64,000 nt of DNA from positions 1 to 64,000 of the forward strand of contig CAJPGC010000036.1 of assembly GCA_905339405.1 (NCBI GenBank), written 5' to 3'. Of the stretch, positions 1 through 64,000 are shown one piece after another. Source of the stretch: an uncultured bacterium. Its GTDB lineage: Bacteria; Desulfobacterota; GWC2-55-46. The notes beneath the pieces are model-generated. The model saw nothing but the letters and a program-made list of their open reading frames with translations. It was not told the origin of the DNA and did no database searches. The position numbers and the translations under genes were made by a program. The stretch's first letter is position 1; each line of letters begins with the position of its first letter.

Positions 1-47
1 GCGAAGTCGCACTGTATTATGCCTATGAGCTTTACCTTATTTTCCAT
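1..47 (-). CDS. Truncated gene start, product unknown
   Basis: Only the first 15 codons are inside the window. An ATG overlaps the ubiB stop in a TAATG junction, and the reading frame opens MENKVKLIGIIQCDF before the window edge. The one-base overlap suggests translational coupling to ubiB and membership of the same operon. Too little is visible to name a family. A quinone-related role would be a guess from position only. Confidence 0.55.
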   Translation of the reverse strand, partial: MENKVKLIGIIQCDF

Positions 48-1705
48 TACCGCCTCTTCCTGAAGAGCCTGAAGCCCATTACCCCGGCCACGATGAAGCC
101 TGCCCAGCTGAGGCCCGGAAGGCCCGCGAAAAGACCGGGGCCCTGGGAGAGCACGGCAACGATCGACGCGCCCATGACGAGGGAAGCCACGATTATGCCG
201 CCGCCTATTCTCCTGCCCGCGTTCTCGAGCTCGTCGGTGACAGTCTCGAGCCTGTGGTGGACAAAGCCTATACGTATCTCTTCGCGGAGCGTCCTTCTGA
301 CGAGAGTATTGATATTCGTGGGGAGCTCGAAGGCCGTCTCGATTATCTCTTCGAACTTCTCCCTGCCCTTTTCAACGACCGCCTTCGGAGAGAACTTCTC
401 CCTGGTCATCCACTTGAATATGAGGGGCTTGGCGACCTCCCACATGTTGACGTCGGGGTAGAGCTGCCTGCCGACGCCTTCTATTATCACCATCGATTTC
501 TGCAAAAGGAGCAGGTTCGGCTGCAGTGTCATATTGAAGCGGCGCGCCGTCTGTATGAGTTTCATGAGGAGCCCGGGTATGTCTATGTCCTCGAGCTTTC
601 GGCCGAAGATGGGCTCCGATATATCGCGGAGGGCCTCCTCGAACTCGCTTAAGTTCACGTCCTCGCCGATGAGGCCCATGTCCCTGTGCACAGCGGCCAT
701 CCTCTTGTAGTCGGCCCGCACGAGGTGGTAGAGCATCGACGCGAGATACTTCCGGAGGTTGTGGTCGAGCCTGCCGATTATCCCGAAATCGAGGTAGATG
801 ATCGCCCCGTCGTCCCTGACGAAGATGTTGCCGGGGTGCAGGTCAGCGTGGAAGATGCCGTGCTCGAAGACCTGCCTGAAAAAGACGCCGATGCCGCGGA
901 CGGCGACCTCTTTTATGTCGACGCCCTTTGACCTGAGGGTTTCGACCTCGTCGATTGGCGTGCCGTAGATTCTCTCCATCGTGAGGACGTCTTCGGTGGT
1001 GTAGTCCCAGAAGACCTGGGGTATCTGCACCTGGGCGTCGTCCTTGAATATGTTGTAGAAGCGGGTGATGTTGACCCCTTCGACCGAGAGGTCCTGCTCG
1101 TTCCTGATGACCCTCTCGAACTCGGTCACGACCTCTTTCGGCCTGTACCTGCGGGAAGCCGCCACGTACTTTTCCAGCAGCCCGGCTATGGTGTGCATGA
1201 CCGAGATATCTGATTCGATTACGCTCTCGATGCCGGGCCTTTTGACCTTCACGGCCACCTTCGAGCCGTCGAAGAGCTCGGCGAAGTGGACTTGCGCTAT
1301 CGAAGCGGACGCAACGGGCGCGCTCTCGAAGGAAGCGAACTTGGCGCCTATGGGGGACTTTAGGGTCGTCTCGACGACTTTTTTGACCTCGTCGAAGGGC
1401 ACCGGCGGGACCATGTCCTGCAGCTTCTTGAACTCCTCAACCCAGTCCGGCGGCAGGAGGTCTGCCCTTGTCGAGGCTATCTGGCCGAGCTTTATGAAAG
1501 TGGGGCCGAGCTCCTCCAATACCAGGCGCACGCGCACGGGAGTAGAAAGGCCCTGGGCCTTTTTCGACACGAATATCCTCTCCAGGGCGGAGAAGAAGGG
1601 CGGGAATATCCGCAGGTCGCGCGCCAGGCTGCCGAAGCCGTACCTTATGAGAGTGACGACAATGCTGTTAAGCCTGCGTATGTTCCTTAATGCCTGATTT
1701 GCCAT
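47..1705 (-). CDS. ubiB: UbiB/ABC1 (AarF) family atypical kinase
   Basis: This is a 552-residue member of the UbiB/COQ8/ABC1 family of atypical protein-kinase-like ATPases, which support ubiquinone biosynthesis at the inner membrane. The family KxGQ motif is seen as FIKLGQIASTRADLLP near residues 70-85. An Ala-rich nucleotide loop (ASASIAQVH, about 130) and the catalytic-like HADLHPGNIF motif (about 285) follow. The C-terminus has two hydrophobic stretches ending in FRKRR, as expected for a membrane-anchored UbiB. It starts 6 bases after the phasin-like gene and is probably in one transcript with ubiV. UbiB is known to be needed for quinone synthesis, but its exact role is debated. Other ABC1 members act outside quinone metabolism. 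Confidence 0.9.
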   Translation of the reverse strand: MANQALRNIRRLNSIVVTLIRYGFGSLARDLRIFPPFFSALERIFVSKKAQGLSTPVRVRLVLEELGPTFIKLGQIASTRADLLPPDWVEEFKKLQDMVPPVPFDEVKKVVETTLKSPIGAKFASFESAPVASASIAQVHFAELFDGSKVAVKVKRPGIESVIESDISVMHTIAGLLEKYVAASRRYRPKEVVTEFERVIRNEQDLSVEGVNITRFYNIFKDDAQVQIPQVFWDYTTEDVLTMERIYGTPIDEVETLRSKGVDIKEVAVRGIGVFFRQVFEHGIFHADLHPGNIFVRDDGAIIYLDFGIIGRLDHNLRKYLASMLYHLVRADYKRMAAVHRDMGLIGEDVNLSEFEEALRDISEPIFGRKLEDIDIPGLLMKLIQTARRFNMTLQPNLLLLQKSMVIIEGVGRQLYPDVNMWEVAKPLIFKWMTREKFSPKAVVEKGREKFEEIIETAFELPTNINTLVRRTLREEIRIGFVHHRLETVTDELENAGRRIGGGIIVASLVMGASIVAVLSQGPGLFAGLPGLSWAGFIVAGVMGFRLFRKRR

Positions 1706-1711
1706 TTAATG

Positions 1712-2113
1712 TCAGATGTTCCCGTTCTGCTCGTCTTTTATGAGCCTGGATTCGAGCTCAGAGACGCGCTTTTCGAGCTTGTCGACCTTCTCGCGGGCGA
1801 CCCTCGCCATCTCCATCACGACTTCTATGTCGCTCTGGGTGGCGACGTTCATCTTCCCGAATACTTTCTCCGAGCCGGTCGAGAACTCCTTTTCGAGCTT
1901 CTCCTTCGCGCCTTTGACGACGGTGACGAATTCCTTCAGGGCCCTTACGCCCTCGTCCACGACCTTGTTCTCGGCTGCCTGCCTGGGCGGAAGCCCTTCC
2001 GAGGGCGCTCCCTTCGAGGTTTTCCCGGCGTTCTCGAGCTCGTCCAACACCTCTTTGGCCTTCTTCTCAAGGCCCATGCCGATGAGTATCGCCTTGTCGA
2101 GCAAGTCAGACAT
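1712..2113 (-). CDS. Phasin-like coiled-coil protein
   Basis: This 133-residue protein resembles small phasin/PhaF-like proteins. It opens with the short hydrophobic segment DKAILIGMGLEKKAKEVL, has a charged middle (residues 50-100), and ends in a heptad-rich coiled coil (VDKLEKRVSELESRL). The ribosome binding site GGAGG sits 8 bases before the ATG. It lies between ubiV and ubiB. Homologues of this kind are often found next to UbiB genes, which could mean a scaffold at the membrane rather than a polyhydroxyalkanoate granule; no PHA synthase is present here. The family call rests on composition and architecture only. Confidence 0.7.
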   Translation of the reverse strand: MSDLLDKAILIGMGLEKKAKEVLDELENAGKTSKGAPSEGLPPRQAAENKVVDEGVRALKEFVTVVKGAKEKLEKEFSTGSEKVFGKMNVATQSDIEVVMEMARVAREKVDKLEKRVSELESRLIKDEQNGNI

Positions 2114-2128
2114 ATGAAGCCTCCTTTT

Positions 2129-3028
2129 TTAGCGGACCTGAAGCTCCCGCTCAAGATAGTCCTTGCCGGCCCATCCGAGGTACCAGCCATTTGAAAAGCC
2201 GCCCTTTGTAACCGCCTTGAGCTCGGCTAACGCTTCTTTATTTTCGATTATCCCGTTCATGCGGGCCCTGAACACTTCGACTATCTTCCCCGTGTCTTTT
2301 GATTGCGGGGATATCCTCAGCGCGCCCGCCCCGGCCTCGCGCAGGCTGTCGACGAACTCGATGAGGGTATAGGTGTCGGCGCTCAGAATAGACGTGCCGT
2401 TCACGGAAAAGATGTTCTCCCCATCTACGGTCTTGAGGTCCATGCCGTCGGGGTATTTGAGGCAGTCGTGCTTGCAATTGGCCTTGCTGAGGCCGAAGGC
2501 GCGCGAAGTGTAGCACCTCCACGAGAAGGCAAGCGGAGCCTTGCCGTGCGCGAAGACCTCGCCGAAAACGCCGGTCTCCTTGAGGCAGTACCCGAATGAT
2601 TCCTTCGACATCTCGACGGGGAAAGTGACCCTGTTGACGCCGACGGACTTCAGGAACTCTATCGTGGGAGCGTTGTAGGCGGTTATGTGCGGGCCTGCGA
2701 AGACCTCGCGCGCCTTAGGGTCTGTCATGTTGAAGACGGCCATGTCGTTGGCCTCGATGGAGCAGCCGAACTCGAGGAGACGCCTCGTGAACTCGAGCTC
2801 GTCCTCGTTGGAGATGACGGCGAGGCTCGAGAGAGTGACCTTCTTTCCAGCGTCCTCGAGGAGCTTTATTATGGACTTGAGGTCGCTCCTGGAAAAACCG
2901 AGCTTCCTCGTGCAGACCACCTCGCCGATGTAGACCCTGTCCACGTCCATGCGGGCGGCTTGCTCATAGAACCTCAGCAGGTCGTCCTGGCTCCAGTCGA
3001 AAAGGACCGGCCCGAGCGTAAGCTCCAT
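2129..3028 (-). CDS. ubiV: UbiV, O2-independent ubiquinone hydroxylation (U32 family)
   Basis: This 299-residue U32-family protein matches UbiV, which with UbiU and UbiT allows ubiquinone ring hydroxylation without oxygen. The four cysteines expected to bind a [4Fe-4S] cluster are at 39, 172, 185 and 189. The last three have the CX12CX3C spacing I know from E. coli UbiV, and Cys39 is at the same position. I chose the ATG at 3028 because AAGGAA lies 8 bases upstream and the protein then begins MELTLGPVLFDW. An in-frame extension to 3133 is possible but has no family character. UbiU and UbiT are not in the window. Other U32 peptidase-like proteins (UbiU, TrhP/RlhA) lack this exact Cys layout. 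Confidence 0.85.
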   Translation of the reverse strand: MELTLGPVLFDWSQDDLLRFYEQAARMDVDRVYIGEVVCTRKLGFSRSDLKSIIKLLEDAGKKVTLSSLAVISNEDELEFTRRLLEFGCSIEANDMAVFNMTDPKAREVFAGPHITAYNAPTIEFLKSVGVNRVTFPVEMSKESFGYCLKETGVFGEVFAHGKAPLAFSWRCYTSRAFGLSKANCKHDCLKYPDGMDLKTVDGENIFSVNGTSILSADTYTLIEFVDSLREAGAGALRISPQSKDTGKIVEVFRARMNGIIENKEALAELKAVTKGGFSNGWYLGWAGKDYLERELQVR

Positions 3029-3154
3029 AAAAAACGTTCCTTTAATGGGGTTTTTACAAGTATAAAGTATGCAACAGGGGGGAGGGAAACTCAAGAAAAT
3101 TAAGATTCTCCGCCATAAATGACGGCAAAGCAAATGGGAGGCTTGAGCGGCCTG

Positions 3155-3895
3155 TCAGTATTCGACCCTGACGAGACAGAGCCCCTGGGCCGGGGCGGTC
3201 ATGCCGGCCGCTTCCCTGCTCCTGGCGTCTATTATCCCGTGGATGTCGGCAGGCCGCCTCTTGCCCTTGCCAACGGCAACGAGCGTGCCGACCATTATCC
3301 TCACCATGTGCCTCAGGAAGGCGGTGCCCCTGACCTCGATCTCCAGAAGTCCGTCTTCTTTTTCGAATATCTCTACGGAGGTGACTTCCCTTACCGCGTG
3401 GTTCGCGTCCGAGTCTGCGGCCATGAACGACGAAAAATCCTTTTCGCCTATGAAGTGCGTGGCGGCCTCCCTCATGGCCCCGAGGTCGAGAGGGTTGAAG
3501 ATGTTCCAGGAAAAATTACGCAGCAGGGCCGAAGGGTGGTTCCTGTTAACTATCCTGTAGAGGTATATCTTTCCCTTTGAGCCCCGCCTCGGGTCGAAAT
3601 CAGGCGGCATATCGATGGCTTCCTTGACCACGATGTCGTCCGGCAGAAAGAAGTTCAACCCTTTTATAAGGTCCTGGCAGGACATATCCGTGTCGGCTTT
3701 GAGGCCCACGACCTGCCCGAGCGCGTGCACCCCGGCATCAGTGCGCGACGCCCCGGCGACGCTGGCGTTCTCATCTCGCGTAAGCCTTCTGGCGACCTGG
3801 ACAAGTGTGCCCTGTACCGTCGGCAGGGTCTTCTGCGCCTGCCAGCCCGAGTAATTGGTGCCTTCATATTCTATGATGAGCTTTAAGTTCCTCAT
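3155..3895 (-). CDS. truA: tRNA pseudouridine synthase A
   Basis: TruA converts uridines 38-40 of tRNA anticodon arms to pseudouridine. The 246-residue length fits the family. The catalytic aspartate is Asp53 in GASRTDAGVHALGQV, and the N-terminal YEGTNYSGWQAQ and C-terminal FLRHMVRIMVGTLV motifs are present. It begins 60 bases after the asd stop, beyond a strong terminator. Expression therefore depends on read-through or on a promoter I could not identify. ubiV follows 126 bases downstream. Confidence 0.95.
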   Translation of the reverse strand: MRNLKLIIEYEGTNYSGWQAQKTLPTVQGTLVQVARRLTRDENASVAGASRTDAGVHALGQVVGLKADTDMSCQDLIKGLNFFLPDDIVVKEAIDMPPDFDPRRGSKGKIYLYRIVNRNHPSALLRNFSWNIFNPLDLGAMREAATHFIGEKDFSSFMAADSDANHAVREVTSVEIFEKEDGLLEIEVRGTAFLRHMVRIMVGTLVAVGKGKRRPADIHGIIDARSREAAGMTAPAQGLCLVRVEY

Positions 3896-3906
3896 GTCCC
3901 TGAACT

Positions 3907-3942
3907 AAAAAAAGCCCTCCCCCTTGAACGGGAGAGGGCTTT
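3907..3942 (-). terminator. Rho-independent terminator after asd
   Basis: On the minus strand a GC-rich hairpin (AGCCCTCTCCC paired with GGGGGAGGGCT) is followed by a run of T. It lies directly after the asd stop codon and before truA. Confidence 0.85.
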
Positions 3943-3954
3943 GAAATGTTTCAA

Positions 3955-4977
3955 TCAGATGTAATCTTTGATGAGCACTTCGGCTATCTGCACCGCGTTC
4001 AAAGCCGCGCCCTTGCGGAGGTTGTCGGCCACTATCCACATATTGATGCCGTTGGGCACGGTGTCGTCCCGCCTTATCCTGCCGACGAAGACCTCGTCCT
4101 GGCCCGCCACGTCGGAGGGCATCGGGTAGACGCCCTCTTTCGGATCGTCTATTACGATTACGCCGGGGGACTTGGCAAGGAGCTTTTTCACGTCCTCGGG
4201 GTCTATGGGCTTTTCGGTCTCTATGTTGACCGCCTCGGAGTGGCCGACGAAGACAGGCACGCGCACGGTCGTGGCCGTTACCTTCACCGACTCGTCGCCG
4301 AATATCTTGTGCGTCTCGTTGACCATCTTCATCTCTTCCTTCGTGTAGCCGTTGTCAAGGAAGGAGTCTATCTGCGGCAGGCAGTTGAAGGCTATTCTGT
4401 GGGGCAGCACCTCGACCTGGGGCTCCCTCATGTTGAAGAGCTCCTTCACCTGGGTCGAAAGCTCTTCCATCGCCTCCTTGCCCGCCCCCGAGACCGACTG
4501 GTAGGTCGAAACGACTATCCTCTTTATTTTGTACTTGTCGTGGATGGGCTTCAACGCCACGACCATCTGTATGGTCGAGCAGTTGGGGTTGGCGATTATG
4601 TTCTTTTTCGTGTACTTGGCTATGTCGCCGGGGTTGACCTCTGGCACCACGAGCGGCACGTCCGGGTCCATCCTGAACTGGCTGGTGTTGTCTATTACTA
4701 TGCAACCGGCATTGCCCGCAACCGGCGCGTACTTCGCGCTGACTGAAGCTCCCGGCGAAAAGAGGCCTATGTCGATGCCCTCGAAGGTCTCGTGCTGGAG
4801 GTCCTGTACGGTCTCTTCTACCCCCTTGAACTTGAGGGTATTGCCCGCGCTCCGTTCAGAGGCCAGCAGGCGTATCTCGCCGACCGGGAAGTTTCTCTCC
4901 TCGAGAATGGTCAAAAATTCCTTGCCGACGACGCCGGTCGCGCCTACGACGGCGACGTTGTACTTTTTCTTCTTCAC
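3955..4977 (-). CDS. asd: Aspartate-semialdehyde dehydrogenase
   Basis: Asd reduces aspartyl phosphate to aspartate semialdehyde with NADPH, feeding lysine/diaminopimelate, threonine and methionine synthesis. The Rossmann motif VGATGVVG is at residues 11-18. The catalytic cysteine is Cys133 in NPNCSTIQ, and the histidine motif FVGHSEAVN is present. I chose the GTG at 4977, preceded by GAGG at about 7 bases, because the protein then opens directly with the nucleotide-binding strand; a longer frame to 5058 adds 27 residues without family character. The gene has its own promoter upstream and a terminator downstream. Confidence 0.95.
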   Translation of the reverse strand: MKKKKYNVAVVGATGVVGKEFLTILEERNFPVGEIRLLASERSAGNTLKFKGVEETVQDLQHETFEGIDIGLFSPGASVSAKYAPVAGNAGCIVIDNTSQFRMDPDVPLVVPEVNPGDIAKYTKKNIIANPNCSTIQMVVALKPIHDKYKIKRIVVSTYQSVSGAGKEAMEELSTQVKELFNMREPQVEVLPHRIAFNCLPQIDSFLDNGYTKEEMKMVNETHKIFGDESVKVTATTVRVPVFVGHSEAVNIETEKPIDPEDVKKLLAKSPGVIVIDDPKEGVYPMPSDVAGQDEVFVGRIRRDDTVPNGINMWIVADNLRKGAALNAVQIAEVLIKDYI

Positions 4978-5043
4978 TTGAAACCTCGATGTCCAATTCC
5001 TCCGGACAAGAGCCGGAAGGTTATTATGGAGTGTTAGAATTTT

Positions 5044-5071
5044 ATCATAATAAAGCAAAAAACATAGTCAA
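5044..5071 (-). promoter_or_regulatory. Sigma-70-like promoter for asd
   Basis: Read on the minus strand: -35 TTGACT, a 16-base spacer, then -10 TATGAT. Transcription would start near 5037, about 60 bases before the asd GTG. The -35 box lies just beyond the stop codon of the EamA gene. Confidence 0.6.
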
Positions 5072-5072
5072 G

Positions 5073-5963
5073 TCAATCGCTCTGTTTGGCTTTACCGCCC
5101 CCGAATACAACGAGCATGACCGCGGCGGTTATGGCCGCCATCGCGCCCAGGCCCGCGCCTGTTATCTTCTCTCCGGCGGCGGCCACCCCGATGAGCACGG
5201 CGAATACAGGATTCACGTAGGCGTAAGAGGTCGCAAGAGAGGCCCGGACGTTGTTTATGAGCCAGGTATACGCTGAAAAGCCGATAATCGCGCCGAATAC
5301 TATGAGGTAGAAAAGAGCGGCACCCGAGCGGACTGATATTGCTTCTGGCATAGGCTCTCCCCAGAGAAAGCTCAAGACAAAGAAGAAAAACCCGCCAGAT
5401 ATCATCTGCACAGCCGCAGCCATGAGCCCCTTTGGAAGGGGCAGCCTTCTGCCCCACGCCGAGCCGAGCGACCAGCCGATTGTGGCTACAAGGATGGCCA
5501 GAGCGCCTGCCGGGTGTGCCCTGAAGTCGCCTTCGAGATTCAATAGGACTACACCGGCGAAGCCTAAAGCCACGCCGACCCATTCAAGCCTGGAAGGCCA
5601 TTTCCCCCAGAAGCCGAAGAAGAGGACCGTCCACAAGGGGACCGTCGCCACCCCTAATGCGGCCAAAGAGGAAGCAACCCACTGCTCGGCGTAGACGACC
5701 CCTCCGTTGCCCACGAGGAGAAGGAGAAAGCCGACAAGGGCCCCGGCCGCCCACTCCCTCGCCTCCGGCGCTTTTACGCCAGTGGCCCTCAAAAAGGCGT
5801 AGACCACCCAGCCGGAGATGAAAAAGCGCAGGCCCGCCATCATGAACGGCGGGATCGACTCTATCGCAATCCTTATTGCGAGATACGTGGAGCTCCAGAG
5901 TATGTAGACGGAAGCGAGGGCTGTCACTACCTTGAGCCGCTCGCCCGTTTGCGGGCTTGCCAA
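5073..5963 (-). CDS. EamA/DMT-family inner membrane exporter
   Basis: This protein of about 296 residues has ten hydrophobic segments in two EamA (drug/metabolite transporter) repeats. It resembles YedA-type exporters: a WSSTYLAIRIAIESIPP start to the first repeat, a GNGGVVYAEQW motif, and SLATSYAYVNPVFAVLIG in the second. The substrate is unknown. I prefer the TTG at 5963 because GGAAGGA lies 6 bases before it. An ATG at 5993 and longer frames run back into a non-coding repeat and lack a ribosome binding site. Confidence 0.85.
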   Translation of the reverse strand: MASPQTGERLKVVTALASVYILWSSTYLAIRIAIESIPPFMMAGLRFFISGWVVYAFLRATGVKAPEAREWAAGALVGFLLLLVGNGGVVYAEQWVASSLAALGVATVPLWTVLFFGFWGKWPSRLEWVGVALGFAGVVLLNLEGDFRAHPAGALAILVATIGWSLGSAWGRRLPLPKGLMAAAVQMISGGFFFFVLSFLWGEPMPEAISVRSGAALFYLIVFGAIIGFSAYTWLINNVRASLATSYAYVNPVFAVLIGVAAAGEKITGAGLGAMAAITAAVMLVVFGGGKAKQSD

Positions 5964-5997
5964 GAGAAATCCTTCCGAAGGAGATGATAACATTAAG

Positions 5998-6190
5998 GGC
6001 GCTGCCGCGCGAAGTACACCTACTGAAAACCATGTAACGCGGCTGCCGCCGCTCTCTGTAACAGGGTTCCGCGCGCTTTCAACCTCCCCCACCCGCGAAC
6101 CTCGCCCCTGAGGTCGCTTCGCTCCCGACAGCCTCGGCTCGGTTCGCCTCTTCCTCCCTTAGGCGCGCTCCGCCCTGTTACGGTGTATGG
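5998..6190. repeat. Dispersed ~190-bp repeat, copy 1
   Basis: This non-coding stretch upstream of the EamA gene closely matches 17983-18176 in inverted orientation. Shared blocks include GTAACGCGGCTGCCGCCGCT followed by CTCTGTAACA, CACCCGCGAA, CCCTGAGGTCGCTTCGCTCC and GGCGCGCTCCGC. It fills most of the gap between the EamA gene and rmuC. No protein-coding potential or transposase is visible. Confidence 0.75.
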
Positions 6191-6267
6191 TTAAAGACAA
6201 TACAAACACGTGGATTTAGCGAAACTAACTTGATCTTGTGTAATCAGCGAAGGCGGCCAGAGCCTCC

Positions 6268-7338
6268 CTACACCAGCTCCTTCTCCCCTTTTTCCTCCCC
6301 TCCGATGAGTTCGAGCCTATCGCTGAAGCGGGCCGACTTTTTTTCGACCTCGTCGTACTTCGCCTTGGCGAAGCCGATGTGGCGGCCCAGGGTCTCAAAG
6401 TCGTCGGAGAGCTTGTCGAACTCATGACGGAGCGTACTTATGTGGGCGAGTATCTCCTCGGCCCTCTCACCCACTTCCATGCCCCGAAGGCCCATGAGTA
6501 TCGTCTGGAGATAGGCGTAGAAGCTGTTCGGAGAGACCGGTATGACGCGCTTTGACAAGGCATAAGATGAAAGGGACCTGCCGGAGTCGTCCTCCATCGT
6601 GATGAACTCGTAGTAGACGCCCTCGGCGGGTATGTACATGAGCGCCAGGTTCAAAGTCCCTTCCGAAGGCCTTATGTAGCTCGTCGCTATGGCGTCGATG
6701 TGCTTGCGGCAGTCCGAGGCGAGCTTCCTTGACGAGACGCGGCGGGCATCGTCCGTTACGGCCTCCGAGAGCTTCCTGAAGTTCTCAAGAGGGAACTTCG
6801 AGTCTATGGGAACGAGACCCTCGTTAAGGCGTATTACGGCGTCCACTCTCGCGCCGTCGGCAAAACCATACTGAAGTTCGTACCTGCCCGAAGGGAGGCA
6901 TTGCGAGAGGAGCTCGCCGAGGAAGAACTCTCCGAGCCCTCCACGAAGCTTGGGTGCGGCAAGAATCTTTTCCAGCCCTGAGATTGATTTACCGAGCTCG
7001 AAGACCTGCTCGGTCGACTTCGACAGCTCCCCGAGGGCCTGCCTCACTTCGCCGACGGCCCTGTGCGCGCTGTCCATGCGGGTGTTTATCTGGCCGGTAG
7101 AGGAGTTGAGCTGGGCCGCAACCGAAGAAAGCTGCTCGGCGACCTGCCCGGTGACGGAAGAAAGCTGGGAATTTATGTGCCTGGTGTTGGCTGAAATGGT
7201 GTTTTGAAGCTCAGACCTCAATACGTTTATCTGCGATTCAAGTTCACCCTTACCCCGGCCTTTTGCCGCCTGCATGAAAAGGAGGGCGACAAGGGCGAGC
7301 ACAAGAACAGAAAGGACGGTTATGGCAAGAAGTTCCAT
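6268..7338 (-). CDS. rmuC: DNA recombination protein RmuC
   Basis: RmuC is a predicted nuclease-fold protein that limits recombination at inverted repeats. The 356-residue protein has an N-terminal membrane anchor (residues 3-23), a long coiled coil (about 30-120), and the RmuC core with RGGLGEFFLGELL, YGFADGARVDAVIRL and VPIDSKFPLENF. The nuclease-like core begins near residue 130. It is monocistronic here, between the double-activase terminator and the repeat at 5998-6190. No strong ribosome binding site precedes the ATG, and a stable hairpin lies just upstream. Confidence 0.93.
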   Translation of the reverse strand: MELLAITVLSVLVLALVALLFMQAAKGRGKGELESQINVLRSELQNTISANTRHINSQLSSVTGQVAEQLSSVAAQLNSSTGQINTRMDSAHRAVGEVRQALGELSKSTEQVFELGKSISGLEKILAAPKLRGGLGEFFLGELLSQCLPSGRYELQYGFADGARVDAVIRLNEGLVPIDSKFPLENFRKLSEAVTDDARRVSSRKLASDCRKHIDAIATSYIRPSEGTLNLALMYIPAEGVYYEFITMEDDSGRSLSSYALSKRVIPVSPNSFYAYLQTILMGLRGMEVGERAEEILAHISTLRHEFDKLSDDFETLGRHIGFAKAKYDEVEKKSARFSDRLELIGGEEKGEKELV

Positions 7339-7346
7339 AAAATTGT

Positions 7347-7371
7347 GCCGGAAGGGTTAGCCCCTTCCGGC
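7347..7371 (-). other. Stable hairpin in the rmuC leader
   Basis: A ten-base-pair stem (GCCGGAAGGG with CCCTTCCGGC) ends 8 bases before the rmuC start codon. On the plus strand it is followed by a short T-tract, but no plus-strand gene ends here. On the minus strand it could hinder ribosome access to rmuC. Function is inferred. Confidence 0.35.
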
Positions 7372-7462
7372 CCTTTTCACTGATTCAAATCGGAGCAATA
7401 TAAGAACCCGGTCTTTATTTAAAGCGATGAGATTCTTAGCCGCGTTCTGGATGACGACTTCA

Positions 7463-7497
7463 AAATAAAACCGCCCCGCATTTTATTGCGGGGCGGC
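7463..7497 (-). terminator. Rho-independent terminator after the acyl-CoA dehydratase activase
   Basis: On the minus strand CCGCCCCGCA and TGCGGGGCGG form a perfect stem with a short AT loop. A T-rich tract follows. It begins a few bases after the stop at 7502. Confidence 0.85.
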
Positions 7498-7501
7498 TCG
7501 T

Positions 7502-10500
7502 TTAGACGTGCGCTTCGTTGTCCCTGTGCTTGCCGTGCTGCTTGTTCGAAGGCGAAGCGGCGTTCTGCCTTTCCATGAACTCCCGTGCCTGGTGCACGAA
7601 AGCCTCCATCCTCGTCATGGAGTTGGTGTCTTCAGAGCCCTCGTAGACCATATGCAGGTACGGGATGTTGCTGTTGTTCTCGCGGAGCCTCTTCAATACG
7701 GCGTTCACTATAGTACCCGGCATGCAGGTAAAGGGCATGGCGTTCACTATGCCGTGGCAGCCGTGGGATATGTACTCGAGCGACTTGCCGATGGAAAGGA
7801 CGGCCTCTCCCTCGAAGGAGTAATGGATATAGGGCGCGGCCCTGTCGATTATCTCCTTTACCGGAGGTTCGTGTCCGCTCCTCATGTCGCCGTTTATTAT
7901 GTTCTCCATCTTCTTCTCGTCGCGCCTCTGGAAGAAGTCGCTGGTTATGGTGCGGAAGTAATCGCCGAACTGGCCCCTCTCCCAGGTCCTCCTCTTGTTG
8001 CAGAAGTTGGTGTAGTATATCCACTCGCCTATCGTGGGCATCCTGACTTCCGCGCCAAGGGCCTCGAGCTTTTTCACCATGTTCTCGTTCGAGAACCTGT
8101 TGGACCTCACGTATATCTCGCCGACGACGCCTATTATGGGCTTTCCGCCTACCGGGTTCACCGGCACGCGCCTGAAAGCCTCCTTGGCCTCCCTCAGCTC
8201 TTTCTCCGGGAACCTCTTCTGCTCGACGGCGGCGCATATTTTGTGGACGAACTCCCAGTAGACCTTCTCAGCGTCGCCGGAGTTTTTCTCGTAAGGGCGC
8301 ACTTCCCTGAGCCTCTTCTCGAGGAGGTCTATGCCGCAAATGCCCCACCAGGCGAGCCTCGGGAAGTTCCCTTCCACTATGTTGAGCTCCCTGTAGAAGT
8401 TGCCGTCCTGGTCTGGCGCGTAGACAGGCACGTCAGAGAAACCAAGCTCGTCCAGGATGAGCCTGTGATAGCGGTTGTACTGGCCGAACCTGCACGGGCC
8501 GTTGCCCGAAGGCATGAAGAAGGCTGTCCGCTTGGGGTCGAAGCCCTCCTGCTTGAGTATCTTGACCATGTCGCCGGTCGTGAGGATGGCCGGGTAGCAC
8601 TCCCTTCCGGAGGTGTACCTGCGCCCCCACTTGAGGCTCTCCTCGTCCGGCTCGGGCATGACCTCGGCGTCGAGGCCGCACGCCCTGAAGGCCGCGGCTA
8701 TGCCGCGCGCGCCGTCGGACATGTTCGGCAGATAAAGCTTCTTTTTTATGCCGCTCCTGTCGAGGACCTGCTTCTCCCTAGCCTCTATCTTGAGCCTGCC
8801 CTTGGTGTTCCTGATGCTGTCGAGGAACGCCTCGCACCTGGTGATGGCGCCCGCGTCGGCCGAGTGCTCGTCTATCTCGAGCTGGAGGAAGGGCTTGCCA
8901 GCGGAGGCGTCCTTGTAGAAGTGGGATATCATCGAATCAGGGCCGCAGCCGAAGTTCGTTATGTATATCGAGAAAAGCCTGTTGTCGGTCTTTATCATCT
9001 TGGCCGCCGCCAGTATCCTCTGGCCGCTCCTCCAGTACATGTCCTCGGCAACCGCGCCTTCGGTGACGGAGTCGACGTCGAGCATGTCATTCGGTATGGC
9101 GATGGTGCCCATTTCGCGGAGCTTCTGCGGCAGCTCGAGGTTTATCCCGGAGTCGGTCGTGTTGTACGCCCTGCCTACTATGACAAGAGCGGTGTCTTCG
9201 GGCTTCAAGCCGTTTATGACCTCTTTGCCCCTGGCCAGCATCTTCTTCTTGAACTCGTCCTGGGCGGCAAAAGCCGCTTGCATGGCCTTGTCGACCGAGC
9301 CCTTGTCCTTGCCGAGCATCTTGCCGAACTCATAGAAGTCCTTCTTCATGAGGTTGTCTTTGGTGTTGAAGTGGATGACGGGGCTCAAGACCTCGACCCC
9401 GGCGGCCTTGAAGTCGTAAGCCGATTTGCACAGGTACGGTATGGTCTGGACGTACGGGCAGAGCTGCGTGAATATCTGCCCTTCCTTCGCCGGCTTCAGG
9501 TTTATTATGGAGGGCAGGAATATCTTCTTTACGCCCTTTTCCATCAGCTCGTTCACGTGCCCGTGGGCGACTTTTATCGGGAAGCAGGTCTCGGTGACTA
9601 TCTGCTCTATGCCGTTCTTTATTATCTCCTTGTTAGTCGGGGAGGAGAGCTGGGTCCTGAAGCCCAATACGTCGAAGAACGCCTTCCAGAACGGGTAGAG
9701 CTCGTACATGAAGAGCATCCTGGGGAAGCCTATTACAGGGGCGTCCTTGCCCGCGGCCTTTCCGGTATACGCGGAGAAGAGCATCTTCTCGCGCTCTTTG
9801 AAAAGGTCGGGCAGGTGGCTGTTCTTGGAGTCGTCCCTCTTGACGTCGTACTTCTCGCAGCGGCCTCCGTAGTAGAGCGGGGCCTCGCCTTCCATCACGA
9901 CCTTCCTGACTTCGCAGATGTTCGAGCAGTCCCTGCACTCGAACGAGGTGAGCTCGTACTTCTTCCTTCCGGCGTCCCAGCCCTTGAACTTCGTCTTCGC
10001 GCCCGAGGGCATCTCTTTTGCCGCGAGTATGGCCGCGCCGATTGCGCCGGTGACGTCGTGGTTCTCGGGCACGGTTATCTTCTTGCCCGTGACCTTCTCG
10101 AAGGCCGCCACGACGCCGAGGTTGGCTGCGGTGCCGCCCTGGAAGAATATCTTGTTTCCTATCCTCCTGTCGCCGACGACCCTGTTGAGGTAGTTCTGGA
10201 CGATGGAATACGAAAGCCCGGCCACGAGGCCGTCCTTCTCGACGCCCCTCTGCTGGTAGTGGACCATGTCCGACTCGATGAAGACCGTGCACCGCTCGCC
10301 CATGGGCGGCGGGGTCGTGCAGCCGAGCGCGAGGTCGCTGAACTCGCCCTTGATGCTGATGCCGAGCCTTTCGGCCTGCTCCTCGAGGAACGAGCCGGTA
10401 CCGGCCGCGCAGACCTTGTTCATCTCGAAGTCCACGACGACGCCGTCCTTCATGGCTATGTACTTGGAGTCCTGGCCGCCTATCTCGAATATGGTGTCGA

Positions 10501-11761
10501 CCTCGGGGTCGATTTCCGCGGCGGCGGTGGCCTGAGCGGTTATCTCGTTCCTTATTATGTCGGCGCCGATGAAGTCGCCGGAAAGGTACCTGCCGGAGCC
10601 GGTAGTGCCCACGCCGACGACGTTCACGAACTCGCCGCACTCGTCCCCGACCGAGCTGAGCCCCTGCCTTATGGCCTCAAGAGGCCTTCCGGCGGTTGCC
10701 AGGTAGCGCTTGGTCACGAGCTTGTTCTGCCTGTCTATGAGTATGACGTTGGTGCTGGTGGAGCCCACGTCTATGCCGAGGTACGTATCAACTTTTTTGC
10801 CCTTCTCGAGGACGTACCCGGTGGAGCTCTTTCTCTGGGAGGGATGCCCCTCGGGGCGGGTGAGCTTGTCGAGCGACCTGTCGTTCTTACGGCCGCTTCC
10901 AATGTACTCGCTCAATGCCTCGACGCCCTTGAACGCGCCGATGGCCTTGCTCATCTCAAGGCAGGTGAAGACCGCGCCGAGCGCGCCCATGGAAGAGAAG
11001 TGCGCCGGGATGATGTAGTCTTTGTCGTCGAGTTCGAGGACTTCCTTGAAGGCCTTCCTGACGCCGAGGTTGGCGGCAACGCCGCCTTGGAAAGCCACGG
11101 GCTTTACGAACTCCTTGCCCTTGCCGATTGTCGCCTTGAAGTTCCTCGCCACGGCGTAGCAGAGCCCGGCCACGATGTCGTAGTCGGGCGTTGCTATCTG
11201 CTGGAGGTGTATCATATCGCTCTTTGCGAAGACCGAGCAGCGCCCGGCCACTCTCGGCGGGTGCTTGCTCTTCAAAGCCAGGTGGCCGAAGTCCTCAATA
11301 GTGAGGCCCATCCTGTAGGCCTGCTGGTCGAGGAACGAGCCGGTGCCAGCAGCGCAGACCGAGTTCATCTGGAAGTCGGCTATGCGCATCTTCCCGGCGT
11401 CCCCCTCAGGGGCCATGAATATGAGCTTGGCATCCTGGCCGCCCATCTCGATTATGGTCCTGGCCTCGGGGTGGTAGACCTCGGTGGCCTTTGCCTGCGC
11501 GATGACCTCGTTGGTGAAGCCCGCGCCTATCAAGGGGGCTATGAGCTTGCCGCCCGAGCCGGTGGCGGCCACGAGCTTTATGTTCTCTTTTCCGTACTTG
11601 TGGATTATCTCTGAAAGGATGGAAAGGGACGTTTCAAGCGGCTCGCCCTTGGTCCTCGTGTAATGCTCTTCGAGCAGGTTCCTGTGCTCGTCGAGCACGA
11701 CCGTATTGGCGCTCACGGAGCCGATATCTATACCGACGTAGAAGGTTTTTGACCCAGACAA
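7502..11761 (-). CDS. Double BadF/HgdC-type acyl-CoA dehydratase activase with DUF2229
   Basis: This 1419-residue protein carries two BadF/BadG/BcrA/BcrD ATPase domains in tandem (about 6-265 and 325-585), each with DIGS/DVGS phosphate loops. They are followed by a Cys-rich segment (FECRDCSNIC), a DUF2229 domain and an HgdB-like C-terminal region. Each ATPase repeat holds VCAAGTGSFL and an RC(S/T)VF.SDM motif. In single-domain activators the matching cysteines bind a [4Fe-4S] cluster between two subunits, so one chain could form it alone. The family uses ATP to drive low-potential electron transfer to 2-hydroxyacyl-CoA dehydratases or benzoyl-CoA-type reductases. No such partner is nearby, so the substrate is unknown. 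The TTG start has GGAGGT 5 bases upstream. Confidence 0.92.
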   Translation of the reverse strand: MSGSKTFYVGIDIGSVSANTVVLDEHRNLLEEHYTRTKGEPLETSLSILSEIIHKYGKENIKLVAATGSGGKLIAPLIGAGFTNEVIAQAKATEVYHPEARTIIEMGGQDAKLIFMAPEGDAGKMRIADFQMNSVCAAGTGSFLDQQAYRMGLTIEDFGHLALKSKHPPRVAGRCSVFAKSDMIHLQQIATPDYDIVAGLCYAVARNFKATIGKGKEFVKPVAFQGGVAANLGVRKAFKEVLELDDKDYIIPAHFSSMGALGAVFTCLEMSKAIGAFKGVEALSEYIGSGRKNDRSLDKLTRPEGHPSQRKSSTGYVLEKGKKVDTYLGIDVGSTSTNVILIDRQNKLVTKRYLATAGRPLEAIRQGLSSVGDECGEFVNVVGVGTTGSGRYLSGDFIGADIIRNEITAQATAAAEIDPEVDTIFEIGGQDSKYIAMKDGVVVDFEMNKVCAAGTGSFLEEQAERLGISIKGEFSDLALGCTTPPPMGERCTVFIESDMVHYQQRGVEKDGLVAGLSYSIVQNYLNRVVGDRRIGNKIFFQGGTAANLGVVAAFEKVTGKKITVPENHDVTGAIGAAILAAKEMPSGAKTKFKGWDAGRKKYELTSFECRDCSNICEVRKVVMEGEAPLYYGGRCEKYDVKRDDSKNSHLPDLFKEREKMLFSAYTGKAAGKDAPVIGFPRMLFMYELYPFWKAFFDVLGFRTQLSSPTNKEIIKNGIEQIVTETCFPIKVAHGHVNELMEKGVKKIFLPSIINLKPAKEGQIFTQLCPYVQTIPYLCKSAYDFKAAGVEVLSPVIHFNTKDNLMKKDFYEFGKMLGKDKGSVDKAMQAAFAAQDEFKKKMLARGKEVINGLKPEDTALVIVGRAYNTTDSGINLELPQKLREMGTIAIPNDMLDVDSVTEGAVAEDMYWRSGQRILAAAKMIKTDNRLFSIYITNFGCGPDSMISHFYKDASAGKPFLQLEIDEHSADAGAITRCEAFLDSIRNTKGRLKIEAREKQVLDRSGIKKKLYLPNMSDGARGIAAAFRACGLDAEVMPEPDEESLKWGRRYTSGRECYPAILTTGDMVKILKQEGFDPKRTAFFMPSGNGPCRFGQYNRYHRLILDELGFSDVPVYAPDQDGNFYRELNIVEGNFPRLAWWGICGIDLLEKRLREVRPYEKNSGDAEKVYWEFVHKICAAVEQKRFPEKELREAKEAFRRVPVNPVGGKPIIGVVGEIYVRSNRFSNENMVKKLEALGAEVRMPTIGEWIYYTNFCNKRRTWERGQFGDYFRTITSDFFQRRDEKKMENIINGDMRSGHEPPVKEIIDRAAPYIHYSFEGEAVLSIGKSLEYISHGCHGIVNAMPFTCMPGTIVNAVLKRLRENNSNIPYLHMVYEGSEDTNSMTRMEAFVHQAREFMERQNAASPSNKQHGKHRDNEAHV

Positions 11762-11913
11762 CTTGCACCTCCGGAATTATGGCTTTGGACAACGGGATAA
11801 AAAAACGAAAACGAAAAAGAGCTTCAACGGGAACAGGACGTCAGTTTTTTTATAAAAGAAAAACCTTATAAAAGCAGGGTTTTTGTTGGCTTTTTATTGA
11901 GTTTAATCTTTTT

Positions 11914-11942
11914 ATTATCAATGATTTCAAAAGCGATGTCAA
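11914..11942 (-). promoter_or_regulatory. Strong sigma-70-like promoter and long leader of the activase gene
   Basis: Read on the minus strand: -35 TTGACA, 17-base spacer, -10 GATAAT. Transcription would start near 11907, giving a leader of about 145 bases before the TTG at 11761. The leader is AT-rich with A- and T-tracts. I see no recognisable riboswitch or small ORF in it. The rest of the gap up to 12051 shows nothing identifiable. Confidence 0.65.
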
Positions 11943-12051
11943 CAGAGTCTTTCCACGCCAGGAGGCTCGCGTAATATGTGTGGAGGCAGGTTTTTTATGC
12001 GGATATTAAAGTGAAGCATCCGTTAAAATCAGACTGAAATTGTCCGGTAAA

Positions 12052-12084
12052 AAGAAAAAGGCCCGGCACTGCCGGGCCTTTTTC
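12052..12084 (-). terminator. Terminator after the cytochrome c gene
   Basis: The hairpin GGCCCGGCACTGCCGGGCC is flanked by A-rich and T-rich tracts and can work on both strands. On the minus strand it closes the oxidase/ctaB/cytochrome c operon. Confidence 0.85.
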
Positions 12085-12107
12085 TGAGGAGCTATGAATA
12101 GTCTGGA

Positions 12108-12437
12108 TTACTTCGCCATTCCCTTGAGGGTGGCTACGACGGCCTTTACTTCGTCGTCGTTGAGCTTCTGCTTCGGCATGCCGATGGCGTACTGCTTGTA
12201 CTTCTTGGCGGCGCCTTCGCGGCCCTTCAGGATGGTGTCAGAAACTTCGGCGTCAGCGGCGCCCTTTACCCAGGCGTTGCCTTTGAAAGCAGGCGCCATT
12301 GCGGTGCCCTGTCCGTCAGCGCCGTGGCAGGCCGCGCACTTTGCCTTGTAGATGGCGGCTCCGTCGGCAGCGATAGCGGTTCCAGTGAAAGCAGCAACAC
12401 CAAGAGCGAGAATACCTATTCCCAATAACTTGCGCAT
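12108..12437 (-). CDS. Monoheme class I c-type cytochrome
   Basis: This is a small exported electron carrier of 109 residues. A signal peptide ends near TAIA-ADG (residues 20-25). The heme site CAACH is at 34-38, and the likely sixth ligand is Met88 in IGMPKQKL. It is the last gene of an apparent operon with the heme-copper oxidase-like protein and heme O synthase, so it is a natural electron donor for that enzyme. GGAGG precedes the ATG by about 6 bases. The partner assignment is inference from position. Confidence 0.93.
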   Translation of the reverse strand: MRKLLGIGILALGVAAFTGTAIAADGAAIYKAKCAACHGADGQGTAMAPAFKGNAWVKGAADAEVSDTILKGREGAAKKYKQYAIGMPKQKLNDDEVKAVVATLKGMAK

Positions 12438-12543
12438 AAAAGCCTCCGTTCAAGGAATTTTGAAACCAAAGAATACAGTCAAAAAAAAAGCTTGTCAAGC
12501 AATTTTGTCTGAGCCCCAATGCCGGTATTCTGACTCGAGAACA

Positions 12544-13413
12544 TTAAAGCATATCTTTAATGGCCATGTCAATGATGACGGAAGTGAACAAAACACCCAG
12601 GTACATCATTGATATCTTGAAGTTTTTCCATGCAACTTCCCTGGCCGGGTTCTTCACGAGCCTTACGTTCCAGTATATGAAGTACGCCCCCATGAGGACG
12701 GCAGCGGCAAGGTATATGGGGCCGCAGGTGCCCAAAAACCATGGAGCGAGGGAAGAAGCGACCAGCACGATGGTGTTGACGAGCGTATACACGGCCGTCC
12801 TGCGGTCGCCGATGACGACCGGCAGCATGGGGACCCCGGCTTTCGCGTACTCTTCCCTGTGATAGATTGCGAAGCTCCAGAAATGCGAAGGGGTCCAGAA
12901 GAACATCACTATCGCAAGTAGGACCGGAGGTGTGCAGAACTCCGGAGATGCTGACGCGCCCCCGGCCAGGACGGCGAAGCTTCCGGCCAGCCCCCCTATT
13001 ATTATGTTCATCCAGCTCCTTCTCTTGAGCCAGACGGTATATATGACGGAGTAGACAAAGGCCCCGAAGGCAAGGTGGAGGGCTACCATGTAGTTGAGGG
13101 CCGCCAGAGAGACCGCCAGGGAGAGGATGAAGAGGCCCGCCGCCATAACGAGCACGAGCTTCGAGCCTGCTACGTCGCCGGAGGGGAGCGGCCTTTTCCG
13201 GGTCCTGGCCATGACCGCGTCTATGTCGCTGTCGAAATAGTGGTTGAAGGCTGAGGCCGAGGCAGCTGCCAGCATGGTCGCGGCCACAAGGAAGGCCATC
13301 TTCCCGAACGGGAGGCCGTCGGAGGACGCCGCGATGAGGCCGACTATGGCGCTGAAGGTTATGAGGCTGCAGATGCGCAGCTTGAACAAGGGCAGGTATT
13401 TAGCGACCCCCAT
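12544..13413 (-). CDS. ctaB: Protoheme IX farnesyltransferase (heme O synthase)
   Basis: CtaB/CyoE attaches a farnesyl chain to heme b to make heme O in the membrane. The protein has 289 residues and about nine membrane segments. The prenyltransferase motif NHYFDSDIDAVMARTRKRP lies around residues 60-80, and a second Asp-containing loop region is present. GGAGG lies 7 bases before the ATG. It sits between the oxidase-like gene and cytochrome c. Heme O is not used by ordinary cbb3 oxidases, so its place here suggests that the neighbouring oxidase-like protein may carry heme O or a derived heme. Confidence 0.94.
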   Translation of the reverse strand: MGVAKYLPLFKLRICSLITFSAIVGLIAASSDGLPFGKMAFLVAATMLAAASASAFNHYFDSDIDAVMARTRKRPLPSGDVAGSKLVLVMAAGLFILSLAVSLAALNYMVALHLAFGAFVYSVIYTVWLKRRSWMNIIIGGLAGSFAVLAGGASASPEFCTPPVLLAIVMFFWTPSHFWSFAIYHREEYAKAGVPMLPVVIGDRRTAVYTLVNTIVLVASSLAPWFLGTCGPIYLAAAVLMGAYFIYWNVRLVKNPAREVAWKNFKISMMYLGVLFTSVIIDMAIKDML

Positions 13414-13458
13414 CGGGGTACCTCCATGAACCGTTTTTATCAGAAGTGTATAGAGCCG

Positions 13459-14859
13459 TCAGTTTTCCGAAGCCACGGCTGCGTCCGCGCTTGCAGGTTC
13501 TGTTCTGCCGAAAAGAGAGAGCATGGCGTTCAAAACGAACGCTATGCCGCCGGATATTGCGACCAACCCGCCTATGCCCATTATGGACATCGCTATGAAC
13601 TTGGCCGTCGTATCGAGGTTCTGCTCGCCCCCGTAGGTCTTTCTCGCCACACCGTGCCCCCCGGCGATGAAGAGGCCGACGGCGAACAGGACTATGCCGA
13701 GACTATAGAGGTACGGCTGTATAGCCGCCAGGCGCTTCGACCAGACGGTCTTGCCGAAAACGGGCAGTATCTCATAGAAAAGGCCCATGAAGGCGATCGT
13801 GACCGCACCTATGACGCAATGGTAATGGGCGGGTATTATCGTATTCACCCCGCCTATGCCCACCCCTATGAGCCCGCCCATGAGGAAAATCGAGATGGAG
13901 AGCACGAGGGAGGAGAAGGCCGGGTCGGCCCAGGGCCTGCGGCCAGCGACTATGGTAAGAGCGGCCGCGAGCATGAAGATGGTTGTGGAAGGGCCTATGC
14001 CCCACTGCATGAGCCAGGTGAAGCTCTCTTTGTAAGCCTGCGTCGAGGTGTCGTGGAGAAAATATATGACAGGCGACGGTATTATGAAGACCAGAAATAG
14101 CGCGTAGAGCGCCTTTGAGACAACAGGCGGGAGCGGCTCTTTTTTGAAGACCAGGAACGAAAGATAGAGCCAGACGGCTATCATGGCCATCGTGTTCGCG
14201 AACTGGAGTATGTGGCCGCCTCCCCAGAAAAGCCTCTCGAAATCCAGGAACATCTTTCCTGTCGAATACTGGAACCACCCGGAAAGGGCGAAACAGGCCA
14301 GGGCCACGCCAACTCCGATGCCGGAGGCCGCCATGCCGAAGGTGATGACGGGGAGCCTGCCTTCGCGAGTACCTGAAAAGAGAGTAGCGAAAGAGTTCAC
14401 GAGGTTAAATATTATGCCGGAAGCGAACAATACGAGGCCGACATAGAAAACAGGCGTAAGGAGCACCGGCACGTAGTTGGCCAGCTCTGCGTTGCCGAGG
14501 CCGAAGACGGCTGATATGACCACGAGGGCCATGCCGCAGCCTGAAAGAAGGACGGAGACCCAGCCGAGGGCCGGGGAGAAGACCTTCTTTTTCATTAGGG
14601 CGGTCGTCGAGAAGACCCACAGGAAGCCCTCGAAGGCCAGAAACCAGATGACCACCGCAAGGACGACATGGCCTACCAGGGCCACATATATATAGTCCCT
14701 GCCGAGCGGGAGCATCTCTTCAATTACGGGGGTCCTCGCCAGGGCCACGAGGAGGGCGAATATCCCGGCGAAGACTAACGAAAATACCGCCAGGACAAGC
14801 CATCCATAGGCTATTTTCATGCTTGTCCGCTCAAAGGAGCCCAAAGTCAGGCCGTTCAT
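13459..14859 (-). CDS. Divergent heme-copper oxidase/NO reductase-like subunit I
   Basis: This membrane protein of about 466 residues has roughly 12 helices and heme-copper oxidase landmarks. A low-spin heme His (His64 in VGHVVLAVV), the metal-site His in FWGGGHILQF (His216), and the heme pair AHYH (His345, His347) are visible. In helix VII, where oxidases carry two adjacent histidines, it has LHD (His269-Asp270). The Tyr of the A/B-type HPEVY motif is Phe. It could be a cbb3/NorB-like oxidase or an alternative nitric oxide reductase. It heads an operon with ctaB and cytochrome c. I prefer the ATG at 14859 (GAAGGG 6 bases upstream) over the ATG at 14880, which would leave almost no leader after the predicted promoter. 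Confidence 0.8.
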   Translation of the reverse strand: MNGLTLGSFERTSMKIAYGWLVLAVFSLVFAGIFALLVALARTPVIEEMLPLGRDYIYVALVGHVVLAVVIWFLAFEGFLWVFSTTALMKKKVFSPALGWVSVLLSGCGMALVVISAVFGLGNAELANYVPVLLTPVFYVGLVLFASGIIFNLVNSFATLFSGTREGRLPVITFGMAASGIGVGVALACFALSGWFQYSTGKMFLDFERLFWGGGHILQFANTMAMIAVWLYLSFLVFKKEPLPPVVSKALYALFLVFIIPSPVIYFLHDTSTQAYKESFTWLMQWGIGPSTTIFMLAAALTIVAGRRPWADPAFSSLVLSISIFLMGGLIGVGIGGVNTIIPAHYHCVIGAVTIAFMGLFYEILPVFGKTVWSKRLAAIQPYLYSLGIVLFAVGLFIAGGHGVARKTYGGEQNLDTTAKFIAMSIMGIGGLVAISGGIAFVLNAMLSLFGRTEPASADAAVASEN

Positions 14860-14891
14860 GCCGTTCCCTTCTACTTTCATGCTTTATAGCA

Positions 14892-14920
14892 AATCTAACA
14901 GAGTTTCCCCATTTATTCAA
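14892..14920 (-). promoter_or_regulatory. Promoter for the oxidase/ctaB/cytochrome c operon
   Basis: Read on the minus strand: -35 TTGAAT, 17-base spacer, -10 TAGATT. The predicted start near 14885 gives a leader of about 26 bases to the ATG at 14859. I saw no clear FNR-like or NnrR-like palindrome next to it. Confidence 0.5.
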
Positions 14921-14998
14921 GGACGCGCGCCTTTTTACCATTGCAGGCAATAAACCGGGAGAAGGCCCGGCAACATGACGGAAATCATTTATTCCTCC

Positions 14999-15028
14999 TT
15001 GAAAGGGTTTTATATTCTAAGATATAAT
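14999..15028 (+). promoter_or_regulatory. Promoter for the nfu/ferredoxin/DUF1858/DUF542 operon
   Basis: -35 TTGAAA, 18-base spacer, -10 TATAAT (15023-15028), with a predicted start near 15035. It faces away from the oxidase operon promoter, about 80 bases away, so both could share a control region. Confidence 0.6.
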
Positions 15029-15062
15029 ATATTGTTACAACTACCATTTCCGGAGGTTTCAG

Positions 15063-15290
15063 ATGATCAGGGATAGAGTCGAAGAGGCCCTTAACGGGAT
15101 AAGGCCCGCACTCCAGGCCGATGGCGGAGACGTCGAGCTCGTCGATATAGACGAGGCCGAAGGCATAGTGAGGGTCCAGCTCCAGGGCGCGTGTTCAGGC
15201 TGCCCCAGCGCGCAGATAACCCTCGCGATGGGCGTTGAAAGGGCCATCAAGGAGAGGGTCCCCGAAGTAAAGCAGGTCCTTTCCGTCTGA
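15063..15290 (+). CDS. Nfu/NifU C-terminal-type iron-sulfur scaffold
   Basis: This 75-residue protein is a stand-alone NifU C-terminal domain, which holds and passes on [4Fe-4S] clusters. The family core LQADGGDVELVDI is at residues 17-29, and the cluster-binding CxxC is in GACSGCPSA near residue 45. GGAGG lies 7 bases before the ATG. It is the first gene of the plus-strand group facing away from the oxidase operon, which suggests cluster supply or repair for its neighbours. Confidence 0.93.
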   Translation: MIRDRVEEALNGIRPALQADGGDVELVDIDEAEGIVRVQLQGACSGCPSAQITLAMGVERAIKERVPEVKQVLSV

Positions 15291-15297
15291 TTTGACG

Positions 15298-15336
15298 GGG
15301 CGGAAAAGCCGCACTGGCGGCTTTTCCGCCGTCTTT
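15298..15336 (+). terminator. Hairpin terminator or attenuator after nfu
   Basis: GCGGAAAAGCCGC pairs with GCGGCTTTTCCGC, followed by CGTCTTTC. The T-run is short, so termination may be partial and let transcription continue into the ferredoxin gene. Confidence 0.6.
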
Positions 15337-15431
15337 CGCGGCAGGCGTTTTCCCGCAGAAGACTAAAACCGCAATCGAGGGCCGCAAAGACCTGGCATTA
15401 CGCCAGAGTCTCACGGTTGAGGTGCGCTTGA

Positions 15432-15653
<222 letters not shown>

Positions 15654-15675
15654 AAATAATTTACCGGAGGCTTCA

Positions 15676-16098
15676 ATGAGCAAAATAACAGTCTGGTTCA
15701 TACGTTTCGCCATAATCTACTTCCTCATCGCAATACTCCTGGGCCTGCACATGAGCGTTGCCGGCCCGGTATACCCGTGGATGCCGATACACGCGCACTT
15801 CAACCTCCTCGGCTGGATGTCGATGATGATATACGGCGTGGGCTACCACATACTCCCGAGGTTTTCCGGAAAGCCGCTCTTCAGCGACGGCCTTGCCATG
15901 GCCCAGCTGTGGCTCGCGAACATAGGCCTCGTCGGCATGGCCGCCGGGTGGTGGGTAAGGAGCGCGAGCGGCTCCAACACGGTCCTCCTCATATTCTCGC
16001 TCGTCGAGTCGCTCTCGATAGTGTTCTTCGCCGTGAACATGCTCAAGACCATAAAGGCAGCTCCGGCCCCGGCTCCAGCGCCTCCGGCCAAGAAATAA
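15676..16098 (+). CDS. Four-helix protein resembling half a heme-copper oxidase subunit I
   Basis: This 140-residue membrane protein has four predicted helices. The motif WMPIHAHFNLLGWMSMMIYG (about residues 35-54) resembles oxidase helix X, where the HxH pair binds two hemes, and GVGYHILPRF follows. The N-terminal oxidase helices and copper-site histidines are absent, so it cannot be a full oxidase. It may bind heme or act as a sensor or accessory subunit; NnrS-like proteins are another comparison. It ends in an Ala/Pro-rich tail. GGAGG lies 7 bases before the ATG. It is encoded near, but divergently from, the full-length oxidase-like gene. Confidence 0.8.
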   Translation: MSKITVWFIRFAIIYFLIAILLGLHMSVAGPVYPWMPIHAHFNLLGWMSMMIYGVGYHILPRFSGKPLFSDGLAMAQLWLANIGLVGMAAGWWVRSASGSNTVLLIFSLVESLSIVFFAVNMLKTIKAAPAPAPAPPAKK

Positions 16099-16103
16099 AG
16101 CCC

Positions 16104-16319
16104 ATGGCCGGCCCGATAACGAAAGAGATGGTCATAGGCGAGGTCATAGAGGAGTGGCCCGGGACGGCGGCCGTTTTCAAAAAATACTTCGGGAAGGGCT
16201 GCTCCGATTGTCCCGGGTCGAGGGTCGAGGACATAGACTTCGGCTCCACCATGCATAACGCGGACCTCGAGACGGTCCTTAAGGAACTTAACGAGATAGC
16301 CTCAAAGAAAAGGGGATAG
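16104..16319 (+). CDS. DUF1858 domain protein
   Basis: This 71-residue protein consists of one DUF1858 domain: ITKEMVIGEVIEEWPGTAAV, then KYFGKGCSDCPGSRVEDI. The CxxC near residue 38 is the typical feature. The domain is often found with hybrid-cluster or iron-sulfur proteins and may handle persulfide, a cluster or a redox disulfide. It starts 5 bases after the half-oxidase gene and ends 3 bases before the next one, so co-translation is likely. The biochemical role of stand-alone DUF1858 is unknown. Confidence 0.85.
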   Translation: MAGPITKEMVIGEVIEEWPGTAAVFKKYFGKGCSDCPGSRVEDIDFGSTMHNADLETVLKELNEIASKKRG

Positions 16320-16322
16320 AAG

Positions 16323-16514
16323 ATGGGGAAAATAAATAAAGAGATGGTCGTCAACGACTGCATAAAGCTCTTCCCGAAGACGATAGGCGTCTTCACGCAA
16401 TTCCACATAGACTCATGCTGCGGCGGGGCAGTGCCCATAGAAGACGCAGCGAGGCGCGACGGAGCCCCGCTGGATGCGCTGTTGGCGGCTCTCGAGACTG
16501 CGGCTTCTAAGTAA
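16323..16514 (+). CDS. Stand-alone DUF542/ScdA N-terminal-type domain
   Basis: This 63-residue protein contains INKEMVVNDCIKLFPKTIGV and FHIDSCCGG, the hallmark of the DUF542 (ScdA_N) domain. In RIC/YtfE/ScdA proteins that domain sits in front of a di-iron hemerythrin-like domain that repairs iron-sulfur clusters damaged by nitric oxide. Here only the N-terminal domain is encoded. Its pairing with DUF1858 and Nfu suggests a cluster-repair or NO-response group. A 121-bp repeat starts 15 bases after its stop codon. Confidence 0.85.
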   Translation: MGKINKEMVVNDCIKLFPKTIGVFTQFHIDSCCGGAVPIEDAARRDGAPLDALLAALETAASK

Positions 16515-16528
16515 ATAAACTTTCCATC

Positions 16529-16649
16529 AGGTTGCTCAAAAAGGTCCAGATGCGAGGAGTCAAGGAGCAAGCGGTGAGGCGTACTTTGTTGTACGCCGCA
16601 AGCGCGGTCGACGATGACGACAAAGCAGATGGGCAGCTTGATGCAACCT
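16529..16649. mobile_element. MITE-like repeat, family A, copy 1
   Basis: A non-coding element of about 121 bp with imperfect terminal inverted repeats (AGGTTGCTCAAAAAGGTCCA at the left, ATGGGCAGCTTGATGCAACCT-like at the right). It has an internal hairpin around GAGGCGTACTTTGTTGTACG. It matches 40163-40290 throughout. It separates the DUF542 gene from mrp, whose ribosome binding site lies 16 bases beyond its right end. No transposase is in the window. Confidence 0.85.
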
Positions 16650-16676
16650 CTATGAAGAAAACCAGGAGGCTATCCA

Positions 16677-17729
16677 TTGGCAAAGATAACAGAAGCGCAG
16701 GTCCTGGCGGCACTCGGCAAGGTCATGGACCCCGAGCTCGGCAAGGACCTCGTTACCCTCAATATGATAAAAGACGTCAAGGTCGACGGCACGAAGGTGA
16801 GCTTCAACCTCGTGCTTACGACTATGGCCTGCCCTCTCAAAAAGGAGCTTGAGGCGAACTGCGTGAACGCGGTAAAGGCGCTCCCCGGCGTGACCGAGGT
16901 CTCTCTCACTACCGGGGCGCAGGTGCCCAAGTCAAAGCAGCTCCCCGACAAGATGGCGATACCCGGCGTCAGCAACACGATAGCAGTTGCCAGCGGCAAA
17001 GGCGGCGTCGGCAAATCGACTGTCGCCGTGAACCTCGCGATGGCCCTCGCCCAGACCGGGGCGAGAGTGGGCCTCCTTGACACCGACCTTTACGGCCCGA
17101 GCCTTCCTCTCATGATGGGCATACACGAGCCGCTGCAGGCGACCCCTGAGGAAAAGCTCATCCCTCTGGAGAAGTTCGGGATGAAGCTCGTCTCCGTGGG
17201 CTTCATGCTCGACGAGGAGACCCCGCTCATCTGGAGGGGCCCTCTTGTGATGCAGCTCGTAAAGCAGTTCCTGGTAGGCGTTGAATGGGGAGAGCTCGAC
17301 TACCTCATAATAGACCTGCCGCCCGGCACCGGAGACGTCCAGCTGACGCTGGTGCAGACCATCCCGCTTACGGGCTCCGTCATAGTGACGACCCCGCAGG
17401 ACGTCGCGCTCATCGACGCGAGGCGCGCGATAAAGATGTTCAACGAGGTGAAGGTGCCTGTACTCGGCATAATCGAGAACATGAGCTACTTCGTATGCCC
17501 GCACTGCAACGGCACCTCTGAGATATTCAGCCACGGAGGGGGCCAGAAGACTTCCGACAGGTACAACGTGCCGCTTCTGGGGAAGATACCGCTCGACATA
17601 GCCATAAGGGAGGGCGGGGACTCCGGCATGCCCATAGTCCACGCCGACCCGGGCTCCGCGCACTCGAAGGCGTTCGTGGAGATAGCGCAGTCGGTTGCGG
17701 CGAAGATAAGCGTGCTGGACCTCTGCTAA
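16677..17729 (+). CDS. mrp: Mrp/ApbC-type P-loop iron-sulfur carrier
   Basis: Mrp (ApbC/NBP35 family) is an ATPase that carries and delivers [4Fe-4S] clusters. The protein has 350 residues. An N-terminal MIP18/DUF59 domain (about 1-80) precedes the deviant Walker A VASGKGGVGKST (104-115), and the cluster-binding CPHC pair lies near residue 265. The TTG start is supported by GGAGG 7 bases upstream. It follows the nfu/DUF542 operon on the same strand but is separated from it by a repeat element. That fits a common cluster-assembly theme. The gene ends at a strong terminator. Confidence 0.95.
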   Translation: MAKITEAQVLAALGKVMDPELGKDLVTLNMIKDVKVDGTKVSFNLVLTTMACPLKKELEANCVNAVKALPGVTEVSLTTGAQVPKSKQLPDKMAIPGVSNTIAVASGKGGVGKSTVAVNLAMALAQTGARVGLLDTDLYGPSLPLMMGIHEPLQATPEEKLIPLEKFGMKLVSVGFMLDEETPLIWRGPLVMQLVKQFLVGVEWGELDYLIIDLPPGTGDVQLTLVQTIPLTGSVIVTTPQDVALIDARRAIKMFNEVKVPVLGIIENMSYFVCPHCNGTSEIFSHGGGQKTSDRYNVPLLGKIPLDIAIREGGDSGMPIVHADPGSAHSKAFVEIAQSVAAKISVLDLC

Positions 17730-17748
17730 GCAGACTGAAAATAAAACA

Positions 17749-17788
17749 AAAAAACCGGGAAGGCGAAAGCCGACCCGGTTTTTTTTCT
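17749..17788 (+). terminator. Rho-independent terminator after mrp
   Basis: ACCGGG...CCCGGT stem with a nested GGC-GAAA-GCC top, followed by eight T residues. It starts about 20 bases after the mrp stop. Confidence 0.85.
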
Positions 17789-17855
17789 ATAAATCTTTTG
17801 AAATGAATCTTCCCAGCTCCCCTGCCCGCTCCCACGAAGGGAGAGTACCTCATTC

Positions 17856-17962
17856 TGTCATCCTGAAGAGCGAAGCGATGAAGGATCTCGTGGTACAGGA
17901 CTACGCACCGCTAAAACAACCTGCAATACCGAGTTTCTTCGCTTCGCTCAGAATGACAGAGT
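17856..17962. repeat. REP-like palindrome, site 1
   Basis: The left arm GTCATCCTGAAGAGCGAAGC and a right arm ending TTCGCTTCGCTCAGAATGAC face each other across about 50 bases. The arms match the same family at 27396, 45989, 48110 and 54886. Non-coding. Confidence 0.7.
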
Positions 17963-17982
17963 TTTTTTGTTTTTGTATCTAA

Positions 17983-18176
17983 TCCATGCACAGTAACATG
18001 CGGAGCGCGCCTAGGGGAGGGAGGGCGAAACGCGCAGAGGATGCTTGGGAGCGAAGCGACCTCAGGGGCGCGTTTCGCGGGTGGGAGGGGCTGAAAGCGC
18101 GTGGAGCATGTTACAGAGAGCGGCGGCAGCCGCGTTACACGGTATTTTGGCGAGAATATTCGAGCGCGGCAGCGCT
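17983..18176. repeat. Dispersed ~190-bp repeat, copy 2 (inverted)
   Basis: This is the reverse-oriented partner of 5998-6190, with long shared blocks and scattered differences. With the REP-like site and two terminators it accounts for nearly all of the 17730-18294 gap. No gene is visible in it. Confidence 0.75.
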
Positions 18177-18240
18177 TTGTCAGCTTTGAAGGGAAGTCCA
18201 AACAGAAAAAGAACACCGGCGCGCGATTGCCCTGCCAATA

Positions 18241-18275
18241 AAAAAGCGGGGCGGCAAATGCCGCCCCGCTTCAAA
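18241..18275 (-). terminator. Terminator after the small Lys-rich protein gene
   Basis: On the minus strand GCGGGGCGGC pairs with GCCGCCCCGC, followed by a run of T. It lies 20 bases after the stop at 18295. Confidence 0.85.
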
Positions 18276-18294
18276 ATCACGCCATCGCTGAATC

Positions 18295-18600
18295 TTACTT
18301 CTTCAGCTTGTCGACCGCGAGCTTATAATCCTTCCTTATCTCCTGCATGACGCTGTCGGTGCTCTTCCTCACTTTATTGACGAGCCCTTCGTAGCCGCCC
18401 TTTTTCCATACCGCGAGCTGGTCTTCGATCTTGACCTTCTTCTTGGCTGCGGTCTTTTCGAGCTTCTTGAGCTCCTTGTTGAACTTCTTGCCTATGACGT
18501 CGACTTCCTTGTCGAATTTTTTCTTGAGCTTGGCGATTTTGCCGTGCATCTCGGTATGGAGCTTCAACTCCTTCTTCAACATCTCGATCGGATTCTTCAT
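18295..18600 (-). CDS. Small Lys-rich coiled-coil protein of unknown function
   Basis: This 101-residue, very basic protein is predicted to be almost entirely helical. Repeats of KLKKKFDKEVD and KKFNKELKKLEKT give heptads over residues 5-60, and the second half ends VDKLKK. It has no signal peptide, membrane segment or cysteine. A near-perfect ribosome binding site (AAGGAGGAG), its own promoter and its own terminator indicate a real, well-expressed gene. Nucleic-acid binding or a structural role is possible, but I do not recognise the family. Confidence 0.8.
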   Translation of the reverse strand: MKNPIEMLKKELKLHTEMHGKIAKLKKKFDKEVDVIGKKFNKELKKLEKTAAKKKVKIEDQLAVWKKGGYEGLVNKVRKSTDSVMQEIRKDYKLAVDKLKK

Positions 18601-18627
18601 ACTGCTCCTCCTTCGGATTTTGTCTTC

Positions 18628-18656
18628 AAAATATCCCTGATGGACTTTTTTTTCAA
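18628..18656 (-). promoter_or_regulatory. Promoter for the small coiled-coil protein
   Basis: On the minus strand: -35 TTGAAA, 17-base spacer, -10 TATTTT. The spacer resembles the right end of repeat family A (TGATGGACTTTTTTTTCAAC on the plus strand), so the -35 may derive from a decayed element. Confidence 0.45.
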
Positions 18657-18684
18657 CAGAAAAGGGGCGTCCATCAAAAGAGCT

Positions 18685-19626
18685 TCAGGCCAGCTTCAAT
18701 GAGCCCGTAAGCTCCCTTACGCTCACGCCGTGCCTCTGGACGTACTCCTCGATGCCTGAAGCGACCTTGGCTGCGGCGTCCGGGTCGATGAAGCTCGCGG
18801 TACCGACCTGCACGGCAGCGGCCCCGGCTATGATGAACTCGAGCGCGTCACGAGCGTTCATTATGCCGCCCATGCCGATGAGCGGCACCTTCGCGGCCTG
18901 CGCCGCCTGCCACACCATCCTGACGGCCACCGGCCTTATGGCCGGCCCTGAAAGCCCGCCGGTTGCGGTCGCCAGCACAGGCCTCCTTCTCTCGACGTCT
19001 ATGACCATGCCGGTCAACGTGTTGATGAGGGAGATGGCGTCCGTCCCAGCGTCCTCGGCGGCCTTCACCATCACCTTGATGTCAGTTACGTTGGGGGAGA
19101 GCTTCGTTATGAGCGGAAGGCTCGTCGACTTCCTTATGGCCGAGACGACCCTGAAGGCCTCCTGCGGGTCAGTGCCGAAGACTATGCCGCCTTTCTTGAC
19201 GTTCGGGCAGGAGATGTTTATCTCCAGGGCGGAGACTCCCTTGACGCGGTCGAGCCTTCTAGCCACTTCCATGTAATCGTCTATCGTCTCGCCGAAGATG
19301 TTCGCAATGACGTGCGTCTTCACGTCCTTCAGGAGCGGGAGCTTTTTTTCGATGAACTCGTCGACGCCGACGTTCTGCAAGCCTATGGCATTGAGCATGC
19401 CGCACGGCGTCTCTACTATCCTCGGGCCGGGGTTGCCCTGCCTGGGATAGAGAGAAAGGCCCTTCACGACTATGGCGCCGAGCTTTTCAAGACCGGTATA
19501 GGGCGCGAACTCGGCCCCGTAGCCGAACGTGCCGGAAGCCGTCATGACCGGATTTTTGAACTTGAGCCCGGCTATGGCCACCTCTAGGGGTTTTTTCGGA
19601 AGTTTTTTCTTCAGAGGAGTTCCCAA
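18685..19626 (-). CDS. pyrD: Dihydroorotate dehydrogenase B, catalytic subunit
   Basis: PyrD oxidises dihydroorotate to orotate in pyrimidine synthesis. This is the class 1B enzyme that works with PyrK and NAD. The protein has 313 residues, with the FMN-binding barrel, VMTASGTFGYG near the N-terminus, and the catalytic Cys in INISCPNV. I chose the TTG at 19626: AAGGA lies 6 bases upstream, the length fits, and it overlaps the pyrK stop by 16 bases. The frame continues upstream to 19776, but that part only shadows pyrK. Confidence 0.95.
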   Translation of the reverse strand: MGTPLKKKLPKKPLEVAIAGLKFKNPVMTASGTFGYGAEFAPYTGLEKLGAIVVKGLSLYPRQGNPGPRIVETPCGMLNAIGLQNVGVDEFIEKKLPLLKDVKTHVIANIFGETIDDYMEVARRLDRVKGVSALEINISCPNVKKGGIVFGTDPQEAFRVVSAIRKSTSLPLITKLSPNVTDIKVMVKAAEDAGTDAISLINTLTGMVIDVERRRPVLATATGGLSGPAIRPVAVRMVWQAAQAAKVPLIGMGGIMNARDALEFIIAGAAAVQVGTASFIDPDAAAKVASGIEEYVQRHGVSVRELTGSLKLA

Positions 19627-20405
19627 TCCACATCCTTGCCGTCGAACACTGGACCGTCCGAACAGACCATCTTGTAATTGCGGTTCTCGCGCGCTTCGTG
19701 GTTTATGGTCCTCACGGCGCACCCCAGGCACACGCCTATGCCGCAGGCCATAGAGCGCTCGAGCGACACGAAGCACTGGACACCTGCGTCAAGACACAGG
19801 CGGGAGACGGCCTTCAGCATCCCCACCGGCCCGCAGGCGTATACGACCGTATCCGTGGAGAGCTCCTTTTCGAGCAGGGCGGTGACGAACCCCTTGACTC
19901 CGGCGCTCCCGTCCTCGGTCGCGGTCTTTATCTTTATCCCGAGCTCCCTGAACTCGTCGAGGAGGAAGGTTTCTTTTTTCGACCTGGCCCCGAAAAGGAG
20001 CGTGCCCTCGGGAAGCCTTTGAGCGAGGAGGTACAAAGGCACTATACCCATCCCGCCCGTGACCATCACGACCTTCCTGCCCTTTTGAGGGGCAGGGAAA
20101 CCGTTGCCGAGCGGGCCGAGTATGCCGAGAGACTCGCCCGGCCTTTTGGCTGAAAGTATCGTGGTGCCCCTGCCGACCACCCTATAGAGGAGCTCTATGC
20201 CGGTGCCCCTCGTTGACTTGCCCTTCGCGCCTATGACCCTGAATACGCCGAACGGGCGGCGAAGGAGCGGGTCCATGCCGTCGGAGAGGCGCAGCATGAC
20301 GAAGTGGCCAGCCTTCACCTCCGGGGTCTTCCACGAAAGGCCGAGCCTGAAGTAGCCTTCTGCAAGCCTGTCGTTGTATAGGATCTTCGATTCAACGGAT
20401 TGCAT
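19611..20405 (-). CDS. pyrK: Dihydroorotate dehydrogenase B, electron transfer subunit
   Basis: PyrK passes electrons from PyrD's FMN through a [2Fe-2S] cluster and FAD to NAD. The 264-residue protein has an FAD-binding half, an NAD-binding half with VTGGMGIVPLYLLAQ, and the C-terminal cluster motif CGIGVCLGC with a further Cys in MVCSDGP. It overlaps pyrD and follows rimI by 6 bases, so all three are probably co-transcribed with the upstream arginine decarboxylase group. Confidence 0.96.
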   Translation of the reverse strand: MQSVESKILYNDRLAEGYFRLGLSWKTPEVKAGHFVMLRLSDGMDPLLRRPFGVFRVIGAKGKSTRGTGIELLYRVVGRGTTILSAKRPGESLGILGPLGNGFPAPQKGRKVVMVTGGMGIVPLYLLAQRLPEGTLLFGARSKKETFLLDEFRELGIKIKTATEDGSAGVKGFVTALLEKELSTDTVVYACGPVGMLKAVSRLCLDAGVQCFVSLERSMACGIGVCLGCAVRTINHEARENRNYKMVCSDGPVFDGKDVDWELL

Positions 20406-20411
20406 TTTTTC

Positions 20412-20885
20412 TCAAAGGTCGAGGACCATGACTATCGCGTCCTCGTCGCCGTAATAATTTTTCCTTACGAATGTTTCCCTGAAGCCGAACTTCTTATAGA
20501 GGTCCCTGGCGACCGTGTTCGAGACCCTGACCTCGAGGAAGACCTCGTAGACCAGGTTGCGCTTCATGAGCTCGAGCATGAGGCTCAAGAGCCGGCTTGC
20601 TATGCCCTTTCCCCTGTACCTGGGGTTCACTGCGATGTTGAGGATGTGGGCCTCGCCGTGGACGACCCACAGCACGACGTACCCGCCCAGCTCGACTTTC
20701 CCCTCCTCCGGCCTCACTTTCAGGGTATAGGAGAACGACACCGGGTTCCTCAGCTCACCTTCGAACATGCCCCTTGTCCAGGGCTTGGGAAAGGAAGCCT
20801 GCTCTATCTCGAGGACCTCGTCGATGTCCCCGGCCTCCATCGGCTGGACCGAGTGGCCGGTGAGGATTTTATCGCTGGATCGCAC
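20412..20885 (-). CDS. rimI: RimI-type protein N-terminal alanine acetyltransferase
   Basis: RimI acetylates the N-terminal residue of ribosomal protein S18 and others. The 157-residue GNAT fold includes IEQASFPKPWT near residue 27, the strand ILNIAVNPRYRGKGIASRLL with the acetyl-CoA loop RGKGIA, and the C-terminal ARDLYKKFGF. The start appears to be GTG at 20885 and lacks a clear ribosome binding site, so an internal start (Met16) remains possible. It is 9 bases downstream of the methyltransferase gene. Confidence 0.85.
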   Translation of the reverse strand: MRSSDKILTGHSVQPMEAGDIDEVLEIEQASFPKPWTRGMFEGELRNPVSFSYTLKVRPEEGKVELGGYVVLWVVHGEAHILNIAVNPRYRGKGIASRLLSLMLELMKRNLVYEVFLEVRVSNTVARDLYKKFGFRETFVRKNYYGDEDAIVMVLDL

Positions 20886-20894
20886 CGGGGCGGT

Positions 20895-21527
20895 TTATTT
20901 CTCGTTAGTCGCGAAAAGTATGTGCCAGAAATCGAGCTTCTTGAGCATGTACTTCTGCCGCACGTTCAGCCCCGAGCGCCTGATGAACTCGTTGAGGCAC
21001 AGGTCCGACCTCCAGCCTATCTTCTTGCAGACGGGGTTTATGAGCTTTTCAACCAGCTCCACCATCTTGTTGCTCGACTTGAAGTGGTTCACGATGACCA
21101 CCTGGCCGCCTCTTTTGCACACGCGCCTGACTTCGCTCATGAGCTTGTAGGGGTCGGGCACGACCGTGACTACGTGCGAGATGAACACCTTGTCGAAGCT
21201 GTCGTCCCTGAACGCTATGTTCATGGCGTCCATGTTCAGCACCTTTATGTGCCCCAGGCGGTTCTTGCCGACCTTCTCTTTCGCCTTTTTGAGCATCTCA
21301 AAAGACAGGTCGACCGCCACTACCCGGCAGCTCTTGGGGTACTCCCCCAACGACAGGCCAGTGCCCACGCCGACGTCGAGCACGCGCTCGCCCTGCTTTA
21401 TGTCCATGTAATTGATTGCGTGCTTTATGCGCGGGTAGAAGAACCTCTTGAAAAGGGCGTCATATACGTTCGAGTACCCGGCGTATATCTTCTTTATGCT
21501 GTCGAGTTCCAATCCAGGTTTCCTCAT
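20895..21527 (-). CDS. PmtA-like SAM-dependent methyltransferase
   Basis: This 210-residue class I methyltransferase has the SAM-binding motif VLDVGVGTGLSL (about 49-60) and the acidic strand VVAVDLSFEML. The N-terminal VYDALFKRFFYPRIKHAI and the FISHVVTVVPDP segment resemble Rhodobacter-type phosphatidylethanolamine N-methyltransferases. Lipid head-group methylation is therefore likely, but ubiquinone/menaquinone or small-molecule methylation cannot be excluded. It overlaps the upstream acetyltransferase gene by four bases (ATGA), which indicates translational coupling in the decarboxylase/ATP-grasp operon. Confidence 0.8.
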   Translation of the reverse strand: MRKPGLELDSIKKIYAGYSNVYDALFKRFFYPRIKHAINYMDIKQGERVLDVGVGTGLSLGEYPKSCRVVAVDLSFEMLKKAKEKVGKNRLGHIKVLNMDAMNIAFRDDSFDKVFISHVVTVVPDPYKLMSEVRRVCKRGGQVVIVNHFKSSNKMVELVEKLINPVCKKIGWRSDLCLNEFIRRSGLNVRQKYMLKKLDFWHILFATNEK

Positions 21528-22036
21528 TTCTCTTTTTGTGTGAGCCGCTTCACGTAGAAGAGGATGTCGTCGCCGGGTTTGTAGAAGTCCTTTATGCGGG
21601 CCTCCTCGGCAAAGCCGCAGCCGAGGTAGAAGCCGCGCGTGGCTTCATACGCCGGAAGGCCCGAAGTCTCGGCCACCAGCATCCGGCCGCCGAGGCGGAG
21701 CAGTATCTCCCCGGTCTTTTCAATGAGCGCCCTGCCTATGCCGCCGCCCTGCATCCCGCTGTCGACGATTATCCAGTAAAGGTCATAGACCGCTTCAGTA
21801 AGTGGGCGGCTTCCATAGCAGGCGTACCCGGCTGGGAAGCCTTCCTTCATGGCCGTAATGAAATAATAGTCCCTCTGGTCCGGGACCGTCAGGTAGATGT
21901 CCAGGAGCTCGGCCGCACAGTCTTTTTCCTCCCTGGTGAGGTTCGCCGTCCTTTCGATTATGGAGACGAGCGCCTCCCTGTCCTCCTGGCGGGACTCTCT
22001 TATGACCAGGCCCTGTTTTACCGCCGCGCCCGTCAT
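21524..22036 (-). CDS. GNAT-family N-acetyltransferase
   Basis: This 170-residue GNAT protein has the acetyl-CoA-binding signature VDSGMQGGGIGRALIEK around residues 91-107 and AYEATRGFYLGCGF near the C-terminus. The substrate is unknown. It is coupled on both sides by four-base ATGA overlaps: upstream to an ATP-grasp ligase and downstream to a methyltransferase. Acetylation of the ligase product or of agmatine, which the first gene of the operon would make, is an attractive but untested idea. Confidence 0.85.
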   Translation of the reverse strand: MTGAAVKQGLVIRESRQEDREALVSIIERTANLTREEKDCAAELLDIYLTVPDQRDYYFITAMKEGFPAGYACYGSRPLTEAVYDLYWIIVDSGMQGGGIGRALIEKTGEILLRLGGRMLVAETSGLPAYEATRGFYLGCGFAEEARIKDFYKPGDDILFYVKRLTQKEK

Positions 22037-23088
22037 CCCAGGGGCTGGGGGGCGCGGGATAGCTGCGAGGCGTACCTGGCCTCGGCAGCGCCGATTATTG
22101 CCTCAATGAGGTCCGGGTACTCGAGCCCGGAGGCCTTTGCAGCCCTGGCAAACCCAGCGTCAGAGGAGATGTCCGGGTTCGGGTTGACTTCGAGGACTTT
22201 TATCCTGCCGTCTTCTCCGAGCCTCATGTCCACCCTGGCGTAGTCCCTGCAACCGATTATACCATAGGACTTGAGGGCTATCGCCTGGAGCTCGCTCTTG
22301 AGCTCCTCGGGCACGTCGGCGGGGCACGAGGGAACGGTCTTCCTGAAAAAGGGGCTATCCTCGACCCACTTCGCCTCGTAGCAGCATATCTTGGGCCTGC
22401 CCTCCGGGAAGTCCACAAAAAGTATCTCTGAGGGCGGCAGGGCTTTCCTTTCAGCCCCGTTGCCAAGCACGGCTATGTTGAACTCCCTGCCGTCTATGTA
22501 CTCTTCCACGATGACCGGCTGGGAGTAGCGGGCGATTATCTCCTCGACCCTGCTCCTCAATTCGTAGAACGAGCTGACGACGGCGTTGGTATCGATTCCC
22601 ACGCTGGCGTCCTCGCGAAGGGGTTTTACAATGAGGGGAAACTCGAGGCCCGAAGGGAGCGACTGGGGCGCGGCGTCCATCACCGCGTAATTCGGCGTCG
22701 GGACGCCCCTGCTCCTCAGTATGTCCTTTGCCACGCCCTTGTCCAGGGCCAGCCCGAGGGCAAGCGGGCCGCTCCCGGTAAAGCGCGCCCCGTAGAGCTC
22801 GAAGAGGGCTGCCACGTTCATCTCGAGGGCGCTCCTTGAGAACGCCCCCTCGCAGAGGTTGAAAATGATGGAATCCCGGGCCGCCGCGACCACGGCCGCG
22901 AACTCCCTCAAGCCTGAGGCGTCGCGAAGAGGCAGCCGGGCCGGCTGCATGCCCCTGGCCCTGAGCCCTCCTTCGATGTCCGCTACGGTTGTTGAAAGGT
23001 TGTTGTCCAGGTCTACGAGCTTGCCGTCTATCTTGTAGGTGTCGTGCCCGTCATCATTGAAGGCTATGATGACCTTGCGGCCCGTCAT
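22033..23088 (-). CDS. D-Ala-D-Ala ligase-like ATP-grasp enzyme (second of pair)
   Basis: This 351-residue ATP-grasp protein is related to D-alanine-D-alanine ligases: ELYGARFTGSGPLALGLALD, the ATP-binding FPLIVKPLREDASVGI, IVEEYIDGREFNIAVLGNG, and the metal site VLEVNPNPDISSD. It lacks the N-terminal SxExxVS-type substrate motif of true Ddl, and the dcw cluster has its own ddl. It probably joins a carboxylate to an amine other than D-Ala. It overlaps both neighbours by four bases. It differs enough from the preceding ATP-grasp enzyme that each may catalyse a separate step. Confidence 0.85.
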   Translation of the reverse strand: MTGRKVIIAFNDDGHDTYKIDGKLVDLDNNLSTTVADIEGGLRARGMQPARLPLRDASGLREFAAVVAAARDSIIFNLCEGAFSRSALEMNVAALFELYGARFTGSGPLALGLALDKGVAKDILRSRGVPTPNYAVMDAAPQSLPSGLEFPLIVKPLREDASVGIDTNAVVSSFYELRSRVEEIIARYSQPVIVEEYIDGREFNIAVLGNGAERKALPPSEILFVDFPEGRPKICCYEAKWVEDSPFFRKTVPSCPADVPEELKSELQAIALKSYGIIGCRDYARVDMRLGEDGRIKVLEVNPNPDISSDAGFARAAKASGLEYPDLIEAIIGAAEARYASQLSRAPQPLG

Positions 23089-24098
23089 ATCCCGTACCTC
23101 AGACGGGCCGCGTCAAGTACGCCGTTCACCATACCGCCGAACGTCATGCCGGCGGCCCTTGCGGCCTTTGGAAAGCAGGAATTGCACTTCGGGTCTTTCA
23201 ATATGCCCGGAAGGGGGTTGAGCTCTATTATGTGGGGGGTTCCGCCGGAATCGAGCCTGACGTCTATCCTGCACCAGTCACGGACGTCGAGGGCGCTAAA
23301 TGCGTCCTTCGACACGGCCTCTATCGCGCTCTTCAAGCGGCCGTTCAAGTCCGCCGGGCAGGCGAATATGTCGAGCGGGGCCTCCGGCGTGTCGAGTATC
23401 CACTTCGCTTCGTAGGAGTATATGGGGTTTACCCCGGCCGGGAGGGCCGAGTAGTTTATCTCCACTATGGGAAGGGCCGTCAGGGTTGCCCCGTTGCCCA
23501 TGAGCGCCACTGTGAACTCCCTGCCCTCGAGGTACTCTTCGACAAGGGCGGGCTGTGAGTATTCTTCGATAATGGCCGCGACTTTCCTGCGGAGCGCGGG
23601 TACGTCGCGAACGATGGAGTCGTTCTTTATGCCCTTGCTCGAGCCTTCGAGCATGGGCTTGACTATCATCGGAAAAGAGAGGTACTTCTCTATCTCCATG
23701 GAGGGTTCGCTTGCTACGATGAACCTCGCGGTGGGAATGCCGTAATAGGAGAGTATCTCCTTCGCCCTGGCCTTGTTGAGGCACATGGCGAGAGTCAGTG
23801 GATTGGAGCCGGTGTACGGGATCCGGAGCATCTCGAGGATGGAGGGTATCTGAGACTCCCTGGAGTCTCCCCAGACGCCTTCGGCCATGTTGAAGACGAT
23901 ATCGGGCCGCTCGCGCCTGAACTTCTCGAACGCGTCCTCGTCCGCCTCGATCATGACGACCTCGCCGTGGCGCTCCTTCAGGGCGTCACGGACCGCCTCG
24001 ACGGTCTCGGGGTCGTCACACTCGGCGTAGAAATCCTCGGGGAGGCCTTCGGCCTCCCCGATTTCCTTTTTCAGGTTATAAGTAAGGGCGACTTTCAT
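23085..24098 (-). CDS. D-Ala-D-Ala ligase-like ATP-grasp enzyme (first of pair)
   Basis: This 337-residue ATP-grasp protein has DIVFNMAEGVWGDSRESQIP where Ddl has its HGxxGE motif, IPYTGSNPLTLAMCLNKARA, FPMIVKPMLEGSSKGI, VEEYLEGREFTVALMGNG and the metal site ELNPLPGILKD. The Ddl N-terminal substrate motif is missing, so the acyl substrate likely differs. It starts 34 bases after the arginine decarboxylase stop and overlaps the second ATP-grasp gene. The product may be a dipeptide or an agmatine conjugate; that is inference from context only. Confidence 0.85.
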   Translation of the reverse strand: MKVALTYNLKKEIGEAEGLPEDFYAECDDPETVEAVRDALKERHGEVVMIEADEDAFEKFRRERPDIVFNMAEGVWGDSRESQIPSILEMLRIPYTGSNPLTLAMCLNKARAKEILSYYGIPTARFIVASEPSMEIEKYLSFPMIVKPMLEGSSKGIKNDSIVRDVPALRRKVAAIIEEYSQPALVEEYLEGREFTVALMGNGATLTALPIVEINYSALPAGVNPIYSYEAKWILDTPEAPLDIFACPADLNGRLKSAIEAVSKDAFSALDVRDWCRIDVRLDSGGTPHIIELNPLPGILKDPKCNSCFPKAARAAGMTFGGMVNGVLDAARLRYGI

Positions 24099-24132
24099 TG
24101 TTCCGGCTGAGCTGGGTCTGCGTCCCCCGGCG

Positions 24133-24678
24133 TCAGGGGACGAGCACCGCCGCCGCGACGACCGTGGTGAACTTTCCGTCGCTCTTGACTATGGCGGACT
24201 GGGTTATATTGGAGGTCTTTACTATCTTGTCGCTTATCCTGTATATCTCTTTCTTCTCGTCCCACCCGAGGTTCTCGTCGAGGTCGATTCCAAGCGTTGA
24301 GGCGAGCATGGCGGCCGCGAGGTCCTCGGCGTAGTCGCCTGCGACTGTATCGGACTCTCCGTAGGAATGGTGCTCGCTAAGGTAGCCGTAGAGCTTCCTG
24401 TCGGTGGGAATGGCGCAGCCGACGGAGGCCGCCAGTAGCCTCCTGGGCTCGTTGCTTGCAAGGCGGCTCATGACGCAGAAGACTATCTGGCCGGGCGAAA
24501 GCTTCTTGAGGCCCACGCTCTTGGTCACTATCTTTGCCGACGGCGGGAAGATGCTCGATACCTGCACGAGGTTGAACTTCTCGATGCCTGCGTCGCGGAG
24601 CGCGAGCTCGAAGCTCGTGAGCTCCTCTTTATGGGTGCCGACGCCTTTAGTGAAAAAGACCCTTTTCGGAACGAACAT
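24133..24678 (-). CDS. pdaD: Pyruvoyl-dependent arginine decarboxylase
   Basis: PdaD decarboxylates arginine to agmatine, with a pyruvoyl group formed by self-cleavage. The 181-residue protein has the cleavage site in LVQVSSIFPPSAK, so the chain should split between Ser41 and Ser42. A C-terminal region with GDYAEDLAAAMLASTLGI and a glycine-rich core are also present. A weak GGGGGT precedes the ATG by about 9 bases. It heads the operon of two ATP-grasp ligases, an acetyltransferase and a methyltransferase. Agmatine could feed polyamine synthesis, but no agmatinase, agmatine deiminase or spermidine synthase is seen here. Confidence 0.93.
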   Translation of the reverse strand: MFVPKRVFFTKGVGTHKEELTSFELALRDAGIEKFNLVQVSSIFPPSAKIVTKSVGLKKLSPGQIVFCVMSRLASNEPRRLLAASVGCAIPTDRKLYGYLSEHHSYGESDTVAGDYAEDLAAAMLASTLGIDLDENLGWDEKKEIYRISDKIVKTSNITQSAIVKSDGKFTTVVAAAVLVP

Positions 24679-24826
24679 TTTTTGTTTACCCCCGGATTTG
24701 CAGATTAGTTATGTTTTGGACCCGGACGGCTCCGGCGTGGCCTGTTCTTGAGACCGGCCCGGAGCTGTCTTTCGGCCGCCTTCTCAAGCGGCAGCCGTCA
24801 TGCAGCCAATTTGTTCCCCAGGGCCG

Positions 24827-25447
24827 TCAGTAAAAATCGGCCCTTTCCTTGAAGTACCTGTAGTTCGAGAGGACCTTCCTGGCGAATCCCTGCGGCAGCT
24901 CCTCTTCCGCCGAGTCCACCCTGCCCGGGCCGACGTTGTAGGCCGTAAGCGAGGTCTCGGTGTCCTTGTAGCGGTCCTGGAGCTTGGAGAAGTAGCGCAC
25001 GCCCATCTTCACGTTCGCGTACGGGTCCAGGAGAGTTCCCTCGCCGTCCCACTTGAGGTTCAGCTCGCCCGCGAGCTCCTGGCCGGTCGACGGCAGTATC
25101 TGCATGAGCCCGAGCGCGCCGTTGAACGACCTCGACCAGTTGTAGAAGGTCGACTCGGTCTTCATGAGGGCGAGGACGAACAACGGGTCCAGCTTGTTCG
25201 TCACGCTCTCCACGAGAATGGTCTCCGCGAGCTTCAATTCCTCGATGGAGCCGAGCCCGGTCCTGTTCTCCTTCAAAACGGAGCGCACGTAATCGAGCAT
25301 GGAGGCGTCCCTGTCCGCCTGCGGGAGAAGGGCCACGAACCTGCTCGCGAACGAGGGCATGACCCCCGCTTCGATGACAAGGGCCAGGCAAAAAACGGCG
25401 AGGACTTTTTTCAAATTCATTTTATTTAGTTTTCCGTGAAACATCAA
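24827..25447 (-). CDS. Lytic transglycosylase (SLT domain), exported
   Basis: This enzyme cleaves peptidoglycan glycan strands in the periplasm. A signal peptide (NLKKVLAVFCLALVIEAGVM to about residue 34) precedes an SLT domain. The catalytic Glu is in LALMKTESTFYNWS, followed by GALGLMQILPSTG and AYNVGPGRVD. AAGGAG lies 8 bases before a TTG and 11 before the adjacent ATG, so either may start the protein. It lies 52 bases downstream of recJ and 148 before the start of pdaD; nothing identifiable lies in that gap. Confidence 0.92.
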   Translation of the reverse strand: MMFHGKLNKMNLKKVLAVFCLALVIEAGVMPSFASRFVALLPQADRDASMLDYVRSVLKENRTGLGSIEELKLAETILVESVTNKLDPLFVLALMKTESTFYNWSRSFNGALGLMQILPSTGQELAGELNLKWDGEGTLLDPYANVKMGVRYFSKLQDRYKDTETSLTAYNVGPGRVDSAEEELPQGFARKVLSNYRYFKERADFY

Positions 25448-25499
25448 GAAGATAACTCCTTAAAACAAGGCGACTAAAAAATATATTTTGTTTTCAGGT

Positions 25500-27218
25500 T
25501 CATGTCAAGAATTTTACCGACCCGTGCACCACGTCCTTCACGCGGAGGCGAAGGCTCCTGGAGCCCTGCCACTCGTCGATATAGGGCGAAAAGGCGACCG
25601 AGTAGCCCTCTCCGCGCATGGGGTGGAGGCCAGCCAGGCCGAAGCCTATCGCGCTCCTGGAGCAGGTCCCGTGCTTTACCTTCAGACGAAGGTGCCTATT
25701 GCCCACGACCTCGGTGCCGACTATCTGCGCGTCCGGCAGACACAGGATCGGCTCGCGGTTGGACTGGCCGAACGGGGCGAGGCTACCTATCTCGGCGATG
25801 AGCCTCGTGTTCACCTCGTCGAGCGTCACTACAGCGTCGAGGTTTATCTCCGGGGTCATGTCCTCGTCGGTAAGGGTAGTGTTGGTGTACCTTATGAACT
25901 CGTCCCTGAACCCGGCCAGGTTGCCTATCGACACCGTAAGCCCGGCGGCGGCCTTGTGGCCGCCGAACCTGTCGAGCAGCGCCGAGCAGGACTTCAAACC
26001 CTCGAGCATGTCGAACGACCTTATGCCCCTTGCCGAGCCCTTGCCGATCCCGTTGTCCAGGGCTATGAGTACCGAAGGCTTCGAGAACCTGTCGACGAGC
26101 CTCGAGGCGACTATGCCGATGACGCCAGGGTGCCATTTGTCTGAAAACAGGACTATGCCCCTGTCGGTATGCCCATCAAGCATCGACAAGGCCTCTTCGA
26201 GAGTTTCGGCCTCCATCCTCTGGCGCGCGCCGTTCTCCCTGTCGAGCTCGCCTGCCAGGGAGGCGGCTTCAGCCGCGTCTTCCGTTATAAGGAGGCGGAG
26301 CGCGGTCGACGCGCTCGCGACCCTGCCCGCGGCGTTTATCCTGGGCGCTATCTGGTAGGCTATGCTGTCGGCGTCCGGCCTTCCGCGAAGGCCAGCGGTC
26401 TCGATGAGAGCCTTCAAGCCCGGCCTCTCGGTGTTCTCAAGCTCCCTTATGCCGTAGGATACGAGTATCCTGTTCTCGTCCATAAGGGGCACGAGGTCGG
26501 CGACAGTCCCTATCGAGACGAGGTCAAGATACCTCTTGAGGTTCGGCGCGCCCGACTTGAACCAGCCGGCTTCCCGCAGCCTGGAACGCAGGGCCATGAC
26601 GAGGTTAAAGGCCACGCCAACGCCAGCGAGCCCCTTGAAGGGGAAGGGGCAGCCCTTGCGCTTCGGGTTCAAAACGGCGGCCGCGTTCGGGGCCTCCCCT
26701 GATATCTCGTGGTGGTCCGTTACGACTACGTCCATGCCGAGGGTCGAGGCGAGCTCTATCTCGGCGCCGTTCGACGAGCCGCAGTCGACCGTTATTATGA
26801 GCTTTACGCCGGAGGCGGCAAGCTTTTTTATCGCTTCGGGGTTAAGGCCGTATCCCTCTGACTGCCTGTCCGGGATATAGGGAGTCACCTCGACGCCTAT
26901 CTCCTTGAAGAACAGGTACATGAGCGCGGCGGAAGTCGTGCCGTCGACGTCGTAGTCTCCGTATACGGCCACGCTCTCCCTGTTCGTGAGGGCCTTGAGT
27001 ATACGCTCCACGGCCCTGTCCATGTCCTTCATGAGGAACGGGTCGTAGAGTCCCGAGAGGTCGGGCCTTAAAAAAGAAGAGGCCCTGCCGGAGTCGACAA
27101 GGCCCCTGTTAACCAAAAGCTGTGCCGTGAGGGGCAGGATGTTCAATTCCCTGCCCAGCTCGATCTGGAGCTCCCTGTTGGCAGGGCTCACCTTCCAGCG
27201 CTTTTTTCTTTTCGGCAT
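25500..27218 (-). CDS. recJ: Single-stranded-DNA exonuclease RecJ
   Basis: RecJ degrades single-stranded DNA 5' to 3' in recombination and mismatch repair. The 572-residue protein carries the DHH-family motifs: VAVYGDYDVDGTTSA (motif I, about 80-94), VDCGSSN (motif II), VVTDHHE (motif III), the DHHA1 motif GGHKAAAGLTV (about 410-420) and a C-terminal OB-fold. Both length and motif spacing fit. It is followed by the lytic transglycosylase gene. Confidence 0.96.
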   Translation of the reverse strand: MPKRKKRWKVSPANRELQIELGRELNILPLTAQLLVNRGLVDSGRASSFLRPDLSGLYDPFLMKDMDRAVERILKALTNRESVAVYGDYDVDGTTSAALMYLFFKEIGVEVTPYIPDRQSEGYGLNPEAIKKLAASGVKLIITVDCGSSNGAEIELASTLGMDVVVTDHHEISGEAPNAAAVLNPKRKGCPFPFKGLAGVGVAFNLVMALRSRLREAGWFKSGAPNLKRYLDLVSIGTVADLVPLMDENRILVSYGIRELENTERPGLKALIETAGLRGRPDADSIAYQIAPRINAAGRVASASTALRLLITEDAAEAASLAGELDRENGARQRMEAETLEEALSMLDGHTDRGIVLFSDKWHPGVIGIVASRLVDRFSKPSVLIALDNGIGKGSARGIRSFDMLEGLKSCSALLDRFGGHKAAAGLTVSIGNLAGFRDEFIRYTNTTLTDEDMTPEINLDAVVTLDEVNTRLIAEIGSLAPFGQSNREPILCLPDAQIVGTEVVGNRHLRLKVKHGTCSRSAIGFGLAGLHPMRGEGYSVAFSPYIDEWQGSRSLRLRVKDVVHGSVKFLT

Positions 27219-27395
27219 CTGGCCTCTATGCCTTCCTTTTCCTTGAGAAAATGAACGGTTCCGACATTTTACTTTTTACGGGCAAGAAGGTCAAGGAATG
27301 AATGTAGGAGGGGGACTTCGGGATCGGGCTTCCGTAAGATGTAAATCAATTCAATGTAAAAGCCTGCAGCCCGTCTTTCGGGCGCTGCCGCGCGC

Positions 27396-27450
27396 TGAAG
27401 TCCTCATGAAGATACGAGATTCTCGTCGCTTCGCTCCTCAGAATGACAAC
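27396..27450. repeat. REP-like palindrome, site 2 (one good arm)
   Basis: CGTCGCTTCGCTCCTCAGAATGACA-type right arm (27424-27448) preceded by a degraded left part. It lies between recJ and the HD-GYP gene, where the only other feature is a terminator. A GGGCGCTGCCGCGC motif at 27390-27400 also resembles the edge of the ~190-bp repeat. Confidence 0.6.
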
Positions 27451-27463
27451 ATTCCAGGCCAAA

Positions 27464-27497
27464 AAACAAAGCCCGGCAGGAAACTCCTGCCGGGCTT
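27464..27497 (-). terminator. Terminator of the GGDEF/AAA/STAS/HD-GYP operon
   Basis: On the minus strand GCCCGGCAGGAG pairs with CTCCTGCCGGGC (few-base loop), followed by TTTGTTTTTT. It lies 20 bases after the HD-GYP gene. Confidence 0.85.
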
Positions 27498-27517
27498 CAA
27501 TTCCTCTGACTTGAAGG

Positions 27518-28747
27518 CTACACTACCGGAAAACCCTCGAGCATGCGGTTCAACGAGACTGAATCGAGCTGTTCCTGGAGGAGGGGGACTATGGTCGGGT
27601 TGTCGACCTCCCGCCTTACCTCCTTCCTTATGACGGTTATGAAGGGCTGGACGACGTCCGGGTCGAACTGCTTGTTGAAGTTCGCCTTCACTTCGTCCAT
27701 GGCCTCCCTGAAGGAGAGCCTGGGCCTGTAGGGCCTGTCCGTCGTCATGGCGTCGAAGGCGTCGACCAGGGCCATTATCCTCGCGCCCAGCGGTATGTCG
27801 GACCTCTTGAGCCTGTCCGGGTAGCCCGAGCCGTCCACCTTCTCGTGGTGGTTCCTGGTCATCATGGGTATCCCCTTCCAGGGGAACTTTATCTTGGAGA
27901 GTATCTCGTAGCCCACGACCGGATGCGAATTGAGCTCCCTGCATTCATAGCTGGTAAGCGGGCTCGCCTTGTTTATGATGGTCTTGTCGACAGCTATCTT
28001 GCCGATGTCGTGGAGGAGCCCCGCTATCCTTATGCCCTCGACGTCTTCGTTCGCCCAGCCCATCTCCCGGGCTAACACCGCGCTGTAGGCGGAGACCCTG
28101 TGAGAATGGCCCCTCGTGTACGAGTCCTTCGCGTCGATGGAGGCCGCGAAGGCGTGGATGGTGTCGTAGTATATCCTGCGGAGGTTCTCGTAAAGACCCT
28201 TGTTCTCGTTGTACTTGTGCATGAGCCGCATGAGGAGCATGTGGCTGTGGAGCGAGAACGATATGTGCTGGGCCATCACCGAGAGGAGCTGGCTGTCGTA
28301 GACCGAGAAGTCCTCGCCGGAGAACTTGCCGTTTATGACTATGAAGCCCAAAAGTTCGTCCTTTACGACGAGGCAGGCCAGCATACGGCCGTCAAGCTTC
28401 TCGAAGACCTCGGCGGCCTGCCCCAGCATCGCGGCCGGCGCTTCCCCCTTCTTGAGGTCAATGGGCTTGTTGTGCTTCGCGAGGGCAGCCGTGGCTTCCT
28501 TGCCGAGCCTTATGAAGACCCCTCCGACGTCCCCAAGCCCCTTCGAGGCGATGGGCGCGAACACGCCCCTGTCCTGGTCGAACTGGAATATTACCCCCTT
28601 GGTCGCGGAAAAAGAGCCCATGACCATGTAAAGGGAAGACTTCACGACCCTGCTGAAGTCCTTCGGCGAGGTTATCTCCTCTCCGAGCTCGGCAAGGGTA
28701 TTCAGATTGAACAGCAGCTTCTCAAGGCTCAGTTCCGCCTGCAGCAT
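27518..28747 (-). CDS. GAF/HD-GYP cyclic-di-GMP phosphodiesterase
   Basis: This 409-residue signalling protein has an N-terminal GAF-like sensor region (about 20-170) and an HD-GYP domain: RGHSHRVSAYS, GLLHDIGKIAVDKTI, and the signature HHEKVDGSGYPDRL. The HD and GYP residues are intact, so hydrolysis of c-di-GMP is expected. I chose the ATG at 28747 with AGGAGG 7 bases upstream. It is the last gene of an operon that begins with a diguanylate cyclase, so synthesis and breakdown of the same messenger are encoded together. Confidence 0.92.
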   Translation of the reverse strand: MLQAELSLEKLLFNLNTLAELGEEITSPKDFSRVVKSSLYMVMGSFSATKGVIFQFDQDRGVFAPIASKGLGDVGGVFIRLGKEATAALAKHNKPIDLKKGEAPAAMLGQAAEVFEKLDGRMLACLVVKDELLGFIVINGKFSGEDFSVYDSQLLSVMAQHISFSLHSHMLLMRLMHKYNENKGLYENLRRIYYDTIHAFAASIDAKDSYTRGHSHRVSAYSAVLAREMGWANEDVEGIRIAGLLHDIGKIAVDKTIINKASPLTSYECRELNSHPVVGYEILSKIKFPWKGIPMMTRNHHEKVDGSGYPDRLKRSDIPLGARIMALVDAFDAMTTDRPYRPRLSFREAMDEVKANFNKQFDPDVVQPFITVIRKEVRREVDNPTIVPLLQEQLDSVSLNRMLEGFPVV

Positions 28748-28777
28748 CAAACGACCTCCTTAATTAACAGCCCGCCG

Positions 28778-29146
28778 TCAAGTAGTCACCATCTCATGGG
28801 GGACGTTTCCGTTCACGGCGTCTTCTTCCGTGTCGTATATCTGTATGTGCTTCGTAAGCCCGACTATGCTGAAGATGTCGTAGTTGACCCTTTTGAGCCC
28901 CGAGAAGGCTATGTTCCCCTTGCAGTGCCTGACCTTCTCTATTATGCCTATGAGTATGGAAACCCCAATGGAGTTCACCAGGTCCGTCTCGGAGAAGTCG
29001 ATGACGATCTTGCTGAAGCCCCGTTCGAGGTACGCGGCGCACAGGTCCTCGAGTTTCTCGCCCTCGATGTCGTTGATGTAGTTGTCCGGGTATATGACGA
29101 CAGCGCCGTCCAGCTCCTTGAAGTTCCTATATTTCCTGTTGACCAT
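28778..29146 (-). CDS. STAS-domain anti-sigma factor antagonist
   Basis: This 122-residue STAS protein of the SpoIIAA/RsbV type has IVIDFSETDLVNSIGVSILI, with a candidate phospho-acceptor Ser at about 59 in VNSIG. In such systems an RsbW-type kinase phosphorylates this Ser to control binding to a target. The coding region overlaps the end of the upstream AAA/RsbW-like gene by 20 bases, so the two products are probably made together as kinase and substrate. The final output, whether a sigma factor or another protein, is not encoded in the window. Confidence 0.9.
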   Translation of the reverse strand: MVNRKYRNFKELDGAVVIYPDNYINDIEGEKLEDLCAAYLERGFSKIVIDFSETDLVNSIGVSILIGIIEKVRHCKGNIAFSGLKRVNYDIFSIVGLTKHIQIYDTEEDAVNGNVPHEMVTT

Positions 29147-31355
29147 TCCTGCTGTCTCCTTTTTTTACCAGGTACTTCACGAGGACTATCTTGGCCCCGC
29201 CCCTGACCTTCTCCATCTTCACCTCGTCCATGAGGCCGCGCATGAGCTCGAAGCCCCAGCCCCTCTTGCGGGGCAGCCCCTCAGAGGGCTCGCTTATTGC
29301 GGGCGCCCCCGGCCTGTCAAAATCGACCCCGCCGTTCTGGACGTATATGGTAAGCCTGTCGACGGAAGAGACGAACCTCAAAAAGACCTTGGCGGCCTTG
29401 TTCCTGCTGTGCTCGAAGCCGTTTATGCAGGCCTCGACGAGGGCGGCCTTTATCTGGCCTATGGCGACGTCGTCGAAGCCCATCTCGGTGCCTATCTCCT
29501 CGACGGCCCTGGCGGCCACCAGCTCGGCCTTGGTAGCGGAGGGGATGACTACCTCGAATTCTTTCACCGGGACTATTTTTTCTGCGGCGCGCATCCGCGC
29601 GGCCCCGTCAGAGTCAGCCAGCCCTTCCTTTATTATCTTCAGCTGGACCGCGTCGGAGGAATGGACCCCTTCGGCTTCCATCTTCTTTTGCGCTTCCGAC
29701 GTGAAGCCGTCCCTGCCTACCATCCAGCGCACGACCCTCGCGGCCCTGAAGTTCTCACGGAGTATCTGTGAGCGCCTGAGGAAGTTGTCTACGTCCCCGA
29801 GGTTCACGGGGGAGAGCGAATCCTTTACCGTCACTATCCAGACGACCTCGCTGCCGGAGTCATACCTGCCGTTCTGGAAGCCGTGCGCGACCAGTATCGG
29901 GGGGCCAGCCTCGCCTGATTCGAGGCGAGCGGTATCAAAGCAGCCAACTACCTGCGGCAGCTCGAGTTCTTCGTCCTCCCTTCGGTCGGCGGAGACCTTG
30001 TATGAGCCGTTCTTGAACTTGGAAAGGAAGGCCTGGTTTTTGAAGAGCACCTTCAGGACCTTCTGGTTGTTGAACGATTTCACTATCTCGGAGGCTTCGC
30101 TTGAAAGCCTCACGTTTATCCTGGAACCCTTGAAGTCAAAACCCTGCTTCAGGACTTCTCTTGCAAGGTAGGTCCTGACCTCGTCGGCGCTCCTTGCCTT
30201 GACCCTTGTCTCGTATATGAAATATACGAAGTCCTTTACTGTCGAGTCCCCGGACCACTTCACCGAGCCGAGGTTCACCTCGACGAGGCCCGCCTCTGAA
30301 AGCGAGCCAAGTATCTCCCTCATCTCAACGGGGCTGAACCTGAAACGCTCCATGAGCTCCTCGTCGGAGACAGGGGCCGCGGCTACCGAGCAGGCGTGGA
30401 GGACCCTCAGGTCGTTTATGCTCTTAAGACCCATCGCGGCCCGCAAGGCGAAGCCGATGTTGCCGTCGAAGAGCTCCTGCGTGTAGAGGTCAGCGAAGTC
30501 CTTGAGAGTCTTGAGCTTGAGGCCGGATTTCGCAGCGGCCCATACGAGGCTTTTGAGGTACATGGGGTTTCCGTCGAGCCTGAAGGCGGCAAGACGGAGC
30601 ATCTCGGTGTCAGACTCGACGTTGTACTGGCGGCACAGGTCGGTCATCATCGAGGCGGAGAGCTCTTCGTCAAGGCCGGTCAGTTCCATGGCCTCTACAG
30701 AGCCGAAGACGTTGCCTTCTAGAACGCGCTTGGAAGAGGCCGCCGCCACAAAGGAAAAATCGCTCGAAGAAAGCGACGAGATGAGCTCGCGGGCAACGGC
30801 CGCGCTCCTGCCGGAAGGCCCCTGGTACTCGGCCAGGTCTATGTCGTCGAGCACCATGTAGACCGGTATGCCCGAAAGGCGCGTTATCGCGGCTGGCGCG
30901 TGCATGGCGTTCTTCAGCGCGGCCGAAGCGTCCCCCGCCTTTCTCGCCTCCCTGTGGAGGGCCGCGATGTCGGCCAGGTCGTACATGTCGTTGTCGACCA
31001 GCAGCTTTTCTATCTTATCGAGCGAGATGCCGTCACGGACGAATTTGGGCTCCCTCATCCTGAACGCGAGGTACTGCTTCAGGACTTCCTTGAGGTAGTC
31101 CTCTGAGAAGTCCTCGACGGTGCCGTACCCCTTGAACTGGTAGTAGACAGGAACGACCCTGGCCTGCCCCCAGAAAAGGTTATGGAATACGCGCCTCAGT
31201 ATCTCGGTCTTGCCTGTCCACCTGCCCCCGAAAAGCAGTATGGAAGGCGCGGGCCTTTCCTCGGAAGCAGCCCTGCGGAGGATGGAGTCTATCTCCGCGA
31301 CCCTGCCGAAGAACTCGCCGTCGGGGCAAGTCGGGAAAAGCGCCCTATGCTTCAT
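29127..31355 (-). CDS. AAA/STAND-type ATPase fused to RsbW-like serine kinase
   Basis: This 742-residue protein has an N-terminal P-loop ATPase (Walker A GGRWTGKTEIL at 43-53, Walker B VYMVLDDIDLAEY near 170) and winged-helix-like segments (about 300-370). A middle region EVVWIVTVKDSLSPVN (about 500-515) is reminiscent of nuclease-like domains of archaeal ATPases, without a clear active site. The C-terminus (about 590-735) is a GHKL kinase of the RsbW/SpoIIAB type with N-box ALVEACINGFEHSRN. It overlaps the GGDEF gene by 11 bases and the STAS gene by 20. The likely role is a nucleotide-gated switch that phosphorylates the STAS partner. Confidence 0.85.
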   Translation of the reverse strand: MKHRALFPTCPDGEFFGRVAEIDSILRRAASEERPAPSILLFGGRWTGKTEILRRVFHNLFWGQARVVPVYYQFKGYGTVEDFSEDYLKEVLKQYLAFRMREPKFVRDGISLDKIEKLLVDNDMYDLADIAALHREARKAGDASAALKNAMHAPAAITRLSGIPVYMVLDDIDLAEYQGPSGRSAAVARELISSLSSSDFSFVAAASSKRVLEGNVFGSVEAMELTGLDEELSASMMTDLCRQYNVESDTEMLRLAAFRLDGNPMYLKSLVWAAAKSGLKLKTLKDFADLYTQELFDGNIGFALRAAMGLKSINDLRVLHACSVAAAPVSDEELMERFRFSPVEMREILGSLSEAGLVEVNLGSVKWSGDSTVKDFVYFIYETRVKARSADEVRTYLAREVLKQGFDFKGSRINVRLSSEASEIVKSFNNQKVLKVLFKNQAFLSKFKNGSYKVSADRREDEELELPQVVGCFDTARLESGEAGPPILVAHGFQNGRYDSGSEVVWIVTVKDSLSPVNLGDVDNFLRRSQILRENFRAARVVRWMVGRDGFTSEAQKKMEAEGVHSSDAVQLKIIKEGLADSDGAARMRAAEKIVPVKEFEVVIPSATKAELVAARAVEEIGTEMGFDDVAIGQIKAALVEACINGFEHSRNKAAKVFLRFVSSVDRLTIYVQNGGVDFDRPGAPAISEPSEGLPRKRGWGFELMRGLMDEVKMEKVRGGAKIVLVKYLVKKGDSRNGQQEI

Positions 31356-32934
31356 AAACTACCACTCTGTTCTTGCCCATCCTTTTTGCAAGGTACATGG
31401 CCCTGTCGGCCTTGTTGATAAGGTCGTCTATGTGGCTGGCGTCAGCCGGGAACTCGGCCACCCCGAGGCTTATAGTCGGCCACTCCTCGAATATGTTGTG
31501 TGGAGGCCTGTAGTCCTGGACGCCCTTGCGCATCCTCTCGGCTATTATGCTGGCGTCCTTCTTGTCCGTATGCGGCAGTATGACCGCGAACTCCTCGCCG
31601 CCGTAGCGCGCAACTACGTCCATGGACCTTACCGCTTCCCTTACGGCCTTCGAGACGCCCTTCAAAAGCTCGTCTCCGGCGAGGTGCCCGTACCTGTCGT
31701 TGAACGCCTTGAAGTTGTCTATGTCTATGATGAAGGTCGAGAAGCACCCGTCGTGCCTCTTGACCCTCTCGACTTCCTCGTAGAGCCTCTCCCTGAAGTA
31801 CCTGCGGTTGAAAAGACCCGTCAGCGGGTCGGTCATGGAGAGCATCTTGAGCTCTTCGCTCATGCTGTAGTACGCGCCGCGCTCGATGGCAATCGAGGCG
31901 TAGTTCGCGAACGAGAGCAGAAGGTGCAAATCCTCTTCAGAGAAGGCCCCTCCGCAGAGCTTGTCCGAGACGTTTATGACCCCAATGACCCTGTTCTCCA
32001 GCTTCAGGGGTATGGAGATGAAGGACTTGGTCCTGTACCTGGGCCTGTTCTTCCAGGAAGGCACCTCGTCCTCTATGTCCTTTACTATGACCGGCACGCC
32101 CTTGGCCGCTATCGACCCGGAGATGCCTTCACCCACCTTGACCTTCAGGCCGTCCGCGAGGGCCTTGTCCATGCCCCTGGCGGCCTTTATGGAAAGCAGG
32201 TTGTTCTTGTTGTCCAGTATCATCAGGGAGCCCCGCTCGGCTCCGACGAGCTCTGAGGACTTCACGAGGATGGTCTCGTAGAGCTCCTCCCTGTCAAGGA
32301 CAGGGGCTATGGCGCGATAGACCTGCTCGAGCGCGTAAAAGCCCTTGAGCCTGGCGCTCGACGTGTCGCAGGAGCCCTTTTCAGCCGCCGATATCATGCA
32401 CTTCAGTATCGGGGCGGCCATGTTGTTTACTATCGAAGGGATGGTAAAGAGCGACTTGGGAGGTATCGTCTTTATTGAAGGCCTCAGCTTCGAGACCGTC
32501 TCCCCGTCGAACCCGTAACCCGTTATCCCTTCGTAAAAGTCCTTTATGTCGCTCCCCTCGAGGTAGACGTGGCCGCCTATGACGACGAAGGGGTATCTAG
32601 AGTCGACGACGACCGGGATGGCGAAGAAGTACTGGTTCGCGTGGCACTTGTAGACGTACACGCTCCCCTTCTCAAGCACCTGCGAGACCGCTTTGAAAAC
32701 CATCTCCCGGCAAAGCCCGGCCCCCCTGGAGCAGCCGCGCACCGCCTCGCAGACCGGGCTTTCCTTTATGGCCGGGACGAGGACGCCCCCCGAGCCGTCA
32801 TAAAGGCTGAGCGGTATGTCCAGAAGGAGCGAGACCCCGTTCTGGAACTCGCGCCAGGAAGACAGGTCGATGCCGCCCGGCAGACTGGCATAGCCGTTTT
32901 TTTTCATGTCGTTACCGCTGGTGTCTAGGAGCAT
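31345..32934 (-). CDS. PocR/GAF/GGDEF diguanylate cyclase
   Basis: This protein of about 529 residues has an N-terminal PocR-type sensor with several Cys (CEAVRGCSRGAGLC), a GAF domain (about 210-360) and a C-terminal GGDEF domain. The active site YGGEEFAVIL is intact, and RSMD five residues before it matches the inhibitory I-site RxxD. It should make c-di-GMP with product feedback. The start is uncertain: the ATG at 32934 has GGCGG/GGAG nearby, while the frame runs back to an ATG at 33036 that has no ribosome binding site. It heads the signalling operon. Confidence 0.9.
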   Translation of the reverse strand: MLLDTSGNDMKKNGYASLPGGIDLSSWREFQNGVSLLLDIPLSLYDGSGGVLVPAIKESPVCEAVRGCSRGAGLCREMVFKAVSQVLEKGSVYVYKCHANQYFFAIPVVVDSRYPFVVIGGHVYLEGSDIKDFYEGITGYGFDGETVSKLRPSIKTIPPKSLFTIPSIVNNMAAPILKCMISAAEKGSCDTSSARLKGFYALEQVYRAIAPVLDREELYETILVKSSELVGAERGSLMILDNKNNLLSIKAARGMDKALADGLKVKVGEGISGSIAAKGVPVIVKDIEDEVPSWKNRPRYRTKSFISIPLKLENRVIGVINVSDKLCGGAFSEEDLHLLLSFANYASIAIERGAYYSMSEELKMLSMTDPLTGLFNRRYFRERLYEEVERVKRHDGCFSTFIIDIDNFKAFNDRYGHLAGDELLKGVSKAVREAVRSMDVVARYGGEEFAVILPHTDKKDASIIAERMRKGVQDYRPPHNIFEEWPTISLGVAEFPADASHIDDLINKADRAMYLAKRMGKNRVVVYEA

Positions 32935-33152
32935 CTCTCCGCCCAAACAAAAAAAAATGCCGTTAACACCCTGAACGGGTATCGCGGCATCATTGCCTTC
33001 TTTCAGGCCCGCCTTGAGCCCAACACGCTGCTTCATAGCGTAAACAGGATAAGCCGCAGATACCTGAACTCCAGACGGTCAATACCTGAAAAGCCGATAT
33101 ATTGACTTATCATAAATACTTGAAAAAGACAATAGCCTTTTTAGGCCGGTCA

Positions 33153-33197
33153 GGTGCAAAAAAAAGCCCTGGAACCGGAGTTCCAGGGCTTTTGAAA
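33153..33197 (-). terminator. Terminator after secF
   Basis: On the minus strand AAAGCCCTGGAACTCC and its complement form a long stem, followed by a run of T. It lies 20 bases after the secF stop. Confidence 0.85.
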
Positions 33198-33215
33198 AAA
33201 ACCGGACGAAGCGCC

Positions 33216-34130
33216 TCAGGCGCTCGCAACCGTTTGTTTTCTCTTGTCTTTCCAGAAGAGCAGCATCGGGGACGCTATGAATATCGAGGAATAGGAACCT
33301 ATTACGATGCCGAGCACGAGCGCCAGGGAAAAGTCGTGTATGACCTCTCCACCGAGGAGCAGGAGCGACAGGGATGCCAGGAACGTCGTAAGCGAAGTGA
33401 CTATCGACCTTCTCAACACTTCGTTTACAGACCGGTTAAGGAGCGGGATGAGCCCCTCCTTTGTCCTCTTGTTGAGGTTCTCCCTTATCCTGTCGAAAAT
33501 GACGACGGTGTCGGTAAGGGAGTACCCGGCCAGGGTAAGGAGCGCGGTCACGACCAGGAGGCTTATCTCCTTGTCGAGCAGATAGAATATCCCGAGCACC
33601 CCGAGCACGTCATGGAAGGTGGCCGCTACCGCTGCCACGCCGAACCTGAACTCGAACCTCCAGGCCACATAAATGAGTATGCCTATGAGGGATATTATGA
33701 TTGCCCAGAGGGCGTCGGTCTGGAGCTTTTTGCCGACGGTCGGGCCTATCTCAGAGGTGGACTCGACTATGTAAGGGTTGTCCGGCAAGCCGGAAGTAAA
33801 AGCGGCCCCTAGCGACTGCGAGACCTGCCTTAAGTCCCCTTCGGTCCTGCTTAGCTTCACGAGGAGTTTGGAAGGCTCGGCGAACTGCTGGAGCTCGGCG
33901 TCAGGGAAGCCCCCGCCCTCGAGGGCCGGCCTTACCTTTTCCATCTCAACCGGCTTGTCGAACTTGAACTGGATGGCTATGCCGCCCTCGAAATCGGTGC
34001 TGAGGTTGTTCTTCCCCAGCGGGATGGCAACGGCCGCGATGATGCCGAGCACAACGAGTATTATCGAAATGGCAAAGGTTATCTTCCTTATGCGCATGAA
34101 ATCGATTTTTGTGTCGCCCAATATGTCCAT
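33216..34130 (-). CDS. secF: Protein translocase subunit SecF
   Basis: SecF with SecD pulls exported proteins through SecYEG using the proton gradient. The 304-residue protein has six membrane segments, the N-terminal LSTDFEGGIAIQFKF, a periplasmic domain, and the conserved TLAGYSLTDTVVIFDRIREN (about 200-220). GGAGG lies just before the ATG. It follows secD by 38 bases in the usual yajC-secD-secF order. Confidence 0.97.
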   Translation of the reverse strand: MDILGDTKIDFMRIRKITFAISIILVVLGIIAAVAIPLGKNNLSTDFEGGIAIQFKFDKPVEMEKVRPALEGGGFPDAELQQFAEPSKLLVKLSRTEGDLRQVSQSLGAAFTSGLPDNPYIVESTSEIGPTVGKKLQTDALWAIIISLIGILIYVAWRFEFRFGVAAVAATFHDVLGVLGIFYLLDKEISLLVVTALLTLAGYSLTDTVVIFDRIRENLNKRTKEGLIPLLNRSVNEVLRRSIVTSLTTFLASLSLLLLGGEVIHDFSLALVLGIVIGSYSSIFIASPMLLFWKDKRKQTVASA

Positions 34131-34168
34131 CTGTCCTCCGAAGGATCCGAACTGCTGAAAACTGAACT

Positions 34169-35755
34169 TTAAATACTGAGTTTCTTGACCCTCAGCCTCT
34201 CGTTCATGATGTCGAAAGAGACCTTCGTGCCGATAAGCGAGGTAAAGAGGTTAATGAGTATGCCGAGGAAAAGAGAGACGGCAAAGCCCTTGACCGGGCC
34301 GCTGCCGAACTGGAAGAGCACCGCGGCAGTTATGAGCGTCGTCACGTGGGAGTCGACGATGGTCCACCAGGCGAGGTCGTAACCGGCGTTCACGGCAGAC
34401 CTCGGCGTGCGCCCAGTGCGGAGCTCCTCTTTTATCCTCTCGAATATGAGGACGTTCGAGTCAACGCCCATTCCAAGCGTAAGGACTATTCCGGCTATGC
34501 CCGGCAGAGTGAGCGTGGCGTTGAGCCAGGCCATCGCGCCCAAGAGCATTATTATGTTGAGGAATATCGCTATGTCCGCGACAAGCCCCGAGAACCTGTA
34601 GTACACGAGCATGAATATGAGGACAAGGGCTGTGCCGAGGATGCCAGCATTGACACCGGCGTTGATGGAGTCCTGGCCGAGCGTTGGGCCGACCGTCACG
34701 TTCTGTATGATATTGACAGGGGCAGGGAGGGCTCCGGCGCGGAGCACTATGGCGAGGTCGGTGGCTTCCTCGTAGGCGAACCCGCCGGATATCTGGGCCT
34801 TGCCGCCGCTTATGGACTCCCTTATCTGCGGGGCGGAATGTATGTTGCCGTCAAGGACTATGGCAAGACGCTTGCCGACGTTCTGGGCGGTCACCCTCTC
34901 GAATACGCGCGCCCCGTTGGAATCGAAGGTCAGCGAGACGTACGGCTCGTTGTACTGGCTGTCGAAGGCCACCCTCGCGTCTGACAGGGAATCTCCCGTA
35001 AGGAGCGCTTCCTTTTTAACGAGGTACGGGACCTTCTCCATCTGGCCGGTCTGGGCGTTAACTGCCTGCTGGTAGAGCACCTCCGAGCCGAAAGGCGCCC
35101 CTGCGCTTGCGGCCGCGTACGGGTCCATCGACTCGTCGACTATCCTGAACTCCAGGACCGCGGTCTTGCCGATGAGCTCGATGGCCCTTTCAGGGTCCTT
35201 GAGGCCGGGCAGCTGGACGACAATCTCGTCCTCGCCCTGCTTCTGGATTATGGGCTCGGCAACGCCGAACTTGTCTATCCTGTTCCTTATGGTCTCGAGG
35301 CCCTGGGAGACGGCAAAGTCCTTTATGCGCTTGGCCTCGTCGTCTGAAAGGTTGAAAAGGAGGCGTCCGTTCTCGTCGACCGGCGCGTTGAAGATGCCGA
35401 ACTCGTCATCGACGAGCTTCGTTATCTCGCCCTTTGTCTTCTCGTCGGGATAGGCTACAGTGATGGCGCTGTTTCCGGTCCTGGAGACGCTGTAGTAAGG
35501 GATGTTCTTGGCCTTGAGGGCGTCCTCGACCGAGCCGGTAAGCCTCTGCGTGTGGCTCTCGACGGCCTTCGCCTGGTCGACGCTCAACACGAGGTGCATG
35601 CCGCCCTGGAGGTCGAGCCCCAGGTTTATCTTGGGGACGTTATCGGCCCAGAAGGACGGCAGCCTCTTGGAAAGAGGGGTCGACGGCAGAAAAAGCGCCA
35701 GCGCGATTACGCTGAAAACGGCCAGCAGGACGATACGCCAAAAGATGCTTCTCAT
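34169..35755 (-). CDS. secD: Protein translocase subunit SecD
   Basis: SecD is the large partner of SecF. The 528-residue protein has an N-terminal membrane segment, LGLDLQGGMHLVLSVD (about 46-61), a large periplasmic region with ISGGKAQISGGF, and a C-terminal block of five helices with VLTLGMGVDSNVLIFERIKEE. GGAG lies 7 bases before the ATG. The upstream gene is yajC, with a strong hairpin between them. Confidence 0.97.
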   Translation of the reverse strand: MRSIFWRIVLLAVFSVIALALFLPSTPLSKRLPSFWADNVPKINLGLDLQGGMHLVLSVDQAKAVESHTQRLTGSVEDALKAKNIPYYSVSRTGNSAITVAYPDEKTKGEITKLVDDEFGIFNAPVDENGRLLFNLSDDEAKRIKDFAVSQGLETIRNRIDKFGVAEPIIQKQGEDEIVVQLPGLKDPERAIELIGKTAVLEFRIVDESMDPYAAASAGAPFGSEVLYQQAVNAQTGQMEKVPYLVKKEALLTGDSLSDARVAFDSQYNEPYVSLTFDSNGARVFERVTAQNVGKRLAIVLDGNIHSAPQIRESISGGKAQISGGFAYEEATDLAIVLRAGALPAPVNIIQNVTVGPTLGQDSINAGVNAGILGTALVLIFMLVYYRFSGLVADIAIFLNIIMLLGAMAWLNATLTLPGIAGIVLTLGMGVDSNVLIFERIKEELRTGRTPRSAVNAGYDLAWWTIVDSHVTTLITAAVLFQFGSGPVKGFAVSLFLGILINLFTSLIGTKVSFDIMNERLRVKKLSI

Positions 35756-35814
35756 TGTTTACTCCGCGGTCTTTCTCTGCGGGATGCCGCAAAAAGCGCA
35801 CCCGCTAAAACAAA

Positions 35815-35850
35815 ATGCCGCCCCATTCCGGGGCGGCCCGTTTTTTTTCT
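35815..35850. terminator. Hairpin between yajC and secD
   Basis: GCCGCCCC-ATTCC-GGGGCGGC with a T8 run on the plus side and TTTTGTTTT on the minus side. On the minus strand it follows the yajC stop and may reduce read-through into secD, or protect the upstream transcript end. Confidence 0.65.
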
Positions 35851-35859
35851 GGAAAAAAC

Positions 35860-36186
35860 CTATCCCTGGGGCTTCCTTACGGTGATGGCCTCCTTGGATA
35901 TCTTCATCCTCACGTTCTCGGAGACCTCGACCGAAACAGTGTCCTCGTTCACCGAGGCCACCCGGCCGTGGATGCCGCCGGAGGTGATTACCTGGTCGCC
36001 CTTCTGTATGGCCGACATCATCTGCTTGTGCTCCTTGGCCCTTTTCTGCTGGGGCCTTATGAGCAGGAAGTAGAAGATGACGAACAGTATGATGAGCGGG
36101 GCGATGCTCATGAGGCCTGAAACGCCGGGAGCGGCGGCCTGCGGGGCGTCTTCCGCGAAGGCAAGGGCTACTGGAAAGAAAAGCAC
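35860..36186 (-). CDS. yajC: Preprotein translocase subunit YajC
   Basis: YajC associates with SecDF in the membrane. This 108-residue protein has an N-terminal hydrophobic/Ala-rich part, one clear membrane helix (IAPLIILFVIFYFLLIRPQQ, about 28-47) and the cytoplasmic motif GDQVITSGGIHGRVASV. The start is GTG at 36186 with AAAGGAGG 8 bases before it. It precedes secD and follows tgt, a frequent bacterial gene order. Confidence 0.95.
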   Translation of the reverse strand: MLFFPVALAFAEDAPQAAAPGVSGLMSIAPLIILFVIFYFLLIRPQQKRAKEHKQMMSAIQKGDQVITSGGIHGRVASVNEDTVSVEVSENVRMKISKEAITVRKPQG

Positions 36187-36204
36187 TGGTGGATCCTCCT
36201 TTAA

Positions 36205-37347
<1,143 letters not shown>

Positions 37348-37403
37348 TTATCGCTTTTTAGACTATAACGGCCCTGGTAACTGGATATTATAGCAGACTA
37401 TTA

Positions 37404-38423
37404 TCATGATACGAACATCGCGTCCCCGTAGCTGAAAAACCTGTACCCCTTCTGCACCGCCTCTTTGTATGCCTCCAAAACAAGCTCCCTTCCGGCAAAA
37501 GCGCAAACCAGCATCAGGAGCGTGGACTCGGGCAGATGGAAGTTGGTCAGGAGCGCGTCTACCACCTTGAACCTGTACCCGGGGTAGATGAAAAGGTTTG
37601 TAGCCCCCTCAAGTACCGGGGCATCGAAACCGGAGGCTGCCGCGGCCTCAAGCGCCCTTGTAGAGGTCGTCCCGACAGCCACGACCCTCCTGCCCTCTTT
37701 TTTGGCCTTCACGATGGAAGAGAAGACTGCCGCGTCAATTTTATACCGCTCCCTCATCATCCGGTGCTCTTCTATCTTCTCGACCCGCACCGGCATGAAG
37801 GTGCCCGGGCCCGTATGGAGCGTCACACGGCAGACCTCGACGCCCTTGCCCTTTATCTCCTCGAGGAGCTTCTCCGTGAAATGGAGGCCAGCCGTGGGAG
37901 CTGCCACAGCCCCGTCGACCCCGGCGAAAACGGTCTGGTACCTGCGGGAGTCGGCCTGGGTAGCCTCCCTCCTTATATAAGGGGGAAGAGGCACCTTGCC
38001 GAGCTTTTCAAGGTCGAGGGCTGAAGAGAAGCGGCAGAGGAAGAGCCCCTCTTCGTCCTGCCCCATCATCTCGGCCTCCACTCCGTCAAAGAGGACCTTC
38101 GTGCCGGGCTTCAATCCCTTACCAGGCCTGGCGAGGCACTTCCATTGCTCGCCGCCAGAGGAGTCCGTCCTCTCGACGAGCAGCAGCTCGACCTGGCCGC
38201 CAGTGGGTTTGACGCCCAGAAGCCTCGTCGGTATCACCTTCGTGTCGTTTAGCACCAGGAGGTCGCCGGGCATCAGGTATCGCGGGAACTCCCTGAAAAG
38301 GTGATGGCCAACAGAGCCGTCCTTCCTCGGTACCGTCATAAGGCGCGAAGAGTCCCTTTCAAAAAGCGGCTCCTGGGCTATGAGCTCTTCGGGAAGGTCG
38401 AATGTAAAATCCTTGAGGTCCAT
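37404..38423 (-). CDS. queA: S-adenosylmethionine:tRNA ribosyltransferase-isomerase
   Basis: QueA transfers ribose from SAM to preQ1 in tRNA, forming epoxyqueuosine. The 339-residue protein has the conserved start DFTFDLPEELIAQEPLFERD, LVLNDTKVIPTRLLG, AAPTAGLHFT and NFHLPESTLLMLV. I chose the ATG at 38423 because a TTG 15 bases upstream adds only five residues without family match. It forms a pathway pair with tgt. The 200-base gap upstream contains inverted repeats of GCCCGGCGCG but no gene I can identify. Confidence 0.96.
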   Translation of the reverse strand: MDLKDFTFDLPEELIAQEPLFERDSSRLMTVPRKDGSVGHHLFREFPRYLMPGDLLVLNDTKVIPTRLLGVKPTGGQVELLLVERTDSSGGEQWKCLARPGKGLKPGTKVLFDGVEAEMMGQDEEGLFLCRFSSALDLEKLGKVPLPPYIRREATQADSRRYQTVFAGVDGAVAAPTAGLHFTEKLLEEIKGKGVEVCRVTLHTGPGTFMPVRVEKIEEHRMMRERYKIDAAVFSSIVKAKKEGRRVVAVGTTSTRALEAAAASGFDAPVLEGATNLFIYPGYRFKVVDALLTNFHLPESTLLMLVCAFAGRELVLEAYKEAVQKGYRFFSYGDAMFVS

Positions 38424-38625
38424 GCAAGCCTGTCTCAACGAAAAAATTAACCCGCCTCGATTTGACAGCGGGCTGTTTCAGGTAAAGAATATCAGGAGGC
38501 CCGGCGCGAAGCATGCCGCAAGGCATGCCCACTTTCCTGAAGCTCTCCCGTCAGCCGGAAGAGCTCAGGACAGGGCTCGGAAACCCCGCGCCGGGCTTTC
38601 GCTTCTTAATCCGGGGAAACGCGAT

Positions 38626-39726
38626 TTACCAGGCCTTTGTAAGCTCGGTGCCGGGGTAGAAGTGCAGGAGTATCTCCTTGTAGGAGTAGCCGTTCTCGGC
38701 CATGCCCTTCGCGCCCCACTGGGAGAGCCCGACGCCGTGGCCCGAGCCCCTGCCCTTGAACAGGAACATTTCGCCGCCCCGCTCGACTTCGAACATCGCC
38801 GACCTCAAGACCGAATAGCCCAGGACGCTCCTCAACTCCTCGCCGGACAACTTTATCTCCCGCCCTTCGCCGTCCCTTATCGCGAGCGTCTTTACCCTGC
38901 CCGCGCCGGTCTTCTCAAGTATCTCCAGTTCCCTGGGGTCTCCTATATCGCGGCCCGAGCGGCGGAGCTCCACGCCGAGGCTCGAGGACGCGGCGGTATG
39001 GTCCCACTCGTACCTGGGGGCCCCCGCGTCAAACGGGCTCTCTACCGGCACGAGATATGGATAGTCCCTCGACCAGACGGCGCTCGAGGACTCGGTCATG
39101 CCTCCCGCGTTCGAATGGTAGACCGTGAGCGCCGGTTCGTCTTCGTACATCAGCACCTCTCCGGCCGTCGAGGCTACGGCGTTCACCGCAGCGCTGTCCT
39201 CGGAGGCCGAGCCGCTATAGACCTGCCCCATTACCGAGCTCTCAACGTGCCACTGGGAGCTGGCGCGCTTATTTCTATTGAAAAGCGCGTAAGTCCTCGC
39301 GATGACCGCCTGGGTCTTGATGACGTCCTCGGGCCATCTCGAGGATATCTCGTTGTTTATTATCCCCGCGAGGTAAGCCTCTATCGAGACTTCGTTTATG
39401 ACCAGGAGCCCCTGCTTGCCAACGGCTATCTCTATCGTCCCCCTGTAGGGGCGTCCGTTGACGAATATCTGCCCGCCCTCGGGAAAGAGCCTCAAGGGCA
39501 AAGAGTTCTGCCTGCCGTTCACGCGGACAGTCCCCGCCGCTTCCCTCACGACAAGAGAGCCCCTGTCGGTGCCCTTGAGCTCGAGCGAAGGGACTCCTTT
39601 CATTATGAGGACCCGTATCCTCTCGCCGTGGCCCGCCTGCCCCGGCGCCGTATGCAGGCAGCCGGAGACAAAGAACACGAGGAGGACGGCAAGACGCCAG
39701 GGCCTATCCTTGAAGTAAGAGAGCAT
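38626..39726 (-). CDS. SpoIID/LytB-domain lipoprotein
   Basis: This protein of about 366 residues is exported. It has a hydrophobic signal and a lipobox-like VSGC (Cys about 21), then the SpoIID domain: VSIEAYLAGIINNEISSRWP, IKTQAVIARTYAL, VYHSNAGGMTESS and the C-terminal GSGHGVGLSQWGAKGMA. SpoIID enzymes remove glycan strands from denuded peptidoglycan. In this non-sporulating context it is likely a cell-wall or division enzyme. The ATG at 39726 fits the signal peptide; the longer frame to 39903 is unlikely. Confidence 0.9.
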   Translation of the reverse strand: MLSYFKDRPWRLAVLLVFFVSGCLHTAPGQAGHGERIRVLIMKGVPSLELKGTDRGSLVVREAAGTVRVNGRQNSLPLRLFPEGGQIFVNGRPYRGTIEIAVGKQGLLVINEVSIEAYLAGIINNEISSRWPEDVIKTQAVIARTYALFNRNKRASSQWHVESSVMGQVYSGSASEDSAAVNAVASTAGEVLMYEDEPALTVYHSNAGGMTESSSAVWSRDYPYLVPVESPFDAGAPRYEWDHTAASSSLGVELRRSGRDIGDPRELEILEKTGAGRVKTLAIRDGEGREIKLSGEELRSVLGYSVLRSAMFEVERGGEMFLFKGRGSGHGVGLSQWGAKGMAENGYSYKEILLHFYPGTELTKAW

Positions 39727-39740
39727 GATTTTTCTGGGGG

Positions 39741-39929
39741 TCAAAAGATACTTACCGCTAAAAGGAGCAGCAACCCGGAGACTACAGCAACAAATCCGAT
39801 GGTCCTCATCGGAGCGTCCGAGGCTTCCCGCAGAGAAGCTGCCCACTTCCTCACCTTCGACGGGAAGACGAGATAGGAAAGCCCCTCCACGACGAGCAGG
39901 CAACCGGGGACGGCCAGGACGAGGTCCAT
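39741..39929 (-). CDS. DUF2065-like small membrane protein (1)
   Basis: This 62-residue protein has two hydrophobic segments around a basic loop: PGCLLVVEGLSYLVFPSKVR and RTIGFVAVVSGLLLLLAVSI. The pattern matches DUF2065, a family of two-helix proteins of unknown function. It is a paralogue of the neighbouring gene at 39935-40150. The gap between them is only 5 bases, so they are probably translated together and could form a heterodimer. Confidence 0.8.
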   Translation of the reverse strand: MDLVLAVPGCLLVVEGLSYLVFPSKVRKWAASLREASDAPMRTIGFVAVVSGLLLLLAVSIF

Positions 39930-39934
39930 GATTT

Positions 39935-40150
39935 TCAGCCCAGGATATCCCTTATGGCCAGGAGCAGCACTATCCCGACGGCCATTATTATGAAGCCTAT
40001 GGCCCTCATCCTCTTCTCAGGGAGGCTGTGCACCCAGTGCGCCCATTGCTTTACCGCCTTCGGGAAGCCGAAGTACGGTATGCCCTCCATCACGAGGAGC
40101 GCGCCGAGCATCATGAGAAGATAGCTGAGGTTCTCCGATTGTATACTCAT
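39935..40150 (-). CDS. DUF2065-like small membrane protein (2)
   Basis: This 71-residue paralogue of the next gene has LLMMLGALLVMEGIPYFGFP and RMRAIGFIIMAVGIVLLLAI, again two helices with a basic loop (DUF2065). Its upstream border is a MITE-like repeat 12 bases from the start codon, so the natural promoter may have been displaced or supplied by that element. Confidence 0.8.
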   Translation of the reverse strand: MSIQSENLSYLLMMLGALLVMEGIPYFGFPKAVKQWAHWVHSLPEKRMRAIGFIIMAVGIVLLLAIRDILG

Positions 40151-40162
40151 ACCTACACCACT

Positions 40163-40290
40163 TTAAGGCTGCTCAAAAAGCTCCATATGCGCGACGTCAA
40201 GGAGCGAGGAATGAGGCGTACTCTTCATCGTACGCCGCAATTACGAGCGACGAAGACAACAAAGCAGATGGACTTTTTCAGCAGCCTTAA
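40163..40290. mobile_element. MITE-like repeat, family A, copy 2
   Basis: The 128-bp element has near-perfect terminal inverted repeats: TTAAGGCTGCTCAAAAAG at the left and CTTTTTCAGCAGCCTTAA at the right. The inner hairpin GAGGCGTACTCTTCATCGTACG resembles copy 1. It fills the space between the DUF2065 pair and a cytochrome gene, whose stop codon begins 3 bases after its right end. No ORF is present inside. Confidence 0.9.
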
Positions 40291-40292
40291 GC

Positions 40293-40667
40293 TTACTTGC
40301 CTTTGCCCTTGCAGTTGCAAAGCTTCCTTAAATAGTCTTTAAGGGACGTTATCTCCGCCTTTGAAAGGGTCTTGCCATACGGCGGCATGAGGCTCGATTT
40401 GCTCGTGGCCGTGCCGCCATCGGTTATCGCGTTGATTATGTCTGAATCGGTCAGCTTGTTCATCTCCACCGCGCTCGTATGGTCGCGCGGGCTCACCGGC
40501 ATCTCCTTCGTGGCGTTCGGCCCGTCTCCCATGCCCTTCACTCCGTGGCACTGGGCGCAGTGGAACCTGTAGAGATCTTCGACCGTCTCGGCGGAGGCGA
40601 TTGAAGCTCCGACTGATAAGACAAAGGCGAGAAGGAATATCGTCAGTGAAAAGCGTTTTACGGCCAT
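40293..40667 (-). CDS. Monoheme c-type cytochrome
   Basis: This 124-residue exported cytochrome has a signal peptide (to about ASA, residue 26) and the heme motif CAQCH at 37-41. A likely axial Met is in SSLMPPYGK (about 93), and the C-terminus is Lys-rich with CNCKGKGK. GGAG precedes the ATG. A repeat abuts each end of the gene. It is likely a periplasmic electron carrier; its partner is unknown. Confidence 0.92.
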   Translation of the reverse strand: MAVKRFSLTIFLLAFVLSVGASIASAETVEDLYRFHCAQCHGVKGMGDGPNATKEMPVSPRDHTSAVEMNKLTDSDIINAITDGGTATSKSSLMPPYGKTLSKAEITSLKDYLRKLCNCKGKGK

Positions 40668-40680
40668 TGGCTCTCCTTCA

Positions 40681-40824
40681 AAGGCTGCTCTAAAAATTAG
40701 GTATCTTTTCTGATATCAAGGAAGGGCGGAAATAAAAAGCGCAGCATATATTTGAATATGTGAGCATTTTTATTTACGCCCTGACAAAGAGATCAGGAAA
40801 AAGAACAATTTTTATAGGCAGCCC
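40681..40824. mobile_element. Repeat with terminal inverted repeats, family B, copy 1
   Basis: The 144-bp non-coding stretch begins AAGGCTGCTCTAAAAATT and ends AATTTTTATAGGCAGCCC, which are imperfect inverted repeats. Inside is a hairpin between AAATAAAAAGCG and GCATTTTTATTT-like arms. Its right third recurs at 46110-46149. It occupies the whole gap between two cytochrome genes. Confidence 0.75.
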
Positions 40825-40827
40825 AAA

Positions 40828-41493
40828 TCAGTTCAGGCTGCCGATATAGGAAGCAAGCTCCTTCATCTCGGCTTCGCTCAATATGCCGGAGTATACGGGC
40901 ATCATCTTGACGGGCTTGAACACCTTCGGGTTTTTAAGATAGGCGTATACCCAGTCCGGGTTGAGCCTCTCAGAGGCTGCGACGAAGGACGGGCCAGAGA
41001 GGCCCCCGGCCATCTTGCCCCTGACCCTCATGCTGTGGCAGCCGTAGCATGACTGCTTCTTCAAAAACAATATCCTGCCCTTGGGGGACTCGGCCGCAGG
41101 GATTCCAAGCGGCTTTACCTCGGCGGACTTCAAGCTCATGAGGTAAGAGGCGGCCTCGGAGGCGTCCTTGGGCGAAAGCCTCGGGTGGTCGCCCCTGTTC
41201 TTTTCGGTTAGTGAATTGTAGGCGAGCGGCCTTACCGGCTGGGGGGCCGCAAGCCACTTCTCGAGGAAGCCGGCCTTGAACTTGCTGCCGGCATACCAGA
41301 GCTCAGGCCCTTTTTTGGCCATCTGGTCCTTTATCGTCTTCTCCTTGGCAGGCCCCTCGACCTGGTGGCATCCGGCGCACTTGTTGGCGTCAAAGACCTT
41401 TTTGCCTTCGGCAACCCCGGCTGAGGAAGGGACAGACCACAGGACAGAAGCGGACAGAAGCCCCGCCACGAGCAAACGCCTGAAAGTCATCAT
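40828..41493 (-). CDS. Diheme c-type cytochrome
   Basis: This 221-residue exported protein has a signal peptide (to about residue 25) and two heme motifs, CAGCH (39-43) and CYGCH (149-153). The second half has VKMMPVYSGILSEAEM, where a Met could be an axial ligand. Two cytochrome c folds in one chain suggest an electron shuttle or an oxidase-linked subunit. AAGGAG lies 9 bases before the double ATG. The next gene downstream is another c-type cytochrome. Confidence 0.92.
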   Translation of the reverse strand: MMTFRRLLVAGLLSASVLWSVPSSAGVAEGKKVFDANKCAGCHQVEGPAKEKTIKDQMAKKGPELWYAGSKFKAGFLEKWLAAPQPVRPLAYNSLTEKNRGDHPRLSPKDASEAASYLMSLKSAEVKPLGIPAAESPKGRILFLKKQSCYGCHSMRVRGKMAGGLSGPSFVAASERLNPDWVYAYLKNPKVFKPVKMMPVYSGILSEAEMKELASYIGSLN

Positions 41494-41695
41494 CTAAACG
41501 GCTCCTTTTGAAGCTACCCGCCGGGACACCGGCTGGAACACTGTCAGGAATATCGGGATACCAAACAGGTATTGTAAAACGGCCTGTCAATCCGGCTGAA
41601 AAAGCCGGGGCGTGACAGCCTTTATGGTAACTGTACGGGAGAAGTTTGTCAAGGAGGAAACAAGGCAAAAAGACTTGGAAAACACGGACTTTGAC

Positions 41696-41731
41696 GCCCT
41701 CCCGCCCACTGGGGGGCGGGAGGGCGCTCAT
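41696..41731 (-). terminator. Hairpin after rng
   Basis: CGCCCTCCCGCCC pairs with GGGCGGGAGGGCG 10 bases after the rng stop. It is strong but not followed by a clear T-run, so termination is uncertain. Confidence 0.45.
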
Positions 41732-41740
41732 TAACTGGCG

Positions 41741-43222
41741 TCAGAGAATCTCGAACCTTTCCTGGTGGAACCTGTCTACCGGCTTTATGACGACCTGGCG
41801 GCCGGTCTTTTTCTCGATGTCGGCGATGGGAGCGGGGTCTTCCTTGAGCCTCTCGGCTATGGCGGAGCTCACGTACAGGTTCGCCTTCTTCTTCCTCAAG
41901 GGCAGCTCTCTCTGGAGCTCCCTGTATATCTCCATTATGACGGTGTCCTTTGCCTTCACGTTGGAGTTGCCGTCGCAGTACGGGCAAGGCTCGCAGAGCG
42001 ACTGCACGAGGGACTCCCTCACGCGCTTCCTGGTCATCTCGACTATGCCGAGCTCGGAAATCTTCAGGATGTTCGTCCTGGCCTTATCACCTTTCAGCGC
42101 CTCTTTCAGGGCGTTGTAGACCTTCTCCCTGTCGGCGGTCCTGGCCATGTCTATGAAGTCGATGACAATGATGCCGCCGATGTTGCGGAGGCGCAGCTGA
42201 TAGACGGCCTCCTTCACGGCTTCGAGGTTTGTCTTCAATATCGTATCGTCGGAGCTCTTCTTGCCGACGTACTTGCCGGTGTTGACGTCGATGGCGGTCA
42301 ACGCCTCCATCTGGTCTATGACTATATGTCCGCCCGAGCGGAGCCAGACCCTTCTTTCGAGGGCGTCGGTAAGCTCTATCTCGATGCCCCTGGCGTCGAA
42401 TATGTCCTCTTCGCCCTCGTAGAGCTCGAGCCTTCCGGCAAGATGGGGCATGAACTCATCGACGAACTTCCTGGCCCTCTCGTACTCCTCTTTAGAGTCT
42501 ATGACGAGCCTTTCGATGTCGCTGGAGAAGACGTCCCTTATGAGCCGGAGCGTGATGTCGAGCTCTTCCCAGACGAGGCCCGGAGTCCTGACCTGCTCCT
42601 TTTTCTTCTGTATGGCCTGCCAGAGCTTTATGAGGAACTGCATGTCCGCCTGTATCTCTTCCTTGGACATGCCTTCGCACACGGTCCTTATGATGAAGCC
42701 GTTGCCGGGGGGCTTCATGGAGTGGACTATCTCGCGAAGCCTCCTTCTTTCCTTCTCGCTGGAAATTCTCCTTGAGATGGCGACCTTGTCGTAGGTGGGC
42801 ATGAACACGAGGTAGCGGCCCGGCAGAGAGACATAGGAAGTCACGCGCGCGCCCTTCGTGCCTATGGGCTCCTTCGCGGCCTGCACAAGGACCTCCTGCC
42901 CCTCCTTGATGATGTCCTGTATCCTCGCGTCGGCGTGCTTCTTGTGCTCTTCCTCGTCCTCCTCGAACCCGTCCGGGGGCTCCTGTATGTCCGAGACATG
43001 GAGGAACGAGGTGCGCTGGATGCCTATCTCCACGAAGGCGGACTGCATGCCCGGGAGCACCCTTACGACCTTGCCCTTGTAGATGTTGCCTGTTATCCCC
43101 CTGTCCTTGGCGCGCTCTACGTAGAACTCGACCAGACGGCCCTGCTCTACTAGAGCGACCCTGGTCTCAAAGGGGTTGAAATTGATGAGCAGTTCCGACT
43201 TGTTGTTGTTTTCATTTTTCAT
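41741..43222 (-). CDS. rng: Ribonuclease G/E family
   Basis: This 493-residue RNase G-like endonuclease matures rRNA ends and degrades mRNA. An S1 RNA-binding domain (GNIYKGKVVRVLPGMQSAFV, about 45-64) is followed by the catalytic core with IDVNTGKYVGKK (about 310) and VIDFIDMA (about 350), which supply the metal-binding Asp residues. The zinc-link motif CEPCPYCDG lies near 415. The long C-terminal scaffold of RNase E is absent, which supports RNase G. It is next to the radical SAM/DUF2344 gene, a common arrangement. Confidence 0.95.
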   Translation of the reverse strand: MKNENNNKSELLINFNPFETRVALVEQGRLVEFYVERAKDRGITGNIYKGKVVRVLPGMQSAFVEIGIQRTSFLHVSDIQEPPDGFEEDEEEHKKHADARIQDIIKEGQEVLVQAAKEPIGTKGARVTSYVSLPGRYLVFMPTYDKVAISRRISSEKERRRLREIVHSMKPPGNGFIIRTVCEGMSKEEIQADMQFLIKLWQAIQKKKEQVRTPGLVWEELDITLRLIRDVFSSDIERLVIDSKEEYERARKFVDEFMPHLAGRLELYEGEEDIFDARGIEIELTDALERRVWLRSGGHIVIDQMEALTAIDVNTGKYVGKKSSDDTILKTNLEAVKEAVYQLRLRNIGGIIVIDFIDMARTADREKVYNALKEALKGDKARTNILKISELGIVEMTRKRVRESLVQSLCEPCPYCDGNSNVKAKDTVIMEIYRELQRELPLRKKKANLYVSSAIAERLKEDPAPIADIEKKTGRQVVIKPVDRFHQERFEIL

Positions 43223-43261
43223 CGAATGTGCGGGAGGACCTCCGGGAGGAAGATGGCGAAC

Positions 43262-45787
43262 CTACTGAACGGTCCTGATTTTGAGGACGGGGATGAGGGA
43301 CGCGTCTTCCCTGGAGAGGCCGAAAAGACAGGCCAGAACGTCATAGGGCCGAACCGGCGGGCCGCCTTCCACCTTTCGCAAAACGAGCGAAAGGTTCGAA
43401 TCTCCCTTGTATGAAAGGGCGGCGAGCGATGGTTTCAAATCGACGTCTGTTACCTTGTCCTCTCTGGTGATGCGTACAGGAATGGAGTCCTTTGATGAAA
43501 AATCCCTAAGCAATCCTTCAATTTTTTCAGGCTTTATATTTATGGCCAGCGGGCCGTCCTTAATCTGGACAATATACTCTGTCATAATAGCAGAGGGGAA
43601 TGAAAGTTTCAAGGGCAAGGGGTTTGCCGAAAGAAAACGGATGCCCTCCGGGAGCTGCCCGTTGAGCTTTTCCAGGAGCTCTTCCTGGGTAAAAGACCGC
43701 GTAAACTCGATGTCTAGGTACTCCTCCAGAGACTCCATGCCCACCGGCAGCGGCGGCCCGAAGGAGAGTTTGGGTAGCGGATGGAAGCCCTGGGAGTACC
43801 TGAGCGGCAGGCCCGCCCTCCTTATTGCCCGTATGAAGACAGAGACGAGCTCCAGGTGGCCGAGGAACCTCGCGGAACCGGTCTTGGAGAAACGGAACCT
43901 GACCCTGAAGGCCTCTTCATTTGCGGAGGACTTTGCCGCCGGGTCGAAAACCGGGCCTTCCTTGGCCGACCTGGGCTTTATGACCCTGTGGTCGCAGAGG
44001 CCGCAATTCGAGCACCTGTCTACCTTGCAGTCAGGCGTGCGGGCGAGCTCTATCGCACGCTCGAACTCCTTTTTGAGGAATTCCTTGTCAACCCCGGGGT
44101 TGAGATGGTCCCAGGGGAAGACCTCGTCAAAAGAGCGCCTCCTTGCGGTATAGAAGGCCGGGTCTACCCCTGATTCTTTAAATGACTCCATCCACCTGTT
44201 GAAGTCGAACTTCTCTGACCAGCCGTCGAACCTCGCGCCCTTCCTGAAGGCCGCAAGAATAGCAACAGACAACCTCCTGTCGCCCCTGGCGAAAACCCCT
44301 TCGACTACGCTCATGTCGGCGTCGTGCCACTTGAAGCCGAGCTTCAGGCGGCTGAGTTCCCTGCGGAGGACCGACTGCTTACCGAGCCCCTCCGCCATTG
44401 TTATCTGGGGCTCCCACTGGAACGGCGTCCAGGGCTTTGGTATGAAGCTCGACGCGCTGACGTTTATCTGCGGGACCTTGCCGGACGCCCTCCTGCCGAT
44501 GTTCCTGACGCACTCGGCAAGGCGGACTATCTCCATTATGTCCTCTTCGGTCTCCGTGGGCAGGCCTATCATGAAGTAGAGCTTCAACGCCTTCCAGCCG
44601 AGCGTGAATATGTCCTGGGCGGCGGCGTGAAGGTCTTCTTCCTTTATACCCTTGTTTATGAGGAGGCGGAGCCTCTCGCTCCCGGCCTCAGGGGCGAGAG
44701 TGAAGCCGGTCTTCCTGACTTTTTTAATCTCGGTCGCGACCTTGTTGCTCAAGGTGCCGACCCTGAGGGATGGCAGCGATACCGCTATCTTTTCGTCCGA
44801 AAACGTCTTCATGAGACCGGCGAGAAGGTCCTCGATAAAGGTGTAATCCCCGCTTGAAAGAGAAAGGAGGGAGACCTCGTCATAGCCTGTGGCCTTGAGG
44901 CTGTCGTTTATTATTTTTATTATCTTCTCGGGCGTCCTCTCCCTCACTGGCCTGTATATCATCCCGGCCTGGCAGAACCTGCACCCCCTCGTGCAGCCGC
45001 GCGATATCTCGACGCTGACCCTGTCGTGAACGGTCTCCATGAAGGGCACGACCGGCCTCGTGGGAAGCGGCAGGGTATTGATGTCCGGGGTCGTCCTCTT
45101 TACGACTTTTTTGTAGCCGTCGACTAGTGGAAGTACAGCCTTGATTGTCCCGTCTCCGTTGTATTCGGCCTCGAAGAACGAAGGCACGTACATGCCCTGT
45201 ATCTTCGAGAGCCTAAGGAGCACCTCTCTTCTCGTCTCTCCCCTGCTCCTGCCTTCAAAGACAGCGTCGGCTATCTCGAGGGCAGCCTCTTCGCCGTCGC
45301 CCAAAAAGAAGGCGTCGAAAAAGTCGGCTATGGGCTCGGGGTTGAAAACGGACGGCCCGCCGCCGATGACAAAGGGCTCGCCCTCTTTCCTATCTTTAGC
45401 AAAGAGGGTTATGCCGCCAAGCTCAAGCATGTTGAGTATGTTGGTATAGGAGAGCTCATACTGGATTGAAAGGCCGAGTATGTCGAGCTCACCAAGCGGT
45501 ATGCCCGATTCCAGCGTCGAGAGAGTGAGCCCCTTTTTGCGGAGCAGCTCCTCCATGTCGAGCCAGGGCGCGAAAACGCGCTCGCAGGCGATGTCTTCGC
45601 GTGAGTTCAATACCTGGTAGAGTATCTGGAGGCCCAGATGGCTCATGCCTATCTCGTAGGCGTCGGGGAAGCCCATTGCGAACTTCACCCTTACCTTCGA
45701 GAGGTCTTTTTTTATCGAATTCACCTCGCCGCCCGAGTACCTGGAGGGCTTTCTTACGAGCGGGAGGAACTGCTTGATGTCGGTCAT
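43262..45787 (-). CDS. Radical SAM protein with C-terminal DUF2344 domain
   Basis: This 841-residue fusion has an N-terminal radical SAM region with B12-binding-like fold and the cluster motif GCTRGCRFCQAG (CX3CX2C, about residue 260). A C-terminal DUF2344 domain opens FRFSKTGSARFLGHLELVSV (about 630). The family (TIGR03960 joined to TIGR03936) often sits next to rng, as here, and is suspected of RNA or ribosome-related modification; the reaction is unknown. A second Cys-rich patch CKVDRCSNCGLC may bind another cluster. Confidence 0.92.
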   Translation of the reverse strand: MTDIKQFLPLVRKPSRYSGGEVNSIKKDLSKVRVKFAMGFPDAYEIGMSHLGLQILYQVLNSREDIACERVFAPWLDMEELLRKKGLTLSTLESGIPLGELDILGLSIQYELSYTNILNMLELGGITLFAKDRKEGEPFVIGGGPSVFNPEPIADFFDAFFLGDGEEAALEIADAVFEGRSRGETRREVLLRLSKIQGMYVPSFFEAEYNGDGTIKAVLPLVDGYKKVVKRTTPDINTLPLPTRPVVPFMETVHDRVSVEISRGCTRGCRFCQAGMIYRPVRERTPEKIIKIINDSLKATGYDEVSLLSLSSGDYTFIEDLLAGLMKTFSDEKIAVSLPSLRVGTLSNKVATEIKKVRKTGFTLAPEAGSERLRLLINKGIKEEDLHAAAQDIFTLGWKALKLYFMIGLPTETEEDIMEIVRLAECVRNIGRRASGKVPQINVSASSFIPKPWTPFQWEPQITMAEGLGKQSVLRRELSRLKLGFKWHDADMSVVEGVFARGDRRLSVAILAAFRKGARFDGWSEKFDFNRWMESFKESGVDPAFYTARRRSFDEVFPWDHLNPGVDKEFLKKEFERAIELARTPDCKVDRCSNCGLCDHRVIKPRSAKEGPVFDPAAKSSANEEAFRVRFRFSKTGSARFLGHLELVSVFIRAIRRAGLPLRYSQGFHPLPKLSFGPPLPVGMESLEEYLDIEFTRSFTQEELLEKLNGQLPEGIRFLSANPLPLKLSFPSAIMTEYIVQIKDGPLAINIKPEKIEGLLRDFSSKDSIPVRITREDKVTDVDLKPSLAALSYKGDSNLSLVLRKVEGGPPVRPYDVLACLFGLSREDASLIPVLKIRTVQ

Positions 45788-45838
45788 ATTAATTCTAAGT
45801 CCTTAAATTTACTTTTCTTCTTTGCCTTGTCTTTAACA

Positions 45839-45865
45839 ACATACCCCGTAACAGGGCGGAGCGCA
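45839..45865. repeat. Fragment of the ~190-bp repeat (copy 3)
   Basis: CATACCCCGTAACAGGGCGG and the next bases AGCGC match one end of the repeat at 5998-6190 read in reverse. The rest of the element is missing. Confidence 0.6.
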
Positions 45866-45891
45866 TAGGTAGAGACAAAACAAATGAAACC

Positions 45892-45931
45892 GCCCTCTCC
45901 CCTTGTGGGAGAGGGCAGGGGAGAGGGGGGT
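45892..45931. repeat. GC-rich palindrome between the radical SAM genes
   Basis: GCCCTCTC...GAGAGGGC forms a hairpin with a short loop, followed by a second GAGAGGGG-like arm. It may act as a terminator for the upstream radical SAM gene or be a small repeat. No T-run supports termination clearly. Confidence 0.45.
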
Positions 45932-45988
45932 ACCAATATACCCACAATCCTCAGCAAAATGGTGGGCAACAACCCACCCTACAGTAGC

Positions 45989-46062
45989 TACGAGATTTTT
46001 CGCTCAGAATGGCAGAAAAAGCGTTTGTCATTCTGAGGAGCCGAAGGTGACGAAGAATCCCG
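45989..46062. repeat. REP-like palindrome, site 3
   Basis: ACGAGATTTTTCGCTCAGAA and GTCATTCTGAGGAGCCGAAG face away from each other. They match the arms at 17856 and 48110. Confidence 0.65.
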
Positions 46063-46109
46063 GCTTTTTTCCGAAAATGTTCCACCATACAAAAACACGA
46101 AAATATCTT

Positions 46110-46149
46110 GCCTGACAAAGAGATCGGGAAAAAGAGCGATTTTTAAAAA
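46110..46149. repeat. Fragment of repeat family B
   Basis: GCCTGACAAAGAGATCGGGA followed by AAAAGAGCGATTTTTA matches 40778-40815 with few changes. It ends at the stop of the following radical SAM gene. With the palindromes above it explains most of the 45788-46149 gap. Confidence 0.65.
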
Positions 46150-47871
46150 TCAGCAAACACCACAGCGAACACAATTACCCACATCACACGGGGGCGTCTG
46201 TTTGCCTTCGAGCCCCTTCTGGAACTCCTTCCAGAAATATCCCTTTTTGACGCCGTGGTCGATGATATCCCAGGGCAATATCTCTTCTTTGCCCCTTACC
46301 GAGTAGACCGACTCTTCAATGAAGGCCTCCATGCCTTTTATGGCCCTCTTCCAGCCCATCGAAGACGCCTTTTCAATGATTTCCGCTGCCCTTCTGTCTG
46401 CCCTGGCCAGGTATGCCTGCATGTAGGCCTCCTTAGCGGACATATCCGTCACCTTGACGCCTGTCTTGGCTAGAGCGCTCTTGATGAGCTTGAGCCTCCT
46501 GTCGACGGTAGCGGCCTCCTCGAACCTGTGCCACTGGAACGGGGTAAAGGGCTTCGGGACGAACGGGTTTACGCTCAATACTATCTCCCCGCCCTTCCTG
46601 AACGCCTCCCTTATCTTCTTCGTAAGTTCGGCTACGCCGAGCGCGTCCTCGTCGGTCTCTTCGGGCAGGCCTACAAGGAAGTAGAGCTTCAATCTCGTGA
46701 ACCCGGCGGCCTCTATGAGCCTGACCGACTCCATTATCTCGTCCTCTGTTATGCCCTTGTTCACTATGTCCCTCATTCGGGGAGTCCCGGCCTCTGGGGC
46801 AAGCGTTATCGTCCTGTAGCCAGCCTCTTTAAGGAGACTGAGGAATTCGTTATCCAGCTCGTCCAACCTCAAAGAGGACAACGTTATGGTGCCGCCCTCG
46901 TCTATTCCCCGCCTCAATACTTCCTTTATGGCCGGGTACTCGGAGACGGCCGTTCCGACGAGGCCCACCTTGCCTGCCCTCTTGAGACCCGCTTTTACGG
47001 CTTCGGCGACCTTCTCCTCGCTCCTCATCCTCGGCGGCAGGTACAAGAAGCCCGCCGCGCAGAACCTGCAGCCTCTCGGGCAGCCGCGCTCGGCCTCCAC
47101 GCAGAAGGTATCGGGCAGTTCGGTCAAGGGCGTGTAGACGAAGCTCTGCGGGACGGGGAACTTGTCGAGGTCAACGGCCTTCGAGGCCTTGACGCTCTTT
47201 TTCGCGCCCTCAACGGCCTTGACCGACTTTATATGTATTCCGTCGTACTCGAACTCGTAAAAAGAAGGCACATAGACCCACTCGATAGAGTCAAGTGCCT
47301 TCAGCGTCTCTTCTTTTCCGAGCCCGTTTGCACGGCAGTCCGTCAGTTTGTCTATTACAGACGCGAGGCCGCCTTCAGCGTCGCCGATTATGAAAAAGTC
47401 CATGAAAAGGGCGAGCGGCTCGGGGTTGAGGCCGACAGCGACCCCTCCGGCGGCAACGAGCGGTCCGCCTCTTCCGGCGGACCTCGCCTCCACGCCAGAA
47501 AGCTTCAGAATAACCGGTATGTTGAAGTAGTCTTCCTCAAAGGGGGCTGAGAAGGCGATGAGGTCAAACTCCCTCAAAGGGGTCTGCGACTCGTAGGAAA
47601 AAAGCTCAGACCCGGTGCGCTCGTACTCGGGGAGGTCCTCTTTTTCAGGCAGGAAAGCCCTTTCGCAGACGCAGTTGTCGATACCGTTCAGGAGACCGTA
47701 GACCGACTGGAAGCCGAGGTTTGCCATGCCGAGGCCGTACCTGTTCGGATAGACGAGGCAGACCCTGAGCCTGCCGCCGCGCTCTTTGTAGACGGTCCCG
47801 CTCTCTTTGGCGAGCATCTCGCGCGCCTTCTTTTTAAGATTCCAGGATATGGATATACCTCCGTTGCGCAC
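46150..47871 (-). CDS. B12-binding/radical SAM protein, paralogue without DUF2344
   Basis: This 573-residue protein is similar to the N-terminal part of the neighbouring radical SAM protein: VCLVYPNRYGLGMANLGFQS, EAERGCPRGCRFCAAGF (CX3CX2C, about 265) and TLAPEAGTPRMRDIVNKG. It lacks DUF2344 and ends in CDVGNCVRCGVC, a likely extra cluster site. The start is unclear. GTG at 47871 lacks a ribosome binding site, while GGAGGT lies 6 bases before an in-frame ATA within the N-terminus. An ATG at residue 19 is another choice. Its substrate is unknown. Confidence 0.88.
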   Translation of the reverse strand: MRNGGISISWNLKKKAREMLAKESGTVYKERGGRLRVCLVYPNRYGLGMANLGFQSVYGLLNGIDNCVCERAFLPEKEDLPEYERTGSELFSYESQTPLREFDLIAFSAPFEEDYFNIPVILKLSGVEARSAGRGGPLVAAGGVAVGLNPEPLALFMDFFIIGDAEGGLASVIDKLTDCRANGLGKEETLKALDSIEWVYVPSFYEFEYDGIHIKSVKAVEGAKKSVKASKAVDLDKFPVPQSFVYTPLTELPDTFCVEAERGCPRGCRFCAAGFLYLPPRMRSEEKVAEAVKAGLKRAGKVGLVGTAVSEYPAIKEVLRRGIDEGGTITLSSLRLDELDNEFLSLLKEAGYRTITLAPEAGTPRMRDIVNKGITEDEIMESVRLIEAAGFTRLKLYFLVGLPEETDEDALGVAELTKKIREAFRKGGEIVLSVNPFVPKPFTPFQWHRFEEAATVDRRLKLIKSALAKTGVKVTDMSAKEAYMQAYLARADRRAAEIIEKASSMGWKRAIKGMEAFIEESVYSVRGKEEILPWDIIDHGVKKGYFWKEFQKGLEGKQTPPCDVGNCVRCGVC

Positions 47872-47969
47872 CCATCGTTAAAATGAAGGGCGATAAAAAA
47901 ATTATCCCATAGAGATGGAAGGTTTACAAGGCGGGAAGGGACAGCAGGAGTCCTGAAAAAATTAAAGCT

Positions 47970-48054
47970 CCCCACGGCAAGCCGCGGGAATCTTCGACAC
48001 ATAAGGAATTTCTATTTCTGTTCGCTCGCTTGACCCCGCAACACAGCTGCGGGG
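47970..48054. other. Two hairpins in the ftsZ to radical SAM gap
   Basis: CCC-CGGC/GCCG-GGG near 47970 and CCCCGCA...TGCGGGG at 48034-48054. They lie in a non-coding stretch (47872-48266) whose other contents are a REP-like palindrome and the ftsZ terminator. They could be part of another repeat family, but only one copy is in the window. Confidence 0.35.
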
Positions 48055-48109
48055 AATGCGCTCGCCATGTGTGTTCAGAACACTTACAGGCAGACCACTG
48101 AAACCTTTT

Positions 48110-48200
48110 TTTGTCATCCTGAGCGGAGCGAAGGATCCCGGACGTGATGCGAGATGTTACGAGATCCTTCGTCGCGTCCGGCTCCTCAGGATGACAACTT
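48110..48200. repeat. REP-like palindrome, site 4 (both arms)
   Basis: TTGTCATCCTGAGCGGAGCG and CGTCGCGTCCGGCTCCTCAG plus GATGACAA form a long inverted repeat around an inner GGATC...GATCC pair. This is the most complete member of the family here. Confidence 0.75.
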
Positions 48201-48220
48201 TGCTGACCGGAGTCTTCGAA

Positions 48221-48256
48221 TTAAAAATTGGGCAGGGAGGTCAAGCCTCCCTGCCC
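48221..48256 (-). terminator. Terminator of the dcw cluster after ftsZ
   Basis: On the minus strand GGGCAGGGAGG pairs with CCTCCCTGCCC and is followed by AATTTTTAA. It begins 11 bases after the ftsZ stop. Confidence 0.8.
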
Positions 48257-48266
48257 TGAAAAACTT

Positions 48267-49430
48267 CTAATCAGCCTGCTTACGCAGGAAAGTCGGCGTG
48301 TCGTACAGGTCCTCGTCGTCTACGTTGAAGCCGCCGAGCTTGCCGAGCCTTCTTATCTCGGTGGTCTTCATCTCCGCCCCCCTGTCAAAGCTGCGCCTCA
48401 ATACGGTAGGCACGTCAAGGTCGTTCTCGTCCACTATGACAGCCGGGGCGATTATCTCTTTTTGGCAGTTCTCCTTGCCGAATCCGGTGGCAATGACAGT
48501 GACCCTCACCTCATCACCCATCGACTCGTCTATGACGGCGCCGAATATGATGTTGGCGTCCGGGTGCGCCTCTTCCTGTATGAGGGTAGAGGCCTCGTCG
48601 ACGTCGTGTATGGTCATCTCAGAAGAGCCGGTTATGTTGATGAGTATGCCGCGCGCGCCAGCTATCGAGATGTCCTCGAGAAGCGGCGAGGAGATGGCCT
48701 TCCTCGCGGCTTCGGCGGCCCTGTTCTCTCCCTTGGCAACGCCTGAGCCCATCAAGGCCTGGCCCATCTCGGACATGATGGTGCGCACGTCCGCGAAGTC
48801 CACGTTTACGAGGCCCGGGATGGTGATTACGTCGGATATGCCCCTTACGGCCTGGAAGAGGACCTCGTCGGCCCGCCTGAAGGCGTCCTTCAACGAGGTG
48901 TTCTTGTTGGCGACCGAAAGAAGCCTCTGGTTGGGGATGGTGATGACGGTATCGACGACTTCCTTGAGCTTGCGGAGGCCTTCCTCGGCCTGTTTCATCT
49001 TCTTGGCGCCTTCGAAGGCAAAGGGCTTGGTCACGACCGCGACGACAAGCGCCCCGGCTGCTTTCGCGGCCTCGGCCACTATGGGGCCCGCGCCGGTTCC
49101 GGTTCCGCCGCCCATTCCGGCGGTCACGAACACCATGTCAGCGCCGCGCATGGCTTCCACGAGATGCTCCTTGCTCTCGAGAGCGGAATTGCGGCCGACT
49201 TCGGGGTTGGCTCCAGCGCCAAGGCCTTTCGTGAGGGAGACTCCGAGCTGCACCCTCGTGTTGGCAAGGGATTTTTCGAGCGCCTGGCTGTCAGTGTTGG
49301 CCGCGAGGAACTCCACCCCGTCTAGCCCGCACTCAATCATTGTGTTCACGGCGTTTCCGCCGCAGCCGCCGACGCCTACAACCTTAAGTTTGGCCCCGCT
49401 GTTAAAGCTCTCATCCATCTCGATCACCAT
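48267..49430 (-). CDS. ftsZ: Cell division protein FtsZ
   Basis: FtsZ is the tubulin-like GTPase that forms the division ring. The 387-residue protein has the GTP-binding motif GGGTGTGAGPIVAEAAK (about 105-120), the N-terminal VGVGGCGGNAVNTM, and a C-terminal peptide YDTPTFLRKQAD that should bind FtsA. I chose the ATG at 49430 with GGAGG 7 bases upstream; a TTG lies directly before it. It is the last gene of the dcw cluster and ends at a terminator. Confidence 0.97.
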   Translation of the reverse strand: MVIEMDESFNSGAKLKVVGVGGCGGNAVNTMIECGLDGVEFLAANTDSQALEKSLANTRVQLGVSLTKGLGAGANPEVGRNSALESKEHLVEAMRGADMVFVTAGMGGGTGTGAGPIVAEAAKAAGALVVAVVTKPFAFEGAKKMKQAEEGLRKLKEVVDTVITIPNQRLLSVANKNTSLKDAFRRADEVLFQAVRGISDVITIPGLVNVDFADVRTIMSEMGQALMGSGVAKGENRAAEAARKAISSPLLEDISIAGARGILINITGSSEMTIHDVDEASTLIQEEAHPDANIIFGAVIDESMGDEVRVTVIATGFGKENCQKEIIAPAVIVDENDLDVPTVLRRSFDRGAEMKTTEIRRLGKLGGFNVDDEDLYDTPTFLRKQAD

Positions 49431-49524
49431 CAATCCACCTCCTCAATAATAGCCGCCGGCCGATTTTTCAAATCCGATTGTCACGTTTAACAAGTCGCTC
49501 GCCGCAAACCGCTTCAAAAATCTT

Positions 49525-50754
49525 TTAGAAGAACTCTTTCATCCAACCCTTCATGCGGGACGTAAGCTTGTTGAAGAGCGTGGTGTCGTTGCCCTTCTGG
49601 AACTGCATGCCCTCGACGTTCTTCCCGCCGTAGAGCACAAGGCCCACTCCGGTCGAGTACATAGGGCTCTTGACCACGTCCACCAGCCCGGTTATGCCGA
49701 TGGGCAGGCCCCTTCTCACCGGCAGGCTGAAGACCTGCTCGGCCAGTTCGGTTATGCCGTCCATCGCGGCCGTCCCGCCGGTCAGAACAACGCCCGAGGA
49801 GATGAAGCTCTCGTAGCCGGATTTGACGATCTCGCGCTTTACGAGCTGGAATATCTCCTCGATCCTCGGCTCCACTATCTCGCAGAGCATGTAGCGGGAG
49901 ACGCTCCTGGGCTTGTGGCCGCCGACGCTCTGGACTTCGAGGGTGTCGTCCCTGGAGACCATCGCCGTCATGGCGCACCCGTACTCGCGCTTGAGCTTCT
50001 CGGCCTCGTTGGCCGTGGTGCGCAAGCCCACGGAGATGTCTCCGGTTACCTGATTTCCGCCTAATGAAATTACCGTAGTATACTTTATTGTGCCGCCGTG
50101 GTAAAGGGCAATATCGGTCGTTCCGCCCCCAATATCGACTAAAACTACTCCTATCTCCTTTTCGTCCGGGTTCAGGACCGCTTCAGAGGAGGCGATCTGC
50201 TGGAGAGCTATGTCCGAGACGTCGAGCCCGGCCTTGTTGGCGCACTTCACGATGTTCTGCGCTGAGGTGACGGCCGCGGTCACGATGTGCACCTTGACCT
50301 CGAGCCTTATGCCTATCATGCCGAGGGGCTCCTGTATGCCCTCCTGGTCGTCTACGATGTACTCCTGCGGGATGACGTGTATTACCTCGCGGTCGGGCGG
50401 GATGACGACGGCCTGGGCCGCCTCTATTACCCTGTCTATGTCGGCCTGTGTTATCTCCCTGTTCTTTATCGCTATGACGCCGTGGCTGTTGAAAGCCTTT
50501 ATGTGGCCTCCGGCTATCCCGCAGTAGACCTTGTTTATCTCGCAGCCGGCCATGAGCTCGGCTTCCTCGACGGCCTTCTTGATGGACTCCACCGTGGACT
50601 CGATGTTCACGACCACGCCCTTGCGGAGGCCCTTGGAAGGGTGCGTGCCTATGCCTATTATCTCGACCCCGTCCCTGGTCTTCTCGCCCACTATGGCGCA
50701 TATCTTGGTCGTGCCTATGTCGAGGCCGACTATGATGTTATCCCTTTTTGCCAT
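49525..50754 (-). CDS. ftsA: Cell division protein FtsA
   Basis: FtsA is the actin-like protein that tethers FtsZ to the membrane. The 409-residue protein has the phosphate motif VGLDIGTTKICAIVG (about 8-22), VVLVDIGGGTTDIALY (about 203) and GVVLTGGTAAMDG (about 320). Its C-terminal MKGWMKEFF is the amphipathic membrane anchor. It overlaps ftsQ by 17 bases. Confidence 0.97.
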   Translation of the reverse strand: MAKRDNIIVGLDIGTTKICAIVGEKTRDGVEIIGIGTHPSKGLRKGVVVNIESTVESIKKAVEEAELMAGCEINKVYCGIAGGHIKAFNSHGVIAIKNREITQADIDRVIEAAQAVVIPPDREVIHVIPQEYIVDDQEGIQEPLGMIGIRLEVKVHIVTAAVTSAQNIVKCANKAGLDVSDIALQQIASSEAVLNPDEKEIGVVLVDIGGGTTDIALYHGGTIKYTTVISLGGNQVTGDISVGLRTTANEAEKLKREYGCAMTAMVSRDDTLEVQSVGGHKPRSVSRYMLCEIVEPRIEEIFQLVKREIVKSGYESFISSGVVLTGGTAAMDGITELAEQVFSLPVRRGLPIGITGLVDVVKSPMYSTGVGLVLYGGKNVEGMQFQKGNDTTLFNKLTSRMKGWMKEFF

Positions 50755-51583
50755 CGCCTTCTCCGCCTTCCTTTACCACGTCGGTCGTAAACCTTACGAT
50801 AACCTCGCGGTGGTTGTTGAGGTCGAACGCCTCTATCCCCTTCAGGACCCCGTCCCTGGTCCCCAGGATCTTCTCGAAGGAGACGAGTTTCTCCTCAAAA
50901 GAACCCATGCCCACGTCCAGCCTCACGCCCTCGTCGAGCGTAAAGAGGCTCAGCCCGTGGTCCGCGTCTATCTTGATTTCCGATACATTTGTTATGTTAA
51001 ATCCGCTCCTGTTTGTCAAGACAGATATTAGCTCCATGAGCCTTTCTTCGAGGTTTTCCGTTGCAGAGGCCAGCGACTCCTTCGTAAGCCCCGTCACAAC
51101 CGGCAGGTCGAGCCCTTCTTCCGCCGAATACCTCTTGAAGATGACCCCGTTCGAGTCCATGACGTAGAGCGAATCGAGCTTCACGAGGGCTATTGCGTCC
51201 CTTTCCTTGACGGTTATCTCGATTGAGCCGGGAAGCTCCCTGTTTATCTCGATGGACTCGAGCCAGGGGTTTGCCTTGAGCCTGGCCAGCACCTCGTCCT
51301 TGCTGAAAGAGAAGATGTTCTGCCCCTGGACTATGCCGGAAGCCGCGACGAGCTCCTCCGGCGCGACCCTCTGGGCCCCGGCTACCGTTACGTCGGTGAC
51401 GACCAGGTATTTACTCGTCGTCACCTGCCCGTAGGCCCACCACGCGCCGAAAGCGAGTGCCGGGAGAGGAATAGTGAAGGCAAGCACCTTGCCTATCTTT
51501 TTCGCGCCCCTTACGGCACGCGGGCCGAGCGGCTCCCTGTGCCTCCTGTTGCGCTTTTTCGTCTTGAACGGTTTCATCTTCAT
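50738..51583 (-). CDS. ftsQ: Cell division protein FtsQ
   Basis: FtsQ links early and late division proteins. The 281-residue protein has a basic cytoplasmic tail, one membrane helix (about 32-50), a POTRA domain starting near TDVTVAGAQRVAPEEL (62-77) and a beta-rich FtsQ domain. It overlaps ddl by one base (TGATG) and ftsA by 17, as expected for a coupled dcw operon. The Glu-rich C-terminus ends in GEGDGKKG. Confidence 0.92.
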   Translation of the reverse strand: MKMKPFKTKKRNRRHREPLGPRAVRGAKKIGKVLAFTIPLPALAFGAWWAYGQVTTSKYLVVTDVTVAGAQRVAPEELVAASGIVQGQNIFSFSKDEVLARLKANPWLESIEINRELPGSIEITVKERDAIALVKLDSLYVMDSNGVIFKRYSAEEGLDLPVVTGLTKESLASATENLEERLMELISVLTNRSGFNITNVSEIKIDADHGLSLFTLDEGVRLDVGMGSFEEKLVSFEKILGTRDGVLKGIEAFDLNNHREVIVRFTTDVVKEGGEGDGKKG

Positions 51584-52491
51584 CAGAATTTATTCAGCCC
51601 CGCGCCCTTTAGCATCTCCTCGACCAGGGTTGCGTAGTCGAGCCCAGCGGCCTCGGCCGCCCTGGGGAAAAGGCTGAGTTCGGTCATGCCCGGGATGGTG
51701 TTGACCTCGAGGACGAACGGAGTCCCTTTGGAATCGAGCATGACGTCGACCCTGGCTGCCCCTGCGCACCCGAGGGCCTCGTAAGCCTTCAACGACTCCC
51801 TGGCGACTTTTTTCTCCGTCGCCTTCGACATTGGGGCGGGGACAACGAACTCGGTCATGCCTTTCGTATACTTGGCCGTGTAATCGTAAAAGCCCTTCTT
51901 GGGCCTAATCTCTATGGTGGGCAGGACCCTTCCGTCGAGTATCGATACCGTAAGCTCGCGCCCCTTTATGTACTTTTCTATCAGGACCGGCCCGCCGAAC
52001 CGGGAGGCCTCCTTGAGAGCCGCCTTTATGCCCGACTCTTTGTTCACTATGCTCACGCCTATGGCCGAGCCCTGGCAGGCGGGCTTCACGACGAGCGGTA
52101 ATACCTTGACCTTAAGCGCCGTTCCTTGCTCGTATATGCAGGAGGCCGGGGTTGAAACGCCGTGATAGAGCATCACCTTTTTAGCGGCCGTCTTGTCCAT
52201 GGCCAGGGCAGAGGCCTTAACCCCCGAGCCGGTGTAGGGTATTGCCATGACCTCGAGGAGCCCCTGCATGCAGCCGTCCTCGCCGTAGCGGCCGTGGAGC
52301 GCGAGGAAGGCCATGTCTATCTTCTTTTTCACGAGAACGCCCGCGACGTCCCTGCCTGCGTCTATGCCCACGGCCTTGTAGCCTTTTTCAAGGAGCGCCT
52401 TCAAAATGGCCGTCCCGGTCCTCAAAGAGATCTCCCTCTCCTCGGATATGCCGCCCATGAGGACGCCTATTCTCTTGTTCTTCAATGACAT
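51583..52491 (-). CDS. ddl: D-alanine-D-alanine ligase
   Basis: Ddl makes the D-Ala-D-Ala end of the peptidoglycan stem peptide. The 302-residue ATP-grasp enzyme has the N-terminal substrate motif GGISEEREISLRTG (about 13-26), LHGRYGEDGCMQGLLE (about 67) and the metal site LEVNTIPGMTELS (about 270). It is the genuine Ddl, in contrast to the two Ddl-like proteins at 22033-24098. AAGGG precedes the ATG. Confidence 0.97.
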   Translation of the reverse strand: MSLKNKRIGVLMGGISEEREISLRTGTAILKALLEKGYKAVGIDAGRDVAGVLVKKKIDMAFLALHGRYGEDGCMQGLLEVMAIPYTGSGVKASALAMDKTAAKKVMLYHGVSTPASCIYEQGTALKVKVLPLVVKPACQGSAIGVSIVNKESGIKAALKEASRFGGPVLIEKYIKGRELTVSILDGRVLPTIEIRPKKGFYDYTAKYTKGMTEFVVPAPMSKATEKKVARESLKAYEALGCAGAARVDVMLDSKGTPFVLEVNTIPGMTELSLFPRAAEAAGLDYATLVEEMLKGAGLNKF

Positions 52492-52497
52492 TTTCCC

Positions 52498-53442
52498 TTA
52501 ATCCTCTCCAACTACTTTCAATTCCGGCTCCAGGACCACGCCCCTTGAGCTAAAGACCCTGTCCCGCACCAGGGCCATGAGCGAAAGCACGTCCTTTGCC
52601 CTTGCCCCGCCGGTATTGACTATGTAATTCGCGTGCACTTCAGAGACCTGCGCGCCGCCCATCTTCTCTCCCTTGAGCCCGGCCTCTTCGATGAGCCTTC
52701 CGGCCGGAGCGCCATCGGGGTTTTTAAATATCGAGCCCGCGTTCGGGAATGTTATGGCGCTGGAAGCCGCCTTGCGCCTTTCCCTGAACTCGGCTATCTT
52801 CGCCTTTATCTCTTCTATGTCCTTCTTCTCGAAGGCCATGTGGGCCCTGGTGACGATGGCGCCCTTTGGGACCTCGGCGCGCCTGTATGAAAAGTTGAGC
52901 TCGCTTTTCGGTATGAAGCCCTTCTGGCCCTTCCGCCCCGCTATCTCTATGCCCTCGACGACGTCCTTCATCTCACCGTCGTAGGCCCCGGCGTTCATGC
53001 AAACCGCCCCGCCGACGGTGCCCGGAATGTTGGCTGCGAACTCCACGCCCGAGAGGCCCCTGTCCCTGGCCTGCAGAACGAGGTCGGGAAGCCTCACGCC
53101 CGCGCCGACTATTGCCTTGCCGCCGTCGAGCCAGGTTATGTCCTTAAAGCCCTCGGTCATGTTGACGACTATCCCCCTTATGCCGCCGTCGCGCACGAGG
53201 AGGTTGGTTCCCGAGCCGAGCACGTAGAAGGGAAAGCCCTTGGCTTCTGCGAAGGCCATCAGGTCTTTCAGGTCGCCTTCGTCCTGCGGAAAGGCCATGA
53301 CGTCGGCCGGGCCGCCTATCTTCAAAGAGGTATAGTCGCTCATGGGGACGTTGAAAAGGACCTTCCCCTTGAACCTCTGGATGAAAAAGAGCGAGTACTG
53401 TACCTTCTCCTCACCCTTATTTTTGCCTGTCGCGCTTTTCAT
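52498..53442 (-). CDS. murB: UDP-N-acetylenolpyruvoylglucosamine reductase
   Basis: MurB reduces the enolpyruvyl group to make UDP-N-acetylmuramate. The 314-residue FAD enzyme has YTSLKIGGPADVMAF (about 38-52), LGSGTNLLVRD, NIPGTVGGAVCMNAGAY, and the catalytic region NAGSIFKNPDG plus EVHANYIVN. GAGGT precedes the ATG. It lies between murC (11 bases upstream) and ddl (6 bases downstream). Confidence 0.97.
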   Translation of the reverse strand: MKSATGKNKGEEKVQYSLFFIQRFKGKVLFNVPMSDYTSLKIGGPADVMAFPQDEGDLKDLMAFAEAKGFPFYVLGSGTNLLVRDGGIRGIVVNMTEGFKDITWLDGGKAIVGAGVRLPDLVLQARDRGLSGVEFAANIPGTVGGAVCMNAGAYDGEMKDVVEGIEIAGRKGQKGFIPKSELNFSYRRAEVPKGAIVTRAHMAFEKKDIEEIKAKIAEFRERRKAASSAITFPNAGSIFKNPDGAPAGRLIEEAGLKGEKMGGAQVSEVHANYIVNTGGARAKDVLSLMALVRDRVFSSRGVVLEPELKVVGED

Positions 53443-53453
53443 ATCTTTTTACC

Positions 53454-54845
53454 TCAGGCCTTCTGGGCGGCCTTTGCCTTGAGCGATTCGACGAACATGA
53501 CCCCCGCCTTCCAGACGTCGCCGGCCCCGAGCGTTATGACTATGTCGCCGGGCTGCACCACGCTCTCGAGGTACGAGGGTATCTTGCTCGTCTCGGGCAC
53601 GTAGGAGACGTCCTTGTGGCCGTAGCCCTTTATGCCCTTGTAGAGCGCCTCTCCGGAAGCGCCTTCTATCTTCTCTTCGCCTGCCGCGTAAACTTCCGTC
53701 AGGATGAGCTTTTCCGCGTCGTTGAAGGCCGAAAGGAACTCGCCGAAGAGGTCCCTCGTCCTGGAGAACCTGTGCGGCTGGAAGACGACGACGACCCTGT
53801 TGACCCAGCCCTTCTTGGCGGCCTTCAGCACCGCCTTTATCTCCTCGGGATGATGGCCGTAGTCGTCGACGACGACCACGTCGCCGACCTGCCCCCTCAC
53901 ATGGAAGCGCCTCTCCACGCCCGTGAAGCCCTCGAGCCCTTCCTTTATCTTCTCGAAGGGTATCTCCAGCTCCCTTGCCACAGATATCGCCGCAAGCGAG
54001 TTATAGACGTTGTGCTCTCCGGGCAGGTTGAGGCCCACCGTCCCCAGGAGCTCCTTGTTGTGCCAGACCTCGTAAGTGGTCTTCATGCCGTCGTGGACTA
54101 TTTTCCTGGCGTGTATGTCCGCCTGTGCCGTGAGGCCGTAGGACTTGAAGCGCCTCGTTATCTTCGGGATGAGGCTCTGTATGACCGGATGGTCGAGGCA
54201 TATGACCGCGCAGCCGTAGAACGGGACCTTGTTCATGAAATCGAGGAAGGCCTTCTTCACGGCGTCCATGTCCTGGTAGTGGTCCATGTGCTCGCGGTCT
54301 ATGTTCGTGACGACGGCTATCGTCGGGGAGAGCTTCAGGAAGCTCCCGTCAGACTCGTCCGCCTCGGCCACGAGGAAATCCCCGGTGCCGAGCTTGGCGT
54401 TCGCCCCGAGGCTGTTGAGCTTGCCGCCAGTGACTATCGTGGGGTCCATGTTCGCGGCCGCCAGTATCATCGAGACCATCGAGGTGGTCGTTGTCTTGCC
54501 GTGGGTCCCGGCGATGGCTATGCCGTACTTCATCCTCATGAGCTCGGCGAGCATCTCGGCCCTGGGGATTATGGGAATCTGGCGCGAAGTGGCTTCCCGT
54601 ATCTCCGGGTTCTCCTTCTTGACGGCAGAAGAGTAGACGACGCAGTCGGAGCCGATGACGTTCTCTTCCCTGTGCCCTACGAATATCGTTATACCGAGGC
54701 TCCGGAGCCTCTTGGTCGTCTCTGATTCGGCCAGGTCAGAGCCGGTGACCTTGTAGCCCATGTTCACGAGGACCTCGGCTATGCCGTTCATGCCGCTGCC
54801 GCCTACGCCGATGAAATGGATCTTTTTTATCCTGCCTCTGTACAC
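53454..54845 (-). CDS. murC: UDP-N-acetylmuramate-L-alanine ligase
   Basis: MurC adds L-Ala to UDP-MurNAc. The 463-residue Mur ligase has the N-terminal FIGVGGSGMNGIAEVLVNMG, the ATP motif AGTHGKTTTTS (about 113-123) and VDDYGHHPEEIKAVL (about 330). It starts at GTG 54845 with AAGGAG 7 bases upstream. A REP-like palindrome sits between it and murG, one of the few non-coding spaces in the cluster. Confidence 0.97.
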   Translation of the reverse strand: MYRGRIKKIHFIGVGGSGMNGIAEVLVNMGYKVTGSDLAESETTKRLRSLGITIFVGHREENVIGSDCVVYSSAVKKENPEIREATSRQIPIIPRAEMLAELMRMKYGIAIAGTHGKTTTTSMVSMILAAANMDPTIVTGGKLNSLGANAKLGTGDFLVAEADESDGSFLKLSPTIAVVTNIDREHMDHYQDMDAVKKAFLDFMNKVPFYGCAVICLDHPVIQSLIPKITRRFKSYGLTAQADIHARKIVHDGMKTTYEVWHNKELLGTVGLNLPGEHNVYNSLAAISVARELEIPFEKIKEGLEGFTGVERRFHVRGQVGDVVVVDDYGHHPEEIKAVLKAAKKGWVNRVVVVFQPHRFSRTRDLFGEFLSAFNDAEKLILTEVYAAGEEKIEGASGEALYKGIKGYGHKDVSYVPETSKIPSYLESVVQPGDIVITLGAGDVWKAGVMFVESLKAKAAQKA

Positions 54846-54885
54846 TTATTCACTCCTTGAGGAACTTCTGATTAATTCATTTTTT

Positions 54886-54948
54886 TGTCATTGCAAGCGA
54901 AGCCACTTAGAGATTGCTTCGTCGCTTCGCTCCTCGCAATGACAACAA
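54886..54948. repeat. REP-like palindrome, site 5, inside the dcw cluster
   Basis: TTTGTCATTGCAAGCGAAGC and GCTTCGCTCCTCGCAATGAC form an inverted repeat with a TTAGAGATTG core. It lies between murC and murG, right at the murG stop. Confidence 0.7.
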
Positions 54949-54949
54949 A

Positions 54950-56053
54950 TCAGATTATCAACCTCGAAAAATTCTCCGCTATCTCCTGTGCGGCCCTGGG
55001 CCTGCCCAATGCCTTCGACCTCTCCCGCATGGACTTCATCGCCTGAGCATCGCCGTAGAGCCTTCTTATCTCTCCGGCAAGGACGGCCCCGGTGAGCCCT
55101 TCCTGCTTTATCATCACCGCCGCCCCGGCCCGCTCCAGGCTCCTCGCGTTGACGGTCTGGTGGTCGTCTGCGGCGAACGGGTACGGTATGAGTATCGAGG
55201 GGAGCCCGGCGGCCGTTATCTCCGCCAGGGAAGTCGCCCCCGCCCTGCAGACCACGAGGTCGGCGGAGTTGTAAGCCTCTCCCATGTCCTCTATGAACTT
55301 GCAGGCCTCTACCTTGAGGTTCTTCCTCTTGTACCCCGCCGAAACCGTCTCGAAGCCGTCGTTGCCGGTCTGGTGAACGACCTTGAGGCCGCTCCAGATG
55401 TCGGTCAGGTACTCGGCCGCGTCCAGAAATGCCGCGTTGATGGCGGTCGCGCCCTGGCTGCCGCCGAAGACCAGTATTGAGAAGCGCTCCGCCCTGCCGC
55501 GCCTGTCCTCGAGCCTGGTTATTATGTCCCTCCTCACCGGGTTGCCGCTCAATATCGTGCGCCCGCCGGGGAAGAACCTCCGCGACTCTTCGAATGATAT
55601 ATAGACCCTGTCGACGAGCTTGCCTAGAGCCCTGTTGGTGAGCCCGGGAAGCGCGTTCTGTTCGAGTATCGCCGTCCTCATCCCCAGGAGCTTGGCCGCC
55701 GCGACTACCGGGGCCGACGAATAGCTTCCGCTCCCTATGACGCCGTCCGGCCTGACCGAGCGGAGAAACCTTACCGCCTCGACCGTGGACATCGCCGCCT
55801 TCGCGGCGGCCCTCAATGCGGCCAGCCCTTTTTTCCTCTTGATGCCCTCGACGTTGAAGAGCTTCAGGGGCCAGCCGTACTTCGGGACTATCTTTTCCTC
55901 GAGGCCGCCCCTGCTCCCGACGAATGATATCGAAGAGCCGGGGTCGCGCCTTTTGAACTCTTCCGCGAGCGCGATGGCCGGGAAGAGGTGCCCGCCGGTG
56001 CCGCCTCCGGCAAAGACGAGCCTCAAGCTCCTGCCGGCCGCCTTCTTCTTCAT
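54950..56053 (-). CDS. murG: Lipid II synthase MurG
   Basis: MurG adds GlcNAc to lipid I on the inner face of the membrane. The 367-residue GT28 glycosyltransferase has FAGGGTGGHLFPAIAL (about 12-27), VIGSGSYSSAPVV, GGSQGATAINAAF (about 195) and CRAGATSLAEITAAG (about 270). The ATG at 56053 has GGAGG 8 bases before it; a TTG two codons earlier is too close. It follows ftsW. Confidence 0.97.
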   Translation of the reverse strand: MKKKAAGRSLRLVFAGGGTGGHLFPAIALAEEFKRRDPGSSISFVGSRGGLEEKIVPKYGWPLKLFNVEGIKRKKGLAALRAAAKAAMSTVEAVRFLRSVRPDGVIGSGSYSSAPVVAAAKLLGMRTAILEQNALPGLTNRALGKLVDRVYISFEESRRFFPGGRTILSGNPVRRDIITRLEDRRGRAERFSILVFGGSQGATAINAAFLDAAEYLTDIWSGLKVVHQTGNDGFETVSAGYKRKNLKVEACKFIEDMGEAYNSADLVVCRAGATSLAEITAAGLPSILIPYPFAADDHQTVNARSLERAGAAVMIKQEGLTGAVLAGEIRRLYGDAQAMKSMRERSKALGRPRAAQEIAENFSRLII

Positions 56054-56078
56054 GCCCAAGTCCTCCCCCCTGGGCCCA

Positions 56079-57179
56079 TCAGGCTTCGTTCTCCCTGATG
56101 TAGATATTGAGCATTATCCCCACCGCCGCCATGTTCACCATGAGGGAAGTGCCGCCGTAGCTTATGAACGGCAGCGGAAGCCCCTTCGGCGGCAGGAGCC
56201 CCATGACGACCGCCATGTTCAATGCCGCCTGGAGCACGACCATGAAGGTAAGCCCCAGGGCAAGGTACTGGCCGTGGAGGTCCTTTGCCTTGAACGCTAT
56301 CTTCACGCCGCATATCAGGATTATCACGTAGAATGCTATTACGCCGGAAACCCCGAGGAGGCCCAGCTCCTCGCCTATGACCGAGAGTATGAAGTCGGTG
56401 TGCGCCTCGGGCAGGAAAAAGAGCTTCTGCCTGCCCTCTCCCAGCCCGGCCCCGTAGAGCCCTCCGGAGCCGAAGGCCAGGAACGACTGCACCATCTGGA
56501 AGCCCTTGCCTTCAGGGTCTTTCCACGGGTCGAGGAATATCATTATCCTCGTCATCATGTAGCTGAAGTTCTGCATGACGACCCATATTGCCGGAAGGGC
56601 CAGGAGCATCATGCCGAAGAGGTAACGCAGCCTCACGCCGGCGGCGAAGTTCATTATGACTACGACGGTGGCCAGAGCCATCGAGGTGCCGAGGTCGGGC
56701 TCCATTATGATTAGGCTTATGATGATGCCCGGGATGAGGATATTCGGCAAAAAGCCCGGAGAGAAGGTCTTTATCCTGTCGGCCTTCGCGGCAAGCGAAT
56801 AGGCGAGGAAGAATATGACGGCGAGCTTAGCGGGCTCAGAGGGCTGGAAGGCTATGGGGCCGAGGCGCACCCACCTGCGAGCCCCTCCGGCGGTAAACCC
56901 GAGCCCGGGTATGTATATGCAGATGAGGAACAGGGCCGACAAGATAAGTATCGGGTACGCGAGCTTCCTGTAGAGCTCGTACGGCAGGCGCGAGGCCACT
57001 ATCATGCATATGACGCCAGCCACAGCGTAGGTGAGGTGCTTTTTCACGAAGAAGTACTCGTCCCCGAACCTCTTCATGGCGACGATATAGCTCGTCGAAT
57101 AGACCATGACGACGCCCACAACCACTAGCAGCAGGGTCGATATTATGAGTATCCTGTCGGTGTCCTTGAACTTTATCAA
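56079..57179 (-). CDS. ftsW: Lipid II polymerase FtsW
   Basis: FtsW is the SEDS-family glycosyltransferase that polymerises septal peptidoglycan with its partner PBP. The 366-residue protein has ten membrane helices, IAFQPSEPAKLAVIFFLAY, a large periplasmic loop, and GLPLPFISYGGTSLMVNM near the C-terminus. The TTG at 57179 overlaps the murD stop (TTGA) and is preceded by GAAGG, so coupling is likely. The in-frame extension to 57260 lies within murD. Confidence 0.95.
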   Translation of the reverse strand: MIKFKDTDRILIISTLLLVVVGVVMVYSTSYIVAMKRFGDEYFFVKKHLTYAVAGVICMIVASRLPYELYRKLAYPILILSALFLICIYIPGLGFTAGGARRWVRLGPIAFQPSEPAKLAVIFFLAYSLAAKADRIKTFSPGFLPNILIPGIIISLIIMEPDLGTSMALATVVVIMNFAAGVRLRYLFGMMLLALPAIWVVMQNFSYMMTRIMIFLDPWKDPEGKGFQMVQSFLAFGSGGLYGAGLGEGRQKLFFLPEAHTDFILSVIGEELGLLGVSGVIAFYVIILICGVKIAFKAKDLHGQYLALGLTFMVVLQAALNMAVVMGLLPPKGLPLPFISYGGTSLMVNMAAVGIMLNIYIRENEA

Positions 57180-58528
57180 AACGCCTTCACGAGGGCGGCG
57201 AACCGCTCTCCCCTTTCCTTGTAGTTCCTGAACATATCGAAGCTCGAGCAGGCCGGGCAAAGAAGGACGGTGTCCCCGGGCAGCGCGTTATCGCGGCCCG
57301 CCTTTACGGCCTCTTCGAAAGTCTCGGCGGTAATGGTCTTCGTAAGGGCCCCTAGAGCGTCGTATATCTTCTGCCTGGCCTCTCCTATCAAGACCATGGC
57401 CTTGACTTTCTCCCTTATGAGAGGGGCGAGGGCCCTGTAGTCGCCGCCCTTGTCAACGCCTCCGGCAATGAGGACGACCGGCCCCTTGAGCCCGCGCAGC
57501 GCCATCTCAAGCGCGCCTATGTTCGTGCCCTTTGAGTCGTCTATGTAAGTGACGCCGTCGAGCTCCCTTACTAACTCCATCCTGTGGTGAAGCCCGGCGA
57601 AGGCGGAGAGGGTCTTCATGAGGCTCTCTTTTTTTACCCCTGCGCGCCTGGCCGCGCCTATGACGGCCATGACGTTCTCCATGTTATGGAGGCCCGTGAG
57701 CCTTATGGAATCGACCGGGTACTCCTCCCTCTTGCCGTCCATCATGTGTATTATCTCGCCCTCTTCGAGGAAAAGGCCGTCGCACTTTCCCTCAACGGTA
57801 AAGGGGATGACCCTGCCCCTGCCGAAGCAGGCCGGGCTGCGCGCTATCACTGCGTCGTTGACGTTGATGACGGCGAAGTCGGCCTCGGACTGGTTCTCGA
57901 AGAGCCTGAACTTTGTCGCCGCGTAGTGGGCGAAGTCCCTGTACCTGTCGAGGTGGTCCTCGGTGATGTTTATGAGTATCCCTATGTGGGGGTTGAAGAA
58001 CCTCGTCGTCTCGAGGTGGAAACTCGATACCTCAAGCACGCAGAAGTCTGCCCCTCCGCCTTCCTCGACGTACTCAACCGCCGGGGTGCCGATGTTACCG
58101 CCGACGAAGACCTTGAACCCGGCGTCCTCGAGGGCCTTCCCCAGAAGGGTCGTCGTGGTCGTCTTCCCGTTGGTACCGGCAACTGCAATGACGGGAGAGT
58201 CGATGAAACGCCACGCCAGCTCTATGTCGCTTATGACCTCGGCGCCTTCTTCCCTGGCCTCGGCCAGGAGCGGGTGGTCGGATGGGACGCCCGGGCTCAC
58301 GACTACCATGTCAACGCCAGAAAGCTCTATCCCTGAGTGCCCGCCCGCCCGTATCTCGACCCCGAAGGCAACAAGGGTTTCTACGCCGGGGAGGGCATCA
58401 AAGGCCTTGGCGTCTGTTGCGACCACAGCGCAGCCGCATTTCGCGAGAAAACGGGAGGCCGATATCCCGGTCGAGGCGAGCCCTACGACTATCGCCCGTT
58501 TGCCCTTGAGCGTCTCTTTGGCGGCCAT
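57176..58528 (-). CDS. murD: UDP-N-acetylmuramoyl-L-alanine-D-glutamate ligase
   Basis: MurD adds D-Glu to the nascent stem. The 450-residue Mur ligase has the N-terminal Rossmann VVGLASTGISASRFL, VSPGVPSDHPLLAEA, the ATP motif GTNGKTTTTTLLGKAL (about 115-130) and DSKGTNIGALEMAL. I prefer the ATG at 58528 (GAAGG 4 bases upstream). An ATG at 58564 would overlap the mraY stop but has no ribosome binding site. Confidence 0.96.
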   Translation of the reverse strand: MAAKETLKGKRAIVVGLASTGISASRFLAKCGCAVVATDAKAFDALPGVETLVAFGVEIRAGGHSGIELSGVDMVVVSPGVPSDHPLLAEAREEGAEVISDIELAWRFIDSPVIAVAGTNGKTTTTTLLGKALEDAGFKVFVGGNIGTPAVEYVEEGGGADFCVLEVSSFHLETTRFFNPHIGILINITEDHLDRYRDFAHYAATKFRLFENQSEADFAVINVNDAVIARSPACFGRGRVIPFTVEGKCDGLFLEEGEIIHMMDGKREEYPVDSIRLTGLHNMENVMAVIGAARRAGVKKESLMKTLSAFAGLHHRMELVRELDGVTYIDDSKGTNIGALEMALRGLKGPVVLIAGGVDKGGDYRALAPLIREKVKAMVLIGEARQKIYDALGALTKTITAETFEEAVKAGRDNALPGDTVLLCPACSSFDMFRNYKERGERFAALVKAF

Positions 58529-58560
58529 GAGGCCTTCGCCTTTTTTAATCATGCACCCGA

Positions 58561-59634
58561 TCATCTTATCTTGAGCGTGCTTATCGCAACCAGCGCGAGT
58601 ATTATCGATATTATCCAGAACCTTACTATTATCCTCGGCTCGGGCCAGCCCTTGAGCTCATAGTGGTGGTGGATTGGGGCCATCGCGAAGACCCTTTTTC
58701 CGGTGAGCTTGAAAGAGCAGACCTGGAATATGACCGAGAGCGCCTCGACGACGAATATGCCGCCCACGAGAAGGAGCAGTATCTCGTTCTTGGTGATGAC
58801 GGCAAGGGTCCCCAAGGCCCCGCCCAGCGAGAGCGAACCCACGTCTCCCATGAACACCTGCGCCGGGTAGGTGTTGTACCACAGGAAGCCGAGTGAGGCC
58901 CCGACCATCGCCCCGGCAACTACCGCGAGCTCTCCGGCGTGCGGCACGTACATGATGTGCAGGTAGCTCGCTATCTTCACGTGGCCCACGAGGTACGCGA
59001 GCAGCATGTAGGTTGCCGCCGATATCGTCATCGGGCCGATGGCAAGGCCGTCGAGTCCGTCGGTCAGGTTCACAGCGTTGGAGGTGCCGACTATGACGAA
59101 GACCACGAAGGGGATGTAGAAGCCCTTCAGGTCTATAGAAGCGTCCTTGAAGAACGGAACAGAGACGACGGTGTCAGCCCCCTGATAGTAAAGGAACAGG
59201 GCCGCCGCGAGCGCGACCAGCACCTGGTAGAAGAACTTGGTGCGCGGCCTCATGCCGCCTTTTTTCTTTTTCACTACCTTGCTGTAATCGTCGGCAAAGC
59301 CGATAGCGCCCATGCCGAGCGTGACGAATAAGAGGAGCCAGACGTAAGGGCTCATGAGGTTGCCCCACAGGAGCACCGACCCGGCAACGACTGCCAGAAT
59401 TATTGCCCCGCCCATCGTGGGCGTGCCTGCCTTGCTCATGTGGCCGGCCGGGCCGTCGTCCCTTATGACCTCGCCGAACTTCATCTTCCTAAGCTTCTCG
59501 ATGAGGTACGGGCCCAGCAGGAAACTCAGGACCAGCGCGGTTATGGCCGCGTAGATGGTCCTGAAGGTGATGTACTGGAACACGTTGAACAACGTGTGGT
59601 ATTTAGCCAGCGGATAAAGGAAATAATGGAGCAT
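58561..59634 (-). CDS. mraY: Phospho-MurNAc-pentapeptide transferase
   Basis: MraY moves the muramoyl-pentapeptide onto undecaprenyl phosphate, giving lipid I. The 357-residue membrane protein has ten helices. The Asp motif [14 protein letters not shown] (about 112), [13 protein letters not shown] (about 187), [14 protein letters not shown] (about 270) and the histidine motif PIHHHYEL (about 325) are all visible. Confidence 0.97.
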
Positions 59635-59689
59635 TCTTCCCCGGTTTGCCCTTCCTGGGCTTAGTGGTCCGGGCTTCAGGCCCGGACGC

Positions 59690-61054
59690 TTATTTTCTGA
59701 GCCCCTCTACGACTTCCTCGAGGGCGACTCCCCTCGAGCCTTTCACCAGTACCGTGTCCCCCTCGTGGAGGATCCTTTTCAAAAGCTCAAGAGCGTTCTT
59801 CTTGGAGCCGAAGCTGAATACGTCCTTGAGACCGGCTTTCCTTGCGCCCTCGGCCGTCGTCTCGCTCGAGGAGCCTATTGCCACGAGAACGTCGACCCCA
59901 AGCTCTGCCGCAAGCCTTCCTACTCCAGCGTGTTCTGTGTCGCTAGCGCTGCCGAGCTCGAGCATGTCGCCGAGTACGGCCACTTTCCTGCCTCTTGCTT
60001 CTTTCAACGTACGCAACGCAGAGCCCATAGATTCCGGGTTGGCGTTATACGTGTCGTCCAATACCGTAAGCCCGCCCGACCTTATGAGCCCCATCCTTCC
60101 CTTTATCGGGGTCCATGACTCGAGACCCTCGACCATGTGCTCCAGAGGCACGCCCAAAGGAAGTGTCGCGGCTATGGCGGCGGCGCCGTTTATGACGTTG
60201 GTAAGGCCGGGGGAGGCGAACTTCACCGTTATTTTTTTGCCGCGCACGCTATAGAAGGCCTTCGCTCCCGCAAGGCCAGCATCTGTCGAGCCTTCGGCGA
60301 AAACATCCGCGCCTTTGTCTTTCATGCTGTAGGTGACTGCCTGGCCGCCCTTGCCAGCGGCCTTCACCACCCAGGGGTCGTCGAGGTTCACGGCCTTTAT
60401 GCCGTGGGGGCCGAGCATCGAGAATATGGGCCCCTTTGCCCTGGCGACCCCTTCAAGCGAGCCGAGCGTCTGGAGGTGGCCCCTGCCGATGTTGGTTATG
60501 ACAGAGACGTCGGGCCTTGCCATGGCAACGAGCCGCTCCATCTCCCAGTCTTCGCTTATTCCGAGCTCCACTACGGCAGCCTCGTGGGCCTCCGTAAGCC
60601 GGAACAGGGTGAGAGGGACGCCTATGAGGTTGTTCTTGTTGCCCTCGGTCTTAAGGACGTTCCTGGAGACCGAAAGTATGGCCGCTGCCATCTCCTTTGT
60701 CGTGGTCTTCCCGGCGCTGCCGGTTATGGCGACTACTGGTATCCTGTGGAGGCCCCTTACATGAGAGGCGAGAGCGCCAAGGGCCTTCAACGTATCTTCC
60801 ACTACTACCGCGCCAGAACCCGCAGGCAGCCTAACGAGGCAGTCCGCGTTGTCAACGACAACGCAGGAGGCCCCCTTTGAGAGCACGTCCTTCACAAAAG
60901 CGTGGCCGTCGAAGTTGGGCCCCTTGAGAGCGAAGAAGACGTCCCCCGCGTCGACCTTTCTCGAATCGGTCGAAACGCCGGAAGCGAAGATGCCCTGCCC
61001 GGACTTCAATGCCCCGCCTGTTGCGTCGGCTATGTCGCTCAACGATATTTTCAT
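59690..61054 (-). CDS. murF: UDP-MurNAc-tripeptide-D-Ala-D-Ala ligase
   Basis: MurF attaches D-Ala-D-Ala to the stem peptide. The 454-residue ligase has [18 protein letters not shown] (about 27), the ATP motif [16 protein letters not shown] (about 108-123) and [13 protein letters not shown] (about 330). The ATG at 61054 comes one base after the murE stop (TAACATG) and lacks its own ribosome binding site, so translation depends on murE. A TTG at 61072 is a weaker choice. Confidence 0.96.
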
Positions 61055-61055
61055 G

Positions 61056-62567
61056 TTATTGGTGGGCCGCAAGTGTCTTGCCCTCTTCCATCGCTTCCCT
61101 GATTACCTCGAAGTCGTCGAAGTGGTGCTTGACGCCCTTTATTATCTGGTAGTCCTCGTGACCCTTTCCGGCCACGAGTATCGTATCCCCGCTGCCAGCC
61201 AGGGCGACCGCTTTCCTTATGGCCTCTTTCCTGTCGGGGATGACCATGTAGCCCTTCTCTGACGGGCTGACAGCCGGGTCGAACTTCCTGAAGCCGCTTA
61301 TACCGGCCTCTATCTCTTTAATTATCTCGAGCGGCTCTTCGTCCCTGGGGTTGTCCGAGGTGACTATCGTGAAGTCGGAAAGGCGCGCCGCTATGGCGCC
61401 CATCTTCGGCCTCTTGCCCCTGTCCCTGTTGCCGCCGCAGCCGAAGACCGTCATGAGCCTACCGCTTGTTACCGGCCTCAAGGCCTCGAGCGCCCTTTCA
61501 AGGGCGTCGCCTGTGTGGGCGTAATCGACGTAGGCCCTGAAGTTGCCCGCCTTTGATTCGAGCTTCTCGAGCCTGCCCGGCACCCGCTCCAACGCCGAGA
61601 TGCCCTGGCTTATGGCTTCTTTCCCTATGCCTATGGAAGCGGCGGCGGCAACCGCGCCGAGAATGTTCTGGAGGTTATACTCCCCGACGAGATGGGAAGA
61701 GACAAGGACGTCGCCTGAAGGGGTCGATATCACGGCTTCGGTGCGCCCTTCAAGAAGGGAGAAGCTCTTCGGAAAGACGTCCGCGCCGGAGCTCAATGAA
61801 AAGGTCAGCGCGCCGCTGAAAGCACCCTTGAGCTTTTTTCCCCAGGGGTCGTCGACGTTCACGACGGACGCTCCGCCGTTCTCATTCAAATGTGTAAAGA
61901 GGAGGGATTTGCACCTGAAGTACTCTTCCATCGTCTTGTGGTAGTCGAGGTGGTCGTGCGTGAGGTTCGTGAATACGCCAGCCTTGAACCGGCAGTGGCC
62001 GGCCCTCTTTTGCTCGAGCGCGTGAGAAGAGACCTCCATCACGCAATGGGTGACGCCTCCGCCGGCCATCTCCTTCAATATCGCCTGAAGCTCCGGGGCC
62101 TGCGGCGTTGTATGGGGAGCGGCGAAGACCCGGCCGTTGTAGCGGTAGTTCACGGTGCCTATGACGCCGGGATTGGCCCCCGCCTTTTTCAATATGGATT
62201 CGAGGATATAGGTCGTGGTCGTCTTGCCGTTGGTGCCGGTTATTCCGATGAGGACGAGCTTCTTGGAGGGCTCGCCGAAAATGAGGTCCGCCGCCCTGGC
62301 CACTGCCTCGCGGATGTCCGGGACTATTACCTGGGTCGCGCCTATGGAAGGGGTCTGTTTCTCGGCGAGGACGCAAACGGCTCCAGAGGAGACCGCGGCG
62401 GGGATGTACGCGTGCCCGTCGACGTGCTCGCCCGGGACGGCCGCGAAGAGGACGCCTTGCGGAGAGCTTGCGATTTTACGCGAATCCGTGGAAATTCCGG
62501 TTATATCTATATCAACGCTTCCGAAGACCTGGCAGTCGAGGAAAGGCACGATATCGCTTAACTTCAT
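61056..62567 (-). CDS. murE: UDP-MurNAc-L-Ala-D-Glu-meso-DAP ligase
   Basis: MurE adds the third stem residue. The 503-residue ligase has ITGISTDSRKI (about 22), the ATP motif GTNGKTTTTYILESIL (about 112-127) and SDNPRDEEPLEI (about 410). DNPR is the motif of enzymes that add meso-diaminopimelate rather than lysine, consistent with a Gram-negative wall. GAGG precedes the ATG by 5 bases. Confidence 0.97.
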   Translation of the reverse strand: MKLSDIVPFLDCQVFGSVDIDITGISTDSRKIASSPQGVLFAAVPGEHVDGHAYIPAAVSSGAVCVLAEKQTPSIGATQVIVPDIREAVARAADLIFGEPSKKLVLIGITGTNGKTTTTYILESILKKAGANPGVIGTVNYRYNGRVFAAPHTTPQAPELQAILKEMAGGGVTHCVMEVSSHALEQKRAGHCRFKAGVFTNLTHDHLDYHKTMEEYFRCKSLLFTHLNENGGASVVNVDDPWGKKLKGAFSGALTFSLSSGADVFPKSFSLLEGRTEAVISTPSGDVLVSSHLVGEYNLQNILGAVAAAASIGIGKEAISQGISALERVPGRLEKLESKAGNFRAYVDYAHTGDALERALEALRPVTSGRLMTVFGCGGNRDRGKRPKMGAIAARLSDFTIVTSDNPRDEEPLEIIKEIEAGISGFRKFDPAVSPSEKGYMVIPDRKEAIRKAVALAGSGDTILVAGKGHEDYQIIKGVKHHFDDFEVIREAMEEGKTLAAHQ

Positions 62568-62670
62568 GTTGCCTCACGAAACTTGAGCAAAGCCCTCGGG
62601 GCCGCATACGGGCCGTCTGGCTTCAACTCGACATTTTCTCACAGTAGGGCAGGCTTTTTCAAACTCTTCT

Positions 62671-64000
62671 TTACTGGAACTCTACCAAGACCGGCCCTTT
62701 TTCCGGTATCGAGGCGCCGGGGAACGGACGCTGGGCAACTGCCCTGCCGCTGCCCTTTATTTCAACGTCAAAGGCCCTCTCCTTGGCTATCCGGAGGACC
62801 ATTCTCACCGATTTCCCATGGAAATCCGGGACTGCCATCGGCCTCAGCTCTGCGTTCTCGAGGGGCTGCCCGGCGTCGGTTTGCGTCTCCGCGGCCTTCT
62901 CCTCTTCAACTTCGGCTTCCATCTTCGGGGCGCTCGAGTTTGCCTTGAAGACCCCGAGGTAGGAAAGCGACTCCTCGGCTATCTCCTTGAAGACCGGCCC
63001 TGAGACCGAGCCACCATAATACTCCCCTTTGGGCTCGTCTACCGTGACAAGAATCGCAAGTTTCGGGTCTTTCGCGGGCACGAAGCCCACAAAAGAGGCC
63101 ACGTAAGCCCCTCTTTCATACCCGCCGTGCTTGAAGTCGGGCTTTTGCGCCGTACCGGTCTTTCCTGCGACCTCGAAATCGGCTATGGCCGCCTTTGTGC
63201 CTGTACCGCCCTCCTCCGTGACCCCGACGAGCATCTCGGACAAAGTCCTGGCAGTCTCCTCTGATATGACCCTCCTGGAGATGACCGGGTGGGATTCCGT
63301 CACAACGCGCCCCGAAGGGTCCTTGACCGACCTTACGATATAGGGCTTCATCACGAAGCCGCCGTTGGCTATGGCCGACACGGCCGTTATGAGCTGAACG
63401 CCTGAAACCGATACTCCCTGTCCGAAAGAGACCGTGTGGAGAGTGACGCCCGACCACTTGTTGTAGTGGCGGAGAAACCCTGTGGCTTCCCCGGGCAGGT
63501 CTATGCCGGTCTTCGAGCCGAAGCCGAAGGCCTTCATATACCTGTAGAGCTGGACCATGCCGAGCTTTTCGCCTATTTTCGCAGAGCAAATGTTGCTGGA
63601 GACCTTCAGTATCTGGGGCACGTCCAGCCAGCCGTACTTCTCGTGGTCGTGGAATACCCTGTCCTTGACCCTCCAGTTGCCGTTCTCGCAGAAAAAAGTG
63701 CTCGATGGCTTGACTATCCCTTCGTCGAGGGCCGCCGCTATGAGAAAGAGCTTGAAAGTTGAGCCTGGCTCGTAGACGTCTGTGACTGCCCTGTTCTTCC
63801 AATGTCCGGCATCGAACCGGCCGACCTCGTTCGGGTCGAACGACGGCTGGTTGGCCATGGCCAGTATCTCTCCGGTGGCCGGGTCCATCACTATGGCGGT
63901 CCCGCCGACGGCGTCGTACTTGTCGACCGCCTTCTTCAGGGCCTTTTCCGCCACGTACTGTATGGTCTTGTCTATGGTGAGCTCGACCTCCATGCCTTCA
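62671..64000 (-). CDS. ftsI: Division transpeptidase FtsI/PBP3-like with C-terminal PASTA domain (partial)
   Basis: At least 443 C-terminal residues are present; the N-terminus lies beyond the window. The penicillin-binding motifs are EPGSTFKLF (SxxK), SSNICSA (SxN) and AGKTGTAQ (KTG). The extreme C-terminus (about 60 residues: MAVPDFHGKSVRMVLRIAKE onward) is one PASTA-like domain, after a linker rich in Glu and Ala (MEAEVEEEKAAETQ). It cross-links septal peptidoglycan with FtsW. It is upstream of murE, the normal dcw position. Confidence 0.95.
   Translation of the reverse strand, partial: EGMEVELTIDKTIQYVAEKALKKAVDKYDAVGGTAIVMDPATGEILAMANQPSFDPNEVGRFDAGHWKNRAVTDVYEPGSTFKLFLIAAALDEGIVKPSSTFFCENGNWRVKDRVFHDHEKYGWLDVPQILKVSSNICSAKIGEKLGMVQLYRYMKAFGFGSKTGIDLPGEATGFLRHYNKWSGVTLHTVSFGQGVSVSGVQLITAVSAIANGGFVMKPYIVRSVKDPSGRVVTESHPVISRRVISEETARTLSEMLVGVTEEGGTGTKAAIADFEVAGKTGTAQKPDFKHGGYERGAYVASFVGFVPAKDPKLAILVTVDEPKGEYYGGSVSGPVFKEIAEESLSYLGVFKANSSAPKMEAEVEEEKAAETQTDAGQPLENAELRPMAVPDFHGKSVRMVLRIAKERAFDVEIKGSGRAVAQRPFPGASIPEKGPVLVEFQ

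Follow-up and report, generated by a model that had tools for sequence, protein, structure and literature searches.

A heme-copper oxidase subunit I paralog predicted to lack CuB and its association with genes of nitric oxide respiration

Results

Organization of the Locus

The window, the whole stretch of 64,000 nucleotides that was analyzed, contains an oxidase-like gene on the minus strand, followed on that strand by ctaB and the gene for a small cytochrome c. Divergent genes on the plus strand encode a NifU-like protein, a ferredoxin, a short COX1-like protein, a DUF1858 protein, and ApbC.

13459..14859, minus strand: heme-copper oxidase subunit I paralog, predicted to be CuB-less (Pfam COX1, orthologs, AlphaFold)
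12544..13413, minus strand: heme O synthase CtaB/CyoE (TIGR01473, 272.9 bits against a cut-off of 210.3)
12108..12437, minus strand: small periplasmic-type cytochrome c with CAACH (Pfam Cytochrom_C, E 4.3e-13)
15063-15290, plus strand: NifU-like protein (assigned by eye)
15468-15653, plus strand: two-cluster ferredoxin (assigned by eye)
15676-16098, plus strand: short COX1-like membrane protein of 140 aa (weak COX1 match)
16086-16319, plus strand: DUF1858/hybrid-cluster-protein-associated domain, following the short COX1-like protein
16677-17729, plus strand: ApbC-type Fe-S carrier

The ctaB gene begins 45 bp downstream of the oxidase-like gene, and the operon with a heme O synthase and a cytochrome c that the first-pass annotation had described is supported. 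Compared with the oxidase-like protein, the 140-aa COX1-like protein consists only of a CcoN-like HAH segment (HAHFNLLGW); a second weak PF00115 match was found in the same genome at C7:5875. Further along the minus strand (7502-11761), a 1419-aa protein was assigned by eye as tandem BcrA/HgdC-type activator ATPase domains with a dehydratase-like part, and this activator-like protein (cluster 18) is conserved near the gene cluster in several relatives.

The open reading frame encodes 466 aa from the ATG at 14859, which is a plausible start because AGAAGGG, a good ribosome-binding sequence, precedes it at a distance of about 6 bases. Translation from the in-frame ATG at 14880 would lengthen the protein by seven residues, to 473 aa, and residues are numbered here from that codon, so that the start at 14859 used in the first-pass annotation is Met8 and its His64, 216, 269, 345, and 347 are His71, 223, 276, 352, and 354. 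The protein matches Pfam COX1 (E 3.8e-25, 89 bits against a cut-off of 34.8) and no NCBIfam model at E 1e-3. A phmmer search of the PDB with the single sequence found nothing, and a match emerged only with the family profile.

The genome encodes NirS, two more cd1 proteins, a NorB (cNOR), an eNOR, and two aa3 oxidases, and no NirK or NosZ was found over the curated cut-offs, which makes the host likely to be a nitrite-to-N2O denitrifier. Its eNOR gene is located on another contig (C57) with a cupredoxin subunit II gene directly upstream.

Extent of the Family

A collection scan confirmed at least 526 relatives among the scanned species genomes. The 80 relatives listed belong to MAGs named Deltaproteobacteria, Nitrospirota, Nitrospinota, SAR324, Alpha-, Beta-, and Gammaproteobacteria, and the ligand pattern described below is not noise, as it holds over several phyla at 35-89% identity. 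Orthologs are present in 45 out of 97 relatives within the own lineage. A pseudogene or sequencing error is ruled out by these copies and those in several phyla, which carry the same pattern. The curated CtaD model matches 14 out of 53 family members; the protein in the window is matched by none. Some betaproteobacterial and gammaproteobacterial members (L116:6561-8432, L126:7587-9308, L130:7629-9332, and L146-L148) have an extension N-terminal to the oxidase-like part that brings the open reading frame to about 570-650 aa and may be a fusion or merely an over-long reading frame.

Heme and Metal Ligand Positions

The positions that correspond to the heme and metal ligands of the superfamily are as follows.

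14668..14670, minus strand: His71, low-spin heme ligand position in helix II, kept in all relatives covering the position
14212..14214, minus strand: His223 in helix VI, the sole surviving CuB-ligand position, invariant in 88 relatives, a residue that the scan pattern WGGGH favors
14062..14067, minus strand: Ile272-Tyr273, the columns of the CuB/FeB His-His in ba3, eNOR, and NorB (alignments)
14050..14055, minus strand: His276-Asp277, the "HD" of the first-pass annotation, not a ligand pair (alignments and conservation)
13819..13827, minus strand: His352-Tyr353-His354 in helix X, high-spin and low-spin heme ligand positions, invariant

Given the bias of WGGGH toward His223, conservation was rechecked on motif-free whole-genome hits from the own lineage and from 145 relatives of the L125 genome. 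His71, His223, Gln226, His352, Tyr353, and His354 hold wherever they are covered in these hits, none of which has a His-His at helix VII. The oxidase-like histidines of helices II, VI, and X named in the first-pass annotation (His71, 223, 352, and 354) are confirmed and occur in every relative covering the position (n = 88). Its motifs FWGGGHILQF, LHD, and AHYH are all found in the protein, and His223 sits within a conserved W-G-x-G-H-x-x-Q. Likewise, the active-site Tyr of A/B-type oxidases at His223+4 is a Phe, as that annotation had read it (Phe227; Phe in 79 out of 88 relatives). The heme-propionate position, R413-K414, is invariant in the 88 relatives. The low-spin heme histidines of helices II and X and the high-spin heme histidine of helix X that characterize the superfamily are thus all present, and of the three CuB/FeB histidines His223 is retained while the helix VII pair is Ile272-Tyr273.

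Three alignments gave the helix VII assignment: one by HMM to the ba3 oxidase 4faa/4fa7 (HHQFADP), one by profile-profile comparison to eNOR (EHHLLVDP), and one by MAFFT in which ba3, eNOR, and the NorB of the genome were aligned jointly. Each places Ile272-Tyr273 opposite the His-His; in aa3 oxidases the His-His column falls one residue later. Positions 272-273 in the 88 relatives are mostly Ile/Leu/Phe followed by Tyr/Phe. The first-pass annotation had placed His276-Asp277 at this position and had proposed an alignment as a check, which nearly went against it as foreseen: the columns of the pair lie elsewhere but hold no His pair. Its suggestion of a true NO or O2 reductase that uses His-Asp for His-His, perhaps gNOR-like, agrees with the LHD of the protein and with the retention of Asp277 in 71 out of 88 relatives, but is extremely improbable. 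Position 276 is Tyr in 40, Phe in 19, and His in only 18 of the 88 relatives, with other residues in the remainder, and most gammaproteobacterial members among the motif-free hits have no Asp277. Moreover, Asp277 pairs with the Asp of HHxxxDP, which ba3 and eNOR hold alongside their own His-His. Carboxylate-for-His ligation at helix VII is not supported. The diagnostic Asp of gNOR belongs at the helix VI position (PMC8756737), where Phe227 is found, and the proposed link to gNOR is not supported either. His276-Asp277 as a ligand pair is ruled out by the three alignments and the poor conservation of His276. Since position 276 is variable and Asp277 is the Asp of HHxxxDP, the CuB pair is absent and not swapped for His-Asp. 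Judged by its sequences, the family has retained the heme ligands without the CuB His pair, and with one of the three CuB histidines remaining a normal binuclear center is unlikely.

Fold and Phylogenetic Placement

The 12-helix subunit I fold of the superfamily was found by structure prediction (AlphaFold, pLDDT 91), by VIA (many oxidase subunits I, aligned over about 430 residues with Z of about 32-34), and by Pfam COX1; a ba3 oxidase ranked first in Foldseek. The suggestion that this is an unusual member of the heme-copper superfamily is supported. An eNOR model from 12 sequences was of moderate quality (pLDDT 75.5) and was not used in the conclusions. In a FastTree phylogeny the members group in one branch (0.995) that excludes eNOR, ba3, aa3, and NorB. 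One odd protein (L048:5983-7284, plus strand) is placed between the family and eNOR and represents a third oxidase-like type; it contains WIPGHIQQ, and a deletion spans its helix VII.

Gene Neighborhoods and Co-occurrence with eNOR

A contiguous cox2-eNOR-oxidase-like gene-ctaB-sco arrangement occurs at loci L076, L079, L082, L084, L087, and L094. The partner oxidase in these operons has the helix VI motif HxxQQ and the helix VII motif HHLLVDP and satisfies the published eNOR diagnostic (PMC8756737). At loci L064, L092, L115, L117, L118, and L120 the nearby heme-copper oxidase is an aa3 oxidase, in addition to which the L092 and L118 genomes carry an eNOR. Tandem eNOR copies were observed in two genomes (L049:104-1615 and 2267-3778 in G033:C301; G031:C67), and stop codons disrupt the eNOR of G027:C23.

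The most persistent neighbor is ctaB, which lies at most 1.5 kb from the oxidase-like gene in 32 out of 52 testable loci. It is also found at the aa3 loci L064, L115, L117, L118, and L120 and at loci without a nearby oxidase, and sco is likewise common, as might be expected of an assembly or heme-delivery partner that helps to supply eNOR or aa3 oxidase with the heme O made by the neighboring CtaB. Such a role is rather unlikely: it would not call for a complete 12-helix fold that retains every heme ligand, several loci have no nearby ctaB (e.g., L053, L099, L100, and L110), and the known oxidase assembly factors are, to our knowledge, unrelated to subunit I.

Neighbors at L125, L128, and L131 include nirS (Cytochrom_D1), genes for further cd1 proteins, NirJ, and a NirE-type methylase, as well as siroheme decarboxylase-like and NosR-like genes; adjacency to nirS and heme d1 genes occurs in some Gammaproteobacteria. 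At other loci NorQ, Rrf2, or a cytochrome b-Fer4-FlpD protein is encoded nearby. Proteins in which a cytochrome b is fused to 4Fe-4S and FlpD/MvhD-type domains were observed at L069:1253-3481 and 4816-6855, L125:5278-6855, and L092:12001-13488, often as a pair flanking a NuoF-like gene next to the oxidase-like gene, and are a possible electron-input module.

Within the own lineage, both the oxidase-like gene and eNOR are present in 35 genomes, the oxidase-like gene only in 10, eNOR only in 1, and neither in 51, counts that take in fragments and one disrupted copy (Fisher p 3e-16). Among the relatives of the L125 genome the corresponding numbers are 15, 6, 6, and 118 (Fisher p 2e-11); shared ancestry inflates both p-values, and the two distant lineages agree. 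An eNOR was found in 29 out of 37 further carrier genomes and is missing from 8. Given carriers without eNOR and eNOR genomes without the oxidase-like gene, the two are not mutually required.

Discussion

Overall, the protein is probably a helper or heme subunit and not an ordinary O2 or NO reductase. Of the earlier proposal of an NO or O2 reductase, the NO context has held up (eNOR operons, nirS/heme d1 neighbors, and the nirS, cNOR, and eNOR of the host genome), and the reductase step, with one CuB histidine left, has not. On balance we lean slightly toward a CuB-less, diheme, heme-bearing companion of an NO-respiration module that does not itself reduce NO or O2. Judging from the conserved histidines, His71 and His354 would hold a low-spin heme and His352 a second heme. 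With the helix VII pair missing, no normal heme-copper or heme-iron center would be expected, and in place of a CuB ligand His223 may either cap the second heme, giving a bis-His diheme electron carrier, or act as a distal base. The companion would then pass electrons to the catalytic enzyme or stabilize it. The module would comprise eNOR with its CuA subunit, ctaB, sco, and, in many lineages, the cytochrome b-ferredoxin-FlpD protein; in some lineages an aa3 oxidase would be the partner instead. Counting against a companion role, 10 of the 45 own-lineage carriers and 8 of the 37 further carriers have no eNOR, and 6 of the 21 eNOR-bearing L125 relatives have no oxidase-like gene. The aa3 oxidase as neighbor at L064, L115, L117, L118, and L120 and the separate contig of the eNOR in the host genome weigh in the same direction. 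The invariance of His223 and Gln226 also counts against it, since such conservation would not obviously be expected of a purely structural role.

A more exciting reading than the companion role is a gas-binding mononuclear heme on an oxidase scaffold, with His352 below and His223/Gln226 above, that acts as a scavenger of NO or O2, a sensor, or a slow reductase. His223, Gln226, and Tyr353 are invariant across several phyla in the 88 relatives, nitrite-to-NO genes and hemerythrin-like, Rrf2, and NorQ-type neighbors accompany the gene at some loci, and the gene sometimes occurs without eNOR, all of which would suit gas binding. We nevertheless regard this reading as unlikely, as the protein has no signaling domain, a second metal is normally needed for two-electron NO reduction in the superfamily, and we know of no heme-copper superfamily member that functions in this manner. 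Quite improbable is a hitherto undescribed multi-phylum branch with a dismantled binuclear center whose remaining heme, overlaid by His223 and Gln226, performs single-heme NO chemistry beside nitrite reductase and eNOR, be it disproportionation, capture, or slow reduction.

A binuclear center is the defining feature of the heme-copper superfamily. A conserved, widespread branch in NO-respiration operons in which the heme ligands remain and the CuB pair is gone would add a new type of component to denitrification and is a natural test of what the heme-copper scaffold is able to do without the second metal. Curated models call the family an oxidase or miss its members, and predictions of N2O production would go astray if it were placed among the O2 or NO reductases. 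A literature search for superfamily members that lack CuB returned nothing relevant, and the branch may have been mentioned earlier.

Comparison with Known Families

The top PDB profile match is the ba3 oxidase of Thermus thermophilus (E 3e-17; also 7deg), which differs in having CuB with three histidines and a Tyr at +4 and shares 18-21% identity with the oxidase-like protein. Membership of cbb3 oxidases (CcoN) was rejected, as the protein has no match to TIGR00780, and membership of cNOR/qNOR, with Glu at helix VI and His-His at helix VII, was rejected by comparison with the NorB of the genome (HLWVEGVWE and GHHYYW). The gNOR family belongs to the same superfamily and is a proposed NOR with a carboxylate in the active site, but its published description, with Asp at the helix VI Tyr position, sets it apart, as does the published definition of sNOR, with Asn at the helix VI active-site position (PMC8756737 Table A4); membership of both fails on Phe227. 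The subunit I of eNOR, a B-family-related nitric oxide reductase with HxxxQ, shares the fold, the low-spin and high-spin heme ligands, the helix VI His, and the Gln at +3 (profile-profile probability 100%; about 33% identity to the eNOR of the same genome). It differs in its helix VII His-His, where Ile-Tyr is found here, and in the diagnostic +4 Gln at the helix VI Tyr position (PMC8756737), where Phe227 excludes membership. A cupredoxin subunit II gene directly upstream, as expected for eNOR, is absent in the window, where divergent Fe-S type genes are found instead. As the diagnostics of all tested NOR classes are lacking, the protein should not be filed as gNOR or under any other named NOR. 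By these sequence comparisons, its being an eNOR is not supported, and its working beside eNOR is.
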